A stretch of 64,000 bases of DNA from Gemmatimonadetes bacterium T265 (GTDB lineage Bacteria > Gemmatimonadota > Gemmatimonadetes > Gemmatimonadales > Gemmatimonadaceae): assembly GCA_019973575.1 (NCBI GenBank), contig BPUI01000005.1, positions 1 through 64,000 of the forward strand, in the 5' to 3' direction. This document shows, piece by piece, positions 1-64,000 of this stretch (positions are counted from its first letter, which is position 1; the number at the start of each line of letters is the position of its first letter). The notes under the pieces were generated by a model. It was not told the origin of the DNA, ran no database searches, and saw only the letters and a list, made by a program, of their open reading frames with translations. Made by a program: the position numbers and the translations under genes.

Positions 1-558
1 GACGCCGAAGGGCCAGGCCGCGTTGACCGAGGAGAACACGCCCTGCGTGAGCCCGCGCCACGCGGCCGGGTCGTGGCCGGTGAGGTTGAGCCAGAGGTAG
101 ACGACGCCGCCCACGCTCACCGCGGCCGTGAGGGCGTAGTCGCGCCGGCGCGGCAGACGCCCGCCGAGCTCGAGGTGGGCGAGCGCGGGCGCGACGAGGT
201 TCACGATGCTGGCGGCGTAGAGCCCGTGCAGGGGGCTGCCCATCGGCCACACGCCGTTGGACATGATGGACAGCCCGAAGAGCGTCCACGCGGCGGCGCC
301 GACCGCGCCACGCCGCGCCGTGAGCGACCGCGTGAGCGACCAGAGTCCGGCGGCGAAGGCGAGGAACGCGAGGCCGGAGCCGAGGGCCGCGACCCGGAGG
401 CAGAGGGCGCCGGCCCCGCCGGCCGCGAGCAACTCGCTGCCCTGCTGCACGAGCCCGTGGTACCCCGGCGTGACGGCCCCGCCCAGCGTCGTCCAGAGGA
501 GGAACCACGGCAGCGGGAGGAGCCCCGCGGCGAGGAGCGAGCGCTGCACGCGCGACAT
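1..558 (-). CDS. DUF998-like membrane protein (partial, C-terminus outside window)
   Basis: The reverse strand is open from an ATG at 558 to the window edge (186 codons, no stop). The product starts MSRVQRSLLAAGLLPLPWFL and has alternating hydrophobic helices and short loops, about five membrane segments in the visible part. The G-x-x-x-PGY motif near residue 30 and the 'SIMSNGVWPMGSPLH' loop fit the DUF998 family of small multi-pass proteins of unknown function. The following 430 bases separate it from a divergent regulator gene. Family call is from general resemblance only; function unknown. Confidence 0.6.
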   Translation of the reverse strand, partial: MSRVQRSLLAAGLLPLPWFLLWTTLGGAVTPGYHGLVQQGSELLAAGGAGALCLRVAALGSGLAFLAFAAGLWSLTRSLTARRGAVGAAAWTLFGLSIMSNGVWPMGSPLHGLYAASIVNLVAPALAHLELGGRLPRRRDYALTAAVSVGGVVYLWLNLTGHDPAAWRGLTQGVFSSVNAAWPFGV

Positions 559-989
559 GTGATGGTGGGATGGGGTGGCCCCCGCGGGCTGACGCCCGTG
601 GGCGGCGCGACGCGTCCGCCGCGCGAGAGACGGACGACCGACGCGCGGCAACGCCCGTACCGCTACGGGGGACGGCGCGCACGCCGGCTCCGACCGTGCG
701 AGGGTTGGACACGGCGAACGCCGGGACGGATCGGACCACAAACGCAGGGCCCGCGCGTCGGGACGTTCGCCGTCGGTCCCGGCGCGCGTCCCCGCCCGGT
801 GGTGCGCGACGCGTCGAGACGTCGCGGGAGCCGTCCCGAAACCCACCCCCGGCTGACGTGGTTGCGATGCTGTCCTGGGCTGCGGTGCTATTGCTAAATT
901 TACTGCACTTGCTAGAATAGCAGCACCAGCGTGCACTCCATGCCGCGGGTGCATCTCGATGCGGTCGTCCGCCCCGTTCCGGTCTCGCC
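559..989. promoter_or_regulatory. Intergenic region with possible BlaI-type operator
   Basis: About 430 bases without a convincing gene lie between two divergent genes. The only AT-rich stretch is 885-925. It holds the inverted repeat TGCTATT (886-892) / AATAGCA (916-922) with a 23-base spacer, plus a direct repeat TTGCTA at 891-896 and 909-914. BlaI/MecI repressors bind short AT-rich dyads upstream of their own gene, so this is a reasonable operator/promoter candidate for the gene at 990. No clear -35/-10 pair was recognised. Confidence 0.4.
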
Positions 990-1388
990 GTGCCCGACCC
1001 GACCCCCAGCGCGCTCAGCCGCCGCGAGCGGCAGATCCTCGACGTCCTCTACGCGCGCGGGCGCGCCACCGCGGCCGAGGTCCTGGCGGCCCTGCCCGAC
1101 GCGCCGAGCTACTCCGCCGTCCGGGCGCTGCTGCGCGTGCTCGAGGACAAGGGCCACGTCGTCCACGAGGTCGACGACGGCGCGGGCCGCGCGTACGTGT
1201 ACCGCCCGGCGGTGGCGGCCGCCCGGGCCCGGCGCTCGGCGCTCCGGCACCTCGTCACGACCTTCTTCGGCGGCTCGGCGGCGCAGGCCGCCGCCGCCCT
1301 GCTCGACCTCGACGGCTCGCGCCTCACGCCCGACGAGGCGGCGCGCTTGGCGGACCTGATCGCCCGCGCGCGGCGCGAGGGGCGGTAG
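990..1388 (+). CDS. blaI: BlaI/MecI/CopY-family transcriptional repressor
   Basis: 132 aa winged-helix regulator. The N-terminus 'LSRRERQILDVLYARGRATAAEVLAAL' followed by 'SYSAVRALLRVLEDKGHV' is the typical BlaI DNA-binding fold, and the rest is the dimerisation tail. In known systems BlaI dimers repress their operon until cleaved after signalling from the membrane metalloprotease encoded next door. Here the M56 protease gene follows after 3 bases, so the pair is almost certainly functional together. No beta-lactamase lies nearby, so the trigger and the regulated target are probably not classical beta-lactam resistance. Confidence 0.88.
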   Translation: MPDPTPSALSRRERQILDVLYARGRATAAEVLAALPDAPSYSAVRALLRVLEDKGHVVHEVDDGAGRAYVYRPAVAAARARRSALRHLVTTFFGGSAAQAAAALLDLDGSRLTPDEAARLADLIARARREGR

Positions 1389-1391
1389 CCC

Positions 1392-2564
1392 GTGACGGGC
1401 CTCGCCATGCCCGGCATCGCCGTGGCGCACCCGCCCGCGCGCGTCGTCGATGCCGCGTGCGGCGCCGTCCTGCAACTACTCCCGATCGTGCTCGACACGG
1501 CGCTCAAAGGCGCGCTCCTCGTGGGCCTCGTCGGTGCCGCCACGGTCCTCCTGCGCGTGCGCTCGGCCGCGCGGCGACACGCGCTGTGGGCCGCCGCGGT
1601 GCTCGCGCACCTCGCCCTGCCCGTCCTGACGCTTGCGGTGCCCGGCGTACGGATCCCCGGGCTGCCGCTCCTGCCCGCGCCCCCGTGGCTGCTCGCCGAC
1701 CCGGCGCCTCTCGGACCGGGCGCCGACGGCGACCCACGCGGGGCGGCACTGGCGGCGGTCGCCGTCCTCTGGCTCGCGGGCGCCCTGCTCGTGGGACTTC
1801 GGCTGACCGTGGGGACGTGGGAGCTGTCGCGCCTCGCCGGCGCGAGTACGCCGGTGCTGGACGGCCGCTGGGCTGACCTCACCCGGTGCGTCGCGTCGTC
1901 GCTCGGGATCGCGCGGCCGGTCACGTTGCGCCGCGGGTCGCGGCTCGCCGTCCCGATCACGTGGGGGCTCGCGTCCCCCGTCGTACTCCTCCCCGCCGAC
2001 GCGGACCTGTGGCCGGAGGATCGGCGTCGCGTCGTGCTCGTGCACGAGCTGGCACACGTCCGGCGGTACGACACGCTGACCCAGACGCTCGCGCAGTGCG
2101 CGGTCGCGCTTTTCTGGTTCGACCCGCTGCTCTGGCTCGCGGCGTGGCGCCTGCGCGTCGAGCGCGAGCGCGCCTGCGACGACGTGGTGCTGCGCGACGG
2201 CGCCGTACCCTCGCGCTACGCGGGCGCCCTGCTCGACTTCGCGCGGTCCCGCACTGTCGACGGGCGCGCGGCCGCCTCGCCCGGCGTCGCGGCGCTCACG
2301 ATGACCACGCCTCAGGCTGGGCGCGCCCCCGCGTTCGGCGCCTCCGAGTTCGCCGCGCGCTTGGAGGCGATCCTCGACCCGGCGCGCGACCGGGCCGGGC
2401 TGACCCGCCGCACGGTGGTCGCCGGCGTGATAGCGCTCGGGCTCGTGACCCCGCCACTCGCCGCGTTCCGGCCGTTCCGCGCGCCCCCGACACCTCGGCC
2501 GGAGCGCCGCCCAGCGCCGGCCGTCGCCGCGACGCGCACCCCCCCAACGCCCACGCGCCCATGA
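1392..2564 (+). CDS. blaR1: M56-family (BlaR1-like) membrane metallopeptidase
   Basis: 390 aa. Several N-terminal transmembrane helices are followed by a cytosolic zinc-protease module with HELAH (H218-E-L-A-H222) and the downstream 'ERERACDD' segment that supplies the third metal ligand in M56 peptidases. In BlaR1/MecR1 this domain cleaves BlaI. The extracellular penicillin-binding sensor of true BlaR1 is absent: the protein ends soon after a last membrane helix with a Pro/Arg-rich tail, so signal input must come from elsewhere. Its stop overlaps the next start (ATGA at 2561-2564), indicating translational coupling with the aspartyl-protease gene. Confidence 0.85.
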   Translation: MTGLAMPGIAVAHPPARVVDAACGAVLQLLPIVLDTALKGALLVGLVGAATVLLRVRSAARRHALWAAAVLAHLALPVLTLAVPGVRIPGLPLLPAPPWLLADPAPLGPGADGDPRGAALAAVAVLWLAGALLVGLRLTVGTWELSRLAGASTPVLDGRWADLTRCVASSLGIARPVTLRRGSRLAVPITWGLASPVVLLPADADLWPEDRRRVVLVHELAHVRRYDTLTQTLAQCAVALFWFDPLLWLAAWRLRVERERACDDVVLRDGAVPSRYAGALLDFARSRTVDGRAAASPGVAALTMTTPQAGRAPAFGASEFAARLEAILDPARDRAGLTRRTVVAGVIALGLVTPPLAAFRPFRAPPTPRPERRPAPAVAATRTPPTPTRP

Positions 2565-3772
2565 GAACCGCTCGGCTGATCACGCGGCGAGCCGGCGGGC
2601 TCGCGCTCTCCCTCATGCTGGGGTTCAACGTGCGCACGCGTCCCGCACTCGCGCAGGCGGTCTGGGAAATGCCGCCCCGCAGCACGCCGGAGGACGGTAC
2701 GAATGGGTGGGTCGCGACGGTGCCGTTCGCGGCTGACGGCAATCCCATGATCCTCGTGCCGGTGCGGGTCAACGGCAGCCCGCCCGGGTGGTGGGCGCTC
2801 GATTCCGGCTCGAGCGTGTGCCTCGTCGACCGGGGCGCCGCCCGCCGGCTCGGGCTCGCGACGCGCGGCACGCGACAGATCCACGGCGGGGGCCGCGGCA
2901 CGGTGGGCATCGACTCCGTCAGCAGTCGCGTGCGGCTCGACTTCGGCGGCGGCTTCACGACGGCGTGCGATCACATCGCGGCGGTCGACCTCACCGGCCT
3001 CACGGCCGACGTGGGGCGGCCCGAGACCGGCGTGCTCGGCTACGACCTGTTCGCCCGCTACGTCGTCGAGGTCGACTTCGCGGCCCACACGCTCCGCCTC
3101 TACGACCCGGCCCGGTACCGGTACGCGGGGACGGGCGACACCGTCCCGATCACGCTGGTCCGGCGGCAACCCCGCGTGACGATCCAGGTGCACGACGGTG
3201 GGCGGCCCGCGGTCGCGCGTACCCTCATCGTGGACAGCGGCTCCGGCGACGCGGTTGACGACTCGCTCGTGCGCCAGTCCACGACGGCGCCCCGCTATGC
3301 GGTGAGCACGAGCGGGCTTGGGGCGTCGTACCACGTCGAGGTCGGCACGCTGGACACGGTGCGCATTGGCCGGTTCACCCTAGCCGCGGTGCCGGGTGTC
3401 GCGTCCGACGTCGCCCTGATCGGGAACGCGGTGTGGGGCCGCTTCACGTGCGTATTCGACTACCCGCACGGGCGACTGTTCCTCGAGCCCAACGCGCGGT
3501 TCGGGGGCACGTTCGATCGCGGGCCGCTGGGCGGGCTGGAGCTGTTCGCGGCGGCGTACCGCCGGATGCCGACCGTGAGCACAGTGCACGAGCGGTCGGC
3601 GGCGGCCCGCGCCGGATTGCAGGTGGGCGACGTGCTCGTGACCGTCGACGGGCGCCCCGCGACGGATTTCGGGGTGGAGCGCCTGAGCGTGCTCCTCAAC
3701 CGGCCCGGGAACGTGTACCGCGTCGGCATCGCGCGCGGCGGGACGCACCTTGAACGCGTGCTTCGCTTGTAA
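2561..3772 (+). CDS. Exported retropepsin-like aspartyl protease with C-terminal PDZ domain
   Basis: 403 aa. A signal peptide (to about residue 32, ...RPALAQA) is followed by two aspartyl-protease half motifs: 'ALDSGSS' (D81) and 'IVDSGSG' (D225). Each is in an Asp-Ser/Thr-Gly setting, with 'LGYDLFARYVVEVDF' between them, the hallmark of pepsin/retropepsin-like folds. A PDZ domain occupies about 325-400 ('SAAARAGLQVGDVLVTVDGRPA'). Two DSG motifs in one chain suggest an intramolecular two-lobed enzyme. The gene is translationally coupled to the BlaR1-like protease, so it may be the effector of that signalling cassette. Protease activity is inferred; start chosen from the ATGA overlap. Confidence 0.82.
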   Translation: MRTARLITRRAGGLALSLMLGFNVRTRPALAQAVWEMPPRSTPEDGTNGWVATVPFAADGNPMILVPVRVNGSPPGWWALDSGSSVCLVDRGAARRLGLATRGTRQIHGGGRGTVGIDSVSSRVRLDFGGGFTTACDHIAAVDLTGLTADVGRPETGVLGYDLFARYVVEVDFAAHTLRLYDPARYRYAGTGDTVPITLVRRQPRVTIQVHDGGRPAVARTLIVDSGSGDAVDDSLVRQSTTAPRYAVSTSGLGASYHVEVGTLDTVRIGRFTLAAVPGVASDVALIGNAVWGRFTCVFDYPHGRLFLEPNARFGGTFDRGPLGGLELFAAAYRRMPTVSTVHERSAAARAGLQVGDVLVTVDGRPATDFGVERLSVLLNRPGNVYRVGIARGGTHLERVLRL

Positions 3773-3811
3773 CGCGTGTAAGCGAATTCCCACAACGGCC
3801 GGAGGGGCCGC

Positions 3812-4426
3812 ATGTTGGTCGGCTACGCCCGCGTGTCTACGGCCGAGCAGTCGCTCGCCCTGCAGCAGGACGCGCTGAGCGCGGCCGGCTGCGGCCGTAC
3901 ATTCACTGACGTCGTGAGCGGGGCCGTCGAGGAGCGGGACGGACTCGCGGCCGCGCTCGACTACGTACGGTCAGGCGACACGCTCGTCGTGTGGCGCTTG
4001 GACCGGCTCGGGCGCACGCTGCGGCACCTCATCGCGCAGGTGAACGCGCTCGACGCGCAGGGCGTCGGCTTCCGCTCGCTGACCGAGGCGATCGACACGA
4101 CCACGAGCGGGGGCAAGCTCGTCTTCCACATCTTCGGGGCTCTCGCAGAATTCGAGCGCGACCTGATTCGCGAGCGCACGAAGGCGGGGCTCGCCGCGGC
4201 CCGCGCGCGGGGCCGCATGGGCGGGCGGCCGCGCGCGATGAGCGAGACGCAGCTGGAGATGGCCCGCATGCTCCTCGCCGACACCTCGCGGCCGATCGAC
4301 GAGGTGTGCGGGGCGCTGCGCGTGTCGCGGGCGACGCTGTACCGCCACGTGCCCGCGCACGCCCGCCCGGCCCGCGCGGTGCCGCCCGAGCGCGTCGCGC
4401 ACCTGCACCGCACGGGTTCACGTTAG
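3812..4426 (+). CDS. Serine site-specific recombinase (resolvase/invertase family)
   Basis: 204 aa, the usual length for small serine recombinases. The N-terminal catalytic motif 'VGYARVSTAEQSLALQ' carries the nucleophile Ser10, and 'RLDRLGRTLRHL' and 'EFERDLIRERTKAGLAAARARGRMGGRP' follow as in Pin/Hin and Tn3-type resolvases. A C-terminal helix-turn-helix ('PIDEVCGALRVSRATLYRHV') binds DNA. There is a good ribosome site ('cggagggg') before the ATG. No transposase, res site or invertible segment was recognised beside it, so it is either a remnant of a mobile element or acts on distant sites. Its stop lies within a GTTAGGC heptamer. Confidence 0.9.
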   Translation: MLVGYARVSTAEQSLALQQDALSAAGCGRTFTDVVSGAVEERDGLAAALDYVRSGDTLVVWRLDRLGRTLRHLIAQVNALDAQGVGFRSLTEAIDTTTSGGKLVFHIFGALAEFERDLIRERTKAGLAAARARGRMGGRPRAMSETQLEMARMLLADTSRPIDEVCGALRVSRATLYRHVPAHARPARAVPPERVAHLHRTGSR

Positions 4427-4822
4427 GCGCACGCGTCTCACTTGCCCGCGTTCTGACGCGCGCCCCGGCCGGCCGCCAGCCGTCGCGGAACTCGTCAGCT
4501 CAGCGTTCGGGCTGTGGTATCGCGACGCCGCGAGTCGTCGCGCACAACCGACCGTACCCTGGCGCGTGGCTCGCCTGTTATGCCGGCTACGCCGGCGCGA
4601 GTGGCCGCGCCGCGCCCAACCGTGCGGCGACCGCGACCGGCGTCGCCCGTTCGATGCGCGACACCGGAAGCCCGGCGGTCTGCCGCCGCTGCGCCGCCGG
4701 ACACGGGCGGCCGGCGGCGCAGGGGCGGCCGCACCGCGGTGTACCGCGTGGCTCCCCTTCCGGCGCCCCGGCGCCGGCCGGGGCGCCTACGCCGGCCGCC
4801 CGGCCCGACGACGCCGCGCACA
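4427..4822. other. Gene-poor stretch (about 400 bases)
   Basis: Between the recombinase and the convergent PhyH gene I see no supported gene. The only open frames are GC-driven and Arg/Ala-rich. Short GC-rich inverted repeats such as 'ggcgccccggcgccggccggggcgcc' (around 4757-4790) could form hairpins and may serve as a bidirectional terminator for the two converging genes. Nothing else was recognised. Confidence 0.3.
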
Positions 4823-5830
4823 TCAGCGGCCATCCGCGGTTGCGGCCGCGTCGGTGCCGATCCGCTCGCCGGTCTCCCACGACCGCAGGCCGAGCAGCTT
4901 CTCGCCCAGCCCGCTCAGCTCGGCGCGCCCGTACCGCGTCTGCTCCCAGTTGCGCGGGTCGCCGGGGAAGGCGTAGCCCTCGGGCGCGCGCCGGTCGCGC
5001 CACGAGCTGACGCGCCACCGCCGCAGCGCCTCATTGTCCTCCTGGGCCGGCATCATCGAGATGTACTGCGCCATGCGCACCTTGTCCCCCGAGCGGTTCG
5101 GCCGGATGCCGTGCGGCTGGCTGCTGTGGAAGATGAGCAGGTCGCCCTTCTCCATCGGCACCTTCACGACCTCGAAGCCGGTCACGTCGGGCTTGAAGTG
5201 GTCGCGGTCGGCGGGCTGCGTGAGCTTCCAGGTGTCGTACGTGCGGAAGAGCTCGGGGACGCACTGGAAGCCGCCCATGTTCGGGTCGGTCTGGTCGGCC
5301 AGCGCGAGCACGCCCTGCACGTTCTGCGGCTTCGTCTCGGGGTCGTAGTCCCAGTGGATGAAGCCCTTGTACTCGGCGCCCGGGCGCATCGGCAGATTCA
5401 GGTTCGCGCGGTCGATGGTCACCCAGAGCTTCTCGGTCCCCCAGATGTCGACGAAGGCGTCGTAGACCCGCGGGGACGAGCGGTTGTCCCACTCGTACTG
5501 GTGGTTGTAGAGCTCGACCATGCCGGTGCCCGTCAGCTCCTTCATCTTCATCTCCGCGCGCGGCGGGGTGTACCAAGTCTCGGGGTCGTCCGGGTCCTTC
5601 TCCTCGAACTCCCACAAGAGCGCGGCCAACTGGTCCGCCTGCGCCGCCGGCACGGCGCCCTTTACGACCACGTAGCCGTTCTCGCGCCAGAACGCCCACT
5701 GCTCCGGCGTGAGCACGCGGAGGGATGCGGGGTCGGCGTGCTCGCGGAGGCGGACGCTGCTGCTGGTGGCGGTGGTCGGGTTGCCGGGGATGTCGGCGTG
5801 GGCGTTACTCGGGATCGCGGTCGTGGCCAT
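4823..5830 (-). CDS. Phytanoyl-CoA dioxygenase (PhyH) family oxygenase
   Basis: 335 aa Fe(II)/2-oxoglutarate-dependent oxygenase. The metal-binding facial triad is visible: 'FIHWDYD' gives His-x-Asp and 'SSQPHGIRPNRSGDKVRMA' gives the distal His and the 2-oxoglutarate-binding Arg. The N-terminal 'LTPEQWAFWRENGYVVVKGAV' is the characteristic PhyH opening. PhyH proteins hydroxylate diverse small molecules, so the substrate cannot be named. The gene is divergent from an AraC-type regulator 180 bases away, which probably controls it. Start ATG at 5830 begins MATTAIPSN; the acidic/Thr/Ser-rich first 35 residues may be a flexible leader. Confidence 0.85.
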   Translation of the reverse strand: MATTAIPSNAHADIPGNPTTATSSSVRLREHADPASLRVLTPEQWAFWRENGYVVVKGAVPAAQADQLAALLWEFEEKDPDDPETWYTPPRAEMKMKELTGTGMVELYNHQYEWDNRSSPRVYDAFVDIWGTEKLWVTIDRANLNLPMRPGAEYKGFIHWDYDPETKPQNVQGVLALADQTDPNMGGFQCVPELFRTYDTWKLTQPADRDHFKPDVTGFEVVKVPMEKGDLLIFHSSQPHGIRPNRSGDKVRMAQYISMMPAQEDNEALRRWRVSSWRDRRAPEGYAFPGDPRNWEQTRYGRAELSGLGEKLLGLRSWETGERIGTDAAATADGR

Positions 5831-6012
5831 GGGCGCCTCATCGAATGTTGGGGGGGCGGCGTGCGGGGTGACGCGGGGAAGGTCGGACCGGGAGCGGGAC
5901 GGGGCGTAGCACGGCGATGACCAGTTCTTGCACTATCTTGCTCGCCGGTCCACGCCGGGTCACGGCCGTCGGGGGCACGTCGGAGGCACGAGGCGGAGCG
6001 CAGGAGGCGCGT

Positions 6013-6882
6013 ATGCGAAGCACGCTCGAACACGTCGAGGCCGACGCCGGGAGCTCGTTCCGGGTGTTCACGCCGCGGCTGCCCGGCGTCTTCCTCTGGC
6101 ACTACCACCCCGAGTACGAGCTCGCCTTCATCGAGGGGGCGAGCGGCACCCGCCACGTCGGCGACCACGTGGCGCGCTATGAGGGAAGCGACCTCGTGTT
6201 CGTCGGGCCGAACGTGCCGCACCTCAACTTCGACTACGGGCTCGCGGGCGCGTACCGCCAGGTGGTCGTGCAGCTGGCCCCCGACTTCCTCGGCGACGCG
6301 TTAGGCAGCCGCCCGGAGCTCGCCGGCATCGCCGCGCTCTTCGCCCGCGCGCGCGCGGGCGTCGCGTTCCGCGGTCGCACCAAGGCCGCCGCCGGGCGGC
6401 GGCTCGCGCGTCTGCCCGGGCTGCCGCCGTTCGAGCGGCTCGTCGTGCTGCTGCAGGTCTTCCAGCAGCTCGCCGCCGGCGCCGAGCGCGGCGAGGCGAC
6501 CGCGCTCGGCGCGGGGCCGCTCGCCCACGTGCACGACCCGCACACCGAGCGGCAGCGGCTCGCGCGCGTGAGCCGGCTGGTCATGGAGCACTACCCGCGG
6601 CGCATCCCGCTCGCCGAGGCGGCGGACGCCGCGAGCCTGAGCGAGGCGGCGTTCTGCCGATTCTTCAAGCGCGCGACCGGGCACACGTTCACCGAGTTCG
6701 TCAACCGGTACCGGGTGCACGAGGCGCAGCGGCGGCTGCTCGCGGACGACTCCGCGACGCAGGCGGCGTTCGCGTGCGGCTTCGAGAGCGTGGCGTACTT
6801 CACGCGCGTGTTCCGGCGCGTGACCGGGGAAAATCCGCTCGCGTTCAAGCGACGACACCGGGCTGGCGCGACGCGGGGGTAG
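6013..6882 (+). CDS. AraC-family transcriptional regulator
   Basis: 289 aa. A cupin sensor domain ('FLWHYHPEYELAFIEGASGTRHVGDHV...GSDLVFVGPNVPH', about 20-90) precedes two C-terminal helix-turn-helix motifs ('IPLAEAADAASLSEAAFCRFFKRATG' and 'ATQAAFACGFESVAYFTRVFRRVTGENP'). I chose ATG 6013 because 'caggagg' sits at correct spacing upstream; the frame is open back to 5917. The cupin histidines suggest a small-molecule or sugar ligand. Divergent orientation with the PhyH gene suggests it regulates that oxygenase and itself. Confidence 0.88.
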   Translation: MRSTLEHVEADAGSSFRVFTPRLPGVFLWHYHPEYELAFIEGASGTRHVGDHVARYEGSDLVFVGPNVPHLNFDYGLAGAYRQVVVQLAPDFLGDALGSRPELAGIAALFARARAGVAFRGRTKAAAGRRLARLPGLPPFERLVVLLQVFQQLAAGAERGEATALGAGPLAHVHDPHTERQRLARVSRLVMEHYPRRIPLAEAADAASLSEAAFCRFFKRATGHTFTEFVNRYRVHEAQRRLLADDSATQAAFACGFESVAYFTRVFRRVTGENPLAFKRRHRAGATRG

Positions 6883-7278
6883 CTGCGCGCGGGGACGAGC
6901 GCCGCGCTGGCACCCGGACCGCGGCCGCCGCGGGTCGCGCCCGCGCCACCCCGCCCCGGCGGCGTCACGAACACGCCCGGGTGAGACGGCCAGAACCCGG
7001 ACGTTCCTGCGCCGCGGCCGCCCTCGGCTCGAAGACGTCCGGCGTTCTGCGACCATTGCGCCGCGCGAGCTGAGACGCGTAGAGCGACGGCGTCTGACAC
7101 ACAGCCGCCGAGCATCCGAGAACCGACCGCATACTGGTGGCGAATTCCCCCAAGCATTGAACCTGCGAGGGAGCCGCCCCGATCTCTCCGAACGGGCGGC
7201 ACCGGCTCCTCTTAGGGCCGCCGAAAGCTCCCCCCGGTACGACGGCTATTACGGCCGACTACGAGCCGGCGCCCGCGC
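6883..7278. other. Non-coding stretch with a partial copy of a dispersed repeat
   Basis: No gene is supported in about 400 bases. At 7130-7150 the sequence 'atactggtggcgaattccc' matches the terminal repeat of the element at 15592-15703. Upstream, 'gctgagacgc' near 7069 and 'cgagaaccgacc' near 7117 also match the block in front of that element, as if this were an internally deleted copy. An inverted repeat around 7170-7205 ('gccgccc...gggcggc') could act as a terminator. Confidence 0.35.
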
Positions 7279-7313
7279 TTGACAAAGCATAAGCAGTGAC
7301 TTATGTATCGCCC
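7279..7313 (+). promoter_or_regulatory. Sigma70-like promoter with overlapping ArsR operator
   Basis: TTGACA at 7279-7284, a 17-base spacer and TATGTA at 7302-7307 form a good -35/-10 pair. Within the spacer lies the perfect dyad CATAAG-cagtga-CTTATG (7288-7305), an AT-rich inverted repeat in the size range of ArsR/SmtB operators. Transcription would begin close to the ATG at 7314, so the message may be leaderless. The placement suggests direct autorepression by the first gene product. Confidence 0.65.
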
Positions 7314-7637
7314 ATGCGACGTGGGGCCGAGCACCAGGTGTTCCAGGCGCTCGCCGACCCGAGCCGCCGGGCGATCTACGAGGCGCTCGCCCGCGGCGAG
7401 GCGGCGGTCCAGGACATCACCGTGCGCTTCGCGCTCTCGCAGCCCGCGGTCTCCCAGCATCTCGCCACGTTGAAGGCGGCCGGCTTGGTGAGCGGCCGGC
7501 GCGAGGGGCGCCACGTCTACTACCGGGTCGAGCCGCGCGGGCTCGAGCCGCTCGTCGACTGGATCGCGTACTACCGCGCGTTCTGGACGGAGCACGTCGA
7601 CCGCCTCGAACACCTCCTGGAGCGGATGGACGGATGA
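7314..7637 (+). CDS. ArsR-family winged-helix repressor
   Basis: 107 aa. 'HQVFQALADPSRRAIYEALARGEAAVQDITVRFALSQPAVSQHLATLKAAGLVSGRREGRHVYYRVEP' is a complete ArsR helix-turn-helix plus wing. No Cys-rich metal site is visible, so this belongs to the non-metal group commonly paired with AHSA1 proteins. Start: ATG 7314 is preferred over GTG 7296 because the latter lies inside the promoter/operator. Its stop overlaps the next ATG (ATGA, 7634-7637). It probably represses the four-gene operon it heads. Confidence 0.87.
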   Translation: MRRGAEHQVFQALADPSRRAIYEALARGEAAVQDITVRFALSQPAVSQHLATLKAAGLVSGRREGRHVYYRVEPRGLEPLVDWIAYYRAFWTEHVDRLEHLLERMDG

Positions 7638-8125
7638 CGACGACCACCGACATGACCACCCCCGACATCTCCGAACGCACCGCCGGTGACCCCGAGCAAG
7701 GGGACAGGACCTCCCTGTCGCTCGAGTACGACCTGTCGCACCCGCCGGAGAAGGTGTGGCGCGCGCTCACCGACCCGGCACTCCTCGCGGAGTGGCTGCT
7801 GCCGGTCGTCGGGTTCCGGCCCGAGCCGGGCACGGCGTTCATGTTCCGGACGCAGGCCTACCCCGGGTGGGACGGCACCGTGCACGGCGAGGTCCTCGAG
7901 GTCGAGCCGCACCGGACGCTCCGCTACGCGTGGCACGTCCCCTTCGCGGGCGCCCCCCTGGACACCGTCGTCGCGTTCACGCTCGCACCCACGCCGTCGG
8001 GCACACGCCTGACCATCGTGCAGTCGGGCTTCGCACCGGGCCAGCAGCGCGCGTTGGGCGGCGCGCGCTACGGCTGGACCCTGATGGCGGGCAAGCTCAC
8101 CACCCTGCTTGCGAGGACGTCATGA
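7634..8125 (+). CDS. AHSA1/SRPBCC-domain protein
   Basis: 163 aa. The core 'LEYDLSHPPEKVWRALTDPALLAEWLLPVVGFRPEPGTAFMFRTQ...GWDGTVHGEVLEVEPHRTLRYAWH' is typical of the Aha1 C-terminal/START-like fold, which binds hydrophobic ligands. ArsR-AHSA1 pairs are common in bacteria, but their ligands are mostly unknown. It is coupled by ATGA overlaps to the genes on both sides, so it is translated as part of one operon. Confidence 0.85.
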   Translation: MTTTTDMTTPDISERTAGDPEQGDRTSLSLEYDLSHPPEKVWRALTDPALLAEWLLPVVGFRPEPGTAFMFRTQAYPGWDGTVHGEVLEVEPHRTLRYAWHVPFAGAPLDTVVAFTLAPTPSGTRLTIVQSGFAPGQQRALGGARYGWTLMAGKLTTLLARTS

Positions 8126-8406
8126 GCAACCAGATGCGCCCGACCCCTCGCTCGGTCTCGATCGCCTTCGCGGCGGCCGTCGCCGCCAACTTCGCCGCCC
8201 TGGGACTCGGACGCGGGCAACCGCCGCCCGCCTGGGTGCCCTACGCCCCGCTCCTCCCGTGCGCCGTGCTGCTCACCGGCCTGTGCCTGTTCGCGCTGCC
8301 GTCCGCCGCCCGGCGGCGCTCCGCACCACGCGGCCAGACGGGCGGCGCGCAGGCCGGGGCGCTGGGCGGCGCGCGGCCCAGCCCCCACGGCCGCCCCGTC
8401 CGATGA
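8122..8406 (+). CDS. Small two-helix membrane protein
   Basis: 94 aa, starting MSNQMRPTPRSVSIAF. There are two hydrophobic segments (about 12-28 and 39-58) joined by a short Pro-rich loop, then a basic Gly/Arg-rich tail. It is not recognised as a family. The reading frame is supported by ATGA overlaps at both ends (8122-8125 and 8403-8406), which keep it in the ArsR operon. Function unknown. Confidence 0.6.
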   Translation: MSNQMRPTPRSVSIAFAAAVAANFAALGLGRGQPPPAWVPYAPLLPCAVLLTGLCLFALPSAARRRSAPRGQTGGAQAGALGGARPSPHGRPVR

Positions 8407-8813
8407 CGGGGCACGACGTGGAGCACGACGCTCCCGCGGGCGACCGGCGCGACGCCATGCTCGCGCGCGTCCGCGCGCTGATCACGGCGGCCGACCCCGC
8501 GATCGTCGAAGAGCGGAAGTGGAAGAAGCCGTCGAACGGGATGACCGGGGTGCCGGTCTGGTCGCGGGACGGTATCGTCTGCACCGGCGAGACCTACAAA
8601 CAGGTCGTCAAGCTGACGTTCGCGCGGGGCGCGGCGCTGAAGGACCCCGCGCGCCTGTTCAACGCGAGCCGCGACGGCGCGACGCGGCGCGCCATCGACC
8701 TCCGCACGGGGGACTCCATCGACGAGGCGGCGTTCCAGGCCCTCATCCGCGCGGCGGTGGCGCTGAACGTGGCGGGCCGCGAGCCGATATCCCGCAGGCG
8801 CGGACGGCAGTAG
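8403..8813 (+). CDS. DUF1801-family protein
   Basis: 136 aa. 'MLARVRALITAADPAIVEERKWKKPSNGMTGVPVWSRDGIVCTGETYKQVVKLTFARGAALKDPARLFN' matches the DUF1801/YdhG-like fold ('kW..P..s..G...', 'K..vkltF.kGa.L.DP..LF'), whose biochemical role is not established. It frequently co-occurs with AHSA1 and ArsR genes, as here. Last gene of the four-gene coupled operon. Confidence 0.8.
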   Translation: MTGHDVEHDAPAGDRRDAMLARVRALITAADPAIVEERKWKKPSNGMTGVPVWSRDGIVCTGETYKQVVKLTFARGAALKDPARLFNASRDGATRRAIDLRTGDSIDEAAFQALIRAAVALNVAGREPISRRRGRQ

Positions 8814-8833
8814 CCGCTCAGAAACCACCCGGA

Positions 8834-9496
8834 TCACCCCCCCGCGTACCGCGCGAGCCACACGGACGCATCGCCGCACGCGCGGTCGCGCCGCACGTGC
8901 GACACGAGCGCGAAGCCGTGGGCGGCGAGCAGCGCGCGGTACTCCTCGTCCTCCAGGCTCGCGTGGTAGAGCGGCGCGCCCTCCCACGCCGCGATCACCT
9001 CGCCGGGCTCGGGACCCGAGGTGAACATCAGGACCGCCCCGGGCACCGCGTGCGCGGCGTACACGGGGAACATGGCCCGCTGGTCGTCGGGCGTGAGATG
9101 GAAGCTGCTGTGCCACGCCAACACGCCCTCGAAGCGGCGGCCGGCCAGCGCGGCGCCCGGCACGCGCATGTCGGCCACGACCCACTCGGCAGCGGCCCGG
9201 TGCTCGGGGGGTGTGGCCGCGCGCGCGTGGGCGATCTGCCGCGGCGCGGCGTCGAGGCCCGTGACGCGCAGGCCGCGCGCCAGCAGTGCGTGGGCGACCG
9301 GGTACCCAGTCCCGCAACCGAGGTCGAGCACCGTGGCGCGCTCGCGTCCGGCCGCGGGCGAGGGGGCCGGCAGGGCCGCGACAAACCGGTCCAGCCACGC
9401 GCCCTCGATCACGGCGTCGCGTCCGCGGACGGCGGCCCAGGCGTCCGCCGTCCGGTCGTAGAGCGCGATGATGTCGTCGGCCGAGGGGTGGGGCAC
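8834..9496 (-). CDS. SAM-dependent class I methyltransferase
   Basis: 220 aa. Motif I 'VLDLGCGTGYPVAHALLARGLRVTGLDAAPRQIAHARA' binds S-adenosylmethionine. 'VVADMRVPGAALAGRRFEGVLAWHSSFHL' fits motifs II/III. The N-terminus 'IIALYDRTADAWAAVRG' is common in small-molecule methyltransferases. The substrate cannot be predicted. It converges on the DUF1801 gene with a 20-base gap. Confidence 0.85.
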   Translation of the reverse strand: MPHPSADDIIALYDRTADAWAAVRGRDAVIEGAWLDRFVAALPAPSPAAGRERATVLDLGCGTGYPVAHALLARGLRVTGLDAAPRQIAHARAATPPEHRAAAEWVVADMRVPGAALAGRRFEGVLAWHSSFHLTPDDQRAMFPVYAAHAVPGAVLMFTSGPEPGEVIAAWEGAPLYHASLEDEEYRALLAAHGFALVSHVRRDRACGDASVWLARYAGG

Positions 9497-9539
9497 GCGT
9501 CACCTCCAGAACGGACCGGCCTGAGCCGGCCGTTGCGCG

Positions 9540-10070
9540 TCAGGTGTAGGTCCCCGGCACCGCGTAGTGCAGACTCACGATCCCGGACGGGTACACGTGC
9601 GACCCGACGAGCGCGAGCGCCGTGCGTGCCATCCCCGCGGGCAGCAGCGGGACGCCGCCGCCGAGCAGCATCGGCACCACCGCGACCTCAACCCGGTCGA
9701 CCTGCCCCGCGGCGAGCAGGCTGCCGAACAGCGCGCCGCCGCCGAACAGCCAGATCTCGCCATCGCCGGACTCTGCGCGAAGCGCGGCCACCACGCCGGG
9801 CGCGTCGTCGCGGACGACCGTGACGTCATGGTGCTCCTCCGGCCGGAGCGTGCGCGAGAACACGTACACGCGCGTGCCGGCGTGCCACGGCACCTCCGGT
9901 ACGGTCCGCGTCAACTCGTAGCTGTGTCGGCCGAGCAGCACCGTGTCGACGCGCGCGAAGAGGGCCGCGAAGTCGACCGTGGGGTCGTCCGGGATCCAGT
10001 CGTACTCGCCGTTCGGGCCGGCGATGTAGCCGTCCAAGCTGGCCGCCACGTTGTAGCGCACCAGGCGCAT
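9540..10070 (-). CDS. RibD C-terminal/dihydrofolate reductase-like protein
   Basis: 176 aa from ATG 10070, which has GAGG ten bases upstream; an alternative ATG lies at 10094. 'VRYNVAASLDGYIAGPNGEYDWI', 'VLLGRHSYEL', 'YVFSRTL' and 'IWLFGGGALFGSLLAAGQVDRVEVAVVPMLLGGGVPLLP' are the standard motifs of this NADPH-binding family (YyaP/YwjB type). The role is usually unknown. 43 bases downstream of it, in the same direction, lies the methyltransferase, so the two may be co-transcribed. Confidence 0.85.
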   Translation of the reverse strand: MRLVRYNVAASLDGYIAGPNGEYDWIPDDPTVDFAALFARVDTVLLGRHSYELTRTVPEVPWHAGTRVYVFSRTLRPEEHHDVTVVRDDAPGVVAALRAESGDGEIWLFGGGALFGSLLAAGQVDRVEVAVVPMLLGGGVPLLPAGMARTALALVGSHVYPSGIVSLHYAVPGTYT

Positions 10071-10279
10071 GGAAAGTGGACCTCGCGTCGGCATTCGGGT
10101 GATCGCCCCGCGCCAGGCGGGGGCCGCGCAGCGGCATCCATCCTAACACGTCGCCATGTGTTCCGCGGCCACCTCCGGGCGCCGCGCGGGTGTTAGGCAC
10201 CGTCGTTGGTGCTGCGGCACCCAGCCCGCATCCCGAAAACCACCGTGACGGAGGCGCTCATCGCAGAGCTCGACTGCCG

Positions 10280-11233
10280 CTAGTCGGCCCGACGCGGGTC
10301 CGCCGGCCGGCGTGACTGCCCCGCACGCGGCGCGGCGCTCGGGCCGACGTCGGCGGCGAGCAGTGCCTCGAACGCGACGGCCGGCGCGCTCGGCCGCCGG
10401 CCCTCCAGCCGCAACTGCGTGAGCGGGCGACGGATCACGAGCCCGGCCACGCGCACCGCCCGCACGCGGGCGAGCGCCAACTGATCCGCCGCCGCCGTGC
10501 GCGACACGATCGCCAGCCCGAGCCCGGCCGCGACGGCCTCCTTGACCGCTTCCGTGCTCCCGAGCGTGAGCGCCACGCGCGGGCGCACGCCGTGCGCGGC
10601 GAGCGCCGCCTCGGCAACCACCCGCGTCCCCGACCCGCGTTCGCGGGCGATGAACGGGTGCTCGCCTAATGCGGCCGGCGCGACCGACCGCCGGGTGCGC
10701 CCGAGCGCGTGCTCCGGCGGCGCGAGCACGACGAGTTCGTCCTCGCGCCACGTCGCCGCGCGCACCCCGGGGTCGGTCACCGGCCCTTCCACGAGGGCCA
10801 CGTCGAGGCGGCGCTGCAATAACAGGCGTGCGATCGCCCGGGTGTTCGCGCTCGCCACGCGCAACGTGACCCCCGGGTGCGCCGCCCGGAACGCGCCGAG
10901 GAGCGGCGCGAGGTAGTAGGTGGCCACCGTCGTGCTCGCGCCCAGGCGCAACACGCCCGCGTCGAGCCCCCGCCGGGCGCGGAGCTCGTCCTCGGCCGTG
11001 CGTTCGACGGCGAAGAGCTCGCGCGCCCGCTGATACAGCGCCTCGCCCGCGTCGGTGAGGCGCGCGGCGCGCGCGCCGCGTTCCAGGAGCGGCAGGCCGA
11101 TCTCGCGCTCCAGCCCGAGCACCGCCTTCGAGACCGCCGGCTGACTCAGGCGCAGCACGGTCGCGGCGCGCGAGAAGCCGCCGCGCTCGGCCACCGCCGC
11201 GAACACCCGCAGCGCGTGCAGGTTGAGCGCCAT
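10280..11233 (-). CDS. LysR-family regulator (CysB/YeiE-like)
   Basis: 317 aa. The N-terminal helix-turn-helix 'LHALRVFAAVAERGGFSRAATVLRLSQPAVSKAVLGLEREIGLPLLERG' is followed by a periplasmic-binding-like effector domain (about 90-290). Divergence from a YeiH-type exporter mirrors the YeiE-YeiH arrangement known in other bacteria, where the regulator controls the exporter. The Arg/Pro-rich last 30 residues lie outside the domain. Confidence 0.87.
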   Translation of the reverse strand: MALNLHALRVFAAVAERGGFSRAATVLRLSQPAVSKAVLGLEREIGLPLLERGARAARLTDAGEALYQRARELFAVERTAEDELRARRGLDAGVLRLGASTTVATYYLAPLLGAFRAAHPGVTLRVASANTRAIARLLLQRRLDVALVEGPVTDPGVRAATWREDELVVLAPPEHALGRTRRSVAPAALGEHPFIARERGSGTRVVAEAALAAHGVRPRVALTLGSTEAVKEAVAAGLGLAIVSRTAAADQLALARVRAVRVAGLVIRRPLTQLRLEGRRPSAPAVAFEALLAADVGPSAAPRAGQSRRPADPRRAD

Positions 11234-11365
11234 ACCCGAAAGTAATGCGCGTATGAGAACAATGTCTTGGACTTATACCACGCGGGCCGTCACTCTTCGG
11301 CGCAGACACAGGGTCGCGCGGGCATCTCCGCCGGCCCAACGCTTCACAACGTCGCACTGCCGCCC

Positions 11366-12493
11366 ATGGCCACCACGGTACTCCCGTCCGCGACGCCCCC
11401 CGCGCCTGCGGCACGCACGCCGCCCGCGTGGGCCGCCCGCATCGCCGCGCTCCTGCCGGGGGTCGGATTGGCGACGCTCGTCGGCGGCGTCGCGTGGGGC
11501 GTCGCCCTGGCGGAGGAGCACGCGTTCGGGCACCCGATCGTGGAGGCGCTGGTCGTCGCGATCCTGCTCGGGATGATCGTCCGCACGCTCTGGGCGCCGC
11601 CGGCGCGCCTGGCGGCCGGCGTGGGTTTCACGGCCCGGGAGATTCTGGAGGTCGCCGTACTGCTGCTCGGCGTCTCGGTCGACCTGCCGCTGTTGCTCCG
11701 CGCGGGGCCGGCGCTCGCGGTCGGGATCGTGTTGCTCGTCGTCCTCGGCATCGCGGGTAGTTACGGCCTCGGCCGCGCGCTCGGGCTCCCGCCCAAGCTG
11801 GCCGTCCTCGTGGCGTGCGGGAACTCGATCTGCGGCAACTCGGCCATCGCGGCCGTCGCCCCGGTGATCGACGCCGACCCGGAGCACGTCGCGTCGTCGA
11901 TCGCCTTCACGGCGATCCTCGGCGTCGCGGTGGTGCTCGGGCTGCCACGGCTGGTGCATCCGTTGGGCCTGAGCTTCTACCAGTACGGCGTCCTCGCGGG
12001 GCTCACCGTGTACGCGGTGCCGCAGGTGCTCGCGGCGGCGTTCCCGGTGAGTGTGCTGAGCGGGCAAGTGGGCACGCTCGTGAAGCTCGTGCGCGTGCTG
12101 ATGCTCGGGCCGGTGGTCGTGTTCTTCGCGCTCCGACACCAGCGGGCGGAGCGCGCCGAGGCACGCACGCGCACGGCGGTCGACGGCGCGGAGCGGACGG
12201 CCGGCGCCCCGCGTCCGCGGTTCTCCTTGACGCGCTTCGTGCCGTGGTTCATCGTCGGGTTTCTCGTGCTCGCGGGGCTGCGGTCGGCGGGCGTGCTGCC
12301 GGCCGCGGTCGCGGCGCCGGCGCGCGCGCTGTCCGCCTGGCTCACGATCGCGGCCATGGCCGCGTTAGGCCTTGGGGTCGACCTGAAGGGGATCGCGCGC
12401 GTGGGCCGGCCCGTAATCGCGACCGTCACGGGATCGCTCGTGCTGCTGATCGGGCTGAGCGTGGCGCTCATTCACGGCCTCGGCATCCGCTGA
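11366..12493 (+). CDS. yeiH: YeiH/UPF0324-family putative sulfate exporter
   Basis: 375 aa, about ten transmembrane helices. 'AILLGMIVRTLW', 'LEVAVLLLGVSVDLPLLLRAG', 'CGNSICGNSAIAAVAPVIDADPEHVASSIAFTAILG' and the C-terminal 'AALGLGVDLKGIARVGRPVIATVTGSLVLL' are signature stretches of the Cons_hypoth698/YeiH family, annotated as sulfate or sulfur-oxyanion exporters. ATG 11366 is chosen since upstream codons lie in the intergenic region shared with the LysR gene. The Ala/Pro-rich N-terminal 20 residues are outside the membrane domain. Confidence 0.87.
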   Translation: MATTVLPSATPPAPAARTPPAWAARIAALLPGVGLATLVGGVAWGVALAEEHAFGHPIVEALVVAILLGMIVRTLWAPPARLAAGVGFTAREILEVAVLLLGVSVDLPLLLRAGPALAVGIVLLVVLGIAGSYGLGRALGLPPKLAVLVACGNSICGNSAIAAVAPVIDADPEHVASSIAFTAILGVAVVLGLPRLVHPLGLSFYQYGVLAGLTVYAVPQVLAAAFPVSVLSGQVGTLVKLVRVLMLGPVVVFFALRHQRAERAEARTRTAVDGAERTAGAPRPRFSLTRFVPWFIVGFLVLAGLRSAGVLPAAVAAPARALSAWLTIAAMAALGLGVDLKGIARVGRPVIATVTGSLVLLIGLSVALIHGLGIR

Positions 12494-12776
12494 GCCGTCC
12501 CGGGCGAGGCGGGCGTCACGTCCCGCCGCCCTCGCCTAACACGTGGCTCACGCACGTGCACGCGCGTGCACGCGATGCCGGCCGAATCGGACCACGACTG
12601 CATGGCGCACGGCTCCCGGTACGCCGACGGCAGCCCGGTCACGACGACGCGGCCCACGGCGGTGATCGCCGCGCCGCTCGCGGGGGAGCGCGTGCGCCCG
12701 GGCCGCCGGCCCCTGCGCGACCGGGCGTGGGGCGGCACCGGCGCGATCCGCGCGGTCGACGTCTCGGCCGGCGCGG

Positions 12777-12890
12777 TTGGTCGGGATGCGCGTGGGGGTG
12801 GCCGAGGTCGAGCCGGGCGATGACCTCGCGGCCCTCTTCAGCCGCGCCGACGCCGCGCGGTACGCCGCGCGGCTGGGCCGGCGCGCCGCT
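12777..12890 (+). pseudogene. GGDEF domain remnant (C-terminal end only)
   Basis: In one frame 12777-12890 encodes 'MRVGVAEVEPGDDLAALFSR' followed by 'ADAARYAARLGRR', the familiar tail of GGDEF diguanylate cyclases (GVA...dD...LL.rAD.ALY.AK..GR). The GG(D/E)EF catalytic loop and everything upstream are missing, and the frame runs into low-complexity Arg/Ala sequence. It looks like a relic of a deleted cyclase gene between the YeiH and histidine-kinase genes. The remaining 12494-12939 shows no gene. Confidence 0.5.
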
Positions 12891-12939
12891 GCGGATTTGT
12901 CTCGAGCGCGCCCGGATCGCACACGCGACGGTTCGACGG

Positions 12940-15324
<2,385 letters not shown>

Positions 15325-15510
15325 CGGTGCAAGCTCGCCACGCGTCGCGCCAGGGGGCAAGGCGTGCACGCCCGCCCGGGCGCACCGGCGGCCTCCACAC
15401 CGACCGCGGCGGCAGCTGGGCAGGCGCCGACGCACGCGGGTACCAGCTCTCAAGGGCAGGGTGTTCGATCCGCCGCCTGCGCCTCCGCTGAGACGCTCAC
15501 AGCCCATATG

Positions 15511-15590
15511 TTCGCGAGACGGCCTGGCCGGGGCCGCGTTAGACGTCGCTGCTGATTTCGAGAAGCGTTGTGCGACGCGCGTAAACGACC
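15511..15590 (+). repeat. 80-base dispersed repeat, copy 1
   Basis: This block aligns without gaps to 59018-59097, with 64 of 80 bases identical by my hand alignment. Both begin TTCGCGAGA and end AAACGACC. The best conserved core is 'gagaagcgttg'. Similarity seems to extend about 20 bases further upstream. Copies lie 43 kb apart, both in non-coding DNA. Confidence 0.7.
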
Positions 15591-15591
15591 C

Positions 15592-15703
15592 GATACTGGT
15601 GGCAAATTCGGCGGGGGGGCAGCGACCCTGCTTCGACCTCGCCGTAGCTCAGGGGCGGCACCGCCCTGCCGATGGCGCGGCGGCGGAATTCGCCACCAGT
15701 ATC
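15592..15703. mobile_element. MITE-like element with 20-base terminal inverted repeats
   Basis: The left end GATACTGGTGGCAAATTCGG (15592-15611) pairs with the right end CGGAATTCGCCACCAGTATC (15684-15703), apart from about two mismatches. The interior of some 70 bases is GC-rich and non-coding. A related element with diverged ends lies at 57470-57585 and a lone end at 7130-7150. Size and structure fit a small non-autonomous element, but no matching transposase is present in the window, so a structured RNA or regulatory palindrome remains possible. Confidence 0.45.
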
Positions 15704-16375
15704 CGACCCGCGTGTTGACGACGCGTCGGCTACGTGCGCGTCGCGTTCCGGCCGTTCCCGTACCGGCCGTCGCGCACCGGAACGCGGGACCGCGCCGACG
15801 GTGGGTCGACCGGACGGTCGCGGGACGAACCGGCGGACGAGCGCGGCCGACGCCGTACCGCAGACGGCGTGCGCCAGGATCGCCCACGCTCGGGCGCCCG
15901 CGCCCGTCGTCAGGTGGCGACGGCGCGACGCGGCCGGCAGTCGCCGAGTCTCCGGCGTCTCGATCATGCGCGATCGATCCCACCCCGGCCCGCTGCGGCC
16001 AGCACCCTGAGGCGTCGGCCACCGCCCAGACCTGGGCCCGGGCCGCGGACCGAGCGCGGCATGTCGTCCCACGACATCCCGAATCGTCCGCCGAACGTGA
16101 GGGAGCGCACAGGTTAGCGCACACCAGGTGTTAATCGGCCCGTTCGAGCGCACAACTTGCGCGCTACGCTCGACCGGGCCGGCCCGCTCGACCTACCCCT
16201 TCCCTCTCCCGGCTGGGGGCGCACGCCCCCCTCGTCGTGACTCCGGGCGGCTGTGGGTCGAGCGCGCGGCGCCTCCGCGTCGTCCGCCACGTTGCACCGC
16301 CCACCCCCGCCCGCGACCCGACGCCCGGTCGCCGGCAGCCGTCCGCACGTCCCCCCCTGGTAGAGGAGTTCTCGC

Positions 16376-16534
16376 GTGCTGTCTTCCCTCGCGCTCCGCT
16401 CCGTCATGCTCGGCTATCACCTGCACCGCACGCCGATGCCGCCCCTGTCTCAGGCCCTGTGGAGGTGGATCGCCGCGGGCCTCGCGGGCGCCGCCGCCAT
16501 CCCGCACGCGGCCGTCGGTGCGTTCCGTCGTTAG
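16376..16534 (+). CDS. Possible small protein (52 aa)
   Basis: A GTG start at 16376 preceded by 'gaggagtt' opens a frame of 52 codons ending TAG at 16532-16534. The product has one moderately hydrophobic segment ('ALWRWIAAGLAGAAAIPHAA'). It sits 140 bases upstream of the aminotransferase gene and is followed by three near-identical units of 'cgttaggcgtg' (16529-16556). No family is recognised. It may be a leader peptide or chance. Confidence 0.25.
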   Translation: MLSSLALRSVMLGYHLHRTPMPPLSQALWRWIAAGLAGAAAIPHAAVGAFRR

Positions 16535-16674
16535 GCGTGCGTTAGGCGTGCGTTAGGACGGCGCGAGCCGGCGTCGGGGCGCCACGTCGGCGCTACCTCC
16601 CCCCGTGGCGCAACGCATCCGTCCGCGCTCGTCGTCCGCTCGCGCTCCGCAGGCCCCCTCGCATCGAGCCCATC

Positions 16675-18135
16675 GTGCCCTCGACTCTCGCCCTTCCGTC
16701 GCGCCCGCCGACCCGCTCCACCGGCATTCCGGCCGGGGTGCTCGAACCGCCGCCCGCGCCGCGCGGCGCCCCGGGCGCGCGCGTCCGGGCGCCCATCGAC
16801 CCGCTCCGCGGGAGCCTCGCGGAATTCGCGCGGCCGTCCGGCCCCGACCTGCTCGCACGGACCGCGCCGATCGCGCCCTGGATCGCCGCCCGCCGCGACG
16901 CGCAGGCCTGGCCGTACGCGCGGGCGATCGTCGGCCCGTGCGGCCCGACCGTGGAGGCCGAAGCCGAAACGGCCGCCCTGCGGACCGGGCTCAACTTCGC
17001 GACGCAAGACTATCTCTCCCTCGCGTCGCACCCGGCCGTGCTCGACGCCGCCGTGCACGCCCTGCGCACGCACGGCGTGCACAGCGGCGGCTCGTCGGCG
17101 TTGCAGGGGCGGTCCGGCCTCTCGCGCGCGCTGGAGCGCGAGATCGGCGCCGCCCTGCAGATGGAAGAAGTCGTGCTCTTCTCGTCCGGGTGGGGGGCCG
17201 CGTTCGGGGCGGTCACGGCCCTCGTACGCCCGGACGACCACGTCGTCCTCGACCGCCTCGCCCACGCCTCGCTGCAGACGGGCGCCGCGGCGGCGACGCC
17301 GAACGTCACGCGGGTCGAGCACCTCGACGTGGAGGCGCTGCGCCGCACGCTCACCGAGATCCGCGCCGCGGACGCGCGCCACGGGATCCTCGTCGTCACC
17401 GAGGGGCTGTTCTCGATGGACTCCGACTCGCCGGACCTGCGCGCGATGCAGGCGACCTGCCGCGAGTTCCAGGCGACCCTGCTCGTCGACGTCGCGCACG
17501 ACTTCGGCTCGCTCGGGCCGGACGGGACGGGACACATCGGGCGCGCGGGCCTGCTCGGCGAGGTCGACCTGGTGATGGGCTCGTTCTCCAAGACGTTCGC
17601 GTCGAACGGCGGCTTCGTCGCGACGCGTCACCCGGGCGTGCGGTCCTACCTCGAGGCGTACGGCGGGCCGCACACGTTCTCGAACGCGATGTCGCCGATC
17701 CAGGTCGCGACGGTGCGCGAGGCGCTCCGGATCGTGCGGTCGGACGAGGGTGAGCGGCGGCGCGCCTCGCTCCTGGCGTCGGTCGGCGCGCTGCGCGCGG
17801 CGCTGGCCGGGCGGGGCCTGGCGTGCCTCGGCGACCCGTCGGCGGTCGTCCCGGTGCTGATCGGGCACACGGCCCTCGCGCGCGTGGCGAGCGGCGGCGT
17901 GCTGCGCCGCGGTCTGTTCGCCAACCTGGTCGAGTTCCCCGCGGTCGGGGTGCGCGCCGCGCGGTTCCGGATGCAGGTGCAGGCCGACCACACGCCGGAG
18001 CAGGCGCGCGAGGCGGCGGGGCTGATGGCCGACGCCGTCGGCGAGGCGTGCGAGCAGCTGGCCGCGCGGCCGGCGTCGCCCGCGGCGCGGCCGGCCGCCT
18101 CGCCGCTCTTCCCCAACGCCGCACGCGCGGCATGA
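16675..18135 (+). CDS. Alpha-oxoamine synthase family aminotransferase (KBL/BioF-like)
   Basis: 486 aa PLP enzyme. 'NFATQDYLSLASHPAVLDAA' and 'GVHSGGSSALQGRSGLSRALEREIG' are the start of the fold. 'VDVAHDFGSLGPDGTGH' provides the cofactor-binding Asp-x-x-His, and 'GSFSKTFASNGGF' holds the Schiff-base lysine. Relatives condense an amino acid with an acyl-CoA (2-amino-3-ketobutyrate CoA ligase, 8-amino-7-oxononanoate synthase, serine palmitoyltransferase). The N-terminal extension of about 90 residues is longer than in BioF, resembling serine palmitoyltransferase-like members. No biotin genes lie nearby, so the substrate is open. Start GTG 16675. Confidence 0.85.
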   Translation: MPSTLALPSRPPTRSTGIPAGVLEPPPAPRGAPGARVRAPIDPLRGSLAEFARPSGPDLLARTAPIAPWIAARRDAQAWPYARAIVGPCGPTVEAEAETAALRTGLNFATQDYLSLASHPAVLDAAVHALRTHGVHSGGSSALQGRSGLSRALEREIGAALQMEEVVLFSSGWGAAFGAVTALVRPDDHVVLDRLAHASLQTGAAAATPNVTRVEHLDVEALRRTLTEIRAADARHGILVVTEGLFSMDSDSPDLRAMQATCREFQATLLVDVAHDFGSLGPDGTGHIGRAGLLGEVDLVMGSFSKTFASNGGFVATRHPGVRSYLEAYGGPHTFSNAMSPIQVATVREALRIVRSDEGERRRASLLASVGALRAALAGRGLACLGDPSAVVPVLIGHTALARVASGGVLRRGLFANLVEFPAVGVRAARFRMQVQADHTPEQAREAAGLMADAVGEACEQLAARPASPAARPAASPLFPNAARAA

Positions 18136-18255
18136 CAGCCGCGTAGCGCGCCCCGCGCGATGGCCTAACGCGATGGCCTAACATGGCATGGACCCAACAG
18201 TTGCGTCGCGAGCCGCCACGTCACCTCGGCCGTTCACGAGGGCGAGCCGACGCCG
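18136..18255. repeat. Short tandem repeat containing the GCCTAAC heptamer
   Basis: The 13-base unit 'gcgatggcctaac' occurs twice in tandem (about 18159-18184). It lies between the stop of the aminotransferase gene and the end of the converging secreted-protein gene. There is no gene in the gap. Confidence 0.5.
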
Positions 18256-18795
18256 CTACCGCACCGTCGCCAGCGGGCGCGAGACGCGCTGATCGAAGAT
18301 TACGGCCGTGTTCGCTCCAACCGCCTTGATGACCGGCAACGGGAGGTCGCGGTCGAACGCGACGAACTGGCGCCCCGCCCGCACAACGCACCCCTGACGC
18401 GTGGACATGCCGGAGGGGACGTAGGCCGAGTACGCGCGTGGGTCGTACGCGTCGACAGCCGCGAGCGCACGGCGGCACGTCGCTACGTCCGTCACCACCA
18501 TGGCGGTATCAACCGACGTCCGGCATCGTTCGTGCTGGGCGCGGGACGCCTGCATGTGACGCGCGGCGCTCGTGAACATGCGGGTGGCCACGCGCCGCCT
18601 GAGCTGGGCGAACTCGTCGTCGGCTGCGCACCGTGGCGAGGTGGTCACCTGCGCGGCGGTGTACGGACCCGCGCACCAGATCACCGCGGCTGCCGCGCGC
18701 GTGAGCCAGACGCCCCGGCCGCACGTCCGCGCCCTGGACGCGCGGACGTGCGGCGCACGGCCATTCGCTGTGTGTGGAGGACGCACGTTGCTCAT
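18256..18795 (-). CDS. Secreted protein of unknown function
   Basis: 179 aa if started at ATG 18795. A hydrophobic stretch (about 31-48, ...AAAAVIWCAGPYTAAQ) resembles a signal peptide but is preceded by 30 basic residues. The mature part has four cysteines in a helical-looking pattern ('RCAADDEFAQLRRRVATRMF', 'CRTSVD', 'CRRALAAVDAYDPRAYSAYV', 'CVVRAGRQFVAFDRD'). No family is recognised. It follows blh by 230 bases in the same direction. The coding region near its start contains a perfect 14-base inverted repeat (18718-18731 / 18741-18754), so the true start may be further in. Confidence 0.5.
   Translation of the reverse strand: MSNVRPPHTANGRAPHVRASRARTCGRGVWLTRAAAAVIWCAGPYTAAQVTTSPRCAADDEFAQLRRRVATRMFTSAARHMQASRAQHERCRTSVDTAMVVTDVATCRRALAAVDAYDPRAYSAYVPSGMSTRQGCVVRAGRQFVAFDRDLPLPVIKAVGANTAVIFDQRVSRPLATVR
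18718..18754. repeat. 14-base inverted repeat (hairpin)
   Basis: GCCGCACGTCCGCG (18718-18731) and CGCGGACGTGCGGC (18741-18754) are perfect complements with a 9-base loop. Its position at the 5' end of the secreted-protein gene, downstream of blh, allows a role as attenuator or terminator of the rhodopsin-crtY-blh transcript. No T-run is seen, so intrinsic termination is uncertain. Confidence 0.5.
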
Positions 18796-19024
18796 CGGTG
18801 ACCGGTGTTCGTGTGCGACCGGGATCTCTGCTCAGGGATGCGGCACGAGCGTTCGTGCTCGGCGGCATTGACCCCCACCGTCCCAGCCACGCCGGAGCAT
18901 GCGGCGTGGTCGATCTGCTCGCACCGCGCGACCGACCCGTGCCGCCTGGCGGCAGCGTGCCCATGGCCCAGCAATCGGCCGGTAAGCGACATCGCGACCG
19001 CCAGCGCCCGCTGCTCGGGCACAA

Positions 19025-20152
19025 TCAGGCGTACCACGCGCGGCCGCGGCGCCTGCCGCCTCGCGATTGCGCACGTCCCGAAGACGCCGCGGGTCTGCGG
19101 CCCAGTTCGCCGGCCATCGCCGTGAGCAGCATGTGCGGCGCCGTGAGCGCCGCGAGCCCGGCGAAGAGCACCTGGACGGCGACCGCTGCTCCCGTGTGGG
19201 GCCGCGACGTGCGCGACAACCCGACCCATGCGGCGCTCGCCAGTGCGAGCGTCGCGGCAGTCGCGGGTAGGGCCGCGCCGACGAAGCAGGTCCACGCCCG
19301 GCCAGGACGTCTGGGATCGAGCACGGCCGCGAGTTCGAGCGCATGCCGGGCGGAGTGGAGCAGGCAGAAGTAGACGAGGAACGCGAGCAGCGGCGGGAGC
19401 ACCGCGGCAACCGCCGGGACCACGAGGCACTCGACGGCGGCGCTCCGGTGGGCGACCGCGCGCGCCGTAGCCGTGGCATCGGCGTGCCATGCGCCGTCGC
19501 CCGCCGCCGCCCTCAGGTGAGCGCCGGCGAACAGTGCGCACCCTGGAAGCACGAGCCAGCGCGCGCACCACGCACACCCCGCAACGATAACCGCGAGGGC
19601 CGGCATGGACGCACCCGGCGCGACCCACCCAAACGCCTGCCGAACCGCATCGGCGTGGGCCAGACTCGGCACGGCAATCGGCGCTGCACCGCGGACCAGG
19701 ATTTCGGCCCAGGCGAGCCCGCTGCGCGCGCCCGGCGGATCGACGTCGCCCAAGCCGAAGTGGACCGCTGAGGCGGCGAGGAAGGCCGCGAGCGTAACCA
19801 CCGGGACGTACACCCACCCTGCGACGACCACCGCCGCGAGCAACACGTACCCGATGTAGAATGGCGCCCACCAGCGGCGGCCGAGTTGCGGCGCGAGCCA
19901 GCGCCGTCCGACGAGTGCGTCGAGCGCGCCGTGCGGCACGCCGAACACGGCGACCGCGACGACGAGCGCCGCGACCTGGACGGCCAGGGACGGCTGCACG
20001 GCGGCGGGGATGCGGCGCGCGCACAGCAGCGCCGCGCAGAGTACCACCAGCGCGCCCCGGACGTGCCCGGCGCGCCAGCGCGGAAGCCACCCGTCCCCGT
20101 CGGCCACGACGATGGGCGCGACCGCGACCGCAGGCACGGCGGCGCTCGTCAC
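19025..20152 (-). CDS. blh: Brp/Blh-family beta-carotene 15,15'-dioxygenase
   Basis: 375 aa, eight or so membrane helices. Conserved iron-binding histidine motifs are present: 'VFGVPHGALDALVG', 'ASAVHFGLGD', 'CLLHSARHALEL' and 'LTAPHMLLTAMAG'. Brp/Blh enzymes cleave beta-carotene into two retinal molecules at the membrane, supplying the chromophore for rhodopsin. The GTG start at 20152 lies 10 bases after the crtY stop, and rhodopsin is the gene before crtY, so the order rhodopsin-crtY-blh forms a retinal-supply operon. Upstream carotenoid genes (crtE, crtB, crtI) are not in this window. Confidence 0.88.
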   Translation of the reverse strand: MTSAAVPAVAVAPIVVADGDGWLPRWRAGHVRGALVVLCAALLCARRIPAAVQPSLAVQVAALVVAVAVFGVPHGALDALVGRRWLAPQLGRRWWAPFYIGYVLLAAVVVAGWVYVPVVTLAAFLAASAVHFGLGDVDPPGARSGLAWAEILVRGAAPIAVPSLAHADAVRQAFGWVAPGASMPALAVIVAGCAWCARWLVLPGCALFAGAHLRAAAGDGAWHADATATARAVAHRSAAVECLVVPAVAAVLPPLLAFLVYFCLLHSARHALELAAVLDPRRPGRAWTCFVGAALPATAATLALASAAWVGLSRTSRPHTGAAVAVQVLFAGLAALTAPHMLLTAMAGELGRRPAASSGRAQSRGGRRRGRAWYA

Positions 20153-20162
20153 GGGGCCGCCA

Positions 20163-21344
20163 TCACGTCGTGTCCACGCGTGCCGCCCCGAGTCGCCACG
20201 CCTCGGTGACGAACGGCCAGGGCGGCAGGGCGGCGACGACGCGGGCCGCGTCGCGGTACGATCCAACGTCCGACAGGAAGCGCACGAGTGCGTCGGCGTC
20301 GGCCGCCGCGAACAGACGGGCGAACAGCGCCGGTGCCGCGGCGGGGTCCGCGCGCAATCGCCGAAGGAACACGTGGTCGAGCCAGCGCGCCACCGGGCTG
20401 CGCGGCGGCGGGAGCGGCGCGACGGCACCCGTCGCGCCGGCGAGCGACCGCGCGATCGCGGCCGCGTCGCGCTGGATGGCGAGAAAGGCGTAGCCCGTCG
20501 ACGGCTTCGCCAACCCGCCGGCAACGCCGAGACGTGTCACCCGCGCCGACGGGCGCCGGAGTACCGCGGCGGCGTCCATCGGGATCAGCCCGGCTTCGCG
20601 CGAGCGGACGGTGTGGGCGCCGTCGGTAAGCCGAGCGGTGTAGCGCACGAGGGCGGCGTCGAGCACGGCGGGCGCGGGCGGATGCTCGGCGATCACGGCC
20701 AGCTCGACGAGGGCGTCGCGGGGCGAGTAGGGGAGGACGTAACCGAAGGCGAACCCGTCGACCGGTTGGTCGACGGTGAAATCCATGAGCGTCGCCGTGC
20801 TGGCGTCGAACGCGGGCGCGGGCGTGCGAATGACGGCGCCCGAGAATGCCTGAACGAGGCGCGCCGCAGCCCGCCGGCTCCGGGGCTGATCGGCGCCGTC
20901 GCTGGCGAGGAGCGGCCGACTGTCGAAGACGTGGGCGGCACGCAGCACACCGCGTGTCGTGTGGACCCGAACGCAGGCACCGGCGTCGGCGATCGCCTGG
21001 ACCGGTTCGCCGAGCCGGAGCTCGACGTGCGGGGCGGCGGCGATCCGCGCGAGCGCGTCGGCGTAGAACGCGTCGGCGGGAATGTGCTGGTACGTGTAGC
21101 ATCCGGAGGTACGGACCACGTCGGTGCCGTCGCGTCCGGTCACGCGCCATCGCGCCCACCGGTGGGTGACCGCGGTCGCGGCCGCGTGCGGATGCACGTC
21201 CCAAAAGCACCAGGTGCGGTCGCGGCCGAACGTCGTGCGCGCATCGACGACGACCACGCGCCCGATCTGCGGGCCCGCGTCGGCGAGGCGCGCGGCGAGG
21301 CTCAGCCCCGCGCACCCCGCGCCGACGATCAGGTGATCGATGAT
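20163..21344 (-). CDS. crtY: Lycopene beta-cyclase (CrtY type); non-canonical start
   Basis: About 393 aa. The N-terminal FAD dinucleotide motif 'HLIVGAGCAGLSLAARLAD', then 'RTWCFWDVHPHA', 'LMDFTVDQPVDGFAFGYVLPYS' and 'GVAGGLAKPSTGYAFLAIQRDAAAIARSL' identify a CrtY-type lycopene cyclase, which closes both ends of lycopene to give beta-carotene, the substrate of Blh. There is no ATG, GTG or TTG at the expected N-terminus. The natural beginning (I-I-D-H-L-I-V-G) starts with ATC codons at 21344/21341, right after the rhodopsin TAG (21353-21355). The frame stays open far upstream, overlapping rhodopsin in the -1 frame. Coordinates use ATC 21344 as a provisional start. Confidence 0.85.
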   Translation of the reverse strand: MIDHLIVGAGCAGLSLAARLADAGPQIGRVVVVDARTTFGRDRTWCFWDVHPHAAATAVTHRWARWRVTGRDGTDVVRTSGCYTYQHIPADAFYADALARIAAAPHVELRLGEPVQAIADAGACVRVHTTRGVLRAAHVFDSRPLLASDGADQPRSRRAAARLVQAFSGAVIRTPAPAFDASTATLMDFTVDQPVDGFAFGYVLPYSPRDALVELAVIAEHPPAPAVLDAALVRYTARLTDGAHTVRSREAGLIPMDAAAVLRRPSARVTRLGVAGGLAKPSTGYAFLAIQRDAAAIARSLAGATGAVAPLPPPRSPVARWLDHVFLRRLRADPAAAPALFARLFAAADADALVRFLSDVGSYRDAARVVAALPPWPFVTEAWRLGAARVDTT

Positions 21345-21352
21345 CGGGCCGC

Positions 21353-22114
21353 CTACGCGGCGCGGTCGGCAGGCACCGAAGCGATCGGCTCGACGACGGG
21401 GCGGTAATGGGCCGCGTGCGGCTCGAGCTGCGTGCTGCCGGCCAACGTGATGAAGCCGTAGCCCACCTTCGCGATGATGTCGAACACCATGTACAGCAGC
21501 GCGGCCGTGGGTGCTTCGTAGAGACGGAAGCCGGACGGCGCACCGAGCCAGATGAGCGGGTACGCGAGCCAGAGCACGGACAGCAGGGTCGCGTTGCGCG
21601 TGAACACCGCGCCCACGGTCGGCGTGCGTTGGCCGGTGGCCTCGCGGCGCAACGGGCCCCAGACGAGCGTGTACACGGCGACCTGGAACGTGCAGCTGAC
21701 GATGTACCACGCCACCTTGGCGCCCTGCACGTGCGAGAGCGTGGCGGCGAGGCCGGTGAGCATGATCGCGACGTCGGCGAGCAGCAGTCCGACGACGAGC
21801 GCGCTGCGGCGGCGCAGCGCACCGAGCGCGGTGGTCGACAGGCCGAGCAGCAGGAGCGGCGTCGTAATCGACCAGTCGACGAACCGGGCGACGTAGAGGT
21901 GGCGGGACTCCGCCGGGATCTCGACCCGCGTCTGGTCCATCGCCATCATTAGGTAGAAGATGGCCGCGGTGAAGCAGACGAAAATGTGGTACACGTGGTG
22001 CGGCTCGGAGTCGCGCGACTTGCCGCGCGCGCGCAGCACCATGGCGATCGCGCCGAGCGCGAGCACGACCATCCCGACCCAGTACCACTGCCGCTCACTG
22101 CCGTACGGATCCAT
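21353..22114 (-). CDS. Light-driven proton-pump rhodopsin, DTG motif
   Basis: 253 aa, seven helices. Helix C reads 'ARFVDWSITTPLLLLGLS': R77, D80 (Schiff-base counterion/acceptor), T84 and G91 at the cytoplasmic proton-donor position, i.e. motif D-T-G. Helix F has 'WLAYPLIWLG' (W182, Y185, P186, W189). Helix G has 'FDIIAKVGYG' with D212 and the retinal-binding K216. The helix C residue equivalent to the proteorhodopsin colour switch is Leu, usually meaning green absorption. Helix B opens with three histidines (H39, H40, H43), of interest because DTG/DTS pumps are reported to use a helix B His at the donor side. ATG 22114 has 'aggagcaggag' upstream. First gene of rhodopsin-crtY-blh. Confidence 0.93.
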   Translation of the reverse strand: MDPYGSERQWYWVGMVVLALGAIAMVLRARGKSRDSEPHHVYHIFVCFTAAIFYLMMAMDQTRVEIPAESRHLYVARFVDWSITTPLLLLGLSTTALGALRRRSALVVGLLLADVAIMLTGLAATLSHVQGAKVAWYIVSCTFQVAVYTLVWGPLRREATGQRTPTVGAVFTRNATLLSVLWLAYPLIWLGAPSGFRLYEAPTAALLYMVFDIIAKVGYGFITLAGSTQLEPHAAHYRPVVEPIASVPADRAA

Positions 22115-22213
22115 CGCGGTCTCCTGCTCCTCGGTGTCGGTTGGCCCGGCGCGTGCGACGCGGCGCGCCCCGCGCGCGACCGCGGCGTGTTCGCGACGCC
22201 GCGCGCGGGCGAT

Positions 22214-22255
22214 CCATCGGCGACGCCGGTTCTGCCATGACCGGCTGGCATATCG
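22214..22255 (-). repeat. 42-base upstream element, copy 1
   Basis: Read on the plus strand it contains 'gccggttctgccatgaccg'; the partner at 52441-52482 contains 'gccggttccgccatgaccg'. By hand 35 of 42 bases match without gaps. Both copies lie roughly 90-100 bases upstream of a minus-strand start codon (rhodopsin, second PQQ dehydrogenase), and both have ClC coding sequence on their other side. Either a shared control element or a remnant of block duplication. Confidence 0.6.
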
Positions 22256-22264
22256 TAGCTCCAA

Positions 22265-22300
22265 CGACGACATTGCGGGGGAGCCCCCGCAATGTCGTCG
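22265..22300. repeat. Perfect 17-base inverted repeat
   Basis: CGACGACATTGCGGGGG and CCCCCGCAATGTCGTCG separated by two bases. As RNA it would form a very stable hairpin on either strand. Lying between divergent genes, it cannot terminate either of them in the usual way, so operator, attenuator or recombination hot spot are the open possibilities. Confidence 0.65.
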
Positions 22301-22479
22301 CACGTCTCGCGCTCCGCGTTCGCGGACACCCCGAACCCGTCGCGTTCGCCACGACCGTCGCGGCGCATTTTCGACGTCATCCGCACCCTTGCAATGCACC
22401 GGGCCCGCTGCGTGTTCCTCCCCCAGATTATCCCCCCGATAGCCGGGCCGGCGCCGGTCGGCGGCGCCACGGGAACCCG

Positions 22480-24285
22480 GTGACCGCGGCACCGCGACCA
22501 CTGGCCCCGCCGGCGTGGACGCGGTGGAGCGCGCGCGTGATCGAGTTGGTCGAGGACGTGCGACGGCATGAGGACCGCCTGGCTCTGCTCCTCAGCCTGC
22601 TCGTCGGCGCCCTCGTCAGCCTCGTCGTCGTCGCGTTCGTCCTCCTGACCGGGCGCCTCGCGGCGCACATGTACCCAGCCGGCGGCGCCGGCTGGCGCCG
22701 CGTCCTCGTGCCGACGTTCGGCGCGCTCGTTTCCGGGATCCTGCTCTTTCGCTTCTTCCCCGACGCCCGGGGCAGCGGCATCCCGCAGACCCGGGCCGCG
22801 ATTTTCATCCACGACGGCCGGATCACCTTCAAGACGGTGGCCGGAAAGTTCGTGTGCTGCGGGATCGCGCTCGCCAGCGGCATCGCCCTCGGACGCGAAG
22901 GACCCTCCGTGCACATCGGGTCCGGCATCGCGTCCGTCATCGGACGGCGGCTCGGCCTGAGCAGCGCGCAGGTCCGCTGGCTCATCCCCGTGGGCGCATC
23001 GGCCGCCCTCGCCGCGGCGTTCAACACGCCGATCGCGGCCGTGCTGTTCTCGCTCGAGGAGATCATCGGCGACCTGCACGCTCCGATCCTCGGCTCGGTC
23101 GTGCTCAGCGCGACGACCTCGTGGCTCGTGCTGCACCTCGTGCTCGGCGACGAGCCGCTGTTTCACGTCGCCGGCTACCACCTCGTCGCCCCGTCCGAGC
23201 TCCTCGTCTACGCGGTGCTCGGGATCGTGGGTGGCCTGGTGTCGGTCGGCTTCGTGAAGCTCCTACTCGGCCTCCGCGTGCGCTTCGCCCGCCTGCCCGC
23301 GCGGACGCGCTGGCTCCAGCCGGTGGCGGGCGGCCTCACGGTCGGCGTGCTCGGGTACTTCGTGCCCGCCGTGCTCGGCGTCGGCTACGACCGGGTCGAT
23401 CAGGCGCTGAGTGGCGAACTGGTGCTCAAGCTCGTGCTGGTGCTCGCGGTCTTGAAGATCGTGGCGACGGCTGTCTGCTACGCCTCCGGCAACGCCGGCG
23501 GCATCTTCGGGCCGAGCATGTTCATCGGCGCGATGATCGGGGCCGGGGTGGGGCGCATCGCCGAGCACGTCGCGCCCGGCGCGACGGCGGGTCCGGGCGC
23601 CTACGCGCTCGTCGGCATGGGGACCGCGTTCGCGGGGATCATTCGCACGCCGCTGACCTCGGTAATCATGATCTTCGAGGTCACGCGGGACTACACGATC
23701 ATCGTCCCGCTGATGATCTCCAACCTTACCGCGTTCTACATCTCGCAGAAGCTGCAGCCCGAGCCGATCTACGAGGCGCTTGCCCGGCAGGACGGGATGC
23801 ACCTGCCGACCGGCGCGTTCCGGCAGCTGGCCGGCCGCCTGCGCGTGAGCACCGCGCTCCGGGCGGCGCCCCCGCCCCTCGCGCACGACCTGTCGGTGGC
23901 CGAGGCGCAACGGCAGATGAACGGCGCCGAGTTCGAATCCTGGCCGGTGGTCGACGCGAACGGGCTGGTGGGTATGGTGCGCGCGCGGGACGTCACGCGC
24001 GCCGCGACGGGGGGCCGTGACGGGACGCGCGTGCAGGACCTGCTCGACGCCGCGGCCGCCGGGCACGGCGACGCCGAGGCCCTGCCGTACGTGCACGGCG
24101 ACCAGCCGCTCGGACAGGCGCTCGCCCGGATGGGCGCGACCCGCCATACCGTGTTGCCCGTCGTCAGCCGTGCGAACGTGCGCACCCTCCTGGGCATCGT
24201 CACCCTCGCGGACGTGCTGGCGGCGTACGGGGTCGAGCGGGTCGGGGACATCCCCGACGCCGAGATGGTGGCGCACGATGGCTAA
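22480..24285 (+). CDS. ClC-family chloride/proton exchanger with CBS domains
   Basis: 601 aa from GTG 22480. The ClC signature elements are intact: selectivity filter 'GSGIP' (98-102), 'GREGPSVHIGSG' with gating Glu140, and 'FNTPIAAVLFSLEEIIGDL' whose Glu194 matches the internal proton glutamate of ClC-ec1 (E203). Both glutamates suggest a Cl-/H+ exchanger rather than a channel. Two CBS-like motifs follow (about 470-595, 'SWPVVDANGLVGMVRARDV' and 'HTVLPVVSRANVRTLLGIVTLADVL'). It diverges from the rhodopsin and overlaps the next gene by 8 bases. A truncated relative of its 5' end lies at 52991-53140. Confidence 0.92.
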   Translation: MTAAPRPLAPPAWTRWSARVIELVEDVRRHEDRLALLLSLLVGALVSLVVVAFVLLTGRLAAHMYPAGGAGWRRVLVPTFGALVSGILLFRFFPDARGSGIPQTRAAIFIHDGRITFKTVAGKFVCCGIALASGIALGREGPSVHIGSGIASVIGRRLGLSSAQVRWLIPVGASAALAAAFNTPIAAVLFSLEEIIGDLHAPILGSVVLSATTSWLVLHLVLGDEPLFHVAGYHLVAPSELLVYAVLGIVGGLVSVGFVKLLLGLRVRFARLPARTRWLQPVAGGLTVGVLGYFVPAVLGVGYDRVDQALSGELVLKLVLVLAVLKIVATAVCYASGNAGGIFGPSMFIGAMIGAGVGRIAEHVAPGATAGPGAYALVGMGTAFAGIIRTPLTSVIMIFEVTRDYTIIVPLMISNLTAFYISQKLQPEPIYEALARQDGMHLPTGAFRQLAGRLRVSTALRAAPPPLAHDLSVAEAQRQMNGAEFESWPVVDANGLVGMVRARDVTRAATGGRDGTRVQDLLDAAAAGHGDAEALPYVHGDQPLGQALARMGATRHTVLPVVSRANVRTLLGIVTLADVLAAYGVERVGDIPDAEMVAHDG

Positions 24286-25441
24286 CGGCACGACCGCGGC
24301 CGCGACCGAGATGCCCGCCCTGTCGCGGGCCGTGCCCCGTGGTCCCAGACCCGCCGCGAACGCGGCGGTGTTCGTCGCGACGTTCGCGGCGATCATCGGC
24401 CTGATCGCGGCGCTCCTCGTCTTCGACCTCTCGCTGGCGCACATCGACCGCCTCGCGTCCGACGCGAACGCCGCCGCGGATTACGAGGCCGGGACCGCGC
24501 TGCTGGCCCGTGGGCGCGCGCGCGACGCGGCGGAGCGGTTCGGGGCGGCCGTCGCCGCGGATCGCGCGAACCTGTCGTTCGCGCTCGCGCTGGCGCGGGC
24601 CACGCTCGCGGCGGGCGACGTACAGGCCGCCGAATTGATGCTCCAGGGCCTGCTCGGTCGGGCGGAGAACGACGGCGCGGTGAACCTCGCCATGGCGCAC
24701 ACCCTGCTGCGGGAAAATCGCGGCGACGAGGCGGAGTCCTACTTCCACCGCGCGATCTTCGGCCGCTGGGGTGCCGACTCCACGGCGCGCCGCGCGGGCG
24801 CGCGGTTCGAGCTCATCGACCTGCTCGCCCGGCGCGGCGAGACGCAGGAGCTGCTGGCCGAATTGCTTCCGCTGCAGGACACGCCGCCGGACAGTTTGGC
24901 CCTGCGCCGGCGCCTCGGGCAGTTGTTCCTGCAGGCGGGCTCGCCCGCGCGCAGCGTCGCGGTGTTGCGCGACGTCGTGCGCCGTGATCCGCGCGATGCC
25001 GACGCGTACGCCGGACTGGGCGAGGCCGCGCTCGCGCTCGGGAACTTTCAGACGGCGCGCGCCGACTTCGCGGAAGCGGCGGGGCTGCGGCCCGACGACG
25101 CCCGCTTCTCGAACGGGCTCGCCCTCGCGGATACGGTGCTGGCGATCGACCCGGCGGCGCGGGGCATCGGGGCGCACGCCCGGTACGAACGGAGCCGCCT
25201 CCTGCTGTCACGCACGGTCGCCGTCGTGGCGCGATGCGGCAGTCCCGGTATCGTCGGCGCGCCATTCGACTCGGCGCGCGCGGTGCTGCTCGCCACGACG
25301 CGGCCTCCAGCCGAGGACGCCGCGGGGGAGGCCATGGTGGCGTTGGCCAACGCATTGTGGGCGACGCGCCCGGCGCGCTGCACGAACATCGGCATCCCGG
25401 ACCGGGCGCTCGGCATCATCCACGATCGCAGCCGCCAGTAG
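24278..25441 (+). CDS. Membrane-anchored TPR protein
   Basis: 387 aa. One N-terminal transmembrane helix (about 27-50, 'NAAVFVATFAAIIGLIAALLVF') is followed by a row of tetratricopeptide-like helical pairs ('ADYEAGTALLARGRARDAAERFGAAVAAD', 'AVNLAMAHTLLRENRGDEAESYFHRAI', 'ADAYAGLGEAALALGNFQTARADFAEAAGLRPDD'). It is probably periplasmic or cytoplasmic scaffold-like, without a known enzyme fold. Start ATG 24278 overlaps the ClC stop, so the two are translationally coupled and may work together. Confidence 0.8.
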   Translation: MANGTTAAATEMPALSRAVPRGPRPAANAAVFVATFAAIIGLIAALLVFDLSLAHIDRLASDANAAADYEAGTALLARGRARDAAERFGAAVAADRANLSFALALARATLAAGDVQAAELMLQGLLGRAENDGAVNLAMAHTLLRENRGDEAESYFHRAIFGRWGADSTARRAGARFELIDLLARRGETQELLAELLPLQDTPPDSLALRRRLGQLFLQAGSPARSVAVLRDVVRRDPRDADAYAGLGEAALALGNFQTARADFAEAAGLRPDDARFSNGLALADTVLAIDPAARGIGAHARYERSRLLLSRTVAVVARCGSPGIVGAPFDSARAVLLATTRPPAEDAAGEAMVALANALWATRPARCTNIGIPDRALGIIHDRSRQ

Positions 25442-25503
25442 TGCCGGGTTCGCCCGGGAGCGCCACTCGCGACGCGCCACGCGTCACGCGCAACGGCCCA
25501 GCA

Positions 25504-27339
25504 CTATCCGCCCGCACCCGGACCGCCGTCCGATTCGTGACCCGACACGGCACGCGCGTACCGCGCGAGCACGCCCGTGCGGTACACCACTCCCACGAGC
25601 CGGCCTGACTCCGGGGCGACCACAGGTAGTGCGCTCGCGCCGCGAATTCCCATGCGTCGAATGGCGGTGAGCAGCGAATCTCGGGGTGCCACCGTTTCGG
25701 TGGGTTGCACCAAGTCGCGGGCGACGCGCACGGTGTCGCCCGGGTGCTCGGTGCGTGCGGCCACACCGAGGTCTGTGGTCGTCACAACGCCCAGGAGGCG
25801 TCCGTGCGCGTCGATCACGGGGAAGACCGTCTGGTGTGGATCGGCACGATGCCGGAGGACTGAAGCGACGGGTTCGGCCGCATCGAGCACCACCGCGTGA
25901 GGCGCACACGCGTCGGCCACGCGCAGTCCGGCGAGGATGACGCGGTCGGCGCCGTGCTCCAGGCGCTCGCCGCGGCGGCGCAACCAGCCGGAATAGAGGG
26001 TCTCGCCGGCCAGGGCGCGCGTCACCCCGTGGCTGAGCGCGACGGCAATCAGCAGCGGCACCACAAGCGCGGGATCCTTCGTCATTTCGAATACGAGCAG
26101 GACACCCGTGATCGGCGCCCCCGTCGCCCCCGCGACCACCGCGCCCATACCGACCAGCACGTACCACTCGGGCGAGATGGCGAGGGCCGGCAGCAGCGCG
26201 CGCAGCACGACCCCGAGCGCGCCGCCGGTCGCGGCACCGACGAAGAGGGACGGCGCGAGCAGTCCGCCAGAGCCGCCACCCTGGAGGGTGACCGCGGTCG
26301 CGACGATTTTCCCGACGGCGAGGAGCAGCAGCGTCCACCAGGCCATGCGGCCGAACGTGGCGAACGGGATCGCGAGGTGCCCGGCCCCGACCAGTCGGCC
26401 GCCGGAGGCGAACACCAGCACGCCGACGAGCGCGCCGGCTGCCCAGGGGAGCAGCGCGGGCAGGCGTCGGTGGCGCGCGCCTAACACCAGGCGGGCGTAC
26501 GCGAACCCCTGACCGACGCCGAAGTACACGCGCACGAAGAGGGCCGATACGAGCCCGCAGAGCACGCCGAGGAGCGGCACGCATGCGACCACCTCGACGA
26601 GCGCGGCGCGACCGACGTCGTGCGGAACCAACAACGCCGGATGATTTCCGAACACCGCGCGCGACACGACCGCGCCGACCACGCTCGCGAGCACGATGGG
26701 CGCGAACGCGGTCGCCTGGAACGAGCCGACGACGGCTTCGAGCGCGAAGAAGGCGCCGGCGAGCGGCGTGTCGAACGCCGCGGCGATTCCGGCTCCCGCG
26801 CCGGCGCCGACGAGGACGCGCGCGCCCTCGGGCGAGAGTTGGAAGGCGCGCGCGAGCAGCGAGCCGGCTGCGGCACCGAGCACCGCGACCGGGCCGTCGC
26901 TCCCGGCCGAGCCGCCGCCCCCGACGGTGATCGCGGCCGCGAGCGTGCGGCCCGCTGCCCGTCCCGTCGGGACCACCCCCTCGCGACGGACGACGGCAAG
27001 CTGCACGTCGGGGACGGTGAGGCCGTCGCGCCCGCGACCGACGCGGCGCCAGACGAACGCTGCCACGGCGACCGCGGTCCCGGTGACGAGCGAGCGGGAG
27101 GCGAGCTGCTGCGCCGGTGAGAAGCCGTCGCCTGTCCACGCGAGGACGACGCGAGCGGCGACGTCGACCGCGTCAGCGAAGAGCACGGCGCCACCCGCGG
27201 CGACGAGCGCCACGGCGATGGCGACCACGAACACCGTCGCGGGCTCGTGCGGGCTCAGCCCGCGAACGGCGGACCGCGCACGGTCCCAGCGCGTCACCGA
27301 GGGCGTCCCCGGGCGACGGCGAGCCGGACCTCCACCCAC
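25504..27339 (-). CDS. Divergent ClC-family protein with CBS pair
   Basis: 611 aa from GTG 27339; GTG at 27297 (VTRWDRARS) is an alternative start. The ClC fold is recognisable ('GGGGSAGSDGPVAVLGAAAGS', 'FDTPLAGAFFALEAVVGSF', 'GGGSGGLLAPSLFVGAATGGALG', 'LVGMGAVVAGATGAPITGVLLVFEMTKD') and a CBS pair ends the chain ('TVFPVIDAHGRLLGVVTTTDLG'). Key residues differ from canonical members: the gating Glu of G-R-E-G-P is Asp148 in G-S-D-G-P, the proton Glu equivalent is Ala202, and the GSGIP filter is not evident. It may therefore not be a standard Cl-/H+ exchanger. It converges with the TPR gene. Confidence 0.88.
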   Translation of the reverse strand: MGGGPARRRPGTPSVTRWDRARSAVRGLSPHEPATVFVVAIAVALVAAGGAVLFADAVDVAARVVLAWTGDGFSPAQQLASRSLVTGTAVAVAAFVWRRVGRGRDGLTVPDVQLAVVRREGVVPTGRAAGRTLAAAITVGGGGSAGSDGPVAVLGAAAGSLLARAFQLSPEGARVLVGAGAGAGIAAAFDTPLAGAFFALEAVVGSFQATAFAPIVLASVVGAVVSRAVFGNHPALLVPHDVGRAALVEVVACVPLLGVLCGLVSALFVRVYFGVGQGFAYARLVLGARHRRLPALLPWAAGALVGVLVFASGGRLVGAGHLAIPFATFGRMAWWTLLLLAVGKIVATAVTLQGGGSGGLLAPSLFVGAATGGALGVVLRALLPALAISPEWYVLVGMGAVVAGATGAPITGVLLVFEMTKDPALVVPLLIAVALSHGVTRALAGETLYSGWLRRRGERLEHGADRVILAGLRVADACAPHAVVLDAAEPVASVLRHRADPHQTVFPVIDAHGRLLGVVTTTDLGVAARTEHPGDTVRVARDLVQPTETVAPRDSLLTAIRRMGIRGASALPVVAPESGRLVGVVYRTGVLARYARAVSGHESDGGPGAGG

Positions 27340-27390
27340 CGCCCTGCCGCGGGCTCGCTCGCCGCGGGCTCGGCGACGTCCATCGCGTGG

Positions 27391-27978
27391 TCAGGCGCGC
27401 CGTTCGTCACACGCCGCCTCGTCGTCGAACAGCATGGGGGCGGGGGCGTCGGTGATGCCCATCGCCTCGACGAGTCGCGTGAGCCCCACGGACACGCGGC
27501 GCAGGTCGGCCGGCGTCAGTGCGTCGAGGCCGTCGAGCACGCGTTGCGTCGGTGCGTGCGGGGCCGTGGCGAGCAGGGCACGCCCGGCGTCGGTCGCGTA
27601 GATCTCGACCCGCCGACGGTCCGCGTCGGACGGCGTGCGTCGGACGAGGCCGCGCGTCGCCAATCCGTCGACGGCCGCCGCGACCGAGGTCCGATCCGTC
27701 ATCGTCCGTTCGGCGAGCGCGGTGATCCACTGCCCCGGGGCAGCGGCGACCTGCTGCAGCACGAACAGCTGCGCCGCGCTCAACCCCGTGTCGGCCTCCG
27801 CGCGCGCCGCCGCGAGCCGCAGCACGCGCACGACCCGCCGTAGAGCGTCGATGGCCCGCACGGTTTGGGTTTCGCGGTCCGTGCGCGCCCCTGGCGCGAT
27901 GCCCGGCGCCCTGACATACGCCGAAGCCCGTGCGGTATCGCGCAGGCCGTTCGGAGCAGCGGACGGGGGACGCGGCAC
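27391..27978 (-). CDS. MarR-family transcriptional regulator
   Basis: 195 aa. After about 45 N-terminal residues without domain features comes a MarR winged helix: 'TGLSAAQLFVLQQVAAAPGQWITALAERTMTDRTSVAAAVDGLATRGLVRRTPSDADRRRVEIYATDAGRALL'. The wing contains the typical D-R-R. It lies 51 bases upstream of the ClC start in the same direction, so it may regulate that gene and be co-transcribed. The true start may lie further in. Confidence 0.85.
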   Translation of the reverse strand: MPRPPSAAPNGLRDTARASAYVRAPGIAPGARTDRETQTVRAIDALRRVVRVLRLAAARAEADTGLSAAQLFVLQQVAAAPGQWITALAERTMTDRTSVAAAVDGLATRGLVRRTPSDADRRRVEIYATDAGRALLATAPHAPTQRVLDGLDALTPADLRRVSVGLTRLVEAMGITDAPAPMLFDDEAACDERRA

Positions 27979-28092
27979 GCGGCAGACACTGGTGGGACGC
28001 CGTCACGGGGGCGGCGTGTGGAAACCCGGGGGGACCCCCGCGTATTCTGCAACGTAGAGGGTGGGGCGTCCCGGCGCGCGCGCGCACCCCCG

Positions 28093-29055
28093 TCAGGCGG
28101 ATGGCGCGGTCACGGCCCGGTCCGACGTTAGTCCGCCAGTCTGGTCGTGGTAGAGCACGACGGTGTGCGGAAAGGGCATGTCGATGTTCGCCGCGTCGAG
28201 CGCCAGCTTGATCGCCGTCGCGACCCGGTCGCGGACCTTGAGCACGGTCGCCTGGTGGGCGTCGGTCCAGAAATACACCGTGAAGTTCACCGACGAGCCG
28301 GCCAACTCCTCCACGTACGCCCACGGCCCCGGATCGGCCAGCACGCCCTCGGCGCGCGCGACGACCCGGAGGATCGTCGCGCGCGCGTCCTCGATCGAGT
28401 CGCCGTAACCGATGCCGACGGTGAACTTGACGCGCCGGGTCGGGTAGGCCGTACGCACGACGATGCTGCTCGTGTACACGTCGCCGTTGGGGATGATCAC
28501 CAGCTCGCCGTCGTACGTCTTGAGGCGCGTCGAGCGCGTGTTGATCTCCTCGACCGTCCCCTCGTACTCCTTGACGCGGATCTGGTCGCCGACGACGAAC
28601 GGCTTGCGCAGCAGGATCAGGACGCCCGCGAAGAAGTTCTGCAGGATGTCCTTAAACGCGAACCCGACGGCGACGGAGGTGACGCCGAGCCCCTGGACGA
28701 GCCCGCCCGGCGTGAACGACGGAAAGATGATCACCGCGGCGACGAGCGCGCCTAACGCCGTGAGGAGCACCACCGCGAGCGTCCCGAACACGTCGGCCAG
28801 CCGCACGTCGAGGCGCGTCCGCTCGCCCGCCTCGTGCGCCGCGCGGCGTACGAGGCGCCCCGCGACGTAGAAGATCAGCAGGACCGCCAGCCCCATCACG
28901 ATGTAGGGCACACGTTCGAGAAGTTCCGCGGCCATGCCGCGCAACGTTTCCCAGACGAGCGCGACGCTCGCGTCGGGGGCGTGCGGGATGGCGGGTGCGG
29001 TGGTCGTGGTCGCGGCCGGTTGCGCGAGGGTCGACGCCGCGGAGAGGTGGAGCAT
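28093..29055 (-). CDS. mscS: MscS-family mechanosensitive channel
   Basis: 320 aa. An N-terminal signal-like/transmembrane segment and two more helices lead into the pore helix TM3 region ('GLVQGLGVTSVAVGFAFKDILQNFFAGVLILLRKPFVVGDQI'). This is followed by the beta domain ('GTVEEINTRSTRLKTYDGELVIIPNGDVYTSSIVVRT') and C-terminal alpha/beta domain. MscS channels relieve hypo-osmotic stress. A close relative runs off the window end (63603-64000), sharing 'AYVEELAGSSVNF' and 'DMPFPHTVVL'. Start ATG 29055; divergent from NhaA. Confidence 0.9.
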   Translation of the reverse strand: MLHLSAASTLAQPAATTTTAPAIPHAPDASVALVWETLRGMAAELLERVPYIVMGLAVLLIFYVAGRLVRRAAHEAGERTRLDVRLADVFGTLAVVLLTALGALVAAVIIFPSFTPGGLVQGLGVTSVAVGFAFKDILQNFFAGVLILLRKPFVVGDQIRVKEYEGTVEEINTRSTRLKTYDGELVIIPNGDVYTSSIVVRTAYPTRRVKFTVGIGYGDSIEDARATILRVVARAEGVLADPGPWAYVEELAGSSVNFTVYFWTDAHQATVLKVRDRVATAIKLALDAANIDMPFPHTVVLYHDQTGGLTSDRAVTAPSA

Positions 29056-29284
29056 GTCGGACACGGTGCGAGGAAGCGGTCGCACACGGGAGTGCGCGCC
29101 AGACGCGCGCCCCCGGACGGCGGGACGCCTGCACGAACATGGCCGTGAGCCCGGCCCGGTGTCAGCCGGGTGACGATTCAGCGTTGAATGTCGCGGCCGG
29201 TGTGCGCACACTGCGCGGAGCGTACCGCACGGCGAGTGCGGCCGCACATCGTCCGTCGGTCGTTTTCCACGACCGCACCTCCAC

Positions 29285-30730
29285 GTGCACACCCAGATGT
29301 TCCGCGTAACGCCCGTCCCCGCCAGCGTACCGACCCCGCCGCCCCTCATCGAGCGCGTGCTCGGTCCGTTCGAGCGGTTCGCCGCGCGCGAGTCGTCGAG
29401 CGGCGTCGTCCTGCTCGCCTGTACCATGCTGGCACTCGCGTGGGCCAACTCGCTGTGGGCGGCCACGTACACGCACCTGTGGGAGCAGGAGCTGGTGCTC
29501 GGCGTCGGCGGGTTCGTGGCGCGGGGCACGCTGCACGCCGTCGTCAACGACGGGCTCATGGCCGTGTTCTTCTTCCTCGTCGGACTCGAGATCAAGCGCG
29601 AGGTGCTCGTCGGCGAGCTCGCCTCGCTCCAGCGCGCGGCGCTGCCGCTCGCGGGCGCGCTCGGCGGGATGCTCGCGCCCGCGGCGCTGTACCTCGCGTG
29701 CAACGCCGGCGGCCCCGGCGCGCACGGCTGGGGCGTGCCGATGGCGACCGACATCGCCTTCGCGTTAGGCGTGCTCGCCTTGCTCGGGTCGCGCGTGCCG
29801 GCGCCGCTGCGCGTCTTTCTTGCCGCGCTCGCGATCGCGGACGACATCGGGGCGGTGCTCGTGATCGCCGTCTTCTACTCGGGCGGCATCGCGTGGGGGG
29901 CGCTCGGGGCGGCGGGGGCGCTCGTGTTGGGCGCCCTCGGGATGAACGCCGCCGGCGTGCGCCGGCCGTCGGCCTACGCGGCGATCGGCCTCACGCTGTG
30001 GGCGGCCGTGCTCGCCTCGGGGGTGCACGCCACCGTGGCCGGCGTGTTGCTCGCCTTCGCGATCCCGGCCCGCACGCGCGTGCGCGAGGCCGAGTTCCTC
30101 ACCGAGAGCCGCCGCGCGCTCGACGCGTTCGACCGGGCGTTCGAGCCGTCGAGTGGCGGACTCGCGGCGGCCGTGCTCACCAACGAGGCGAGTCAGGAGT
30201 CCCTCCATCGGCTGGAGGAGCTGTGCGAACACGCCCAGCCGCCGCTCCATCGCATGGAGCACGCGCTGCACGCCGTCGTGGCGTTCGGCATCATGCCCGT
30301 GTTCGCGCTCGCCAACGCGGGCGTCACGATCCGCGGCGATCTCGTCGCGGCGCTCACCAGCCCGGTCGCGCTCGGCGTCATCTTCGGGCTGGTGCTCGGC
30401 AAGCCGCTCGGCATCACGGCGGTGTCCTGGCTCGCGGCGCGGGTCGGCGTCGCCGCCCGTCCGACGGGCGCGTCGTGGCGCGCGCTGCACGGGGTGAGCT
30501 GGCTCGGTGGCATCGGGTTCACGATGGCCCTGTTCGTCGCGGGGCTCGCCTTCGCGACGCCCGGGGACGCGCCGCTGCTCATCGAGGCGAAGCTCGGGAT
30601 CCTGACCGCGTCGCTGATCGCGGGGGTCGCCGGCTGGGTCGTCGTCCGGGCGACGGCGGACGTGCCGGATCACGGCATCGAGCACGCCATCGAGCACGGG
30701 ACACGGACGGCCGGCGTCGCGGTGACGTGA
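29285..30730 (+). CDS. nhaA: NhaA-type Na+/H+ antiporter
   Basis: 481 aa. The NhaA core is complete: 'VNDGLMAVFFFLVGLEIKREVLVGEL', 'GWGVPMATDIAFALGVLALLGSRVP', 'AIADDIGAVLVIAVFYS' with the ion-binding pair D186-D187, and 'GVSWLGGIGFTMALFVAGLAF'. NhaA uses the proton gradient to expel Na+. About 80 residues longer than E. coli NhaA, with an N-terminal extension and a His-rich tail. It shares a GTGA overlap with the DUF389 gene. Its position in a block with a light-driven proton pump is suggestive. Confidence 0.93.
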   Translation: MHTQMFRVTPVPASVPTPPPLIERVLGPFERFAARESSSGVVLLACTMLALAWANSLWAATYTHLWEQELVLGVGGFVARGTLHAVVNDGLMAVFFFLVGLEIKREVLVGELASLQRAALPLAGALGGMLAPAALYLACNAGGPGAHGWGVPMATDIAFALGVLALLGSRVPAPLRVFLAALAIADDIGAVLVIAVFYSGGIAWGALGAAGALVLGALGMNAAGVRRPSAYAAIGLTLWAAVLASGVHATVAGVLLAFAIPARTRVREAEFLTESRRALDAFDRAFEPSSGGLAAAVLTNEASQESLHRLEELCEHAQPPLHRMEHALHAVVAFGIMPVFALANAGVTIRGDLVAALTSPVALGVIFGLVLGKPLGITAVSWLAARVGVAARPTGASWRALHGVSWLGGIGFTMALFVAGLAFATPGDAPLLIEAKLGILTASLIAGVAGWVVVRATADVPDHGIEHAIEHGTRTAGVAVT

Positions 30731-32508
30731 CCGCATCCATGCGCCGTCGCGATCGGACCGGCTGGGCGCGCATCCGTCGCCGTGTGCGGCTCGCCGCGGT
30801 GTTGGCGCAGCGGTGGGCCGCCGCGGCGCTCGGCGTGTCGTGGGGCCGACGGACGGACACCGTCACGGCGATGCTCGAGGATAACGCCCGCCGCGCGCCG
30901 AGTTACTGGATCCAGCTCACGCTCGCAATGGGAATCGCGACGCTCGGGCTCGTGCTCAACAGCACGGCGGTCGTGATCGGCGCGATGCTCGTCTCGCCGC
31001 TCATGGGGCCCATCGTCGAGCTCGGGATGGGCTTCGCCGTTGGATCGCCATTGCTGACGCTCCGCGCGGCGGTCCGCGTGCTCCAGAGCGTGATCGCCGT
31101 GGTCGGGGGCGCCGCGGTGTTCACGCTCGCGCTGCCGTTCCACGACGTGACGGCCGAGATCGCGGGGCGCACGGCACCGACCGCGCTCGACCTGCTCGTC
31201 GCGGTGTGTTGTGCCCTCACGGCCGCGTACACCACGGTGCGCGCCGCGGCCGACACTACCGCGGCCGCGGCCGGGACCGCGATCGGTATCGCGCTCGTGC
31301 CGCCGCTGTGCGTGATCGGGTATGGGCTCGGGACCGGCGCGCACGACATCGCCGCCGGCGCCGCCCTGCTCTTCACGGCGAACTTCTCCGCGATCGTCGT
31401 CTTCTCCGTCCTCGTCTTCCTGCTGCTCGGCTACAACGGCGTCAACGCCCCGCATCTCGAAGCGAACTTGCGCGCGACCCCGGGCGCGCACCGCGCGCCG
31501 ATCACGGACTGGGCGCTTCGCGTGCCGGGCGCCCTGTTCGGATCACGGTATGGACTCGTCATCCGCCTGGGTGTACCCGCACTTTTCCTCGCCGTCGTCG
31601 CCGTTCCGCTCGCGCGCGCGCTCGACGAGGTCGCGTGGGAAGTGCGCGCCCGGACCGCGATTCGACAGCTGGTCGCAGCGGATGCGCCAGAGGCCGTTCA
31701 GACGTCGGTCACGGTCGCGGACCACGCGGTGACCCTTCGCCTCGTCGTGCTCGCGTCCAGCGCACAGGCGGCGCAGCTTGAACGGCGGCTTCAGGCCAGC
31801 ATCGCGCGGAAGGTCGGCGGCGCGACGCCGGACGTCACCGTCACGGCCGTGGCAGGCGCCGCCGATCTCGCGGCCGTCCTCCGTGACGAGCGTGCCCATC
31901 GTCGCGCGCCGGCTCCCCCGCCCTCCCCTCCCACCCCGCCGCCCGCAGCAACCTTTCGCGACCGCGTGGGCGCCGTCCTCACGGCGCGCTGGCCCACCAC
32001 CGTCGTGGGCCCACTCGTCAGTTGGGACGCCGCGGTCCTCGCCGCTGCGGCTGACTCGTCCGCCGCGGTGCGTCCCACCACGCCCGCGGCCGCCTCCGCC
32101 GTCCGGTCGGCCGACGCGCCCGCGCCCACGCCCACGCCGGTCGACGTGACGGTGCGTTATGTCGGCGCTCCCCTCGGGGCACCGGCGACCGCGATGCTGG
32201 CGTCGGCGCTGACCGAGGCACTCGGTGCGGCCACGCGGGTGACCGTCGCGTCCGTGCCGCCCGGTCCGATCGTCGCGCCACCCCGGCGACCGACGCGCTG
32301 GCTCGCGACCGTGTCCCCCGTACTCGCCGCCGTCGCGAGCACGCCGGGTGCATGGGCGTGCGTCGACGAACCCGCCCGGCCCACCGCGCGGGCAGTCCGA
32401 CGAGCGATCACGGGGAGCACCGTCGCGGGTCTCGGGCGCCTGCGCGTCACGCGTGGGCCTCACTGGGCACTCCGCGTCGCGCTCGGCGGGTGCACGACAA
32501 CGAAGTGA
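30727..32508 (+). CDS. DUF389-family membrane protein with long C-terminal extension
   Basis: 593 aa. The DUF389 core (about 45-270) contains 'APSYWIQLTLAMGIATLGLVLNSTAVVIGAMLVSPLMGPI' and 'AAADTTAAAAGTAIGIALVPPLCVIGYGLG', about six membrane helices. The last 300 residues are soluble-looking, with Pro/Ala-rich linkers and repeated alpha/beta stretches ('VRYVGAPLGAPATAMLASALTEALG'). DUF389 function is not established. Start GTG 30727 overlaps the NhaA stop; ATG 30739 is an alternative. Coupled translation suggests a link to ion homeostasis. Confidence 0.82.
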   Translation: MTASMRRRDRTGWARIRRRVRLAAVLAQRWAAAALGVSWGRRTDTVTAMLEDNARRAPSYWIQLTLAMGIATLGLVLNSTAVVIGAMLVSPLMGPIVELGMGFAVGSPLLTLRAAVRVLQSVIAVVGGAAVFTLALPFHDVTAEIAGRTAPTALDLLVAVCCALTAAYTTVRAAADTTAAAAGTAIGIALVPPLCVIGYGLGTGAHDIAAGAALLFTANFSAIVVFSVLVFLLLGYNGVNAPHLEANLRATPGAHRAPITDWALRVPGALFGSRYGLVIRLGVPALFLAVVAVPLARALDEVAWEVRARTAIRQLVAADAPEAVQTSVTVADHAVTLRLVVLASSAQAAQLERRLQASIARKVGGATPDVTVTAVAGAADLAAVLRDERAHRRAPAPPPSPPTPPPAATFRDRVGAVLTARWPTTVVGPLVSWDAAVLAAAADSSAAVRPTTPAAASAVRSADAPAPTPTPVDVTVRYVGAPLGAPATAMLASALTEALGAATRVTVASVPPGPIVAPPRRPTRWLATVSPVLAAVASTPGAWACVDEPARPTARAVRRAITGSTVAGLGRLRVTRGPHWALRVALGGCTTTK

Positions 32509-32599
32509 CGCGCGCGGACGACAGGGCGAGCTCCCTTGCACGGTGTCCACAGCAGCTCGGTCTCCAGACGCGGGGTCCCGGATCCAATCCACCACCGCG

Positions 32600-33328
32600 A
32601 TGGCATCCCACTGGCTGACCGTTCTGTCCTGGTGCTCGTTAGGCGCCGCCGCGCTCTCGCTGGTCGCGATCCTCGCCGACATCTACGTGTTCGGGCATCG
32701 GCAGCGGATGCGCGTGATGGAAGCCGTGTGGCCGGTCACCGCGCTCTACTTCGGCCCGATCGCCGTCTGGGCGTACTACCGGTGGGCGCGCGCGGCCACG
32801 CCGCCGACGCGCACGCACGGCGACCACACGCCCGATCCCACGCCCGGACGTCACCCGATGGCGATGCCGATGGGCCCGCCTACCCGCCCATTATGGCAGA
32901 GCGTCGCCATCGGCGTCAGCCACTGCGGCGCGGGCTGCACACTCGGCGACGTGGTTGGCGAGGTCCTCGTCTTCTCGGCCGGCCTCACCCTGTTTGGCGC
33001 GCGACTCGGTGCCATGTACGCCGTCGACTTCGCGCTCGCCTTCCTGCTCGGGATCGTCTTTCAATACTTCGCCGTCGCGCCCATGCGCGGGCTCGGGTTC
33101 AAGGACGGCGTGGTCGCGGCGTTGAAGGCCGACACCCTGTCGCTGATCGCCTTCGAGGTCGGCATGTTCGGGTGGATGGCGTTGATGTATTTCGTCTTCC
33201 GCCCGCGATTCGAGCCCAACCAGGTCGAATACTGGTTCCTCATGCAGCTCGGCATGGTGCTCGGCTTCGTGACGAGCTATCCGGCGAACTGGTGGCTGAT
33301 CAAGCGCGGCGTCAAGGAGCGGATGTAA
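32600..33328 (+). CDS. DUF4396-family membrane protein
   Basis: 242 aa. An N-terminal membrane region ('VLSWCSLGAAALSLVAILADIY') is followed by 'RMRVMEAVWPVTALYFGPIAVWAYYR', a His/Pro/Met-rich loop ('HGDHTPDPTPGRHPMAMPMG') and 'VAIGVSHCGAGCTLGDVVGEVLVF...FALAFLLGIVFQYFAVAPMRGL'. The Cys-x-x-x-Cys near the second half and the His/Met-rich loop hint at metal binding. The family's role is unknown. Third gene in the NhaA-DUF389 direction. Confidence 0.82.
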   Translation: MASHWLTVLSWCSLGAAALSLVAILADIYVFGHRQRMRVMEAVWPVTALYFGPIAVWAYYRWARAATPPTRTHGDHTPDPTPGRHPMAMPMGPPTRPLWQSVAIGVSHCGAGCTLGDVVGEVLVFSAGLTLFGARLGAMYAVDFALAFLLGIVFQYFAVAPMRGLGFKDGVVAALKADTLSLIAFEVGMFGWMALMYFVFRPRFEPNQVEYWFLMQLGMVLGFVTSYPANWWLIKRGVKERM

Positions 33329-33414
33329 GCACCGCGACGGTGCGCGGCAACACGGCGCCGAACCGCATCCGGCGCTCACTGTTGGCGGCAGCGCCCGACG
33401 TCATCGGCCGCGCG

Positions 33415-34155
33415 CTACAGCCGGTCGAGCCGCCCCCCGTCCACGACCAGCGTCGTCCCCTGTACGAATTTCGCCTCGTCCGAGGCGAGGAACGCGATCA
33501 CCGCCGCGAGGTCCTCGGGCTCACCGACCATGCTGCGGTCCACCTTTTCGACGCCGCTCTTCACGTTCGGGTTGTCCCACAGCATCGGCGTGTCGACCGC
33601 GCCGGGGAGTACCGCGTTGACGCGGATCCCGCGTGGCTTCCCCTCGATCGCCGCCGAGCGGGTGAGCGAGACCACCGCGGCCTTGGCCGCCGCGTACGGG
33701 GCCACGAGCGCCTCGGTCTCGATCGCGTGGATGCTCGACACGTTCACCACGCTGCCGCCCGTGGGCATGTGTAGGAACGCCTGCTTGATGAAGAAGAACG
33801 TCCCGAGCAGGTCGACGCCGAACACGCGGCGCCAGTCGTCGCCGGTGAGGTCGGAAAGTGGGGTGAAGGTCATCAGCCCCGCGTTGTTCACCACGACGTC
33901 GAGCGAGCCGAACCGCTTGATCGTTTCGGCGACGCAGGCGACGACCGCGCCCTCGTCCGACACGTCGCAGGCGGCGCCCCAGGCGTCGGGCGCGCCCGCG
34001 CCCTTGACCTCGTCGGCCGCGGCGGCCGCGCCCGCGGCGTCGCGGTCGGCGATCACGACGCGCGCGCCCTCGCTCCCGAAGCGCCTGGCGGTGGCGAGTC
34101 CGATGCCGCTCGCGGCCCCGGTGACGATCACGGTTTTCGAAGCAAAACGATTCAT
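33415..34155 (-). CDS. Short-chain dehydrogenase/reductase (SDR)
   Basis: 246 aa classical SDR. 'VIVTGAASGIGLATARRFG' binds NAD(P), 'VVNNAGLMTF' is the NNAG motif, catalytic Ser in 'VVNVSSIHAI', and Tyr-x-x-x-Lys in 'APYAAAKAAVVSL'. An Asp after the second beta strand ('VVIADRDA') favours NAD over NADP. The start overlaps the GH1 stop (ATGA at 34155-34152). With GH1 and SemiSWEET upstream, a sugar or sugar-alcohol substrate is likely but unproven. Last gene of the long minus-strand run. Confidence 0.9.
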   Translation of the reverse strand: MNRFASKTVIVTGAASGIGLATARRFGSEGARVVIADRDAAGAAAAADEVKGAGAPDAWGAACDVSDEGAVVACVAETIKRFGSLDVVVNNAGLMTFTPLSDLTGDDWRRVFGVDLLGTFFFIKQAFLHMPTGGSVVNVSSIHAIETEALVAPYAAAKAAVVSLTRSAAIEGKPRGIRVNAVLPGAVDTPMLWDNPNVKSGVEKVDRSMVGEPEDLAAVIAFLASDEAKFVQGTTLVVDGGRLDRL

Positions 34156-35534
34156 AAATGCGGGGACGGCTCGGGTGTGGGTGGAGACGCGGCGGCGCCG
34201 TCGTCGGGCGCCGCTGCGGCCGCGTGCGCCGCGGCGGATGCGCGGGCGGCGTTCCGCTCGCCGGCGTACGTCCGGACCTGCCGCACGAGCGGGTCGTCCT
34301 GGCGGCTCGGCGGGAACGCGGGGAGTGCGAGCACCATGCTCTGCGTCGGGAGCACGTCGCGCCACTCGCGGATGAGCTCCTGGTACGCCTGCCCCACGGG
34401 GCGGACCTTGCGGTCGAGGTCGTACAAGCCGAGCGGGTTGACGGTGCCGTTCGGCTCGCGGAGGGCCGTGTCCCAGTCCACCTGGTCGGTGAGCGAATAC
34501 CAGGTGAAGCCGAGGATCGGCACGCCGTCGTTGCGCACGCGGAGCACGTTCGCCCACTCCTTCCGCAGCCAGCGCACGGCCTCATCACCGGCCGGGCCCT
34601 GGGTGAGGTTCGTCTCGGTGTGCATCACCGGCAGCCCGTAGCGCTGGTAGTACTGCGACGTGATCACGTGGTAGCCGAACACCTCACCCGCGGGCTCGGT
34701 CGACCCGTCGGGGGCGACCATGTGTTCGTTGGTCACGTAGTAGTCGTTGCCCATCACGCAGTGCGGCTTGAGGCCCTGCCCCAAGAAGAAGTGGTACTCG
34801 TCGCGCGTCATGCCGTTGTCGAGCAGGAACTCGTACATCTCGGAGCCGACGCGCCGGCCGTAGTTGAGGTCGAGCGACACGAAGCGGATCTCGTTCAGCT
34901 GCTCGGCGCGGCCGATCGCGTCGGGGCTCCGGGCGTGGAAGTACTCGCTCGACTCGCTCTGCACGAAGATCGCGTCGGGCCGCACGGCGAGGATCGCGCG
35001 CATCGCGAGCACGTTCGCCCGGACGACGTGCTTGAGTGCGGTCACGAACGCCCGCTCCGTGCTCATCTGCTCGTTCCACCACCCGTAGCGGGCGGAGAAG
35101 ATCGCGCAGACGTACATCTCGTTCACCGGCGTGTAGAACTGCACCCACGGGAACCGCGCGGCGAACGCCCGCGCGTAGACCGCGAAGCGCTCCGGGAAGT
35201 CGGGGTTCTGGAAGTCGCCGATCCAGTCGGGCACCCCGAAGTGGCAGAGGTCGACGATCGGCGTGATGTCGCGCCGCCGGAGCTCGGCGAAGGTCACGTC
35301 GGCGAATGCCCAGTCGTAGCGCGCGTCGCCGAGCCACGTCGTGTGGATGGGGGGGCCGTAGCGGAGGAAGGCGGTGCCGAGCTCCTCGACGAGCGCGAAG
35401 TCGGTCTGCCAGTGCGCGTAGTGGCCGCACTTCTCCATCTCGTCCACCCGCACCCGGCCGCCCCGGATGGTCGGGTAGCTGTTCTCAATGCCGGTGGCGA
35501 ACATGAAGCGGGGACCGCTCGGGGCGCGGTGCAT
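34152..35534 (-). CDS. Glycoside hydrolase family 1-like enzyme
   Basis: 460 aa. The fold is a GH1 TIM barrel: 'FMFATGIENSYPTI' opening, 'FLRYGPPIHTTW', 'DLCHFGVPDWIGDFQNPDFPERFAVYARAFAARFPWVQFYTPVNEMYV' with the acid/base Glu139 (N-E-M instead of the usual N-E-P), and 'LPVMHTETN' with the likely nucleophile Glu307 (normally T-E-N-G). Both catalytic glutamates are in place although the motifs are atypical, so hydrolytic activity is likely but specificity may differ from beta-glucosidase. No signal peptide. An Ala/Pro-rich tail of about 40 residues ends the chain. Coupled to the SDR gene. Confidence 0.82.
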   Translation of the reverse strand: MHRAPSGPRFMFATGIENSYPTIRGGRVRVDEMEKCGHYAHWQTDFALVEELGTAFLRYGPPIHTTWLGDARYDWAFADVTFAELRRRDITPIVDLCHFGVPDWIGDFQNPDFPERFAVYARAFAARFPWVQFYTPVNEMYVCAIFSARYGWWNEQMSTERAFVTALKHVVRANVLAMRAILAVRPDAIFVQSESSEYFHARSPDAIGRAEQLNEIRFVSLDLNYGRRVGSEMYEFLLDNGMTRDEYHFFLGQGLKPHCVMGNDYYVTNEHMVAPDGSTEPAGEVFGYHVITSQYYQRYGLPVMHTETNLTQGPAGDEAVRWLRKEWANVLRVRNDGVPILGFTWYSLTDQVDWDTALREPNGTVNPLGLYDLDRKVRPVGQAYQELIREWRDVLPTQSMVLALPAFPPSRQDDPLVRQVRTYAGERNAARASAAAHAAAAAPDDGAAASPPTPEPSPHL

Positions 35535-35573
35535 GCCGGATGGGAAACGGGGGGGGCGCCGCGTACCCGGCGG

Positions 35574-35846
35574 TTACCGGAAATGCACCTTCGCCGCGAC
35601 GAGCGTGCCCGCGAGCAGGACGACGCCCGCGTTGGTCAGGATGACGGGAAGTTGGGCCGTCAGCACGCCGTAGGCGAGCCAGAGCGCGCCCGAGATGACG
35701 AGCAGCATGACGAGCCCCCACGACAGGTCGCCCACGTGCCGCGTGCGGTACGTGCGGACCACCTGCGGGACGAGCGAGAGCACCGTCAGCGCGCCCGCGG
35801 CGTACCCGATGTACGCGACGTCTCCGACCGCGGGCGTGGGGCTCAC
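35574..35846 (-). CDS. SemiSWEET-type sugar transporter
   Basis: 90 aa, three predicted helices, the size of bacterial SemiSWEETs that work as dimers. 'YIGYAAGALTVLSLVPQVVRTYRTRHVGDLSWGLVMLLVISGALWLAYGVL' carries the PQ-loop. The GTG start overlaps the stop of the alpha/beta-hydrolase gene (GTGA, 35846-35843). Located immediately before GH1, it probably passes the liberated sugar across the membrane. Confidence 0.85.
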   Translation of the reverse strand: MSPTPAVGDVAYIGYAAGALTVLSLVPQVVRTYRTRHVGDLSWGLVMLLVISGALWLAYGVLTAQLPVILTNAGVVLLAGTLVAAKVHFR

Positions 35847-36628
35847 GGCAGCGGCAGCGCGGCGGCGAACGCGCCGAGTGCGGCCGCGAGCTCCGCGGGG
35901 GCCTCGACCGGAACGAGGTGCCCAACGTCGGCGACGTCGAGCATGCGCGCGCCCGCGATGCGGCCCCGCACCTCGCGCTCGAGCGTCGCGTGCGCCATCA
36001 CCGGGTCCCGGCCGCCGGCCACGACGAGCGTGGGCGCGTCGACGCCCGGCATCGCCGCCGAAATGTCCTCGCGGCTCCCCGCGCGCATCCACGCGTCCCA
36101 CGCGACGCGCGAGCTGCGCAGGCTGTCGGCGACGACTTGGTCGAACGCGGCCGGCGCGAGCGGGCGCACGGTGATCCGGCATGCGGTGTCGACGGCGGCG
36201 GCGTGGTCGCCGTAGCTGGCGAGCGTGTGGGCGCGGCTCGCCTCGGTCATCGGCTCGGGCGTCGGTGGCGAGGGCGCGACGAGCACGAGCCCGGCGAGCC
36301 CCGCCGGCCGGCGCGCGGCGAGCGCCATCGCGATCTTGCCGCCCATCGAGTGCCCGACGAGCACGTACCGGCCCGACGGGCCGCCGAACCCGAGCGCGGT
36401 GACCAACGCGGCCAGGTCGTCGGCCGAGTCGCCGACCGCGTAGCCGGCGGCGGGCGCGGGCGAGTCGCCGAAGCCGCGCAGGTCGGCCGCGACGCAGCGG
36501 TGCCGGGGGGCGAGCGCGGCGACGACGGCGTCCCACGCGCGCGCCGAGCCGGCGTAGTAGTGGAGGAAGATGAACGTGGGGCTCCCCCGCCCGCGGTCGG
36601 CGCGGGACAGGGCGACAGGCGGCGCCAT
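35843..36628 (-). CDS. Alpha/beta-fold hydrolase
   Basis: 261 aa. The oxyanion-hole region 'FIFLHYYAGSARAWDAVV', nucleophile elbow 'LVGHSMGGKIAMALAAR' (Ser), 'VVAGGRDPVM' (Asp) and 'VADVGHLVPVEAP' (His) form a complete catalytic triad. Family members include esterases, lactonases and haloperoxidase-like enzymes; a lactonase role would fit the sugar-oxidation context but is only inference. Follows cytochrome b by 8 bases. Confidence 0.87.
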   Translation of the reverse strand: MAPPVALSRADRGRGSPTFIFLHYYAGSARAWDAVVAALAPRHRCVAADLRGFGDSPAPAAGYAVGDSADDLAALVTALGFGGPSGRYVLVGHSMGGKIAMALAARRPAGLAGLVLVAPSPPTPEPMTEASRAHTLASYGDHAAAVDTACRITVRPLAPAAFDQVVADSLRSSRVAWDAWMRAGSREDISAAMPGVDAPTLVVAGGRDPVMAHATLEREVRGRIAGARMLDVADVGHLVPVEAPAELAAALGAFAAALPLP

Positions 36629-36636
36629 CGTTAGGC

Positions 36637-38052
36637 CTACCGTCGGGCCCGCACGGTGAGGTAGGCGACGATCGCGTCGAGCTCGCCCGGGGCGAGGTTC
36701 GCGGCGTAGGCGGGCATGTTCCCCGCCCCGCCGAGGATGCGCGAGACGATCTGCGCGTGGTTCAGCCGCTCGGCCACGTGCGTCAGGTCGGGCCCGCGGA
36801 TGCCGCCCTCGGCGCCGATCATGTGGCAGTACTCGCACCCGCGGTCGTGGAACAGCTGCGCCCCCCGCACGACCTCCGCCACGGCCGGCGCGGGCGCTGC
36901 CATCGCCGGCGCCGCGACCGGGCGCACGCCGAAGCGCGGCGACCACGGCGCGCGGTCGCCGAGCACGGTGAGCCACGCGAGCCCCGCGACGACCACGCCC
37001 ACCGTCACCGGCGCCCACCGCCGCGCGCGCAGGTGCCGGCTCCCCCTCCCCCCGACGAACGGCAGGGCGAGGAGCGCCGCGGCCGCGGCGAGCGGCCCGA
37101 GGACCATCACCGGCGTCTCGAGCCGCCGCGGCAGCTCGGCGAGCGCCGCGAAGTACCAGAGGAAGTACCAGTCCGGCCGCGGCGACGCGTCGACGAGCGT
37201 CGGGTCGGGTGGGCGGCCTAACGGGACCGGGCCGACGGCGAGCGCGAGGCCGAGCACCGCGGCGACGACGAGCGCGCCGAACGCCGCGTCGCGCCAGGCG
37301 ACGTCGGGCCAGAACGGGCGCCCCTCGCGCGCGAGGAGGGCGCGGTACCACGCGCTGTAGCCCGGCTCCGCGGGCGCGCTGATCTCGGGCGGCTCGGAGA
37401 TGCCGTTGCGGAGCACGAGCCAGAGGTGCACGCCGACGAGCGCGAAGATCGCGGCCGGGAGCGCGAAGACGTGCGTCGCGAACGCGCGCGTGAGTGTCGG
37501 CGCGCCGAGCGTGGAGCCGCCGAGAATGAGGTGCACGAGCCACGGTCCGACGAGCGGGACGCGCGCCGCCTGCTCCGCCGCGACGACCGCCGACCAGATC
37601 GCGTCCTGGTCCCAGCGGAGGAGCTGCCCGGTGAAGGCCATCGCGAGCGTCGCGAAGAGCAGCCCCACGCCGGTCAGCCAGGCGATCTCGCGCGGGTACT
37701 TGTAGGAGGCGGTGAGGAAGACGCGCGCCATGTGGGCCGCGACGAGGACCACCATCGCCGACGCGCCGAAGTAGTGCAGCCCGCGCAGCACCCGCCCGAA
37801 CGCCGCGGCGTGCGTGATCCACTGCAGGCTCGGGTAGGCCTGCGCGGCGGAGGGGGCGTACACCGTGGCGAGCACGGTGCCCGTGACGACCTGGATCGCG
37901 AACGCGACAAGCGTCGCGCTCCCGAACACGTAGCGCCAGCCCGTGCGCGGCGGCACCGGGTGGCGCAGCATCCGCCCCGTCGCGGAGAGCAGCCCGCTCC
38001 GGTCCTCGATCCACGCGAGGGCGCGCACCCACGGGTTCTCGCCGCCGTTCAC
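36637..38052 (-). CDS. Cytochrome b with fused C-terminal cytochrome c domain
   Basis: 471 aa from GTG 38052. The N-terminal half has the four-helix b-type core with haem-ligand histidines ('VLRGLHYFGASAMVVLVAAHMARVF', 'ATHVFALPAAIFALVGVHLWLVLRNG') and the Qo-site PEWY motif appears as 'SPRPDWYFLWYFA' (P-D-W-Y). A C-terminal cytochrome c domain (about 385-470) has CEYCH and a distal Met in 'GNMPAY'. Together with the Rieske protein just upstream it forms a bc-type quinol:cytochrome c reductase in which cytochrome c is fused to cytochrome b. Confidence 0.9.
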   Translation of the reverse strand: MNGGENPWVRALAWIEDRSGLLSATGRMLRHPVPPRTGWRYVFGSATLVAFAIQVVTGTVLATVYAPSAAQAYPSLQWITHAAAFGRVLRGLHYFGASAMVVLVAAHMARVFLTASYKYPREIAWLTGVGLLFATLAMAFTGQLLRWDQDAIWSAVVAAEQAARVPLVGPWLVHLILGGSTLGAPTLTRAFATHVFALPAAIFALVGVHLWLVLRNGISEPPEISAPAEPGYSAWYRALLAREGRPFWPDVAWRDAAFGALVVAAVLGLALAVGPVPLGRPPDPTLVDASPRPDWYFLWYFAALAELPRRLETPVMVLGPLAAAAALLALPFVGGRGSRHLRARRWAPVTVGVVVAGLAWLTVLGDRAPWSPRFGVRPVAAPAMAAPAPAVAEVVRGAQLFHDRGCEYCHMIGAEGGIRGPDLTHVAERLNHAQIVSRILGGAGNMPAYAANLAPGELDAIVAYLTVRARR

Positions 38053-38060
38053 GCGATGCG

Positions 38061-38606
38061 TTAAGCGCGGGTGATCGGCAGCGGCCCGGCGTCGAGCAGC
38101 ACGCGGCCGCCCTCGACGCGCACCGGGTAGCGCGTGAGCGCGCGCGGCGGCGGGCCCGCGGCCACCGCGCCGTCCTCGGAGTACACGCCGCCGTGGCACG
38201 GGCACATGAACAGCTTCGCGCCCGCCACCCACCGCACCGGACAGCCGAGGTGCGTGCACTCGACAGCGAACGCGGTGAACTCCGCCGGCCCGGTCCGGCG
38301 CAGCCAGGCCGCGCTCCGCCCCGTCGCGCCGCTCCAGGCGAGCGGCGCGGGGTCGTCGAAGGCCACGCGCACCGTCGCGCCGACGGCGAAGTCGTCGACG
38401 CGCCCGACCACGCGCCACGCGCGCGTCGGCCGGCCGACGAGCGGCGCGAGCAGGAAGCCCACCGCGGGCACGGCGACCGCCGCCGCGGCGAGGCCGCCGA
38501 GCGCCGTGCTCACCCGCGCGAGAAAGCGGCGCCGCTCGGGCGAGGGCTCGGGTTCGCTCGGCGGCGCGAGGCGCGCGTCGCCCGGGGCGTCGGAAACGGA
38601 AGTCAC
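38061..38606 (-). CDS. Rieske iron-sulfur protein
   Basis: 181 aa. A twin-arginine-like N-terminus ('[32 protein letters not shown]') anchors the protein, and the 2Fe-2S site is complete: 'CTHLGCPV' and '[12 protein letters not shown]'. It transfers electrons from quinol at the cytochrome b Qo site to the cytochrome c domain. The GTG start lies 6 bases after the CtaG-cyt c gene and the stop 8 bases before cytochrome b. Confidence 0.93.
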
Positions 38607-38612
38607 ACGCGC

Positions 38613-39935
38613 TCAGTGCAGGGTGTAGAGGTACGCCGCGATGTCGCGCGCGTCTCGGTCGGTGACGCCGAGGTTGGGCATCGCGTTGCCGGGCACGACC
38701 GCCTGCGGCTGCTGGATCCAGTGCACGAGGTTCTCCTGCGTGTTCGGCAGCACCCCGGCCACGTAGGAGCGGCGCCCGAACGCGGTGAGCGGCGGCCCGA
38801 CCATCCCGCCCGCGCCGTCGACGCCCGGGACCACGTGGCACGACCCGCACCCGTAGGTCCCGAGCGCGCGCACCCCGCGGTCCGCGTCGCCGCCGTCCAC
38901 GCCGCGGAAGGGTGCGCCGCCGGTGTCGTCGCACGCCGCGGCCGCGGCGGTCGCGGCCGCGACGCACACGGCGGCGATCGACCACGCCGCCGCCCGCTCG
39001 CGGCGCGCGCCCACCGACGCGCGAGCGCGCTCCGCCCCCCGCAGCCAGCGCACGAAGAGTGCGCTCGCCACGCCGAGGTAGACGAGTCCCGCGGGCACCC
39101 ACATCACCACGCCCGCGAGCTGCTGGTCTTCGAGCGGGGTGAGGCCCCACGCCGCGGTGGTGCCGTAGTGGCCCGCGTACCACGGCCGCATGGCGAAGGT
39201 GAGCGCCGCGCCTAACAACCCCATCGGCACGCCGGCCGCGGTCACGTAGAGCAACCGCGCCCCGTCGCCGAAACGGCGCGCCGTAGCGCGGCCGGCGGGC
39301 CGAACCACCGGCCACCAGAAGAGCGCGGCTGCGCCTAACAGGGTCACGTGCTCCAGCGCGTGCACCGCGGGGCGGCGGAGCGCCCAGTCGTACGGCCCGG
39401 GCGCGTGCCAGAAGAACTCGCTCGCCAGATGGAGCGTCACGGCCACGCCCGGCGCGGCGACCAGCGCGACGCCGCCCCGCAGCGCGGGGTGTGCCACCCA
39501 CGCCCGCCCGACACGCCGACGCGCGCGCTCCGGCAGCGCCCAGAGCATCGCGAGCGCGGGCAGCCCCGCGGCGAGCAACGGCGCGGCGACGAGGATGAGC
39601 AGCAGATGCTGCCCCATGTGCGCCGTGAAGAGCGCGTCGGCCACCGCATCGAGTGGCGTGACGAGCGCGAGCGCGACGGTCGCGACCCCCGCGGCGTAGG
39701 CCCACGCGCGCCAGCGCGCGATGCCCCGCCCCACGCCCGCGCGCGCCCACGCGCGTCGCACGCCGGTCGCGTACCACAGGGCGCCGACCCCGAGCCCGGC
39801 AACGACGCCGGGGCTCGCCGGCCACGTGCGCCAGAGATCGTGCGGCTCGGGCGCGAGCCCGGGGTGCGCGTGCGCGGCCGCCGGCAATGCCGCAAGCGCG
39901 ACCGCGAGCGCCGTCGTAGCGGTCACAGCCCGCAT
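38613..39935 (-). CDS. ctaG: CtaG (caa3-type) protein fused to cytochrome c
   Basis: 440 aa from ATG 39935. A signal peptide (MRAVTATTALAVALAALPAAAHA) is followed by a polytopic caa3_CtaG domain ('HMGQHLLLILVAAPLLAAGLPALA', 'HLASEFFWHAPGPYDWALRRPAVHALEHVTLLGAAALFWWPVV', 'LTPLEDQQLAGVVMWVPAGLVYL'). CtaG assists copper insertion or assembly of caa3 oxidases. After a last membrane helix comes a class I cytochrome c domain (about 355-440, CGSCH; Met in 'GNAMPNL'). CtaG-cytochrome c fusion is unusual. The start overlaps the preceding gene by 13 bases. Confidence 0.87.
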   Translation of the reverse strand: MRAVTATTALAVALAALPAAAHAHPGLAPEPHDLWRTWPASPGVVAGLGVGALWYATGVRRAWARAGVGRGIARWRAWAYAAGVATVALALVTPLDAVADALFTAHMGQHLLLILVAAPLLAAGLPALAMLWALPERARRRVGRAWVAHPALRGGVALVAAPGVAVTLHLASEFFWHAPGPYDWALRRPAVHALEHVTLLGAAALFWWPVVRPAGRATARRFGDGARLLYVTAAGVPMGLLGAALTFAMRPWYAGHYGTTAAWGLTPLEDQQLAGVVMWVPAGLVYLGVASALFVRWLRGAERARASVGARRERAAAWSIAAVCVAAATAAAAACDDTGGAPFRGVDGGDADRGVRALGTYGCGSCHVVPGVDGAGGMVGPPLTAFGRRSYVAGVLPNTQENLVHWIQQPQAVVPGNAMPNLGVTDRDARDIAAYLYTLH

Positions 39936-40504
39936 GCCGGGACCACGAAGAGGGCGATCCCGTGCACCAGGCTCGCGATCACGAAGGTGACGCTCGTCAG
40001 GATGCCCGACATCGCCATGAACCGCGTGCGTCCCTCGCCGATCTCGAGCGCCGAGCGAACGTGCGTCGTTCCGCCAGTGTCGGCGTCCGCAGAACCACCG
40101 CCCTGCTGCGCGCCCTGCAGCGCGTCGGTCGTCGCGCCCCCGACCTCGCCGCGCGAGCGCGTCCACTCGCGGTGGGCGAAGAAACCGGCCCCGGTACCGA
40201 CCGCGACGGCCAGCACACTGACCACGAGCGCGAGCATCCACGTGCCGCCCACGTTCGGCGCGCCGAGGGGGTAGAGTCCGGGGTAGCACGCATGGGCCGC
40301 CACCCCGAAGTTGACGAGCGACTGCACGCTCCACGCGGCCGGCGCGGCGAAGATCCCGAACCACAGCGCCGCGTTGCTCACGTTCCCGCGCTGCGGCGCG
40401 GGGTGCCCGGCCGGCGACTGCTCCGCCTCCCGGCCCGCGCCGCTACCGCCGGGCGTCGGGCCGCTCTCGCGTTCGCGCGCACGTGGGCTCCCGCGTTCAG
40501 TCAT
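39923..40504 (-). CDS. Small membrane protein of the oxidase cluster
   Basis: 193 aa. A charged, Gly/Pro-rich N-terminus (about 45 residues) precedes three to four membrane helices ('ALWFGIFAAPAAWSVQSLVNFGVAAHACYPGLYPL', 'MLALVVSVLAVAVGTGAGFFAH', 'FMAMSGILTSVTFVIASLVHGIALFVVPAC'). No family name is certain. Such proteins sit beside CtaG and oxidase genes in similar clusters, so an accessory or assembly role is likely. 7 bases after the CoxI-III gene. Confidence 0.7.
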   Translation of the reverse strand: MTERGSPRARERESGPTPGGSGAGREAEQSPAGHPAPQRGNVSNAALWFGIFAAPAAWSVQSLVNFGVAAHACYPGLYPLGAPNVGGTWMLALVVSVLAVAVGTGAGFFAHREWTRSRGEVGGATTDALQGAQQGGGSADADTGGTTHVRSALEIGEGRTRFMAMSGILTSVTFVIASLVHGIALFVVPACGL

Positions 40505-40511
40505 CGGACGG

Positions 40512-43016
40512 TCACCGGAAGTGGGGCGTGAGGTAGAGCGCCGTGAACACCGCGAGCCACACCACGTCGACGAAGTGCCAGTACATGGCCGCGTTGGTCA
40601 CCGCGAGGCGGCGGTGGGCGGTGAAGTGCCCCCGCATCGCGCGCACGAGCACGACGAGGAGCATCACGACGCCGACCGCGACGTGCGCGCCGTGGAAGCT
40701 CGTGATCGCGTAGAAGAGCGAGGCCGAGGCGTCCTGGGTCGGGCCGAAGGTCTTGCGGCTGTACTCCAGCAGCTGCAGCCCGAGGAAGACGAGCCCCATG
40801 CCCGCGGTGATCGCGAGCCCGAGCTTGAGTCGCCCCTCGTCCCCGCGCCGCGCCCCGCGCTCGGCCCAGATCAGCACGCCGCTGCTCGCGATGAGGATCG
40901 CGGTGTTGACCCCGACGAGCTTCAGGTCCGGCGCGCCGTAGAGCGGCCACGGATTGGTCGACAGCGAGCCGAGGTAGAAATAGCTGAACAGGAAGTAGCC
41001 GAACAGCGCGGCCTCCGTCCCGATCACGCACGTCATGCCCCAGAAGCCGACCGAGTTGCTCCCGAGCCCGGACGTTGGGAGGTCACCGAACGGCGTGTCG
41101 ACGTCGCCGGTGTGGCGCCGCTGATCGGACGACGGCCAGAGCCACGCGACGACCGTGACGAGCGCCGCCGCCGCGGCGAGCCCGGCAAGCCACCAGACGC
41201 CGAACAGCAGCCCGTACGCGAGCGCCAGCAGCGCCGTCGCGAGCGCGAGCGGCGCGTACGAGTCGTCGGGCATGCGGAGCACGGCGGTGGGCTGCCCGTC
41301 GAGCGCCGAAGTCTCGAACGTTTCGCGCCCGTCGGCGAGCACGGGGCCGCGGTCGACGACAGAGCGCCCCGTGCCCTCCGTGCCCAACCGGTCCTCCCAG
41401 AGCGGATGGCGGCTCGCCACGGTCGGGATCACCGCGAAGTTGTAGGGCGGCGGCGGCGAGGTCGTCGCCCACTCGAGCGTCCCCGCGTCCCACGGGTTCG
41501 GCCCGGCGCGCTGGCCGCGGTAGCGGCTGACGACGACGTCGTAGAGGAAGACGAGCATGCCGGCCGCGAAGAGCGCCGCGCCCACGGTCTCGACGAGGTT
41601 CGCCGTCTCCCAGCCGAGCCCGGCCTCGTAGGTGTAGATGCGGCGCGGCATGCCGAGCATCCCGACGATGTGCATCGGGAAGAACACGACGTTGGTCGCG
41701 ACGAAGATCATCCAGAAACTCCACTTCGCGAGCGTCTCGTCCATCAGCCGCCCGGTGAACTTCGGGAACCAGTAGATGATCCCCGCGAGCACCGGGTACA
41801 CGTTGATCCCGACGAGCACGTAGTGCAGGTGCGCGACGACGAAGTACGTGTCGGTCAGCTGCCAGTCGAAGGGCACCGCGGCCGTCATCACGCCGTTGAC
41901 GCCGCCGATGACGAACAGCACGATGAAGCCGAGCATGAAGAGCATCGCCGCGGTGAGGCGCGGCCGTCCGTAGTACACGGTCGCGATCCACGCGAACGTC
42001 GAGACGCCGCTCGGGATCGCGATCACCATGCTCGCCGCGCCGAAGAACGACATCGAGAGCGGCGGCAGTCCGGTGGCGAACATGTGGTGCACCCAGACGC
42101 CGAAGCCCAACAGCGCCGTGACCACCGTCGAGAGCGCGACGAAGGTGTAGCCGACGAGCGGGCGTCGCGCGAACGTGGGCAGCGCGTCCGAGACGATGCC
42201 GATCGCGGGGAGCACGATCACGTAGACCCACGGATGCCCGAACATCCAGAACAGGTGCTGCCAGAGCAGCGGATGCCCCTGGCTGGCCGCGTCGTAGAAG
42301 TGGAAGCCGAAGCGCCGGTCGAGGTAGAGGAACGTCAGTGCCGCCGTGAGGGCGGGCACCGCCGCGAGGTTGACGAACGACGTCGACAGCGTCCCCCAGA
42401 CGATGATCGGCAGCCGGTTGAGCGACATCCCCGGCGCCCGCGTCGTGAACAGCGTGACGATGAAGTTGACGGCGCCGACGGTCGTCGAGACGCTCAGCAG
42501 CAGCAGGCCGAGCGCGTAGAAGTCGATGTTGTGGCCGGGGTTGTAGGCGGCGCCCGCGTAGGGCACGTAGTCGAACCACCCGGCGTTGGGCATCTGGCCG
42601 AGCAGGGTGCTCGTGTAGATGAAGATCCCGGCGGCGAGAAAGGTCCAGTAGGAGAGCGCGTTGAGGCGCGGGAACGCCATGTCGCGCGCGCCCAACATCA
42701 GCGGCCAGATGAAGTTGGCGAACCCCGACAGGATCGGCCCGGCGTAGAGGAAGATCATCGTCACGCCGTGCATGCTGAACAGCTCGTTGTACTGCTCGGG
42801 CCCGAGAATCGACAGGTTGGCCCGGGCGAGCTGCGCGCGCATCGCGAGCGCCTCGATTCCGCCGATCAGCAGGAAGACGAAGGCGGTGACGAGGTAGCGC
42901 TTCCCGATCGTCTTGTGGTCGACGCTGGAGAGCGAGCCGCGCCACCCGCGCGGCGTTTCCCACGTGCGCTGCAGGCGCTCGACCGGGGCGCGGTCGGCGG
43001 CGACGAGAGTGGCCAA
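40512..43016 (-). CDS. ctaDE: Cytochrome c oxidase subunits I+III fusion lacking key proton-channel residues
   Basis: 834 aa. Subunit I (about 1-560) has haem a ligands H83 and the 'VAHLHYV' pair, CuB ligands H261, H310 and H311, and cross-linking Tyr265 ('GHPWVYVIVLP'), so the redox centres are complete. The D-channel entry Asp112 is kept ('GARDMAFPRLNALSYW'). The residue equivalent to E286 is Trp263 (HPEVY becomes HPWVY) and the one equivalent to K362 is Ser339 ('IPSGVSTFAW'). Subunit III (about 600-834) is fused behind a linker ('NSVGFWGMTCVIGTEAALFGYFLFSYFYL'...'TSFHGAHVAVGVVMLL'). It reduces O2 with electrons from cytochrome c; proton pumping is uncertain. Confidence 0.93.
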   Translation of the reverse strand: MATLVAADRAPVERLQRTWETPRGWRGSLSSVDHKTIGKRYLVTAFVFLLIGGIEALAMRAQLARANLSILGPEQYNELFSMHGVTMIFLYAGPILSGFANFIWPLMLGARDMAFPRLNALSYWTFLAAGIFIYTSTLLGQMPNAGWFDYVPYAGAAYNPGHNIDFYALGLLLLSVSTTVGAVNFIVTLFTTRAPGMSLNRLPIIVWGTLSTSFVNLAAVPALTAALTFLYLDRRFGFHFYDAASQGHPLLWQHLFWMFGHPWVYVIVLPAIGIVSDALPTFARRPLVGYTFVALSTVVTALLGFGVWVHHMFATGLPPLSMSFFGAASMVIAIPSGVSTFAWIATVYYGRPRLTAAMLFMLGFIVLFVIGGVNGVMTAAVPFDWQLTDTYFVVAHLHYVLVGINVYPVLAGIIYWFPKFTGRLMDETLAKWSFWMIFVATNVVFFPMHIVGMLGMPRRIYTYEAGLGWETANLVETVGAALFAAGMLVFLYDVVVSRYRGQRAGPNPWDAGTLEWATTSPPPPYNFAVIPTVASRHPLWEDRLGTEGTGRSVVDRGPVLADGRETFETSALDGQPTAVLRMPDDSYAPLALATALLALAYGLLFGVWWLAGLAAAAALVTVVAWLWPSSDQRRHTGDVDTPFGDLPTSGLGSNSVGFWGMTCVIGTEAALFGYFLFSYFYLGSLSTNPWPLYGAPDLKLVGVNTAILIASSGVLIWAERGARRGDEGRLKLGLAITAGMGLVFLGLQLLEYSRKTFGPTQDASASLFYAITSFHGAHVAVGVVMLLVVLVRAMRGHFTAHRRLAVTNAAMYWHFVDVVWLAVFTALYLTPHFR

Positions 43017-43061
43017 GGGAAGAGTCCTCCGCGCGGGGGCGTTGGCGGTGACGCCTACGCG

Positions 43062-44417
43062 TCAACGCAGCGTCTGCAGGTAGTGGACGACGGCGAGCAG
43101 GTCGTTCGGCGGGAGCGGCAGCGCGGGCATCCGTGCGCCGGGCTTCACGGTCTGCGCGTTGGCGACCCAGCCAGCGAGGTTGCCGGTGGTGTTGGGCAGG
43201 ATGCCGCCCGCGATCGTCGCGCGCGAAGCGACGTGCGTGAGGTCGGGCCCGACCCGGCCCAACGCGTCGCTGCCGCGCACCGCGTGGCACGCGCCGCAGT
43301 TGGCGAGGAACACCGCCTGTCCGGCCCGCGCGAGCGAATCCGCCGTTGGGCCCACCCCCGTCAGGCCCGCCGACGTCGGCCCCGCCCCCGCGGTCCCCCC
43401 CGCAGCCACGTACGTCGGCGCGACCGCCGGTGACGGCGTCGCCACCGGCGGGCCGAAGCCCGACACCAGGCCGGCCTCGTCGGCGCCGTTCACCGGCTGC
43501 GCGCGCGTGGCGGGCATCGACTCACCCACGGGCTGACTCGCGCGCCCGCTCGCGGCGCTCCGGATCGCGGCCGGCACAAGCGGCACGGCCGACGCCCGCT
43601 GCCCCGCGGCCCACCGCTCGAACTCGGCCGGCGGATCGGCGACCACGTACAGCGCCATCTTCGCGTGCTCCATCCCGCAGTACTCGGCGCACTGCCCGCG
43701 GTAGCGCCCCGCACGGCTCGCCTCCAGCCACATCTCGTTGATCTGCCCGGGAATCACGTCCGTCTTCCCCGCGAGCTCGGGCACCCAGAAGCTGTGAATC
43801 ACGTCGCCCGCGCGCAGCCGCACGCGCACCGGGCGGCCCACCGGGATGTGCAGCTCGTTGGCGGTGTAGAAAGCGTGCTCGGGAAGCGAGTCGTGGTACT
43901 GCGCCTCCCACCACCACTGGTGCCCCGTGATGTCGAGCGTGAGCGTGGGCACGCTCGGCGGGCGCGCCACGGCGCGCAACGTGCCCACGATCCCGACGAA
44001 CGCGGCGACGAGCACGACGATCGAGACGCCCGTGCCCCAGTAGATCCAGGGGAGCCCGCTGTCGCCGCCGTGCCGTCGCGTGCCGCCCTGCTTCGCGTCC
44101 GTGGCCGGTGGATGGGCGTCGTCCACGGCCAGCGCGCGGCGCGCCGAGGGGCGTTCGCGCCCGCCGCCCGCGTCCGGACGCCGCCGGAAGATCGCAACGA
44201 GCAGCACCGCCGTCACCACCACGACCACCGCCGCCGACACGCCCGTGAGCCACCAGCCGAGCGTCGCCTCCGCGTCCGCCGCCGGGCCGGCGGGTCGCAT
44301 GTAGCTCGGCGAGTTGGGCGCTCCACAGGCCGCGGCGGATGGGACCAGCGCGAGGGCGCCTAACGCACCCACTCGGTGCGATACGCGGGTCGTCGCGAGT
44401 CCGTCACTGGTCGGCAT
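43062..44417 (-). CDS. ctaC: caa3-type cytochrome c oxidase subunit II with fused cytochrome c
   Basis: 451 aa. A lipobox-like signal (...PSAAAC) suggests a lipoprotein. Two membrane helices follow, then the CuA domain with 'DVIHSFWVPELAGKTDVIPG' and 'CAEYCGMEHAKM' (both Cys, His and Met ligands). A Pro/Ala/Gly-rich linker of about 80 residues leads to a cytochrome c domain (CGACH, 'ARMPALPLP'). It accepts electrons and passes them via CuA to subunit I. The start overlaps the upstream cytochrome c gene by 14 bases. Confidence 0.93.
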   Translation of the reverse strand: MPTSDGLATTRVSHRVGALGALALVPSAAACGAPNSPSYMRPAGPAADAEATLGWWLTGVSAAVVVVVTAVLLVAIFRRRPDAGGGRERPSARRALAVDDAHPPATDAKQGGTRRHGGDSGLPWIYWGTGVSIVVLVAAFVGIVGTLRAVARPPSVPTLTLDITGHQWWWEAQYHDSLPEHAFYTANELHIPVGRPVRVRLRAGDVIHSFWVPELAGKTDVIPGQINEMWLEASRAGRYRGQCAEYCGMEHAKMALYVVADPPAEFERWAAGQRASAVPLVPAAIRSAASGRASQPVGESMPATRAQPVNGADEAGLVSGFGPPVATPSPAVAPTYVAAGGTAGAGPTSAGLTGVGPTADSLARAGQAVFLANCGACHAVRGSDALGRVGPDLTHVASRATIAGGILPNTTGNLAGWVANAQTVKPGARMPALPLPPNDLLAVVHYLQTLR

Positions 44418-44985
44418 TCTGCGCCCCGCGCAGCGTCCGCGCGCCCGTCGTGTCCTCGTCGCCGAGGTCGCCCTGCTTGCCGCGATCGGCGAGCGGCGCC
44501 GGGAAGGTGCCGTGGAACGACTCGATGTAGGTCACGAGCTTCCAAAGCTGCTCGGGCGGGAGCGCGCGCCCCCACGCCGGCATCCCCTGCGGGCGTCCCT
44601 CCCAGAGCGTCTTGTAGATCTCCGCCGGCGAGCCGCCGTAGCGCCAGTAGCGGTCACGCAGGTTGGGGCCCATCCCGCCCTTGAGGTCGTAGCCGTGGCA
44701 GTCGGCGCAGTTCATCTGCTGGTACAGCGCGCCGCCCTCGCGTGCGGCGGCCGAGTCGCCCTCGTATGGGTTGCGGATCGTGTTCGCGAGGGTGTTGGGC
44801 GTCGCCCCCGCCCAGTCGCCTAACGGCACGCGCGCGAGCGTGCCCTCGTCCGGGATGGCGTTGGTGCCGCGACCCGCGCCGCGGATCTCCTGCTCGTGGC
44901 TGGTGTTGTCGCAGGCGGCGAGGGCCGCGCCGAGCGCGGCCGCGGCGGCGAGCGCCGTCGCGCGAAGAACGGGCGTGCGCATCAT
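44404..44985 (-). CDS. Lipoprotein monohaem cytochrome c
   Basis: 193 aa. The signal peptide ends in a lipobox (...GAALAAC25). One CADCH haem motif ('YQQMNCADCHGYDLKGGMGPNL') and a Met ligand in 'GRPQGMPAWGRALPPEQLWKLVTYI' define a class I cytochrome c. It lies 4 bases downstream of the PQQ dehydrogenase gene and overlaps subunit II, so it is the likely electron carrier from dehydrogenase to oxidase. Confidence 0.92.
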   Translation of the reverse strand: MMRTPVLRATALAAAAALGAALAACDNTSHEQEIRGAGRGTNAIPDEGTLARVPLGDWAGATPNTLANTIRNPYEGDSAAAREGGALYQQMNCADCHGYDLKGGMGPNLRDRYWRYGGSPAEIYKTLWEGRPQGMPAWGRALPPEQLWKLVTYIESFHGTFPAPLADRGKQGDLGDEDTTGARTLRGAQNADQ

Positions 44986-44989
44986 CCGG

Positions 44990-47026
44990 TCACCGGTGGC
45001 CTGTCCCCGAACCCGCCGGGCTGCCCGTGCCGCTGCCCTGCTGCTGGCCGGGAAGGGACGGAACGGCGGCGATGTTCTCGGGGAGCGTGAAGACGTAGAG
45101 CGTGCCGCCGCGCGGCGGAAACCCCTTCTTCGACTGCAACGTCATGGCGAAGCCGCCGACCCCACTCATCACGGCCAGGTACTGATGGCCGTCCGGCCCG
45201 CGGTAGGTCATCGGCGCGCTGTGGATCCCCGAGCCCAGCTTCTGCGCCCAGAGCACCTGCCCGGTGCGCGCGTGCACCGCGCGGAGCCAGCCGTCTGAGG
45301 TGCCGTAGAACACCAGGTCGCTCCCGGTCACGAGTGGGCCGCCGCCGACGTAGAACGCCTCGGGGACCGCCCACGCGCGCCGCCCCGCCGCCGCATCCCA
45401 GGCGATCAGCTCGCCGTAGTTGCCGCCGGGCCCCGCGTGGCGCGTCATGTCGGCGCCCCAGTACGGCGTCCCGGCGATGTAGCTCGCCTCGCGGCCCTTG
45501 TAATCCATGCAGGCGTTGTTCACGGCCGCGTAGAACAGCCCCGTGCGCGCCGAGTAGGCGGCGGGCTGCCAGTTGGTGACGCCGATGTCGGGCGGGCAGA
45601 TGTTGCGCACCCAGCGCCCGGCCGGCACCGTCTCCTTTTCGGGGTTGACGATCGGCTGCGCCGTCTTCGGGTCGATCCCGGTCGCCCAGTTGAGATAGCC
45701 GAACGGCTTGGCGACGAGCACCTCGCCCGTCGCACGGTCGATCGTGTAGGCGAAGCCGTTGCGGTTGAACTGCACCATGACCTTGCGCGTCTGCCCGTTC
45801 ACGGGCAGGTCGGCGAGGATGTTCCAGTTGACGCCGTCGTAGTCCCACTCGTTGTGCGGCGTGAACTGGAACGCCCACCGGGCATAGCCCGTGGCCGGGT
45901 CGCGGGCGAACACGGCGCTCGTGAAGAGGTTGAGCCCCTGCCGCTGGTCGGCGTTCCACGGGCCCGGGTTGCTCGTGCCGTGGTAGACGAGGTCGAGGTC
46001 AGGGTCGTATGAGATCCAGCCCCACACCGCGCCCGCGCCGTGCCTCCACGCGTCGGCGGGCCAACTCGTCGCGCCGAGGTCCTTGCCCTTGAGCCAGCTG
46101 TAGAACGGCTTGTAGGTGTCGTTGATGCGGACGAGCGAGTCGGGGCCGGTGCTGAACGCGCGCCACAACTCCTTGCCGGTGTGCACGTCGAGCGCGGCGA
46201 CCCAGCCGTGCGCGCCCATCTCGCCGCCGGAGTTGCCGACGTAGACCCGGTCGCCCACGACGAGCGGCGCCATGGTCATCGTGATTCCGTCCTCGACGTT
46301 CGCCATCTTGGTGCGCCACACCTCGTGCCCGGTCGCGGTGTCGACCGCGACGGTGTGGTCGTCGAGGAGGTTGTAGATGAGCTTTCCGTCGGCGATCATC
46401 GCGCCCCGGGTGACCGCGTCGCAGCACGCCTTGCCGACCGCCGTCGGCGACGGGTCGGGCTCGAAGGTCCACTTGACGGGCGCGCCCGGCTGCGTCAGGT
46501 CGAGCGCGTACGCTCGGTCCGGAAACGGCGCGACGACGTACATCGTGTTGCCGGCGACGAGTGGCGTGGCCTCGTGCCCGTGCGGGACGGCAGTCGAGAA
46601 CGAGAACGCGGTTTTGAGCCGGCCGACGTTCGCGGGCGTGATCTCGGTGAGCGGACTGTAGCGCGTCATCCCGTAATCGCGCCCCGTGGTGAGCCAGTTG
46701 CCCTCCGTCGCGCCCGGCGGGTACCACCGCGCGGCGCGGGTGAGCATCGCCGGGTTGGCGACGTCGCCGGCCGCCAACGGCGCGCGTCCGCTCGGGGGCA
46801 AAGCGTTCGCCGCGTCGAGGCCCGCAGCTTTTGGTTTGCCGCATCCGGTGAACGCGACGAGCGCGCCGCCCACGGCGAGCACGGCGGAGCGCCCCGCACG
46901 CGCGGCGCGGCGCGGTGTGCGATGTGGTGTGTGATGCGGTGCGCGGGGGACGGCGGCGGCGGAACGGGGCGACGACGGCATCGCAGCGGGGCGAAAGAAG
47001 TCGGGACGAGCGATGGGGGGATGCAT
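44990..47026 (-). CDS. PQQ-dependent alcohol dehydrogenase with lanthanide-type metal site
   Basis: 678 aa (ATG 47026; ATG 46981 is an alternative). A lipobox (...VAFTGC62) is followed by an eight-bladed propeller with tryptophan-docking-like repeats. The vicinal disulfide C201-C202 ('GKACCDAV') that stacks on PQQ is present. The catalytic Asp395 is followed two residues later by Asp397 ('HNEWDYDGVN'); in the methanol/ethanol dehydrogenase family an extra Asp there marks lanthanide-dependent enzymes (XoxF, PedH), while calcium enzymes have Ala or Ser. Periplasmic alcohol or aldehyde oxidation with electrons to the adjacent cytochrome c is expected. Substrate open. Confidence 0.9.
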   Translation of the reverse strand: MHPPIARPDFFRPAAMPSSPRSAAAVPRAPHHTPHRTPRRAARAGRSAVLAVGGALVAFTGCGKPKAAGLDAANALPPSGRAPLAAGDVANPAMLTRAARWYPPGATEGNWLTTGRDYGMTRYSPLTEITPANVGRLKTAFSFSTAVPHGHEATPLVAGNTMYVVAPFPDRAYALDLTQPGAPVKWTFEPDPSPTAVGKACCDAVTRGAMIADGKLIYNLLDDHTVAVDTATGHEVWRTKMANVEDGITMTMAPLVVGDRVYVGNSGGEMGAHGWVAALDVHTGKELWRAFSTGPDSLVRINDTYKPFYSWLKGKDLGATSWPADAWRHGAGAVWGWISYDPDLDLVYHGTSNPGPWNADQRQGLNLFTSAVFARDPATGYARWAFQFTPHNEWDYDGVNWNILADLPVNGQTRKVMVQFNRNGFAYTIDRATGEVLVAKPFGYLNWATGIDPKTAQPIVNPEKETVPAGRWVRNICPPDIGVTNWQPAAYSARTGLFYAAVNNACMDYKGREASYIAGTPYWGADMTRHAGPGGNYGELIAWDAAAGRRAWAVPEAFYVGGGPLVTGSDLVFYGTSDGWLRAVHARTGQVLWAQKLGSGIHSAPMTYRGPDGHQYLAVMSGVGGFAMTLQSKKGFPPRGGTLYVFTLPENIAAVPSLPGQQQGSGTGSPAGSGTGHR

Positions 47027-47029
47027 CAG

Positions 47030-47080
47030 GAACGCGTCAGGGCGCGTCAGGGCGCGTCAGGAGCGCGTCAGGGGCGCGTG
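47030..47080. repeat. Tandem 10-11-base repeats at the SMP-30/PQQ gene junction
   Basis: About five units of 'gcgcgtcagg' with small variations run from 47031 to 47080. They span the gap and the last codons of the SMP-30-like gene. On the minus strand each unit contains a TGA, so one of them supplies that gene's stop. Probable slippage-derived expansion that changes the intergenic spacing. Confidence 0.6.
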
Positions 47081-48024
47081 TTCGGCGGCAGCGGCACGAG
47101 GTACAGCGCGTTCTCCTGCATCGAAGTGACAGCGAGCCGGCCGCGTCGCGTGTCCACGGCAATGCCGGCCGGCGACGTCACGCCGGTGAGCACGGGGAGG
47201 AGCGGATCGCCCACGCGCCAGCGGTACACGGTGCGCGCGTCCCAGCTCGACACGAACCAGCCGCCGCCCGGCGCGGGGCGCAGCCCGTCGACGCGGCCGC
47301 CAGGCAGACGGAGAACGATCAGTTTGCTGCTGTCCGCCGGGCCGACCCGCTCGAGCACACTGTCGCCGAAGGTGGTCACGAGGACGCGCCCACCGGGCCA
47401 CGGCGTCACGCCGTCCGGCCGCTGCAGGTGCAGCCCGCGCGCGACGATGTGGACGGCGCCGCCGACACGGCCGGGCACGATCCGGTAGACCGCGTCCAGG
47501 TCGCGCGTCGTGTCGACCTGGAGCGCGCCGTGCGCGACGTGGCGGTCGGGCCCCGTGTCGGTGATCCAGAGCGAGCCGTCGTCGGCGTAGGCGAGGTCGT
47601 TGAGCCGCAGCCCCGGCGTGGGCACGACCCCGAGCGCACGGCCGGTGCGGCGGTCGAAGAAGCGGACCCCGGCGAGGTCGCAGACGGCGAGCGTATCGCC
47701 GCGGATCGCGAGCCCCATCGGCGCATCGAGCGTCGCGCCGCCGCGGCCGCCGCGGATCCAGGCGAGGTCGAGCACGCGACCGGTCGGCGCGACGCGGCTG
47801 ATGAAGCCGTTGCCGTCGCGCGCCGTCGGGTTGCCGTTCACGTTGGCGACGAGGTACACGTCCGCAGCCGAATCGTAGACGAGGTTCTCGGGGCCGCGGA
47901 ACCCGACGCCGCGGACCACGGTCGTGTCGCTCGGCGCGGCGGCCGCGATCGCCGCGAGCACGAGAGCGGGCAGCGCGAGCGCGAGCTCGCGCCGCGTGCC
48001 GCGGACGTGGGGGACGGACATCAC
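47068..48024 (-). CDS. SMP-30/gluconolactonase-like exported protein
   Basis: 318 aa. A signal peptide (about 1-30, ...LPALVLAAIAAAA) is followed by a six-bladed propeller-like chain: 'GFRGPENLVYDSAADVYLVANVNGNP', 'LDAPMGLAIRGDTLAVCDLAGVRFFD', 'LRLNDLAYADDGSLWITDTG', 'RPDGVTPWPGGRVLVTTFGD', 'VTSPAGIAVDTRRGRLAVTSMQ'. SMP-30-like lactonases hydrolyse aldonolactones, fitting a PQQ dehydrogenase neighbour, but the catalytic Glu/Asn/Asp set is not certain by eye. The start (GTG 48024 or ATG 48021) overlaps the upstream stop. Confidence 0.75.
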   Translation of the reverse strand: MMSVPHVRGTRRELALALPALVLAAIAAAAPSDTTVVRGVGFRGPENLVYDSAADVYLVANVNGNPTARDGNGFISRVAPTGRVLDLAWIRGGRGGATLDAPMGLAIRGDTLAVCDLAGVRFFDRRTGRALGVVPTPGLRLNDLAYADDGSLWITDTGPDRHVAHGALQVDTTRDLDAVYRIVPGRVGGAVHIVARGLHLQRPDGVTPWPGGRVLVTTFGDSVLERVGPADSSKLIVLRLPGGRVDGLRPAPGGGWFVSSWDARTVYRWRVGDPLLPVLTGVTSPAGIAVDTRRGRLAVTSMQENALYLVPLPPNTRP

Positions 48025-48806
48025 GGGACGCTCGTGGTGAGCGGAAGCGTGAGGCCCGCGAGCAGCGTGAGCGGGCGCGCCGCGTCGAGGTAGCGCCGCT
48101 CGCCGCGCGGGACCTCGTCGCCCGCGTGCGGCAGTCCGGCCGCCACGTGGTCGAGGATGGCCGTGACGGCCACACCGTGCGCCCAGACGCGGCGCGGCAC
48201 GCGCGCAAACGGGAACACGGTGGTGACGAGCTCGACGTCGAGCTTGTGCGTGTACGCGCTGCGGTCGTCGGGGCGCTGCGCCTGGCTGTACAGGTCACCG
48301 GCCTGCGCGGTCAGGGCGAGCCAGCCGCGAGCATCCGCCGCCCGCACGATCGCCCCGGTGACCGCGAACGTCGCCGTGGGCGCATTGGCGCGCACGTGCG
48401 TGGTCGCGAGGTCGCTGGCCGAGTAGCGCGTGAACGGGTTCCCGGCCTCCGTGGCGTTCGGAAGCCACTGCACGCTTCCCACGAGCCCGAGCCGCGGGAG
48501 TGGCGTCTGGGCCGTCGCCACGAGCGTGACCTGGAAGTTGCTCGCGACCGGAATGCGGCGGACACTCCCGTCGCTCAGCCGCCGCACGCGCGGCGCGCCG
48601 GCGAGCGGCGAGCGGTTGAGCGCGGGAAGCACGGCCAGCGCGGGCCGGCAGACGAGGTGGCACGACTCCGTCGCGGGCGCCTGGGCCGCGACGGGCGCGG
48701 CACTCCTCGCTAGACCAACGACGCCGGTCGCGCTCGCCGCCCAGACACGCCGGTACTCGGCGCGTCGGCTCCCGGGTCGTACTCGCCCCGATGCGGGTGC
48801 GCGCAT
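48021..48806 (-). CDS. Exported beta-rich protein of unknown function
   Basis: 261 aa from ATG 48806; the frame is open to GTG 48860. The signal peptide ends ...APVAAQA. The mature chain alternates short amphipathic strands ('FQVTLVATAQTPLPRLGLVGSVQWLP', 'GWLALTAQAGDLYS', 'YTHKLDVELVTTVFPFARV', 'LTLLAGLTLPLT'), as expected for a small outer-membrane beta-barrel. First gene of the minus-strand respiratory run. No family assigned. Confidence 0.6.
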   Translation of the reverse strand: MRAPASGRVRPGSRRAEYRRVWAASATGVVGLARSAAPVAAQAPATESCHLVCRPALAVLPALNRSPLAGAPRVRRLSDGSVRRIPVASNFQVTLVATAQTPLPRLGLVGSVQWLPNATEAGNPFTRYSASDLATTHVRANAPTATFAVTGAIVRAADARGWLALTAQAGDLYSQAQRPDDRSAYTHKLDVELVTTVFPFARVPRRVWAHGVAVTAILDHVAAGLPHAGDEVPRGERRYLDAARPLTLLAGLTLPLTTSVP

Positions 48807-49173
48807 ACGCCCTCGCCGCCGACGCGGCCGATTGTTGACAGGCGAAGTATCCACGAGCACGTACGAACGATTTAATACGTACGACTCATGACATACGCTT
48901 TCTACGCCCGCGGTGTACGATTCGCAAGCGGCAGCGGATTACGCAGCACGTAAAGATCGTGAAGCGCACTCACGGTGGCCGCCCCCGGGTCGGCGACCCC
49001 TGCACCATGGCAGGCCACCGCCGCACAAGCTGTTTGACGCATTGACGCACACGTGGTGCGGCTGGCGGCAGGGCCGCGCAGCCCTGCCTAACGCGTCGTA
49101 CAGTCGTCGCGCCTGCTTGGTCCCGTCCTCCGTGCGTCCTGTAGCCCGAGACACGTCCCGCACGCCTCGCCCC
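48807..49173. promoter_or_regulatory. Divergent promoter region with CGTACGA repeats
   Basis: An AT-richer stretch around 48850-48910 contains the 7-mer CGTACGA twice (48860-48866, 48878-48884; each holds the palindrome CGTACG) around 'acgatttaata'. Its location between the respiratory operon and a divergent Crp/Fnr regulator makes it a good candidate control region for both, with TTTAAT/TAATAC resembling a -10 hexamer. Spacing of 18 bases between repeats puts them on nearly the same face of the helix. Confidence 0.4.
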
Positions 49174-49884
49174 GTGCCCGTCCGGGGCGACGAACGGAAC
49201 CGCCTCCTGAACCGGCTGCCCCGCGCCGAGTACGCGCGCCTCGCGCCGCACCTCGAACTCACGACGCTCCCCGCACGGAGCGTGATTTATGAGCCGCACG
49301 CACCCATTACGCACGTCTACTTCCCGCAGGACGGCATGTTCTCGCTCGTCCTCCCCCTCGCCGACGGGGGCGTGGTCGAGGTCGGCATGGTGGGACGCGA
49401 AGGTGTGGCCGGCGTTCCCGCCGTGCTCGGCGTCGCGTCGATGCCGACGCGATGCATCGTCCAACTCGACATGCGGGCGCGCACGCTCCCCGTCGCGAAG
49501 CTCCGCACACAGGCGCGCGACGCCTCCACCCTTCGCCTGCTGCTCGGCCGCTACACGCAGACCCTCATCGACCAGATCGCCCAGGGCGCCGCGTGCAACC
49601 GACGCCACACGCTGGACCGGCGGTGTGCGCGGTGGCTGCTGATGAGTCACGACCGCGCCGAGGCGGACCAGTTCCCACTCACGCAGGAGTTCCTCGCCTA
49701 CATGCTCGGCGTGCACCGCCCCTCCGTCGTCACGGCGCTCGGCGTGCTCCGCCGTGCCGGATTGATCCGGTCGACACGCGGCAGCGTCGGCGGGATCACG
49801 GTCCTGGACCGTCCCGGGCTCGAACGCGCCGCCTGCGAGTGCTACGGTGCCATCCGCGCGAGATTCGACGCGGTGTTTGCGTAA
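49174..49884 (+). CDS. Crp/Fnr-family transcriptional regulator
   Basis: 236 aa from GTG 49174; the frame is open upstream but that part is unlike the family. The cyclic-nucleotide-binding-like domain ('LELTTLPARSVIYEPHAPITHVYFPQDGMFSLVLPLADGGVVEVGMVGREGVAGVPAVLG') is followed by a C-terminal helix-turn-helix ('FPLTQEFLAYMLGVHRPSVVTALGVLRRAGLI'). No Fnr-type cysteine cluster is present. Variants of this type ('VGREG' group) do not conserve the cAMP-binding Arg-Ser. Divergent from the respiratory operon, which it may control. Confidence 0.85.
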   Translation: MPVRGDERNRLLNRLPRAEYARLAPHLELTTLPARSVIYEPHAPITHVYFPQDGMFSLVLPLADGGVVEVGMVGREGVAGVPAVLGVASMPTRCIVQLDMRARTLPVAKLRTQARDASTLRLLLGRYTQTLIDQIAQGAACNRRHTLDRRCARWLLMSHDRAEADQFPLTQEFLAYMLGVHRPSVVTALGVLRRAGLIRSTRGSVGGITVLDRPGLERAACECYGAIRARFDAVFA

Positions 49885-50059
49885 TGGCGGGCGAGGGCGA
49901 ACCGCGTGGTCGTGCCCGCGACGACGGTGGAACGCGCGAGCCCGCTCGGGCGTTTTCCGGTGTCCCCGCACGAGCTCGGGGCGTTTGACCGGTCGGTCCG
50001 GCGTCGAAGGGCACCCGTGAGCCCCCACGATCACCCACCATTCTCGAGAGGCATTCGAC

Positions 50060-50386
50060 ATGAGCGACGCGCTCGTCGTCTTCGCCCGATTCACGGCGAA
50101 GGCCGGTAAGGAGGAGGCGCTCAAGGCCGAGCTCCTCAAGATGATCGCGCCCACCCGGGCCGAGCCCGACAACATCTACTACGACCTCCATCAGGGGGTC
50201 GACCAGCCGGCCTTCCTGTTCTTCCACGAGTCCTGGCCCGACGAGGCCGCGCTCAAGCGGCACATGGCGACGCCGCACTTCCAGGCGATGGACAAGGCCG
50301 TGCAGGACCTGCAGGCCGATCCGTACAGCGTCGTGATCACGCGCATGACGAGCACGCCGGCGGATGCTGGCGCGTCGCGTGCCTAA
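50060..50386 (+). CDS. ABM-domain putative quinol monooxygenase
   Basis: 108 aa. 'ALVVFARFTAKAGKEEALKAELLKMIAPTRAEPDNIYYDLHQGVDQPAFLFFHESWPDEAALKRHMATPHFQAM' is a complete antibiotic-biosynthesis-monooxygenase (YgiN-like) fold with the conserved 'YE/D...d.p..f.f.E.w.....l..H...pH' pattern. Such enzymes act on quinols or aromatic small molecules without cofactors. 'gagaggcattcgac' before the ATG gives a reasonable ribosome site. Ends GCC-TAA-C. Confidence 0.88.
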   Translation: MSDALVVFARFTAKAGKEEALKAELLKMIAPTRAEPDNIYYDLHQGVDQPAFLFFHESWPDEAALKRHMATPHFQAMDKAVQDLQADPYSVVITRMTSTPADAGASRA

Positions 50387-50456
50387 CGTGCGGCCCTGAG
50401 ATGGCGGCGGTCCTCGCCAACGGCGCCAACGGCTCGGCGCTTCTGTCCCACTGGCC

Positions 50457-50702
50457 ATGAGACCTCTCCACAATGCCGTCGTGGGCGCGGCGTGCCTCGC
50501 AGGCGGCGCCTGCCTCACGGCGTGCCTGACCGTCAACCCCAATGCGCCGCACGGCATGCATTCCGCATCCGAGGTATCGTTGGACCGGTCGCTCGCGCGG
50601 CGCCGGGCGCCGCGCCGGGCGCGTGCCCGCCCCGACGCCCGCCGTGTCACGGCAGCGCGTAAACGACGACCGTGGCCTCCGAACTCGTGCGCATCCACGT
50701 GA
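50457..50702 (+). CDS. Possible small lipoprotein
   Basis: ATG 50457 opens an 81 aa frame. Its first 25 residues (MRPLHNAVVGAACLAGGACL-TAC) look like a lipoprotein signal with an L-T-A-C lipobox. The rest is basic and its last 56 bases overlap the converging PQQ gene, so the real protein may be truncated or the frame spurious. No homologous family recognised. Confidence 0.3.
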   Translation: MRPLHNAVVGAACLAGGACLTACLTVNPNAPHGMHSASEVSLDRSLARRRAPRRARARPDARRVTAARKRRPWPPNSCAST

Positions 50703-52353
50703 GCGGCGCGTGGAGCCCGGACGCGACCGCGAGGTACTGCCGGCCCGCGACCCCGTAGCTCACCACCCCGCCCCCGATCGGCTGTCCCGTGTTCGTGCGC
50801 CACCGCTCGGCCCCGCTGCGCGCATCGAAGGCGAGCACGTTGCCGACGAGGTCCGCGGTGAACACGAGCCCGCCCGCCGTCGCGAGCACCCCGGCGACGA
50901 GCGGGGTCGGCGACGCGTAGCGCCAGCGGACCGCGCCGTCGTCCGCGTCGACCGCCGTCAGCCAGCCGCGTCCCTGGTCGCGCGGGTCCATGTGGCCAAA
51001 CGGCTCGAGCAGCCGCGCGCTCCCCGTCCACGGAATTCCGACCTTCCCCTTCAGGCGTTCCGGGGGCTCGATACGCACCGTGGTGCACCAGTCGACGGCG
51101 CCGACGTAGAGCAGGTTGGGCCCGGGCGCGTACGCCGGGCCGTTCCACTCGGTGCCGCCCTGCACGCCCGGACAGAACCGCGTGCCGGCAGGGGTCAGCG
51201 GCGCGTCGCCGTTCTGGAGCGTGGTGGTCGGCGTCGCGAAGCGTCGCCCGCCACCCTCGAGCAGCCCGTACACGTGGCCGTCCTTGCCCGCGACCGCCAC
51301 GGTCGCCGTGCCGCCCGCGGTCGTGAGCAGCAGCGGGGCCGCGGCGACGTCCCAGTCGTGAAAGTCGTGTGAGAGGAGTTGCCACGCGCGCCGGAGCTCG
51401 CCCGTCGCGAGGTCGAGCGCGACCACGGAATACGTGTGCAGGTTGGTGCCAGGCCGGTCCGCGTCCTGAAAGTCCGGCCCCGCGTTCCCGGTCGGGACGT
51501 AGAGCAGTCCGCGCAGGGTATCAATCGTATACGAGGTCCACGTCGTCGCCCCGGTGCGCGGCGTGCGATCGGTCTCGGCCGGCCACGTCGCCGCGGCCGC
51601 GCCGGCGCGCGGGATCAGCGGCGTGCTCCAGACGCGCGCGCCGGTGCGCACGTCGAACGCCATGATCCGCCCAACGACCCCGTAGTTGTCGCCGCCGGCG
51701 TTGCCGAGGTAGACGAGGCCGCGCCACGCGACGGGCGCGGCGGGAAACGTCTCGCCCAACGCGACGTCGCCCGCGCGCACGTTCCACACCTCCTCACCCG
51801 TGCGCGCGTTCAGGGCGTAGACCCGGCCGTCGTTCGCGCCGCGAAAGAGGCGCGGACCGTCGGGGGTGTCGAGGTACGCGACGCCACGGTTGGTCTTCAG
51901 GTCGTAGTCGGGCTTGGGACGGTAGTCGTAGCGGTGCGACCACCGGAGGGCGCAGGTGGCGGCGTCGATCGCCCAGGTGCGGGTAGCGCTCGTCACGTAA
52001 AGCACGCCCGCGACGACGACCGGACCGGACTGCATCGCGGTCCGCTCACCGAGCGCGGCGGTGCAGGTCGGGCGGAGCGTGGCGACGTTCGCCGTCGTGA
52101 TCTCGGCGAGCGGCGAGTAGCGCGTCCCGGTCGGCGGGCCGTTGTAGGCGGGCCAGTCGGCCGCGGGGTCGACCGCGGTGCGCGCGAGCGGGGTGGAGAA
52201 GGCGGGACCGCGCGTCGTCGCGTGGTGGCCTCGAGGGCGCGGGTCGTCGGGCCGCTTGAGGAAGCTCGCGAACTGCAAGTACTGGCATCCGGCGAGCGGG
52301 AGCACGCCGGCGAGCGCGGCGACGCGGGCCAGGGAACGGCGAAAGGACGGCAT
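50647..52353 (-). CDS. PQQ-binding propeller dehydrogenase, calcium-type site
   Basis: 568 aa. A lipoprotein signal (...VLPLAGC23) and a beta-propeller of PQQ repeats ('PLAEITTANVATLRPTCTAALG', 'GRVYALNARTGEEVWNVRAG', 'RIMAFDVRTGARVWSTPLI', 'NVLAFDARSGAERWRTNTGQPIGGGVVSY'). The catalytic Asp is in 'HDFHDWDVAAAP' (D335) with Ala337 two residues later, the calcium-type pattern. No vicinal Cys-Cys was found, unlike the enzyme at 44990-47026. It may be a quinoprotein dehydrogenase of unknown substrate. Its upstream region carries copy 2 of the 42-base element found upstream of the rhodopsin. Confidence 0.82.
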   Translation of the reverse strand: MPSFRRSLARVAALAGVLPLAGCQYLQFASFLKRPDDPRPRGHHATTRGPAFSTPLARTAVDPAADWPAYNGPPTGTRYSPLAEITTANVATLRPTCTAALGERTAMQSGPVVVAGVLYVTSATRTWAIDAATCALRWSHRYDYRPKPDYDLKTNRGVAYLDTPDGPRLFRGANDGRVYALNARTGEEVWNVRAGDVALGETFPAAPVAWRGLVYLGNAGGDNYGVVGRIMAFDVRTGARVWSTPLIPRAGAAAATWPAETDRTPRTGATTWTSYTIDTLRGLLYVPTGNAGPDFQDADRPGTNLHTYSVVALDLATGELRRAWQLLSHDFHDWDVAAAPLLLTTAGGTATVAVAGKDGHVYGLLEGGGRRFATPTTTLQNGDAPLTPAGTRFCPGVQGGTEWNGPAYAPGPNLLYVGAVDWCTTVRIEPPERLKGKVGIPWTGSARLLEPFGHMDPRDQGRGWLTAVDADDGAVRWRYASPTPLVAGVLATAGGLVFTADLVGNVLAFDARSGAERWRTNTGQPIGGGVVSYGVAGRQYLAVASGLHAPLTWMRTSSEATVVVYALP

Positions 52354-52440
52354 GCGCGCAAGCTACGCGCGGGACGGCCTAACGCAGGACCGCGCGCACC
52401 CCGCACCGCCGCCGTCTTCGCGGAGCCGTGGTCAGGCCGA

Positions 52441-52482
52441 CGATCGGCGGAGCCGGTTCCGCCATGACCGTCTCGCAGATCG
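52441..52482 (-). repeat. 42-base upstream element, copy 2
   Basis: Partner of 22214-22255 (35 of 42 bases identical by hand). It lies about 90 bases upstream of the PQQ dehydrogenase start codon at 52353 in the same orientation as copy 1 relative to the rhodopsin start. Core 'gccatgaccg' is identical. Confidence 0.6.
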
Positions 52483-52990
52483 CGACACGCGCGTAACCGT
52501 CCGACTTGGACAGGTTGACGTGCTGAGCACCGTCGCGTAGTCGGCGGCGACGAGCCGGGTGGCGGGTGAGGCCGCGAGGCCGCGCGCGCACGCCGCCTGC
52601 TGAGCGGCGCGCGCGGCTGCCATGCACGCGGGAGCTCCGCGCCGAGGCGGAGGACTGAGTGGTCAACGTCCGCCCTCAAACCCGCTCAGCGCATACCCCG
52701 ACTTGGACTGGCACCGGGCAGCGCGGTCGACAACCCCGACCCGCAGCTCTCCGTCGCTACGGGCCTCGGGTACGACCCGCCACATGTCGCGACGCAGCCG
52801 CCGACGGGATGCTACGCTCCATCCCCCCACGCACCATTGTGACGACCCGTTGCACCGCGACGACGAACCCGCGACCGAGGCGCGACGACACCATTCCACA
52901 AGACCGGGCGAGCATGCACGACCGCTGCCCGACGCCGGGCCCGGGCGCGTCCGCCGCCTCGTCGCGTCGCGGAGCGGTCACGGGGACTCG

Positions 52991-53140
52991 GTGACCGCTG
53001 CGCCGCGACCACCGGGCCCGCCAGCGTGGACGCGGTGGGGCGCGCGCGTCGTCCAACTGATTGAGGACGTGCGACGCCATGAGGATCGCCGGGCGCTGCT
53101 CCTCAGCCTCTTCGTCGGGGCGCTCGTCTCCGGGCGAGGC
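52991..53140 (+). pseudogene. Truncated copy of the ClC gene 5' end
   Basis: From GTG 52991 the frame reads 'VTAAPRPPGPPAWTRWGARV' then 'VQLIEDVRRHEDRRALLLSL' and 'FVGALVS', nearly identical to the first 47 residues of the ClC at 22480 (VTAAPRPLAPPAWTRWSARV, then IELVEDVRRHEDRLALLLSL). After 'GALVS' similarity stops and the frame becomes Arg/Gly-rich. Selectivity filter, gating glutamate and membrane core are all gone, so this is a non-functional 5' fragment left by duplication and deletion. Confidence 0.8.
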
Positions 53141-53303
53141 GGCGCGCCTACGAGCGGAATCGCGGCGCGCGGCGGAACGACAGTGGAACGACAGTGGAAC
53201 GACAGCCGCTGGCACCGCGACCAGAGAGCGGAACTCCGGCCGTCGCCTCTCCCCCGCGCCTTCGCCGCGGTGCTCACACGGCTGGCGTTAGGCGCCGGCG
53301 TGC

Positions 53304-53693
53304 TCAGGCCGGCTCGACGACCAGCTTCCCCCGCATCATGCGCATGCCGCAGGTGAACGTGAACTCGCCGGCCGTGTCGGGTGTGAACTCCACGCGCGTG
53401 GTCTGATACGCGGGCAGCGCGCGCGAGATGCCGAAGTCGCCGAACACCACGGTGTCGCTGCAGGACGCCGTCTCGTCGCGGTAGAAGTCGAGCCGTACCG
53501 GACGCCCTTGCTGGACGACGATCACGTCGGGCGCGTAGCCTCCCTTGACCGTCACCTTCACTTCCTGCACGCCGCCCGCGGTCGGTGCCGCGCGCACGGC
53601 CTCGCGCTCGCCGAAGAAGTACCAGAGCACCAGCGCGATCAGCGCCACGCCGCCGCCGAGCACGCCCCACGCGGTCGCGTCCATGCGCGGCAT
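53304..53693 (-). CDS. Membrane-anchored cupredoxin-like copper protein
   Basis: 129 aa. One N-terminal helix ('WGVLGGGVALIALVLWYFFG') and a cupredoxin domain ('QEVKVTVKGGYAPDVIVVQQGRPVRLDFYRDETASCSDTVVFGDFGISRALPAYQTTRVEFTPDTAGEFTFTCGMRMMRGKLVV'). Potential ligands are C-S-D in the middle and C-G-M-R-M-M at the end; the classical His ligands are replaced by Cys/Met, a pattern seen in cupredoxins associated with CopA. Two bases separate it from copA, so it is probably a periplasmic copper acceptor for the pump. Confidence 0.85.
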   Translation of the reverse strand: MPRMDATAWGVLGGGVALIALVLWYFFGEREAVRAAPTAGGVQEVKVTVKGGYAPDVIVVQQGRPVRLDFYRDETASCSDTVVFGDFGISRALPAYQTTRVEFTPDTAGEFTFTCGMRMMRGKLVVEPA

Positions 53694-53695
53694 CG

Positions 53696-56419
<2,724 letters not shown>

Positions 56420-56479
56420 GCGGTCCTCCGAATCGTGAGCCCGCGCGCGACGCGCGCCCGGGCGTTCCGCCGAGCATGC

Positions 56480-56869
56480 CTACCGCATGTGGCGGTGCAT
56501 CAGGTCCGTGAGCTCGTCGTACATCGCGTCCGCGGCCTCCGGCGTTCCGCGGATGGCGGCCGTGGCGCAGTGCTTCAGGTGGTTGCGCATGAGCTCACGG
56601 GACACCGCGCGCAGCGCCGCCTGCACCGCGGAGATCTGGGTGAGCACGTCGGCGCAGTACCGGTCGGCCTCGACCATCTGTTGGACGCCGCGCACCTGCC
56701 CTTCGATGCGGCGCAGCCGCTGCTGATTCCGCGCCTTGGCCTCGGGGTCGACGGCCACGGCCGTACGCTCGGCCGCGTCCCCTTCGGCGTGCGCCGTCCC
56801 GCACCCGCACCCGACCGTGACGACCGGGAGCGTCGCCGCGGTCCCGCCGCCCGTCCGCCGCGAGGCCAC
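56480..56869 (-). CDS. csoR: CsoR-type copper-sensing repressor
   Basis: 129 aa. The four-helix DUF156 domain starts at about residue 45 ('NQQRLRRIEGQVRGVQQMVEADRYCADVLTQISAVQAALRAVSRELMRNHLKHC'). Copper ligands C72, H97 and C101 have exactly the C-x24-H-x3-C spacing of CsoR (36-61-65). An N-terminal extension of 40 residues contains an additional Cys-x-Cys (GCGCG) of unknown use. One base separates it from the CopZ gene upstream. It should repress the operon from the operator at 57142-57156 until Cu(I) binds. Confidence 0.92.
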   Translation of the reverse strand: MASRRTGGGTAATLPVVTVGCGCGTAHAEGDAAERTAVAVDPEAKARNQQRLRRIEGQVRGVQQMVEADRYCADVLTQISAVQAALRAVSRELMRNHLKHCATAAIRGTPEAADAMYDELTDLMHRHMR

Positions 56870-56870
56870 G

Positions 56871-57095
56871 TTAGGCCACCACGACCGGGACCGGCTGCGC
56901 CGCGTACCCCTCGTCCCGCACCGCCTCGGCGATCGCGTCCGCGCGGGTGCGCGCCGGGTCGTACGCGACGCGGGCCGCGCCGACCGCCACGTCCTGCACC
57001 TCGACCCCGTCGAGCGTGCCGAGCGCGCGCCGCACGCTCGCGACGCAGTGTCCGCAGCTCATCCCCTCGATCGCCAGTCGCAGCTGTTTCATCAT
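56871..57095 (-). CDS. copZ: Copper chaperone (HMA domain, CopZ-like)
   Basis: 74 aa. A single heavy-metal-associated domain: 'LRLAIEGMSCGHCVASVRRALGTLDGVEVQDVAVGAARVAYDP' with Cys14-x-x-Cys17. It delivers Cu(I) to CopA. First gene of copZ-csoR-copA-cupredoxin. 'ggaggagatg' upstream of the ATG is a strong ribosome site. Ends GCC-TAA-C. Confidence 0.92.
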   Translation of the reverse strand: MMKQLRLAIEGMSCGHCVASVRRALGTLDGVEVQDVAVGAARVAYDPARTRADAIAEAVRDEGYAAQPVPVVVA

Positions 57096-57135
57096 CTCCT
57101 CCGTTCCAAATGGACGTAGCTACCGCTCGCCGGTA

Positions 57136-57165
57136 GCGTATTACCCCGGGGGGGTATATGCAAGA
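57136..57165 (-). promoter_or_regulatory. CsoR operator/promoter of the copper operon
   Basis: TACCCCGGGGGGGTA (57142-57156) is a G/C-tract dyad bounded by TA, the hallmark of CsoR operators. The flanking 'tattaccccggggg' and 'ggggtatatgc' supply AT-rich hexamers that could serve as -10/-35 elements. It sits 47 bases upstream of the copZ start, as expected for autoregulation. Confidence 0.7.
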
Positions 57166-57469
57166 CGGGGCACGCGCGCCGATGCGCGGCTGAGTCGGGG
57201 TGCACGGACCCGCCCCGCGGCGCTACCCGGTTCGGGTACGCGCGGGGCGCGCGGCCGGCGGCGCGACAGCCATCGTGACCCGGCCCGTCGGCCGCGCCTG
57301 CGCCGTGTCGGTCACCAGGTCGCGTCCTGCGTCGCACGCAGGTCCACCGCGGTCGGCGTCGCGACGAGCACGGCCGTCGCCGCCAGGACCAGGAGCCCCA
57401 CGAACAGCTCCAGCGTCGCGGACCGCCGAAGCCGCGCGGCCCCCGTCCCGCCCGTCGTCGCATCGGCGA

Positions 57470-57585
57470 CGGACTCTGTTGGCGAATTCGCTCCTAGTGG
57501 GGCGAGGGGGGACCGAGCGCAGGGGGAGCGCGGGGTCGCTCCCGCACGGCCGGCACGCACCGGCGGAATTCGCCGACAGAGTCCG
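57470..57585. mobile_element. MITE-like inverted-repeat element, second copy
   Basis: Ends 'cggactctgttggcgaattc' (57470-57489) and 'gaattcgccgacagagtccg' (57566-57585) are inverted copies with one mismatch. They share 'tggcgaattc' with the ends of the 15592-15703 element. Total 116 bases, GC-rich non-coding interior, similar size. Same caveats: no cognate transposase is seen. Confidence 0.5.
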
Positions 57586-57710
57586 AGCGTTTCCGATAAG
57601 CTCGCCCTCGTAGGGCGCCATATTTCGCGACCAGTTCTGCGACGGACTGAGCCTCGGCGTGGTCCCAAGCTGCCGGCCCCCGGTTCAGGGCTACGCGTCA
57701 GAGGTCGATA

Positions 57711-57726
57711 CCTTGCAATTGCAAGG
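57711..57726. promoter_or_regulatory. Perfect 16-base palindrome upstream of the antitoxin
   Basis: CCTTGCAATTGCAAGG is an exact palindrome 37 bases upstream of the Xre-type antitoxin ATG. Type II antitoxins usually bind such palindromes to autoregulate, and the A/T centre is exceptional in this GC-rich window. Confidence 0.65.
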
Positions 57727-57762
57727 CGTCGGGCCTACGATGCAGCAGCGACGGAGGAGCGC

Positions 57763-58116
57763 ATGTCCCTGATTACAGCCGCCCAACTCGACCTCGACGC
57801 CCTGGACGCTGTCCGGGCAAAGCTGCAGCTCGACTGGGAGGACCTGGCGGCCACGGTCGGCGTGGACCAGTCCACGCTCTATCGCTGGCGGCAGCGCGAG
57901 TCGTCGCCACGGCCCGTCTACCGCAGCCGCCTGCAGCAGGTCGGCGAGCTGGTCGAGCTCCTCCCGCGAGTGTTCGCGGGCCCCGACCTCGCTCGGGAGT
58001 GGCTGCGGTCCGCGCGCCCGGAGAGCCTCGACGGCAAGACCCCGCTCGAGCTCATGCGGGGCGGTCGCATCGACCGCGTGCTCATGCTCGTGTACCTGCT
58101 CGCCCGGGGCGGCTGA
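57763..58116 (+). CDS. Xre/MbcA/ParS-type antitoxin
   Basis: 117 aa. An N-terminal helix-turn-helix ('LDLDALDAVRAKLQLDWEDLAATVGVDQSTLYRWRQRESSP') is followed by the toxin-binding DUF2384-like region ('ELVELLPRVFAGPDLAREWLRSARPESLDGKTPLELMRGGRIDRVLMLVYLLARGG'). These antitoxins neutralise RES-domain toxins. 'cggaggagcgc' is a strong ribosome site. The toxin gene follows after an unusually long gap of 183 bases. Confidence 0.85.
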   Translation: MSLITAAQLDLDALDAVRAKLQLDWEDLAATVGVDQSTLYRWRQRESSPRPVYRSRLQQVGELVELLPRVFAGPDLAREWLRSARPESLDGKTPLELMRGGRIDRVLMLVYLLARGG

Positions 58117-58299
58117 TCGGCGCGCCGGGCGGTGTCCGCGGGGCACGTCGGGGTGGCGTGTCGCAGGACCGCGCACCGGGGGCTGCGTGGACTGCGGCCC
58201 CGCGTCGTATCCGGGCTCTCCCCCCAACCGGTACACGCGCGCGGTACACGGGCGGGTGCGGGACTACACTTCGGACTCTGGGACTTCCGTTAGACAGCC

Positions 58300-58890
58300 G
58301 TGTTCGACGACGCGCAGGACAGCGGCCTCACGTTCGTGGGCGCTCCGCTCGAAATCACGCGGACGGCCGACCCGCGCTTCGTCGACCAGGCCCGCGCCGA
58401 CTTCGAGGGGTACGTGCACCGTACCCTGCAGGCGAGCATGGGCGTCGGCGGCCGGTACAACGCGCCGGGCACGTTCGGCGCGCTCTACTGCGCGAGCGAC
58501 GAGGCGACCGCGTGGGAGGAGGTAGCGGCGCGCTATCGCCGGGAAGGCATCCCCGGGCTGCCGCCCGCAATGGGCCTGCTGCGCATCCTTGTCACCGACG
58601 GGCGCTACGCCGACCTGACCGATCCCGACGTGGTCGGTGCGTGGGGGTTCGACGCGGCGGCCCTGCACGCCGACGCGCCCTCCGACGCGCAGCGCGCCGA
58701 GTGCCACCACGTGGGAGCCGCCGTGCGCGCGGTGGCGGACTTCCTCGCCGCGCCCTCGGCCCGCGCCGGCGGCCAGAACGTCCCGCTCTTCCCCGACCGT
58801 GAAGGCGGCGAGTTGCTGATGCGTCTCCAGCAGGCCCGGGCCGCCGCGCCACCGGCGCACCTCCAGCAGTTCACCCGCGAGGCGTGGTGA
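58300..58890 (+). CDS. RES-domain toxin (NAD-degrading type)
   Basis: 196 aa from GTG 58300. The RES signature residues appear in 'GGRYNAPGTFGALYCASDEATAWEEVAARY' (Arg, Glu) and further on around 'AECHHVGAAVRAVADFLAAPSARAGGQNVPLFPDREGG' (Ser). RES toxins (MbcT, ParT, Res) act on NAD+ or by ADP-ribosylation. The partner antitoxin is upstream. No strong Shine-Dalgarno was seen before the GTG, consistent with low toxin expression. 'TTAGAC' just before the start may belong to a private promoter. Confidence 0.82.
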   Translation: MFDDAQDSGLTFVGAPLEITRTADPRFVDQARADFEGYVHRTLQASMGVGGRYNAPGTFGALYCASDEATAWEEVAARYRREGIPGLPPAMGLLRILVTDGRYADLTDPDVVGAWGFDAAALHADAPSDAQRAECHHVGAAVRAVADFLAAPSARAGGQNVPLFPDREGGELLMRLQQARAAAPPAHLQQFTREAW

Positions 58891-59305
58891 GCCGACGGTG
58901 GCGCGCCGGGCTGCCGCCGCGGAGCGGGGGCCCTCGACTTCGGCGGCGAGGCGCGGCGTCGCCGCGGCCCGTGGCTCACGGCGCTCGCGCCACAGTGAGA
59001 CGATCGAAACCCGTACGTTCGCGAGATTACCCGGCTGGGGCTGCGTTAGGCACTGCGGCTGATTCTGAGAAGCGTTGCGCGACGCTCGCAAACGACCCAC
59101 AGCCAATTCTGTTCTGGGCAGCTCGTATCGCGTGCACGCCGGGCCGGATGTTGGCCAGCGAAGGCGATCACCTCGGTAACCGGGAGGTCCAGCCGAGTAC
59201 GTCAGCCATTGTCCGTCGACGACCGGTGAAGGAGTGCACGCGGGTACTCTGCTTGCGGATGCTGCGACCGTTGCGAATATTGCGAACAGCCGTCAGATTC
59301 GCACC
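58891..59305. other. Intergenic region with the second 80-base repeat
   Basis: 415 bases without a gene. It contains the dispersed repeat (59018-59097) and, shortly before the antitoxin start, 'ttgcgaatattgcgaa' (59269-59284), a pair of TTGCGAA direct repeats likely to be regulator sites. Confidence 0.5.
59018..59097 (+). repeat. 80-base dispersed repeat, copy 2
   Basis: Ungapped match to 15511-15590 (64 of 80 identical by hand). In this copy the following sequence ('cacagccaattctgttctggg') differs from the inverted-repeat element that follows copy 1, so the two repeats can occur separately. A GTTAGGC heptamer lies inside this copy (59045-59051); copy 1 has GTTAGAC. Confidence 0.7.
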
Positions 59306-59761
59306 ATGCCCGCAACTCTCGACATTCCTAGCGCTGAGGCAGTCCACGAGGCGAAGGCCGCCCTCCGCCAACTCGCGCCCCTCACCGGAGCAGGGCAGAC
59401 TGCATCCCACGTGCGCGTGCGCGCCGAGGGCGCCGCCCCGGAGCAGGCGGTCACCGTCCCGCGCCAGGCGTTCGAGCTGTTCCTCGAGGTGCTCGGTCAG
59501 ATGGCGAACGGCAACGCCGTCACCATCCTGCCCGTGCACGCTGAGCTTACGACCCAACAGGCGGCTGACCTGCTCAACGTGTCGCGGCCGTTCCTGATCG
59601 GGCTTCTGGAGGAGGGCGTCCTCCCGTTCCGCCGCGTGGGCACCCACCGCCGGGTGCTCGCCGCCGACGTGCTCGCCTACAAGCGGCGCGACGAGGCGGA
59701 ACGCCGCCAGGCACTCGACGAGCTGGCCGCGGAAGCGCAGCGGCACGGCCTCGGGTACTGA
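59306..59761 (+). CDS. Excisionase-like DNA-binding antitoxin
   Basis: 151 aa from ATG 59306. The C-terminal half has a MerR/Xis-type helix-turn-helix ('ELTTQQAADLLNVSRPFLIGLLEEGVLPFRRVGTHRRVLAADVLAYKRRDEAERRQALDELAAEAQRHGLGY'). The N-terminal half is helical with 'VTVPRQAFELFLEVLGQMANGNAVTILPVH'. Proteins of this build are regularly paired with a PIN-domain gene as here. It should repress its own promoter (TTGCGAA repeats upstream) and block the toxin. Confidence 0.8.
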   Translation: MPATLDIPSAEAVHEAKAALRQLAPLTGAGQTASHVRVRAEGAAPEQAVTVPRQAFELFLEVLGQMANGNAVTILPVHAELTTQQAADLLNVSRPFLIGLLEEGVLPFRRVGTHRRVLAADVLAYKRRDEAERRQALDELAAEAQRHGLGY

Positions 59762-59807
59762 CGTACCCGTCAGGGCACACACGCAGCACACCACGGCGCC
59801 GCGCACG

Positions 59808-60395
59808 ATGGCGTTCGTCGTCCTTTACGACGCGTGCGTGCTCTACCCGGCACAGGTCCGCGACCTCCTACTGCGGATCGCGACGACCGGCGTCGTCCGC
59901 GCCCGCTGGAGCGACGCGATCCTCGACGAGTGCTTCCGCAGCATCCTCGCGGACCGGCCCGACCTCGATCCCGAGAAGCTCACCCGCACGCGCGCCCTCA
60001 TAGTGCGGGCGGTCCCCGACTGTCTGGTGACGGGCTACGAGCACCTAATCGAAGGGCTTGACCTGCCGGACCCAGGCGACCGGCACGTGCTCGCGGCCGC
60101 GATCCGCGCTCACGCGCAGGCGCTCGTCACATTCAACCTCAAGCACTTCCCCGACCACGTGCTGGCCCGCTACGACATGGAGGCGAAGCATCCGGACGAG
60201 TTCGTCCTGAACTCGCTCGACCTCGCGCCTGGGGCCGTGGTCCAGTGCCTCACCGCGCAGGCCGCGGCGCTCCGGAACCCGCCCGTGTCCGTGGCGGAAC
60301 TGCTCGACATACTGCGGCGAGCGGGACTCATCCAATCGGTCGCGCGGCTCCGCGAACTCTCGGGGTCCGGCACATCCGGAGACCTGTTTTCGTGA
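59808..60395 (+). CDS. PIN-domain toxin (VapC-like ribonuclease)
   Basis: 195 aa. 'VVLYDACVLYPAQVRDLLLRIA' supplies the first acidic residue (D), 'WSDAILDECFRSIL' a second (E), and 'DPGDRHVLAAAIRAHAQALVTFNLKHFP' the D-x-D/H..N...F signature of PIN nucleases of the PIN_3 group. The C-terminal 60 residues extend beyond the domain. Toxin RNA cleavage is inferred. 47 bases after the antitoxin gene. Confidence 0.82.
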   Translation: MAFVVLYDACVLYPAQVRDLLLRIATTGVVRARWSDAILDECFRSILADRPDLDPEKLTRTRALIVRAVPDCLVTGYEHLIEGLDLPDPGDRHVLAAAIRAHAQALVTFNLKHFPDHVLARYDMEAKHPDEFVLNSLDLAPGAVVQCLTAQAAALRNPPVSVAELLDILRRAGLIQSVARLRELSGSGTSGDLFS

Positions 60396-60494
60396 CCCCC
60401 GCGCGGCGCCGGACAGTGCGCGGGCTGGCCTACGCGACGGCGCGCCGCAGCGGGATCCTACCTCGCCTGCCACTGCCGTCCGAGGCCTAACGCC

Positions 60495-60803
60495 ATGTTC
60501 GACGACGCCCTCCGCCAGCTCCGCGATGTGCAGCGCCGGGCCGAGCAGCTCAACGGCGAGCACCAGGTCACCCTCCCCGAGCTCTTTCCCGACGAGTTCA
60601 TGCTCCGCAACACCGAGTTCCCGTCGATCGGCGCCATGCTCGAGGCCAGTGGCTACAAGGTCGATTCGAGCGAGGACTTCGCCGCAATTCCGGAGGCGGA
60701 CTGGGACACGTTCATCGCGAGCCGGACGCGCTTCGCGTCGTGGGAGGAGATGAAGCGCACCGCGGCGACCGCGTGGACGCGGCAACGGCTGGGGTTCGAC
60801 TGA
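60495..60803 (+). CDS. Hypothetical protein, 102 aa
   Basis: Starts MFDDALRQLRDVQRRAEQLN, acidic and helix-rich in the first half ('HQVTLPELFPDEFMLRNTEFPSIGAMLEASGYKVDSSEDFAAIPEADWDTFIASRTRFASWEEM'). This is a pattern that recurs in small proteins next to PIN/HTH modules. No family name can be given. 3 bases separate it from the next gene, so they may form an operon. Confidence 0.6.
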   Translation: MFDDALRQLRDVQRRAEQLNGEHQVTLPELFPDEFMLRNTEFPSIGAMLEASGYKVDSSEDFAAIPEADWDTFIASRTRFASWEEMKRTAATAWTRQRLGFD

Positions 60804-60806
60804 CCG

Positions 60807-61317
60807 ATGAACCCCCACCAGCGGGCGCTTCGCGACTTCCAGGACTACGCCGACGACGTGTCGCGGGCGCGCCATCGCACCTTCCAAGACGCGATCCGGC
60901 GCTTCGCCGCAGCACTAGCGCCCTCGACGCCGCTCGGCGACGTAGCGGCCCGGCTCCCATCCGTGGACTTCGACGCTTGGTACCGGGCGCAGGAGACGAC
61001 GGTCGGGTCCATGGTCGGTAGCGGCGAGCTGACATGGCCGGACGACGGGGGCGAGCGACTCGCGACGCAGGTCGCGCTCATGCGGGGCCTCGCCGCCGGC
61101 CGGCCGGACATCCTCGAGTGCACGCACAATTTCATGTGGGCACGGAACGACTTCGACGACAACGTCGCCGAGTTCGTGCAGCAGGTGTTCCGGCCCTTCA
61201 CGCGCGACTTCCTGCGGTTCGCGCACGACACCCCGGCCTTCGCAGCGGGCCTGCGTGGCACCGCGGTGACATCTCCGGACGACGGAGCACCCGTGGCGGA
61301 CGAATTAACCCTGTTCA
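60807..61317 (+). pseudogene. Truncated unknown gene (5' part)
   Basis: The first 165 codons (MNPHQRALRDFQDYADDVSR...) look like a real helical protein ('ILECTHNFMWARNDFDDNVAEFVQQVFRPFTRDFLRFAHDTPAF'). Around 61300-61318 the sequence switches abruptly to the antiporter fragment in another frame. The open frame continues to 61736 only as Arg/Ala-rich translation of the antiporter sequence. I interpret this as a gene cut by a recombination junction. Family unknown. Confidence 0.55.
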
Positions 61318-61932
61318 GTGGTGGTCGCCGCGGTGTGCGCGCTGCTCGGCCGCACGCGCGAGCGCGTGCCGCGCGCGTGGATCCCGGTGCTCACCTGGGG
61401 CGGGCTGCGCGGCGGCCTGTCGATGGTGCTGGCCCTCACCCTGCCGGCCGACTTCCCGCAGCGCGGCCTGCTGGTCACGATGACCTTCGGCGTGGTGGTG
61501 CTCTCGATCCTCGGCCAGGGGCTCACGATCGGCCCGCTGCTACGGCGGCTGGGTGTAGTGGGGCATCACTCGCCACGGACGGACTACGCGCGCGCCCGCG
61601 CCGCGCTGGTGCTGGCCGAAAGCGCGCTCGGGGAGATCGAGCGGATGACGCGCTCGCGGCGGGTGCCGGCCGACGTCGCCGCCGACCTGCGGGCGACGTA
61701 CGAGGCCCGGGCGCACGCGGCCGAGTCCGCCGCTGACGCCCTGCGGCTCGAGCGCGGCGAGCTGCGCGAGGTTGAGGCGCAGCGCGCGGCGCGCCACCTG
61801 CTGCTGGTCGAGAAGGACCGCCTGATCGCCGCCCGGCGCACCGGCGAGGTGAGCGACGAGGTGTATCATGCGCTCGCCGCCGACGCGGATGCGCGCCTGG
61901 TAGCGCTCGACGCGGCGGGCGATGCTCCGTGA
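61318..61932 (+). pseudogene. CPA1 (NhaP-type) Na+/H+ antiporter, C-terminal fragment
   Basis: 204 codons. 'RAWIPVLTWGGLRGGLSMVLALTLPADFPQRGLLVTMTFGVVVLSILGQGLTIGPLLRRLG' is the end of the CPA1 membrane domain with its conserved GGLRG, followed by a cytosolic helical tail ('ALVLAESALGEIERMTRSRRVPADVAADLRATYEAR'). The preceding ten or so helices with the ion-binding Asp are missing, so it cannot function alone. GTG codons at 61318 could allow translation of a stub. Junction with the unknown gene upstream near 61300-61318. Confidence 0.75.
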
Positions 61933-62237
61933 TGCGCGCCGCCGTGCTCGTGCTCGCCGCGGCCGGTGCCGCGCGCGGCACGGCCGACACCGCCCGCTGC
62001 GCGCCACAGGTCGGCCGCGCGGCGCGCCGGCTGCTCAGCGACTCACTCGCCGCCACCCCCGGCCACCTACGCCGCTGGGCCGTCGCTCTCTCCGACGCGG
62101 CCGTCCGCCTCGCCCCGCGGTTAGCCGCGGCGCTGCTCACCTTCGTCGTGTGTTACGCCGGCGCCGTCGAGGCGCTCGACTCGCTCGGCCTCAACCTAGG
62201 CCGACGCGCCCGCGCCCGGCCCCGCCTTCCCCTATGA
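61932..62237 (+). CDS. Possible small exported/membrane protein
   Basis: 101 aa beginning MRAAVLVLAAAGAARGTADT, overlapping the antiporter stop (TGATG). It has an N-terminal signal-like segment and a C-terminal hydrophobic stretch ('LAPRLAAALLTFVVCYAGAVEALDSLGLNL'). No family recognised. It ends at a strong hairpin. It may itself be a remnant. Confidence 0.4.
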   Translation: MRAAVLVLAAAGAARGTADTARCAPQVGRAARRLLSDSLAATPGHLRRWAVALSDAAVRLAPRLAAALLTFVVCYAGAVEALDSLGLNLGRRARARPRLPL

Positions 62238-62261
62238 TCGCGCCGCTGCGGCGCGATCATA
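62233..62261 (+). terminator. 13-base perfect hairpin
   Basis: TATGATCGCGCCG (62233-62245), loop ctg, CGGCGCGATCATA (62249-62261). A strong stem-loop directly at the end of the small frame and before the DUF2254 remnant. No T-tract follows, so it is a candidate factor-assisted terminator or a regulatory hairpin. Confidence 0.5.
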
Positions 62262-62278
62262 ACAACGGTGAAGCGGGC

Positions 62279-63596
62279 ATGCTCAAGGTCGCCCTGGGTG
62301 CCCCGCGCCGCGCGCGGGGCACGCTCACCGCCGCGCTCTGGACGCTGCCGATCGCTGTCGTCGGCGTCGCGCGAGTGGTGCTGTTCGTAGACTTCACGCC
62401 GCGGCTGAGCGCCGACCTCCTCGCCCGCCACCGCGCGACCCCTCGGGGCCGGGGCGGACGACGCCCGCGGCATGCTCTCGACCATCGCAGGCTCGATGAT
62501 CACCGTGTCCGGCGTGACGTTCTCGATCACCATCGCCGCGGTCGCGCAGGCGTCGGCCCAGTACACGCCGCGCGTGCTGCGCACCTTCATGGGCGACCGG
62601 GCCAACCACGCGGTGCTCGGCGCCTACATCGGGATCTTCGCGTACTGCCTGATCGTGCTCCGCACCATCCGCGGCGGCTCGGAGGGCGTGTTCGTGCCGG
62701 CAGCGGCGGCGCTCGGCGGGTTCCTGTTCGCGCTCACCGGGGCGGGCGTGCTCGTGTACTTCATCGTGCACATCAGTGAGTCGCTGCAGACCGCGTCGAT
62801 CCTCGACCGCGTGCGTCGCGAGACCGACGCCGCCGTCGACCGCCTCGTCCCGGAACCGTTAGGCGCGGCCGAGGTCGGGGCGCTGGCCGGGGCCGCCTGG
62901 CGCCCCGTCGCAGGCGGGTGCCCCGGGTACGTGCAGGCCGTCGATGACGGGCGGCGGCTGGCCTTCGCGCGCGAGCGGGGCGCGGTCGTGCGCATGCTCG
63001 CCGGCGTGGGCGACTTCGCCGTCGCGGGCGCGCCGCTCGCGGCGGTGACGGGGCGGGACCGCGGGGGCGGGGGGCTGGAACAGCTAGACGAATTGGCCGA
63101 CTGCTACGCCGTGCGCCCGTACCGCGTGGTCGCGCAGGACGCCGCATTCGGCGCGCAGGACGCCGCATTCGGGGTGCAGCAGCTCGTCGACGTCGCGCTC
63201 AAGGCGCTCTCGCCCGGGGTGAACGACACCACGACGGCGGTGACGTGCGTGGACCACCTGACGGCCGTGCTCGCGCGCGTGGCCGCACGGCACATGCCCG
63301 ACCTCGTGTGAACCGAGGGCGCCGCGGTGCGGGTGCTCGCCCGCGGGCGGACGTTCGACCGGCGCGTAGGGCGGGCGCTCGACGACGTGCGGCACCACGC
63401 CGCGGACAACGGCACCGTGCTCGGTCGACTGCTGGACGCGCTCGAGACGGTGGGCGGCGCCGCGCACGACCCGGTCCGGAGCCGGGTGCTGGCCGAATAC
63501 GGCGAGCGTGTAGCGGAGGCGGCCGCGCGCGCGGTCGCGGCACCCGACGACCGCGCGGCGCTCGCCGGGCGCGCCGGCCGTCCCAACCGTGTCTAA
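62279..63596 (+). pseudogene. DUF2254 membrane protein gene, frameshifted and stop-interrupted
   Basis: The N-terminus (from ATG 62279, 'LTAALWTLPIAVVGVARVVLFVDF') is in one frame. The body ('GMLSTIAGSMITVSGVTFSITIAAVAQASAQYTPRVLRTFMGDRANHAVLGAYIGIFAYCLIVLRTIRGG') continues in another from about 62455, implying a one-base indel in the G-rich tract near 62437-62456. A TGA at 63309-63311 ('PDLV*') interrupts it, yet the same frame goes on to 63596 with the normal family end ('RTFDRRVGRALDDVRHHAADNGTVLGRLLDALETVG'). A 21-base tandem duplication (about 63132-63173, AQDAAFG twice) adds seven residues. Sequencing error cannot be excluded for the frameshift. Confidence 0.75.
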
Positions 63597-63602
63597 CGAC
63601 GC

Positions 63603-64000
63603 CTACCGGGACGGCGGGGACGGCGCCGCGGACCCGCCCGCCGCCCGCGCCCCGTTCCGCCCGCGCGCCGGCGCGTCGCCGGCCGCGTCGTCCGCACTGT
63701 TCCCGGTCTGGTCGTGGAAGAGCACCACGGTGTGCGGGAACGGCATGTCGATCTTGGCCGCGTCCAGCGCGTGCTTGATCCCCGTCGCCACGCGGTCGCG
63801 CACCGCGAGCACGTTGGCCTGGTGCGAGTCGGTCCAGAAGTACACGGCGAAGTTGACCGACGACCCCGCCAGCTCCTCGACGTACGCCGACGGCGCGGGG
63901 TCGGCGAGCACGCCCTCGGCCCCGCCGACCACGCGTAGGATCGCCGCGCGTGCCTCCTCGATCGAGTCGGGGTAGCCGACGCCGACCCCGAACTTGACGC
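63603..64000 (-). CDS. Second MscS-family channel (partial, N-terminus outside window)
   Basis: The visible 131 C-terminal residues ('VKFGVGVGYPDSIEEARAAILRVVGGAEGVLADPAPSAYVEELAGSSVNFAVYFWTDSHQANVLAVRDRVATGIKHALDAAKIDMPFPHTVVLFHDQTG') align almost residue for residue with the end of the MscS at 28093-29055. It is therefore a recent paralogue. It converges with the decayed DUF2254 gene. Stop TAG at 63603-63605. Confidence 0.88.
   Translation of the reverse strand, partial: VKFGVGVGYPDSIEEARAAILRVVGGAEGVLADPAPSAYVEELAGSSVNFAVYFWTDSHQANVLAVRDRVATGIKHALDAAKIDMPFPHTVVLFHDQTGNSADDAAGDAPARGRNGARAAGGSAAPSPPSR

What the first reader, a model, noticed from the sequence alone, without database searches (positions are those of the whole stretch)
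21353..22114. Proton-donor position is glycine (DTG motif) with a histidine trio in helix B
Helix C reads D80-T84-G91, so the carboxylic proton donor of bacteriorhodopsin (D96) or proteorhodopsin (E108) is missing. DTG/DTS rhodopsins have been described as proton pumps with an alternative cytoplasmic donor arrangement involving a helix B histidine. Here helix B opens with H39, H40 and H43. The protein may extend that small group to a new lineage.
Basis: partly seen in the sequence, partly recalled or inferred. Interest (0 to 1): 0.72.

Follow-up and report, generated by a model that had tools for sequence, protein, structure and literature searches.

The report
Histidine-donor rhodopsin in soil bacterium
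This is a light-absorbing membrane protein, probably a light-driven proton pump, that lacks the usual acidic proton donor and probably uses one buried histidine instead; it is a deep new branch of a known family, found in a bacterial group where this type does not seem to have been reported.

Summary
A 253-residue type-1 rhodopsin is encoded on the minus strand (22114..21353) with D80-T84-G91, K216, D212, and H39, H40, H43. H43, and only H43, aligns with Thr46 of bacteriorhodopsin, the site of H37 in SpaR and of the matching His in PspR. That His is present in 35 of 36 other rows of one supported superclade (95/89 with the trait columns removed); the exception is the TTG rhodopsin 8xx8. H40 is Tyr in a paralog in the same genome. 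The 'trio' is therefore one donor candidate (H43), one plausible relay (H39) and one unconserved residue (H40). The protein belongs to neither named DTG clade (mirror proteorhodopsins; MpR-like), although AU tests do not exclude either. The genome is in Gemmatimonadaceae and carries two rhodopsin-crtY-blh cassettes, DTG (window) and DTA (paralog). The window copy has Ser where 35 of 36 superclade rows have Asp or Glu (bacteriorhodopsin E194); the paralog has Glu. Best reading: an outward proton pump reprotonated through H43, probably best at acid pH. Pumping is inferred, not shown. New member of a known kind; moderate interest.

The parts
21353..22114 (-). Type-1 microbial rhodopsin, 253 aa, motif D80-T84-G91 (DTG)
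   Evidence: AlphaFold2 mean pLDDT 93.6, seven helices
21986..21988 (-). Codon of H43, position of bacteriorhodopsin T46 and SpaR H37: candidate cytoplasmic proton donor
21998..22000 (-). Codon of H39, one turn cytoplasmic of H43; kept in the paralog; possible proton relay
21995..21997 (-). Codon of H40; Tyr in the paralog, His in none of 36 superclade rows; probably not part of the donor
21875..21877 (-). Codon of D80, primary proton acceptor position (bacteriorhodopsin D85)
21842..21844 (-). Codon of G91, at the position of the carboxylic donor D96; Ala in the paralog
21533..21535 (-). Codon of S194, at bacteriorhodopsin E194 (proton release); Glu in the paralog, Asp/Glu in 35 of 36 superclade rows
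21467..21469 (-). Codon of K216, retinal Schiff-base lysine (DIIAK, with D212)
20163..21353 (-). Lycopene cyclase CrtY (PF05834), directly downstream; exact start codon not determined
19025..20149 (-). Brp/Blh beta-carotene 15,15'-dioxygenase (PF15461), makes retinal; start approximate

Best explanation
A retinal-binding, light-driven outward proton pump. Shown from sequence: Schiff-base lysine K216, counterions D80 and D212, no carboxylate at the usual donor site (G91), a histidine at the bacteriorhodopsin T46 site (H43), and genes for beta-carotene cyclisation and retinal cleavage next to it. Inferred: light isomerises retinal; the Schiff-base proton goes to D80 and out; the Schiff base is reprotonated through H43, with H39 as a relay from the cytoplasm. 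A donor of histidine pKa would make the pump work best at acid to neutral pH, as proposed for SpaR. Release cannot use the usual Glu194/Glu204 pair, since the window copy has S194 and A204.
For: H43 aligns with SpaR H37 and the PspR (7w74) His in the multiple alignment and in all pairwise alignments tried with those two. Column 43 is His in 35 of 36 other superclade rows; the single exception (Gln) is 8xx8, which has also swapped the acceptor Asp for Thr. No row with His at 43 has a carboxylate at 91 (0 of 61 rows). The superclade holding the window pair has support 95/89 with columns 39, 40, 43 and 91 removed; 93/85 with fewer outgroups. Solved structures of SpaR and of the P. putida DTG rhodopsin match the predicted model. 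SpaR was shown to pump protons at acid pH and its authors propose H37 as donor (PMC10154332, sections 10 and 11 and passages). CyR-II P7104R, a proton pump, has Ser at D96, a His42 that may hydrogen-bond to it, and Lys at E194 (PMC11528372 passages), so both departures are compatible with pumping. The cassette has crtY and blh, and 58 of 87 loci have a blh match in the held DNA. Purifying selection between the paralogs: dN 0.15, dS 0.51.
Against: No functional data. AU tests reject none of the alternatives: with mirror proteorhodopsins p 0.36, with MpR-like p 0.20, with xenorhodopsins p 0.27, with the Solirubrobacterales group p 0.32, with CyR-II p 0.19. A relative with the same motif is reported to pump Na+/Li+ (MpR, as cited in PMC10154332). 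The window copy lacks the E194 carboxylate that 35 of 36 superclade rows keep, and lacks SpaR E92 (A99). The link of His43 with loss of the carboxylate could not be tested on independent lineages: only 2 independent pairs, sign test p 1. No atomic coordinates were available to measure distances.
Confidence: 0.66

Rival explanations
1. A slow-cycling light sensor or very weak pump: without a carboxylic donor and without E194/E204, the window copy has become a photosensor or regulator while the paralog remains the pump.
For: Ser194, Ala204 and Ala99 in the window copy where the paralog has Glu; ASR, a sensor, also has Ser at the E194 column and a non-carboxylic D96 site; the AU test does not exclude the xenorhodopsin/ASR clade (p 0.27).
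Against: D212 is kept (Pro in ASR and in the xenorhodopsin rows whose helix G was read); no transducer or soluble signalling gene in the cassette, which is rhodopsin-crtY-blh; dN/dS about 0.3 shows constraint but does not separate the roles.
Confidence: 0.17
2. A light-driven Na+/Li+ pump like the one reported for MpR of Methylobacterium populi.
For: MpR-like proteins share DTG and the His at column 43, and the HMM of that clade scores the window higher than the mirror-proteorhodopsin HMM (191.7 against 140.8 bits); AU p 0.20.
Against: MpR-like proteins share acidic residues at the positions of window 36, 37 and 39 (PMC10154332); the window has S36, E37, H39, one of three. The MpR-like rows form their own clade without the window (96/91, 96/94). 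The Na+ claim rests on one paper that I did not read.
Confidence: 0.1
3. A chloride-handling rhodopsin, given the 8xx8 kin and the ClC genes beside it.
For: 8xx8, titled Glycilhalorhodopsin, is the best PDB match by sequence and fold; a ClC gene is divergently placed at 22141-24285.
Against: The acceptor is D80, not Thr/Asn; 8xx8 has Thr there and Gln at 43. The neighbourhood differs at the paralog, where a Crp-like regulator lies upstream.
Confidence: 0.03

Closest known systems
PspR (Pseudomonas putida, PDB 7w74) and SpaR (Sphingomonas paucimobilis, PDB 8anq), the mirror proteorhodopsins
   Same: D-T-G/S in helix C, His at bacteriorhodopsin T46 (H43 here), a second His one turn before it, blh next door in relatives
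   Different: 33-36% identity; no SpaR E92, E189, S121 or S199 equivalents (A99, S194, T125, A204); outside their 100/100 clade
MpR-like DTG/DTS rhodopsins of Methylobacterium and Acetobacteraceae (reported Li+/Na+ pump MpR)
   Same: DTG/DTS/DTA/DTT with the same His
   Different: lacks two of the three acidic residues of that clade; outside its 96/91 clade
8xx8, Glycilhalorhodopsin of Salinarimonas soli
   Same: best PDB match by sequence (38% identity over the alignment) and by fold, Z 33.7, rmsd 3.0 over 236; Gly at the D96 site
   Different: Thr in place of D80 and Gln in place of H43
CyR-II P7104R of Nodosilinea nodulosa (PDB 8h79)
   Same: His at column 43, no carboxylate at the D96 site, no Glu at E194, Phe then Glu/Gln in helix E
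   Different: placed apart in the tree; AU p 0.19, so a common clade is not excluded

Membership tests
Type-1 microbial rhodopsin (PF01036) | Seven helices, profile match over cut-off, Schiff-base Lys in helix G | tested here: met
   142.8 bits against a cut-off of 24.6; seven helices, pLDDT 93.6; K216
DTG-motif rhodopsins with helix-B His | Asp, Thr, Gly at D85, T89, D96 | tested here: met
   D80, T84, G91
DTG-motif rhodopsins with helix-B His | His at bacteriorhodopsin T46 | tested here: met
   H43
DTG-motif rhodopsins with helix-B His | Common clade with PspR and SpaR | tested here: inconclusive
   34-row superclade 95/89 with trait columns removed, 93/85; but AU tests of rival placements outside it are not significant
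DTG-motif rhodopsins with helix-B His | Light-driven outward proton transport | not testable with these tools
   needs expression
Mirror proteorhodopsins (SpaR-like) | Paired H32 H33 before H37 | tested here: inconclusive
   multiple alignment: H39 = H33 and P38 = H32; pairwise SpaR alignment: H39 H40 = H32 H33 with a gap before H43
Mirror proteorhodopsins (SpaR-like) | S121 and S199 on the extracellular side | tested here: not met
   T125 and A204
Mirror proteorhodopsins (SpaR-like) | Inside the SpaR-like clade | tested here: inconclusive
   outside a 100/100 clade, but joining it is not rejected, AU p 0.36
MpR-like DTG/DTS rhodopsins | Acidic residues at MpR 32, 33 and 35 | tested here: not met
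   S36, E37, H39: one of three
MpR-like DTG/DTS rhodopsins | Inside the MpR-like clade | tested here: inconclusive
   outside a 96/91 clade; AU p 0.20
Xenorhodopsin / Anabaena sensory rhodopsin | Pro in place of D212 | tested here: not met
   D212 present
Chloride-pumping rhodopsins | No Asp at the D85 position | tested here: not met
   D80 present
Xanthorhodopsin-type carotenoid antenna | Gly at the fenestration site in helix E (site recalled, not from a call) | tested here: not met
   Y137 in the column of SpaR Y133

The most novel reading that the evidence does not exclude
The genome holds a natural split pair: the paralog (DTA, with E99, E194, E204) as a pump with an acidic release group, and the window copy (DTG, with A99, S194, A204) in which the His pair H39/H43 is the main titratable cytoplasmic group and the release carboxylates are gone. 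The window copy would be a minimal His-only proton pump, or a converted photosensor, working at a different pH or speed from its partner.
Probability: 0.25. Interest if true: 0.6.

Novelty: new member of a known kind. Interest (0 to 1): 0.42.

Why it matters
How a rhodopsin reprotonates its Schiff base without a carboxylic donor is still an open mechanism; SpaR's authors only suggest H37. A deep branch that keeps this His while lacking the E92 and E194 equivalents is a clean test of which residues the mechanism needs, and its paralog in the same cell is a ready-made comparison. It also adds Gemmatimonadota to the carriers of this rhodopsin type.

Tried and rejected
Early in the work I aligned helix B on another stretch and concluded that F45, not H43, stood at T46 (noted). 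The multiple alignment, anchored on Y54 and V46 and checked with AR2 and other carboxylic-donor pumps, showed this was wrong; note 2 corrects it.

Test of coupling between His43 and loss of the D96 carboxylate: perfect exclusion in the sample (0 of 61), but only 2 independent pairs on the tree, so no statistical support. The sample was drawn by similarity to the window, so it cannot show how general this is.

AU tests of five alternative placements were all not significant, so the exact sister group is open. Clade HMM scores for the window favour the Aureimonas/Sphingomonas BN140010 group (199.8) and MpR-like (191.7) over xenorhodopsins (178.3), Acidobacteria (169.5), Solirubrobacterales (160.9) and mirror proteorhodopsins (140.8); these are not normalised for model length or number of rows.

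Paper searches: nothing for a rhodopsin 'TTG motif' or 'glycylhalorhodopsin' (the PDB title spells it Glycilhalorhodopsin, a spelling I did not search); the search for Salinarimonas soli listed 10 of 1,329 papers, none holding that name. No promoter or terminator consensus was found in 18800-22500, which says little in a G+C-rich non-model genome.

Rows dropped before counts: of 312 relatives found only the best 80 were returned. One search uses 95 rows: window, paralog, L003, L004, L006, six plasmid loci, 80 loci and four PDB chains; some are near-identical. Trees: L004 (broken gene) and rows over 90% identical to a kept row dropped, 64 rows left; L042 and L087 also dropped (62 rows); six MpR-like rows dropped and four PDB chains added (60 rows). 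The structure alignment used 45 of the 80 loci; L076 was dropped because its range held a stop; the paralog was not included.

Full report
WHAT IS THERE. The finding's coordinates hold one intact gene on the minus strand, 22114 to 21353, ATG to TAG, 253 residues. It is a type-1 rhodopsin (PF01036, 142.8 bits). The predicted structure has seven helices with mean pLDDT 93.6. Its best PDB matches are rhodopsins: by Foldseek, 8xx8 (Glycilhalorhodopsin of Salinarimonas soli), then SpaR 8anq and 6kfq, with the P. putida DTG rhodopsin 7w74 at rank 9; by VIA-align 2, 8xx8_C Z 33.7 (rmsd 3.0 over 236), 6kfq Z 33.3 (1.5 over 229), 8anq_B Z 32.9 (1.5 over 225) and 7w74_A Z 31.9 (1.4 over 222). Such fold matches do not separate pumps from sensors: sensory rhodopsin II entries score about 32 as well.

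THE MOTIF. Helix C has D80, T84 and G91; helix G has D212 and K216. In an alignment with archaerhodopsin-2, a Haloplanus rhodopsin and 6kfq, the columns of window H43 and G91 hold Thr and Asp in all three, which fixes H43 at bacteriorhodopsin T46 and G91 at D96. PMC10154332 (passages and sections 10 and 11 read) states that SpaR H37 is at the T46 position, and H43 aligns with H37 of SpaR and with the matching His of the 7w74 chain in every alignment made with them. H39 and H43 are four residues apart, and Y54 (bacteriorhodopsin Y57) is eleven after H43, so by helix geometry all three face the same side, towards the retinal, while H40 points about 60 degrees off. This last step is inference from helical periodicity; I had no coordinates.

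THE TRIO. H43 is His in 35 of 36 other members of the superclade, H39 in 17 of 36, H40 in none of 36. The paralog in the same genome reads EPHYVYH: H39 and H43 kept, H40 replaced by Tyr. The exact partner of H39 and H40 in SpaR depends on the alignment (H33/T34 in the multiple alignment; H32/H33 with a gap in the pairwise one). Only H43 is robust.

CONSERVATION OF THE DONOR HIS. Of 95 rows, 61 have His at column 43, and none of the 61 has Asp or Glu at the D96 site; of the other 34, six do. Among 51 DTG rows 13 have Ser at column 43; these are the Solirubrobacterales group. So DTG by itself does not predict the His. In the superclade the one member without His is 8xx8, which also lost the acceptor Asp (TTG). 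This fits a His that belongs to proton transfer, but the tree offers only two independent pairs and the sign test has no power.

PLACE IN THE FAMILY. The nearest of the 80 relatives kept, out of 312 matches in one genome per species, are at most 44% identical over the matched stretch, about 40% in the alignment. The window and its paralog form a 100/100 pair on a long stem (1.26 to 1.43 changes per column). With columns 39, 40, 43 and 91 removed, so that the trait cannot create the result, they fall in a superclade with the mirror proteorhodopsins, the MpR-like clade, Acidobacteria DTS rhodopsins, Aureimonas/Sphingomonas BN140010, Lichenibacterium ramalinae and 8xx8, supported 93/85 and 95/89 with more outgroups. 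They lie outside the SpaR-like clade (100/100) and the MpR-like clade (96/91). Against this, AU tests reject none of the alternatives tried: with SpaR-like p 0.36, with MpR-like p 0.20, with xenorhodopsins p 0.27, with Solirubrobacterales p 0.32, with CyR-II p 0.19. The superclade is therefore moderately supported and the sister group open.

THE ORGANISM. The window's genome (5.63 Mb, 6 contigs) is placed by the search tool in one family with handle G016. A 6,001-base stretch of Gemmatirosa kalamazoonensis plasmid 1 matches G016 at 100%, and a match reaches base 1106233 of that contig, the length of the plasmid record. So the family is Gemmatimonadaceae. Of 179 genomes of the family, 9 have any PF01036 match; apart from the window's genome those I could read were six genomes with proteorhodopsin-type DTE genes and one with a broken xenorhodopsin-like gene, and the ninth holds a short fragment not classified. 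With the window protein as query at E 1e-10, 1 of 395 phylum genomes matched, its own. PMC10581226 (passages read) calls rhodopsins very rare in Gemmatimonadota and lists only proteorhodopsins in five genomes and xanthorhodopsin in three. My searches for Gemmatimonadota, Gemmatimonadetes or Gemmatimonadaceae with rhodopsin terms listed no report of a DTG rhodopsin there; subscription journals are mostly not held.

TWO CASSETTES. The window gene is followed by lycopene cyclase CrtY and a Brp/Blh beta-carotene dioxygenase on the same strand. The paralog on contig 1 has the same order, rhodopsin, CrtY, Blh, with a Crp-like regulator upstream and flagellin genes beyond. The rhodopsins are 76% identical, the CrtY proteins about 72%. 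dN 0.15 and dS 0.51 between the rhodopsins give about 0.30, so both have been under purifying selection. The genome also holds two PF00494 (phytoene/squalene synthase family) matches. A blh match occurs in 58 of 87 loci examined, with the length of flank varying.

THE PARALOGS DIFFER AT TITRATABLE SITES. At column 194 the window has Ser, the paralog Glu, and 35 of 36 superclade rows Asp or Glu. PMC11528372 gives Lys193 of P7104R as the replacement of bacteriorhodopsin Glu194, and that Lys is in this column, which fixes the site. At 204 (bacteriorhodopsin E204 by recall of its sequence) the window has Ala and the paralog Glu; at 99 (SpaR E92) Ala and Glu. At the D96 site the window has Gly and the paralog Ala. 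Both have Q144 where 36 of 36 superclade rows have Phe; CyR-II has Glu144 there, near the retinal, so colour tuning may differ. The window copy is thus poorer in acidic groups on both sides.

MECHANISM. Most likely (0.66) an outward proton pump: D80 accepts the Schiff-base proton, H43 with or without H39 returns one from the cytoplasm, and release uses neither E194 nor E204. By analogy with SpaR, which pumps at acid pH and whose authors suggest but do not prove H37 as donor (section 11 lists H37 mutants without stating their outcome), I expect best activity at acid to neutral pH. P7104R shows that a proton pump can lack both the D96 carboxylate and E194. Rivals are a sensor or weak pump (0.17), a Na+/Li+ pump (0.10) and a chloride-handling protein (0.03). 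Harris 2015 and Cho 2021 I did not read; they are cited through PMC10154332. Of PMC7541481, PMC7979833, PMC9601134, PMC11006869 and PMC8547001 I saw passages only.

VERDICT. A real, correctly described feature. It extends the His-donor type of rhodopsin to a deep new lineage in Gemmatimonadaceae, in two copies. New member of a known kind, with a useful natural pair for testing the mechanism.

Noticed in passing
window 22265-22300: A perfect 17-base inverted repeat with a 2-base spacer (CGACGACATTGCGGGGG) lies upstream of the rhodopsin in the gap towards the divergent ClC gene; its core occurs once in the genome, and no such repeat was found in the 400 bases around the paralog's start.
   Followed up: partly
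window 22141-24285 (+) and 25504-27339 (-): Two ClC chloride channel/transporter genes with CBS domains lie close together beside the rhodopsin cassette.
   Followed up: no
L096 6928-11086 (G000 contig 1): Second rhodopsin-crtY-blh cassette with a DTA rhodopsin and a divergent Crp-like regulator.
   Followed up: yes
L016-L018, L020, L024, L026, L028, L031, L034, L035, L039, L040, L075: A Solirubrobacterales group of DTG rhodopsins has Ser, not His, at the T46 site but His-His four to five residues earlier; its donor arrangement must differ.
   Followed up: partly
L039: A MAG titled Bifidobacterium breve carries a rhodopsin that nests inside the Solirubrobacterales group, so the title or the bin is probably wrong.
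   Followed up: no
L021 and L023: Aureimonas leprariae carries two DTG rhodopsins on one contig, each with a blh match downstream, a second case of two copies in this superclade.
   Followed up: no

Follow-up and report, generated by a model that had tools for sequence, protein, structure and literature searches.

A fused caa3-type oxidase of Gemmatimonadetes bacterium T265 belongs to a multi-phylum clade with tryptophan at the E286 position and no K-channel lysine

Residues E286 and K362 stand at the centre of most models of proton gating and proton loading in cytochrome oxidases, and their mutants are nearly inactive in model enzymes. Type A enzymes have been sorted by their channel residues, and of 1216 sequences just 4 were without the channel residues of their own type; these were placed in type B (PMC3084760). 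Other classifications rest on operon structure and tree (PMC4013037; PMC6431628). A COX1-COX3 fusion was described for operon type a by Degli Esposti in 2014 (PMC4013037), in whose text the word "proton" is absent. No report on the proton-channel state of type a-II oxidases was found in the open-access papers searched.

The DNA analysed here, called the window, is a stretch of 64,000 nucleotides from Gemmatimonadetes bacterium T265 (contig BPUI01000005.1, positions 1 to 64,000; assembly GCA_019973575.1). Its oxidase features are collected in Table 1. The oxidase reading frame opens with TTG, and GGAGG lies a short way 5' of the start. Pfam placed COX1 (PF00115) at residues 37-481 and COX3 at residues 659-829, and the match to NCBIfam TIGR02891 (CtaD/CoxA) scored 683.5 against a cut-off of 670.75. 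The AF2 model had a mean pLDDT of 95.2. It superposed on the R. sphaeroides oxidase at 1.0-1.2 Å across about 500 residues, and in it the modelled COX4-like helices (588-604 and 608-626) are followed by five COX3 helices. By sequence and fold the product is a heme-copper oxygen reductase of the A family. The first-pass annotation had recognised the oxidase subunit I and had left the COX1-COX3 fusion unmentioned.

Table 1. Features of the oxidase locus in window coordinates.
Feature	Position	Strand	Basis
Cytochrome b fused to cytochrome c (bc/b6f-type complex)	36637..38040	(-)	Pfam, profiles
Rieske iron-sulphur protein	38061..38606	(-)	Pfam, profiles
Caa3_CtaG assembly factor with C-terminal cytochrome c, start approximate	38613..39950	(-)	Pfam
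Small membrane protein, recurrent after COX3	39923..40504	(-)	Without match in Pfam and NCBIfam
COX1 fused to a COX4-like segment of two helices and to COX3; caa3-type subunit I+III, 834 aa	40512..43016	(-)	Pfam, NCBIfam, HMMER, AF2
Ser339 codon, R. sphaeroides K362 position	42000..42002	(-)	Alignment
Tyr265 codon, Y288 (active-site tyrosine), kept	42222..42224	(-)	Alignment
Trp263 codon (TGG), R. sphaeroides E286 position	42228..42230	(-)	Alignment
Asp112 codon, D132 (D-channel entry), kept	42681..42683	(-)	Alignment
Tyr91 codon (R. sphaeroides V110, helix II), clade-specific hydroxyl, candidate relay close to the upper end of the D-channel	42744..42746	(-)	Proximity inferred from helix position
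COX2 with CuA site and fused C-terminal cytochrome c	43062..44417	(-)	Pfam, profile match
COX2 TM2, K-channel entrance Glu absent, aligned Gly121 codon	44055-44057	(-)	Alignment
c-type cytochrome, probable carrier between dehydrogenase and oxidase	44404..44985	(-)	Pfam, profiles, locus comparison
PQQ-dependent methanol/ethanol-family dehydrogenase, motifs ACCD and WDYDGVN	44990..47026	(-)	Pfam, profiles, motifs

Residues were numbered with R. sphaeroides chain 1m56_A as the ruler. All six metal-binding histidines (H83, H261, H310, H311, H396 and H398) and Tyr265 aligned to this chain, E286 fell on Trp263 within HPWVY and K362 on Ser339. The same two columns were filled by the E286 and K362 of E. 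coli CyoB, and HMMER alignments to 2yev, 6adq and 7rh5 agreed with these assignments. The close superposition of the AF2 model on the R. sphaeroides oxidase makes the register secure. F259-G260 stands before His-Pro in helix VI, so that the Tyr-Ser pair of A2 enzymes is absent. The first-pass annotation had claimed as much on every one of these points, namely complete redox ligands, loss of the E286 and K362 equivalents, a reliable alignment and no Tyr-Ser substitute, and each was borne out.

Set against the published types, the position of the Glu that closes the D-channel in Type A1 of the Pereira scheme (E278/E286) holds Trp263, and the K-channel lysine of Types A1 and A2 (K362/K354) is replaced by Ser339 and occurs in no examined clade member. 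The helix VI Tyr-Ser that defines Type A2 does not precede His-Pro, and the lower D-channel residues that are missing from Type B are in place. The adjoining gene encodes a CuA-bearing subunit II, as judged from the COX2 profile and a CAEYCGMEHAKM motif. The active-site tyrosine, missing or replaced in nitric oxide reductases (PMC8756737, PMC3084760), is present as Y265. By the channel-residue scheme of PMC3084760 the protein fits neither A1 nor A2.

When the conserved ionisable columns of the clade were listed, no clear Lys or Glu substitute was found at a neighbouring position. Only E55, Y91 and Y134 were new conserved ionisable columns in the predicted membrane helices, and none of the three was a clear stand-in for the lost Glu or Lys. 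E55 (helix I, window 42852-42854) is a near-invariant Glu in the clade and aligned with the quinone-site Asp75 of E. coli bo3; Glu was also found at this position in 16% of enzymes with both E286 and K362 (E/K enzymes).

A search for FGHPWVY as a DNA pattern, in one genome per species, found at least 118 stretches, and 97 of those listed were COX1 of the Trp type. Trp-type loci with the motif inside a COX1 reading frame number at least 97 and occur in at least five phyla; those listed belonged to Pseudomonadota (at least 63), Acidobacteriota (at least 15), Gemmatimonadota (at least 13), Actinomycetota (at least 2) and Myxococcota (at least 2), and among the matches listed one Trp-type locus came from a bin labelled Chloroflexota. 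Within Gemmatimonadota the GHPWVY pattern was present in 23 of 298 genomes. All 105 clade members had Trp or Phe at position 286 (Trp in 98%, Phe in the remainder) and Ala, Gln, Ser, Gly or Thr at 362, never Lys, and they kept the metal ligands and the active-site tyrosine at about 100%. Non-Trp sequences with E286 carried Lys (45), Gln (15) or Ile (1) at 362. Trp or Phe at 286 together with Lys at 362 was not observed among 176 sequences.

Both trees were built with the two trait columns masked. The Trp enzymes formed one clade in the 107-row tree (SH-aLRT 95) and in the 50-row tree (support 100/97), where a single origin was recovered in 100% of bootstrap trees; their sister in the 50-row tree was a group with E286 and Gln362 (99/97), hereafter the E/Q sister. 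The Trp and E/Q clades were joined (100) and nested among E/K enzymes, which indicates that K362 was lost first and that E286 was replaced by Trp once, later. Position 362 is Gln in early Trp branches and Ala, Ser, Gly or Thr in later ones, so Gln362 gave way to other residues after the change to Trp. The nearest relatives of the window enzyme in the 107-row tree also make Gemmatimonadota its probable phylum. As each change had one origin, the joint pattern of Trp without Lys records history and does not amount to many independent tests. Placement in an oxidase tree was one of the checks proposed in the first-pass annotation, which had treated the enzyme as an oddity of one protein; the tree and the scan reveal instead a clade spread across phyla. 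With two more loci of the same genome and at least 97 elsewhere alike, the loss of both residues is not chance.

The mouth of the K-channel is the Glu at the start of the second helix of subunit II (E-x-x-W-T). The window COX2, which the first-pass annotation had not considered, reads GLPWIYWG at this site. The entrance Glu was present in 24 of 24 COX2 sequences beside K362 enzymes, in none of 8 beside the E/Q sister (about five of them independent, as several rows overlap within one gene, and two rows gapped) and in 1 of 24 alignable sequences beside the Trp clade (three of 27 rows were gapped). The sole match, at locus L089, lies in a different sequence context. At the level of residues these alignments show that the K-channel has been removed in both subunits of the Trp clade, and they support the view that the window oxidase has abandoned proton delivery by the K-route.

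Below Trp263 the lower D-channel is complete (Y41, N101, D112, N119, S122, S177, T178 and N184; N119 corresponds to R. sphaeroides N139 in the 1m56_A alignment), and the Type A1 set of Tyr35, Asp124, Asn131, Asn199, Asn113, Ser134 and Ser193 in P. denitrificans numbering is present. Weighted frequencies in the Trp clade, in R. sphaeroides numbering, were 100% each for Y33, D/E132 (D 95%, E 5%), N139, S200 and N207, 97% for Ser/Thr142 and 78% for Asn121, which was lost in part of the basal Trp subclade; 99% conservation was attained by only 15% of positions in the clade. The exit-side residues R481, R482, D407 and W172 were nearly invariant in all groups. Such a complete, near-invariant D-channel and exit side argues for a modified single-channel path and not for decay. 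Retention of D112, noted at first pass, therefore extends to the whole lower channel, and the accompanying claim that proton delivery and pumping must be altered or lost is borne out in part: the alteration stands, the K-route being gone, while the D-channel and exit residues are kept.

The residue at R. sphaeroides position 110 is Tyr in 93% and Phe in 7% of the Trp clade, and Phe in the E/Q sister. Because about 7% of members carry Phe, Tyr91 cannot be the sole essential proton donor everywhere, and it was rejected as a universal one. Further clade-specific polar residues (R. sphaeroides positions in parentheses) are Ser97 (116), Thr209 (232), Ser/Thr211 (234), Thr378 (401) and Asn405 (428). 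The E/Q sister (loci L161, L152, L170, L171, L174, L175 and others) has Glu286 in 100% and Asp132 in only 36% of sequences; Asn121 is lost, Asn207 is mostly Glu, a new Glu is invariant at position 198, and Glu is frequent at 116 and 207. The D-channel of this sister group appears to be differently rewired.

The T265 genome encodes four heme-copper oxidases. Three of them, the window enzyme included, are of the Trp/Phe type, the two paralogs lacking the Lys and reading HPWVY or HPFVY; the fourth is canonical (HPEVY...K). The HPFVY paralog (L003, G000:C5:71649-73298) lies about 29 kb away, and its residue at R. sphaeroides position 201 is Gln. Each of the 30 genomes checked contained one or more other PF00115 genes, in most cases a canonical COX1, and none had the Trp type as its only oxidase, so the Trp-type enzyme looks like an additional oxidase. 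In Methylobacter tundripaludum SV96 (L055, G010:C1:260275-263173) the Trp-type COX1 is interrupted: it contains an internal stop, and its 3' part lies about 1.5 kb farther along.

The window genes form a recurrent cluster. It opens with the PQQ dehydrogenase and the c-type cytochrome, continues with COX2-cytochrome c and COX1-COX4-COX3, and closes with the small membrane protein and CtaG-cytochrome c. Rieske and cytochrome b-c genes (36637-38606) follow directly, the latter being one of two cytochrome b matches in the genome; among the 30-40 further Trp-type loci whose downstream DNA was long enough, none had counterparts of the two genes. The adjacent-Cys ACCD and the WDYDGVN motif of the dehydrogenase form a lanthanide-type alcohol dehydrogenase signature, WDYDGVN presumably being the lanthanide-type Asp pair. 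Window 50713-52125 gave another PQQ-propeller-like match, a distant one that is 29% identical to the dehydrogenase. A PQQ dehydrogenase also opens both Trp/Phe-type paralog clusters of T265 and the clusters of the closest orthologs (74% identity). The annotation of a Methylocystis plasmid gives the same gene order and adds a quinoprotein-associated binding protein; in Methylocella, a PQQ dehydrogenase is annotated near the Trp-type cluster. By tblastn, 11 of the 39 Trp loci that had 4.2 kb or more of upstream DNA carried such a gene there. The corresponding figure was 8 of 13 for E/Q loci, where 3 kb or more was required, and none of three for E/K loci, a sample too small for comparison. The linkage to PQQ dehydrogenase is far from universal among Trp loci. 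The cluster is the published COX operon type a-II (PMC4013037).

We lean, if slightly, towards a working CuA-dependent A-family O2 reductase that is fed by the D-channel alone, serves as an electron sink for PQQ dehydrogenases and has reduced or no pumping. The sequence comparisons demonstrate the components on which this reading builds: an intact active site, the loss of K362 and of the entrance Glu, the lower D-channel, a single origin and the gene cluster. All protons would enter by the D-channel and would pass or skirt Trp263 via a relay of water and hydroxyls, for which Tyr91, Ser97, Thr178, Thr209 and Ser/Thr211 are candidates. Pumping is probably reduced or absent because no carboxylate is there to split protons between the active site and the pump site, and energy would be conserved mainly by charge separation. 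The enzyme may act as a second oxidase that drains periplasmic PQQ dehydrogenases via cytochrome c, and in the window electrons may also arrive via cytochrome c from the adjoining bc-type complex.

It is rather unlikely, though it deserves weight, that the enzyme pumps normally and that an alternative relay of Tyr91, Ser/Thr hydroxyls and ordered water beside the Trp indole stands in for E286. The whole lower D-channel and the exit residues R481, R482, D407 and W172 are conserved, a hydroxyl arrives at position 110 with the loss of E286, as Phe in the E/Q sister gives way to Tyr, and A2 enzymes with their Tyr-Ser pair are a precedent for loss of the Glu; however, Tyr91 is not universal, and a second uptake route disappeared with the K-channel. 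Judged by residues, the loss of both classical positions would favour reduced pumping, whereas the near-invariant exit residues would favour pumping. It is doubtful that a single D-entry path ending at Trp, with no E286, Tyr-Ser or K-channel, nonetheless pumps by a relay unseen in studied oxidases.

An enzyme derived from an oxidase that is non-respiratory or uses another substrate, such as a nitric oxide reductase, a sensor or an assembly scaffold, is improbable. Two catalytic-path residues have been lost, and a deranged COX1-like gene is known from Acetobacter, though without metal ligands (PMC10715153); yet the CuA subunit, the CtaG assembly factor and the cytochrome c fusion are all kept here. 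The listed nitric oxide reductases have E, N, Q or D in place of the active-site tyrosine that is kept here (PMC8756737, Table A4), and eNOR, bNOR, sNOR, gNOR and nNOR are related to the B family (PMC11388526). On the tyrosine and the family the nitric oxide reductase reading was rejected. Drift of the proton residues in a decaying paralog after duplication is very improbable, since against the presence of another, usually canonical, oxidase in the same genomes and the one interrupted Methylobacter copy stand the motif within a COX1 reading frame at no fewer than 97 loci in at least five phyla, Trp in 98% of members (otherwise Phe), conserved ligands and D-channel, and three Trp/Phe-type copies in the T265 genome.

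The clade has lost first the Lys and then the Glu with its D-entry under strict selection, and its natural enzymes allow the need for these residues to be tested. Members occur in the culturable genera Paraburkholderia, Methylobacter, Nitrosomonas, Sphingomonas and Methylocella, which makes such a test practical. Replacement by Trp or joint loss of E286 and K362 in this clade was not found reported in the open-access papers searched, nor was an activity, spectrum or H+/e- value found for any member. Mutant structures were among the structure-search matches of the AF2 model. In plasmid records Trp-type genes are labelled plain ctaD, and the pumping yields assumed for organisms with a Trp-type oxidase may be wrong.

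Among known enzymes, the aa3 oxidases of R. sphaeroides and P. denitrificans (A1) share the fold, the active site and the lower D-channel with the window oxidase, but they have E286, K362 and the subunit II Glu, all three of which it lacks. The caa3 oxidase of Thermus thermophilus (A2, 2yev) was the best PDB sequence match and has the same COX1+COX3 fusion and no Glu at 286; it keeps Tyr-Ser in helix VI and the K-channel Lys, whereas the window oxidase is without both. CoxMNOP of Bradyrhizobium, Sinorhizobium and P. pseudoalcaligenes KF707 is likewise an accessory aa3-type oxidase, with a promoter that is very weakly active in KF707 (PMC5492768). A related oxidase of Sinorhizobium terangae has GHPEVY with Gln for K362, as in the K-less sister; judged on this relative, the CoxMNOP type keeps E286, unlike the window oxidase. 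Operon type a/a-II (PMC4013037), named "A1 oxidases, subtype a" by PMC6431628, has likewise a long COX1 extended by a COX4-like segment or a COX1-3 fusion, and also shares the five-helix COX3, the COX2-cytochrome c fusion, the PQQ dehydrogenase and Caa3_CtaG. Such enzymes were filed as A1 in 2019 (PMC6431628), whereas the window oxidase has Trp at the E286 position and no K362.
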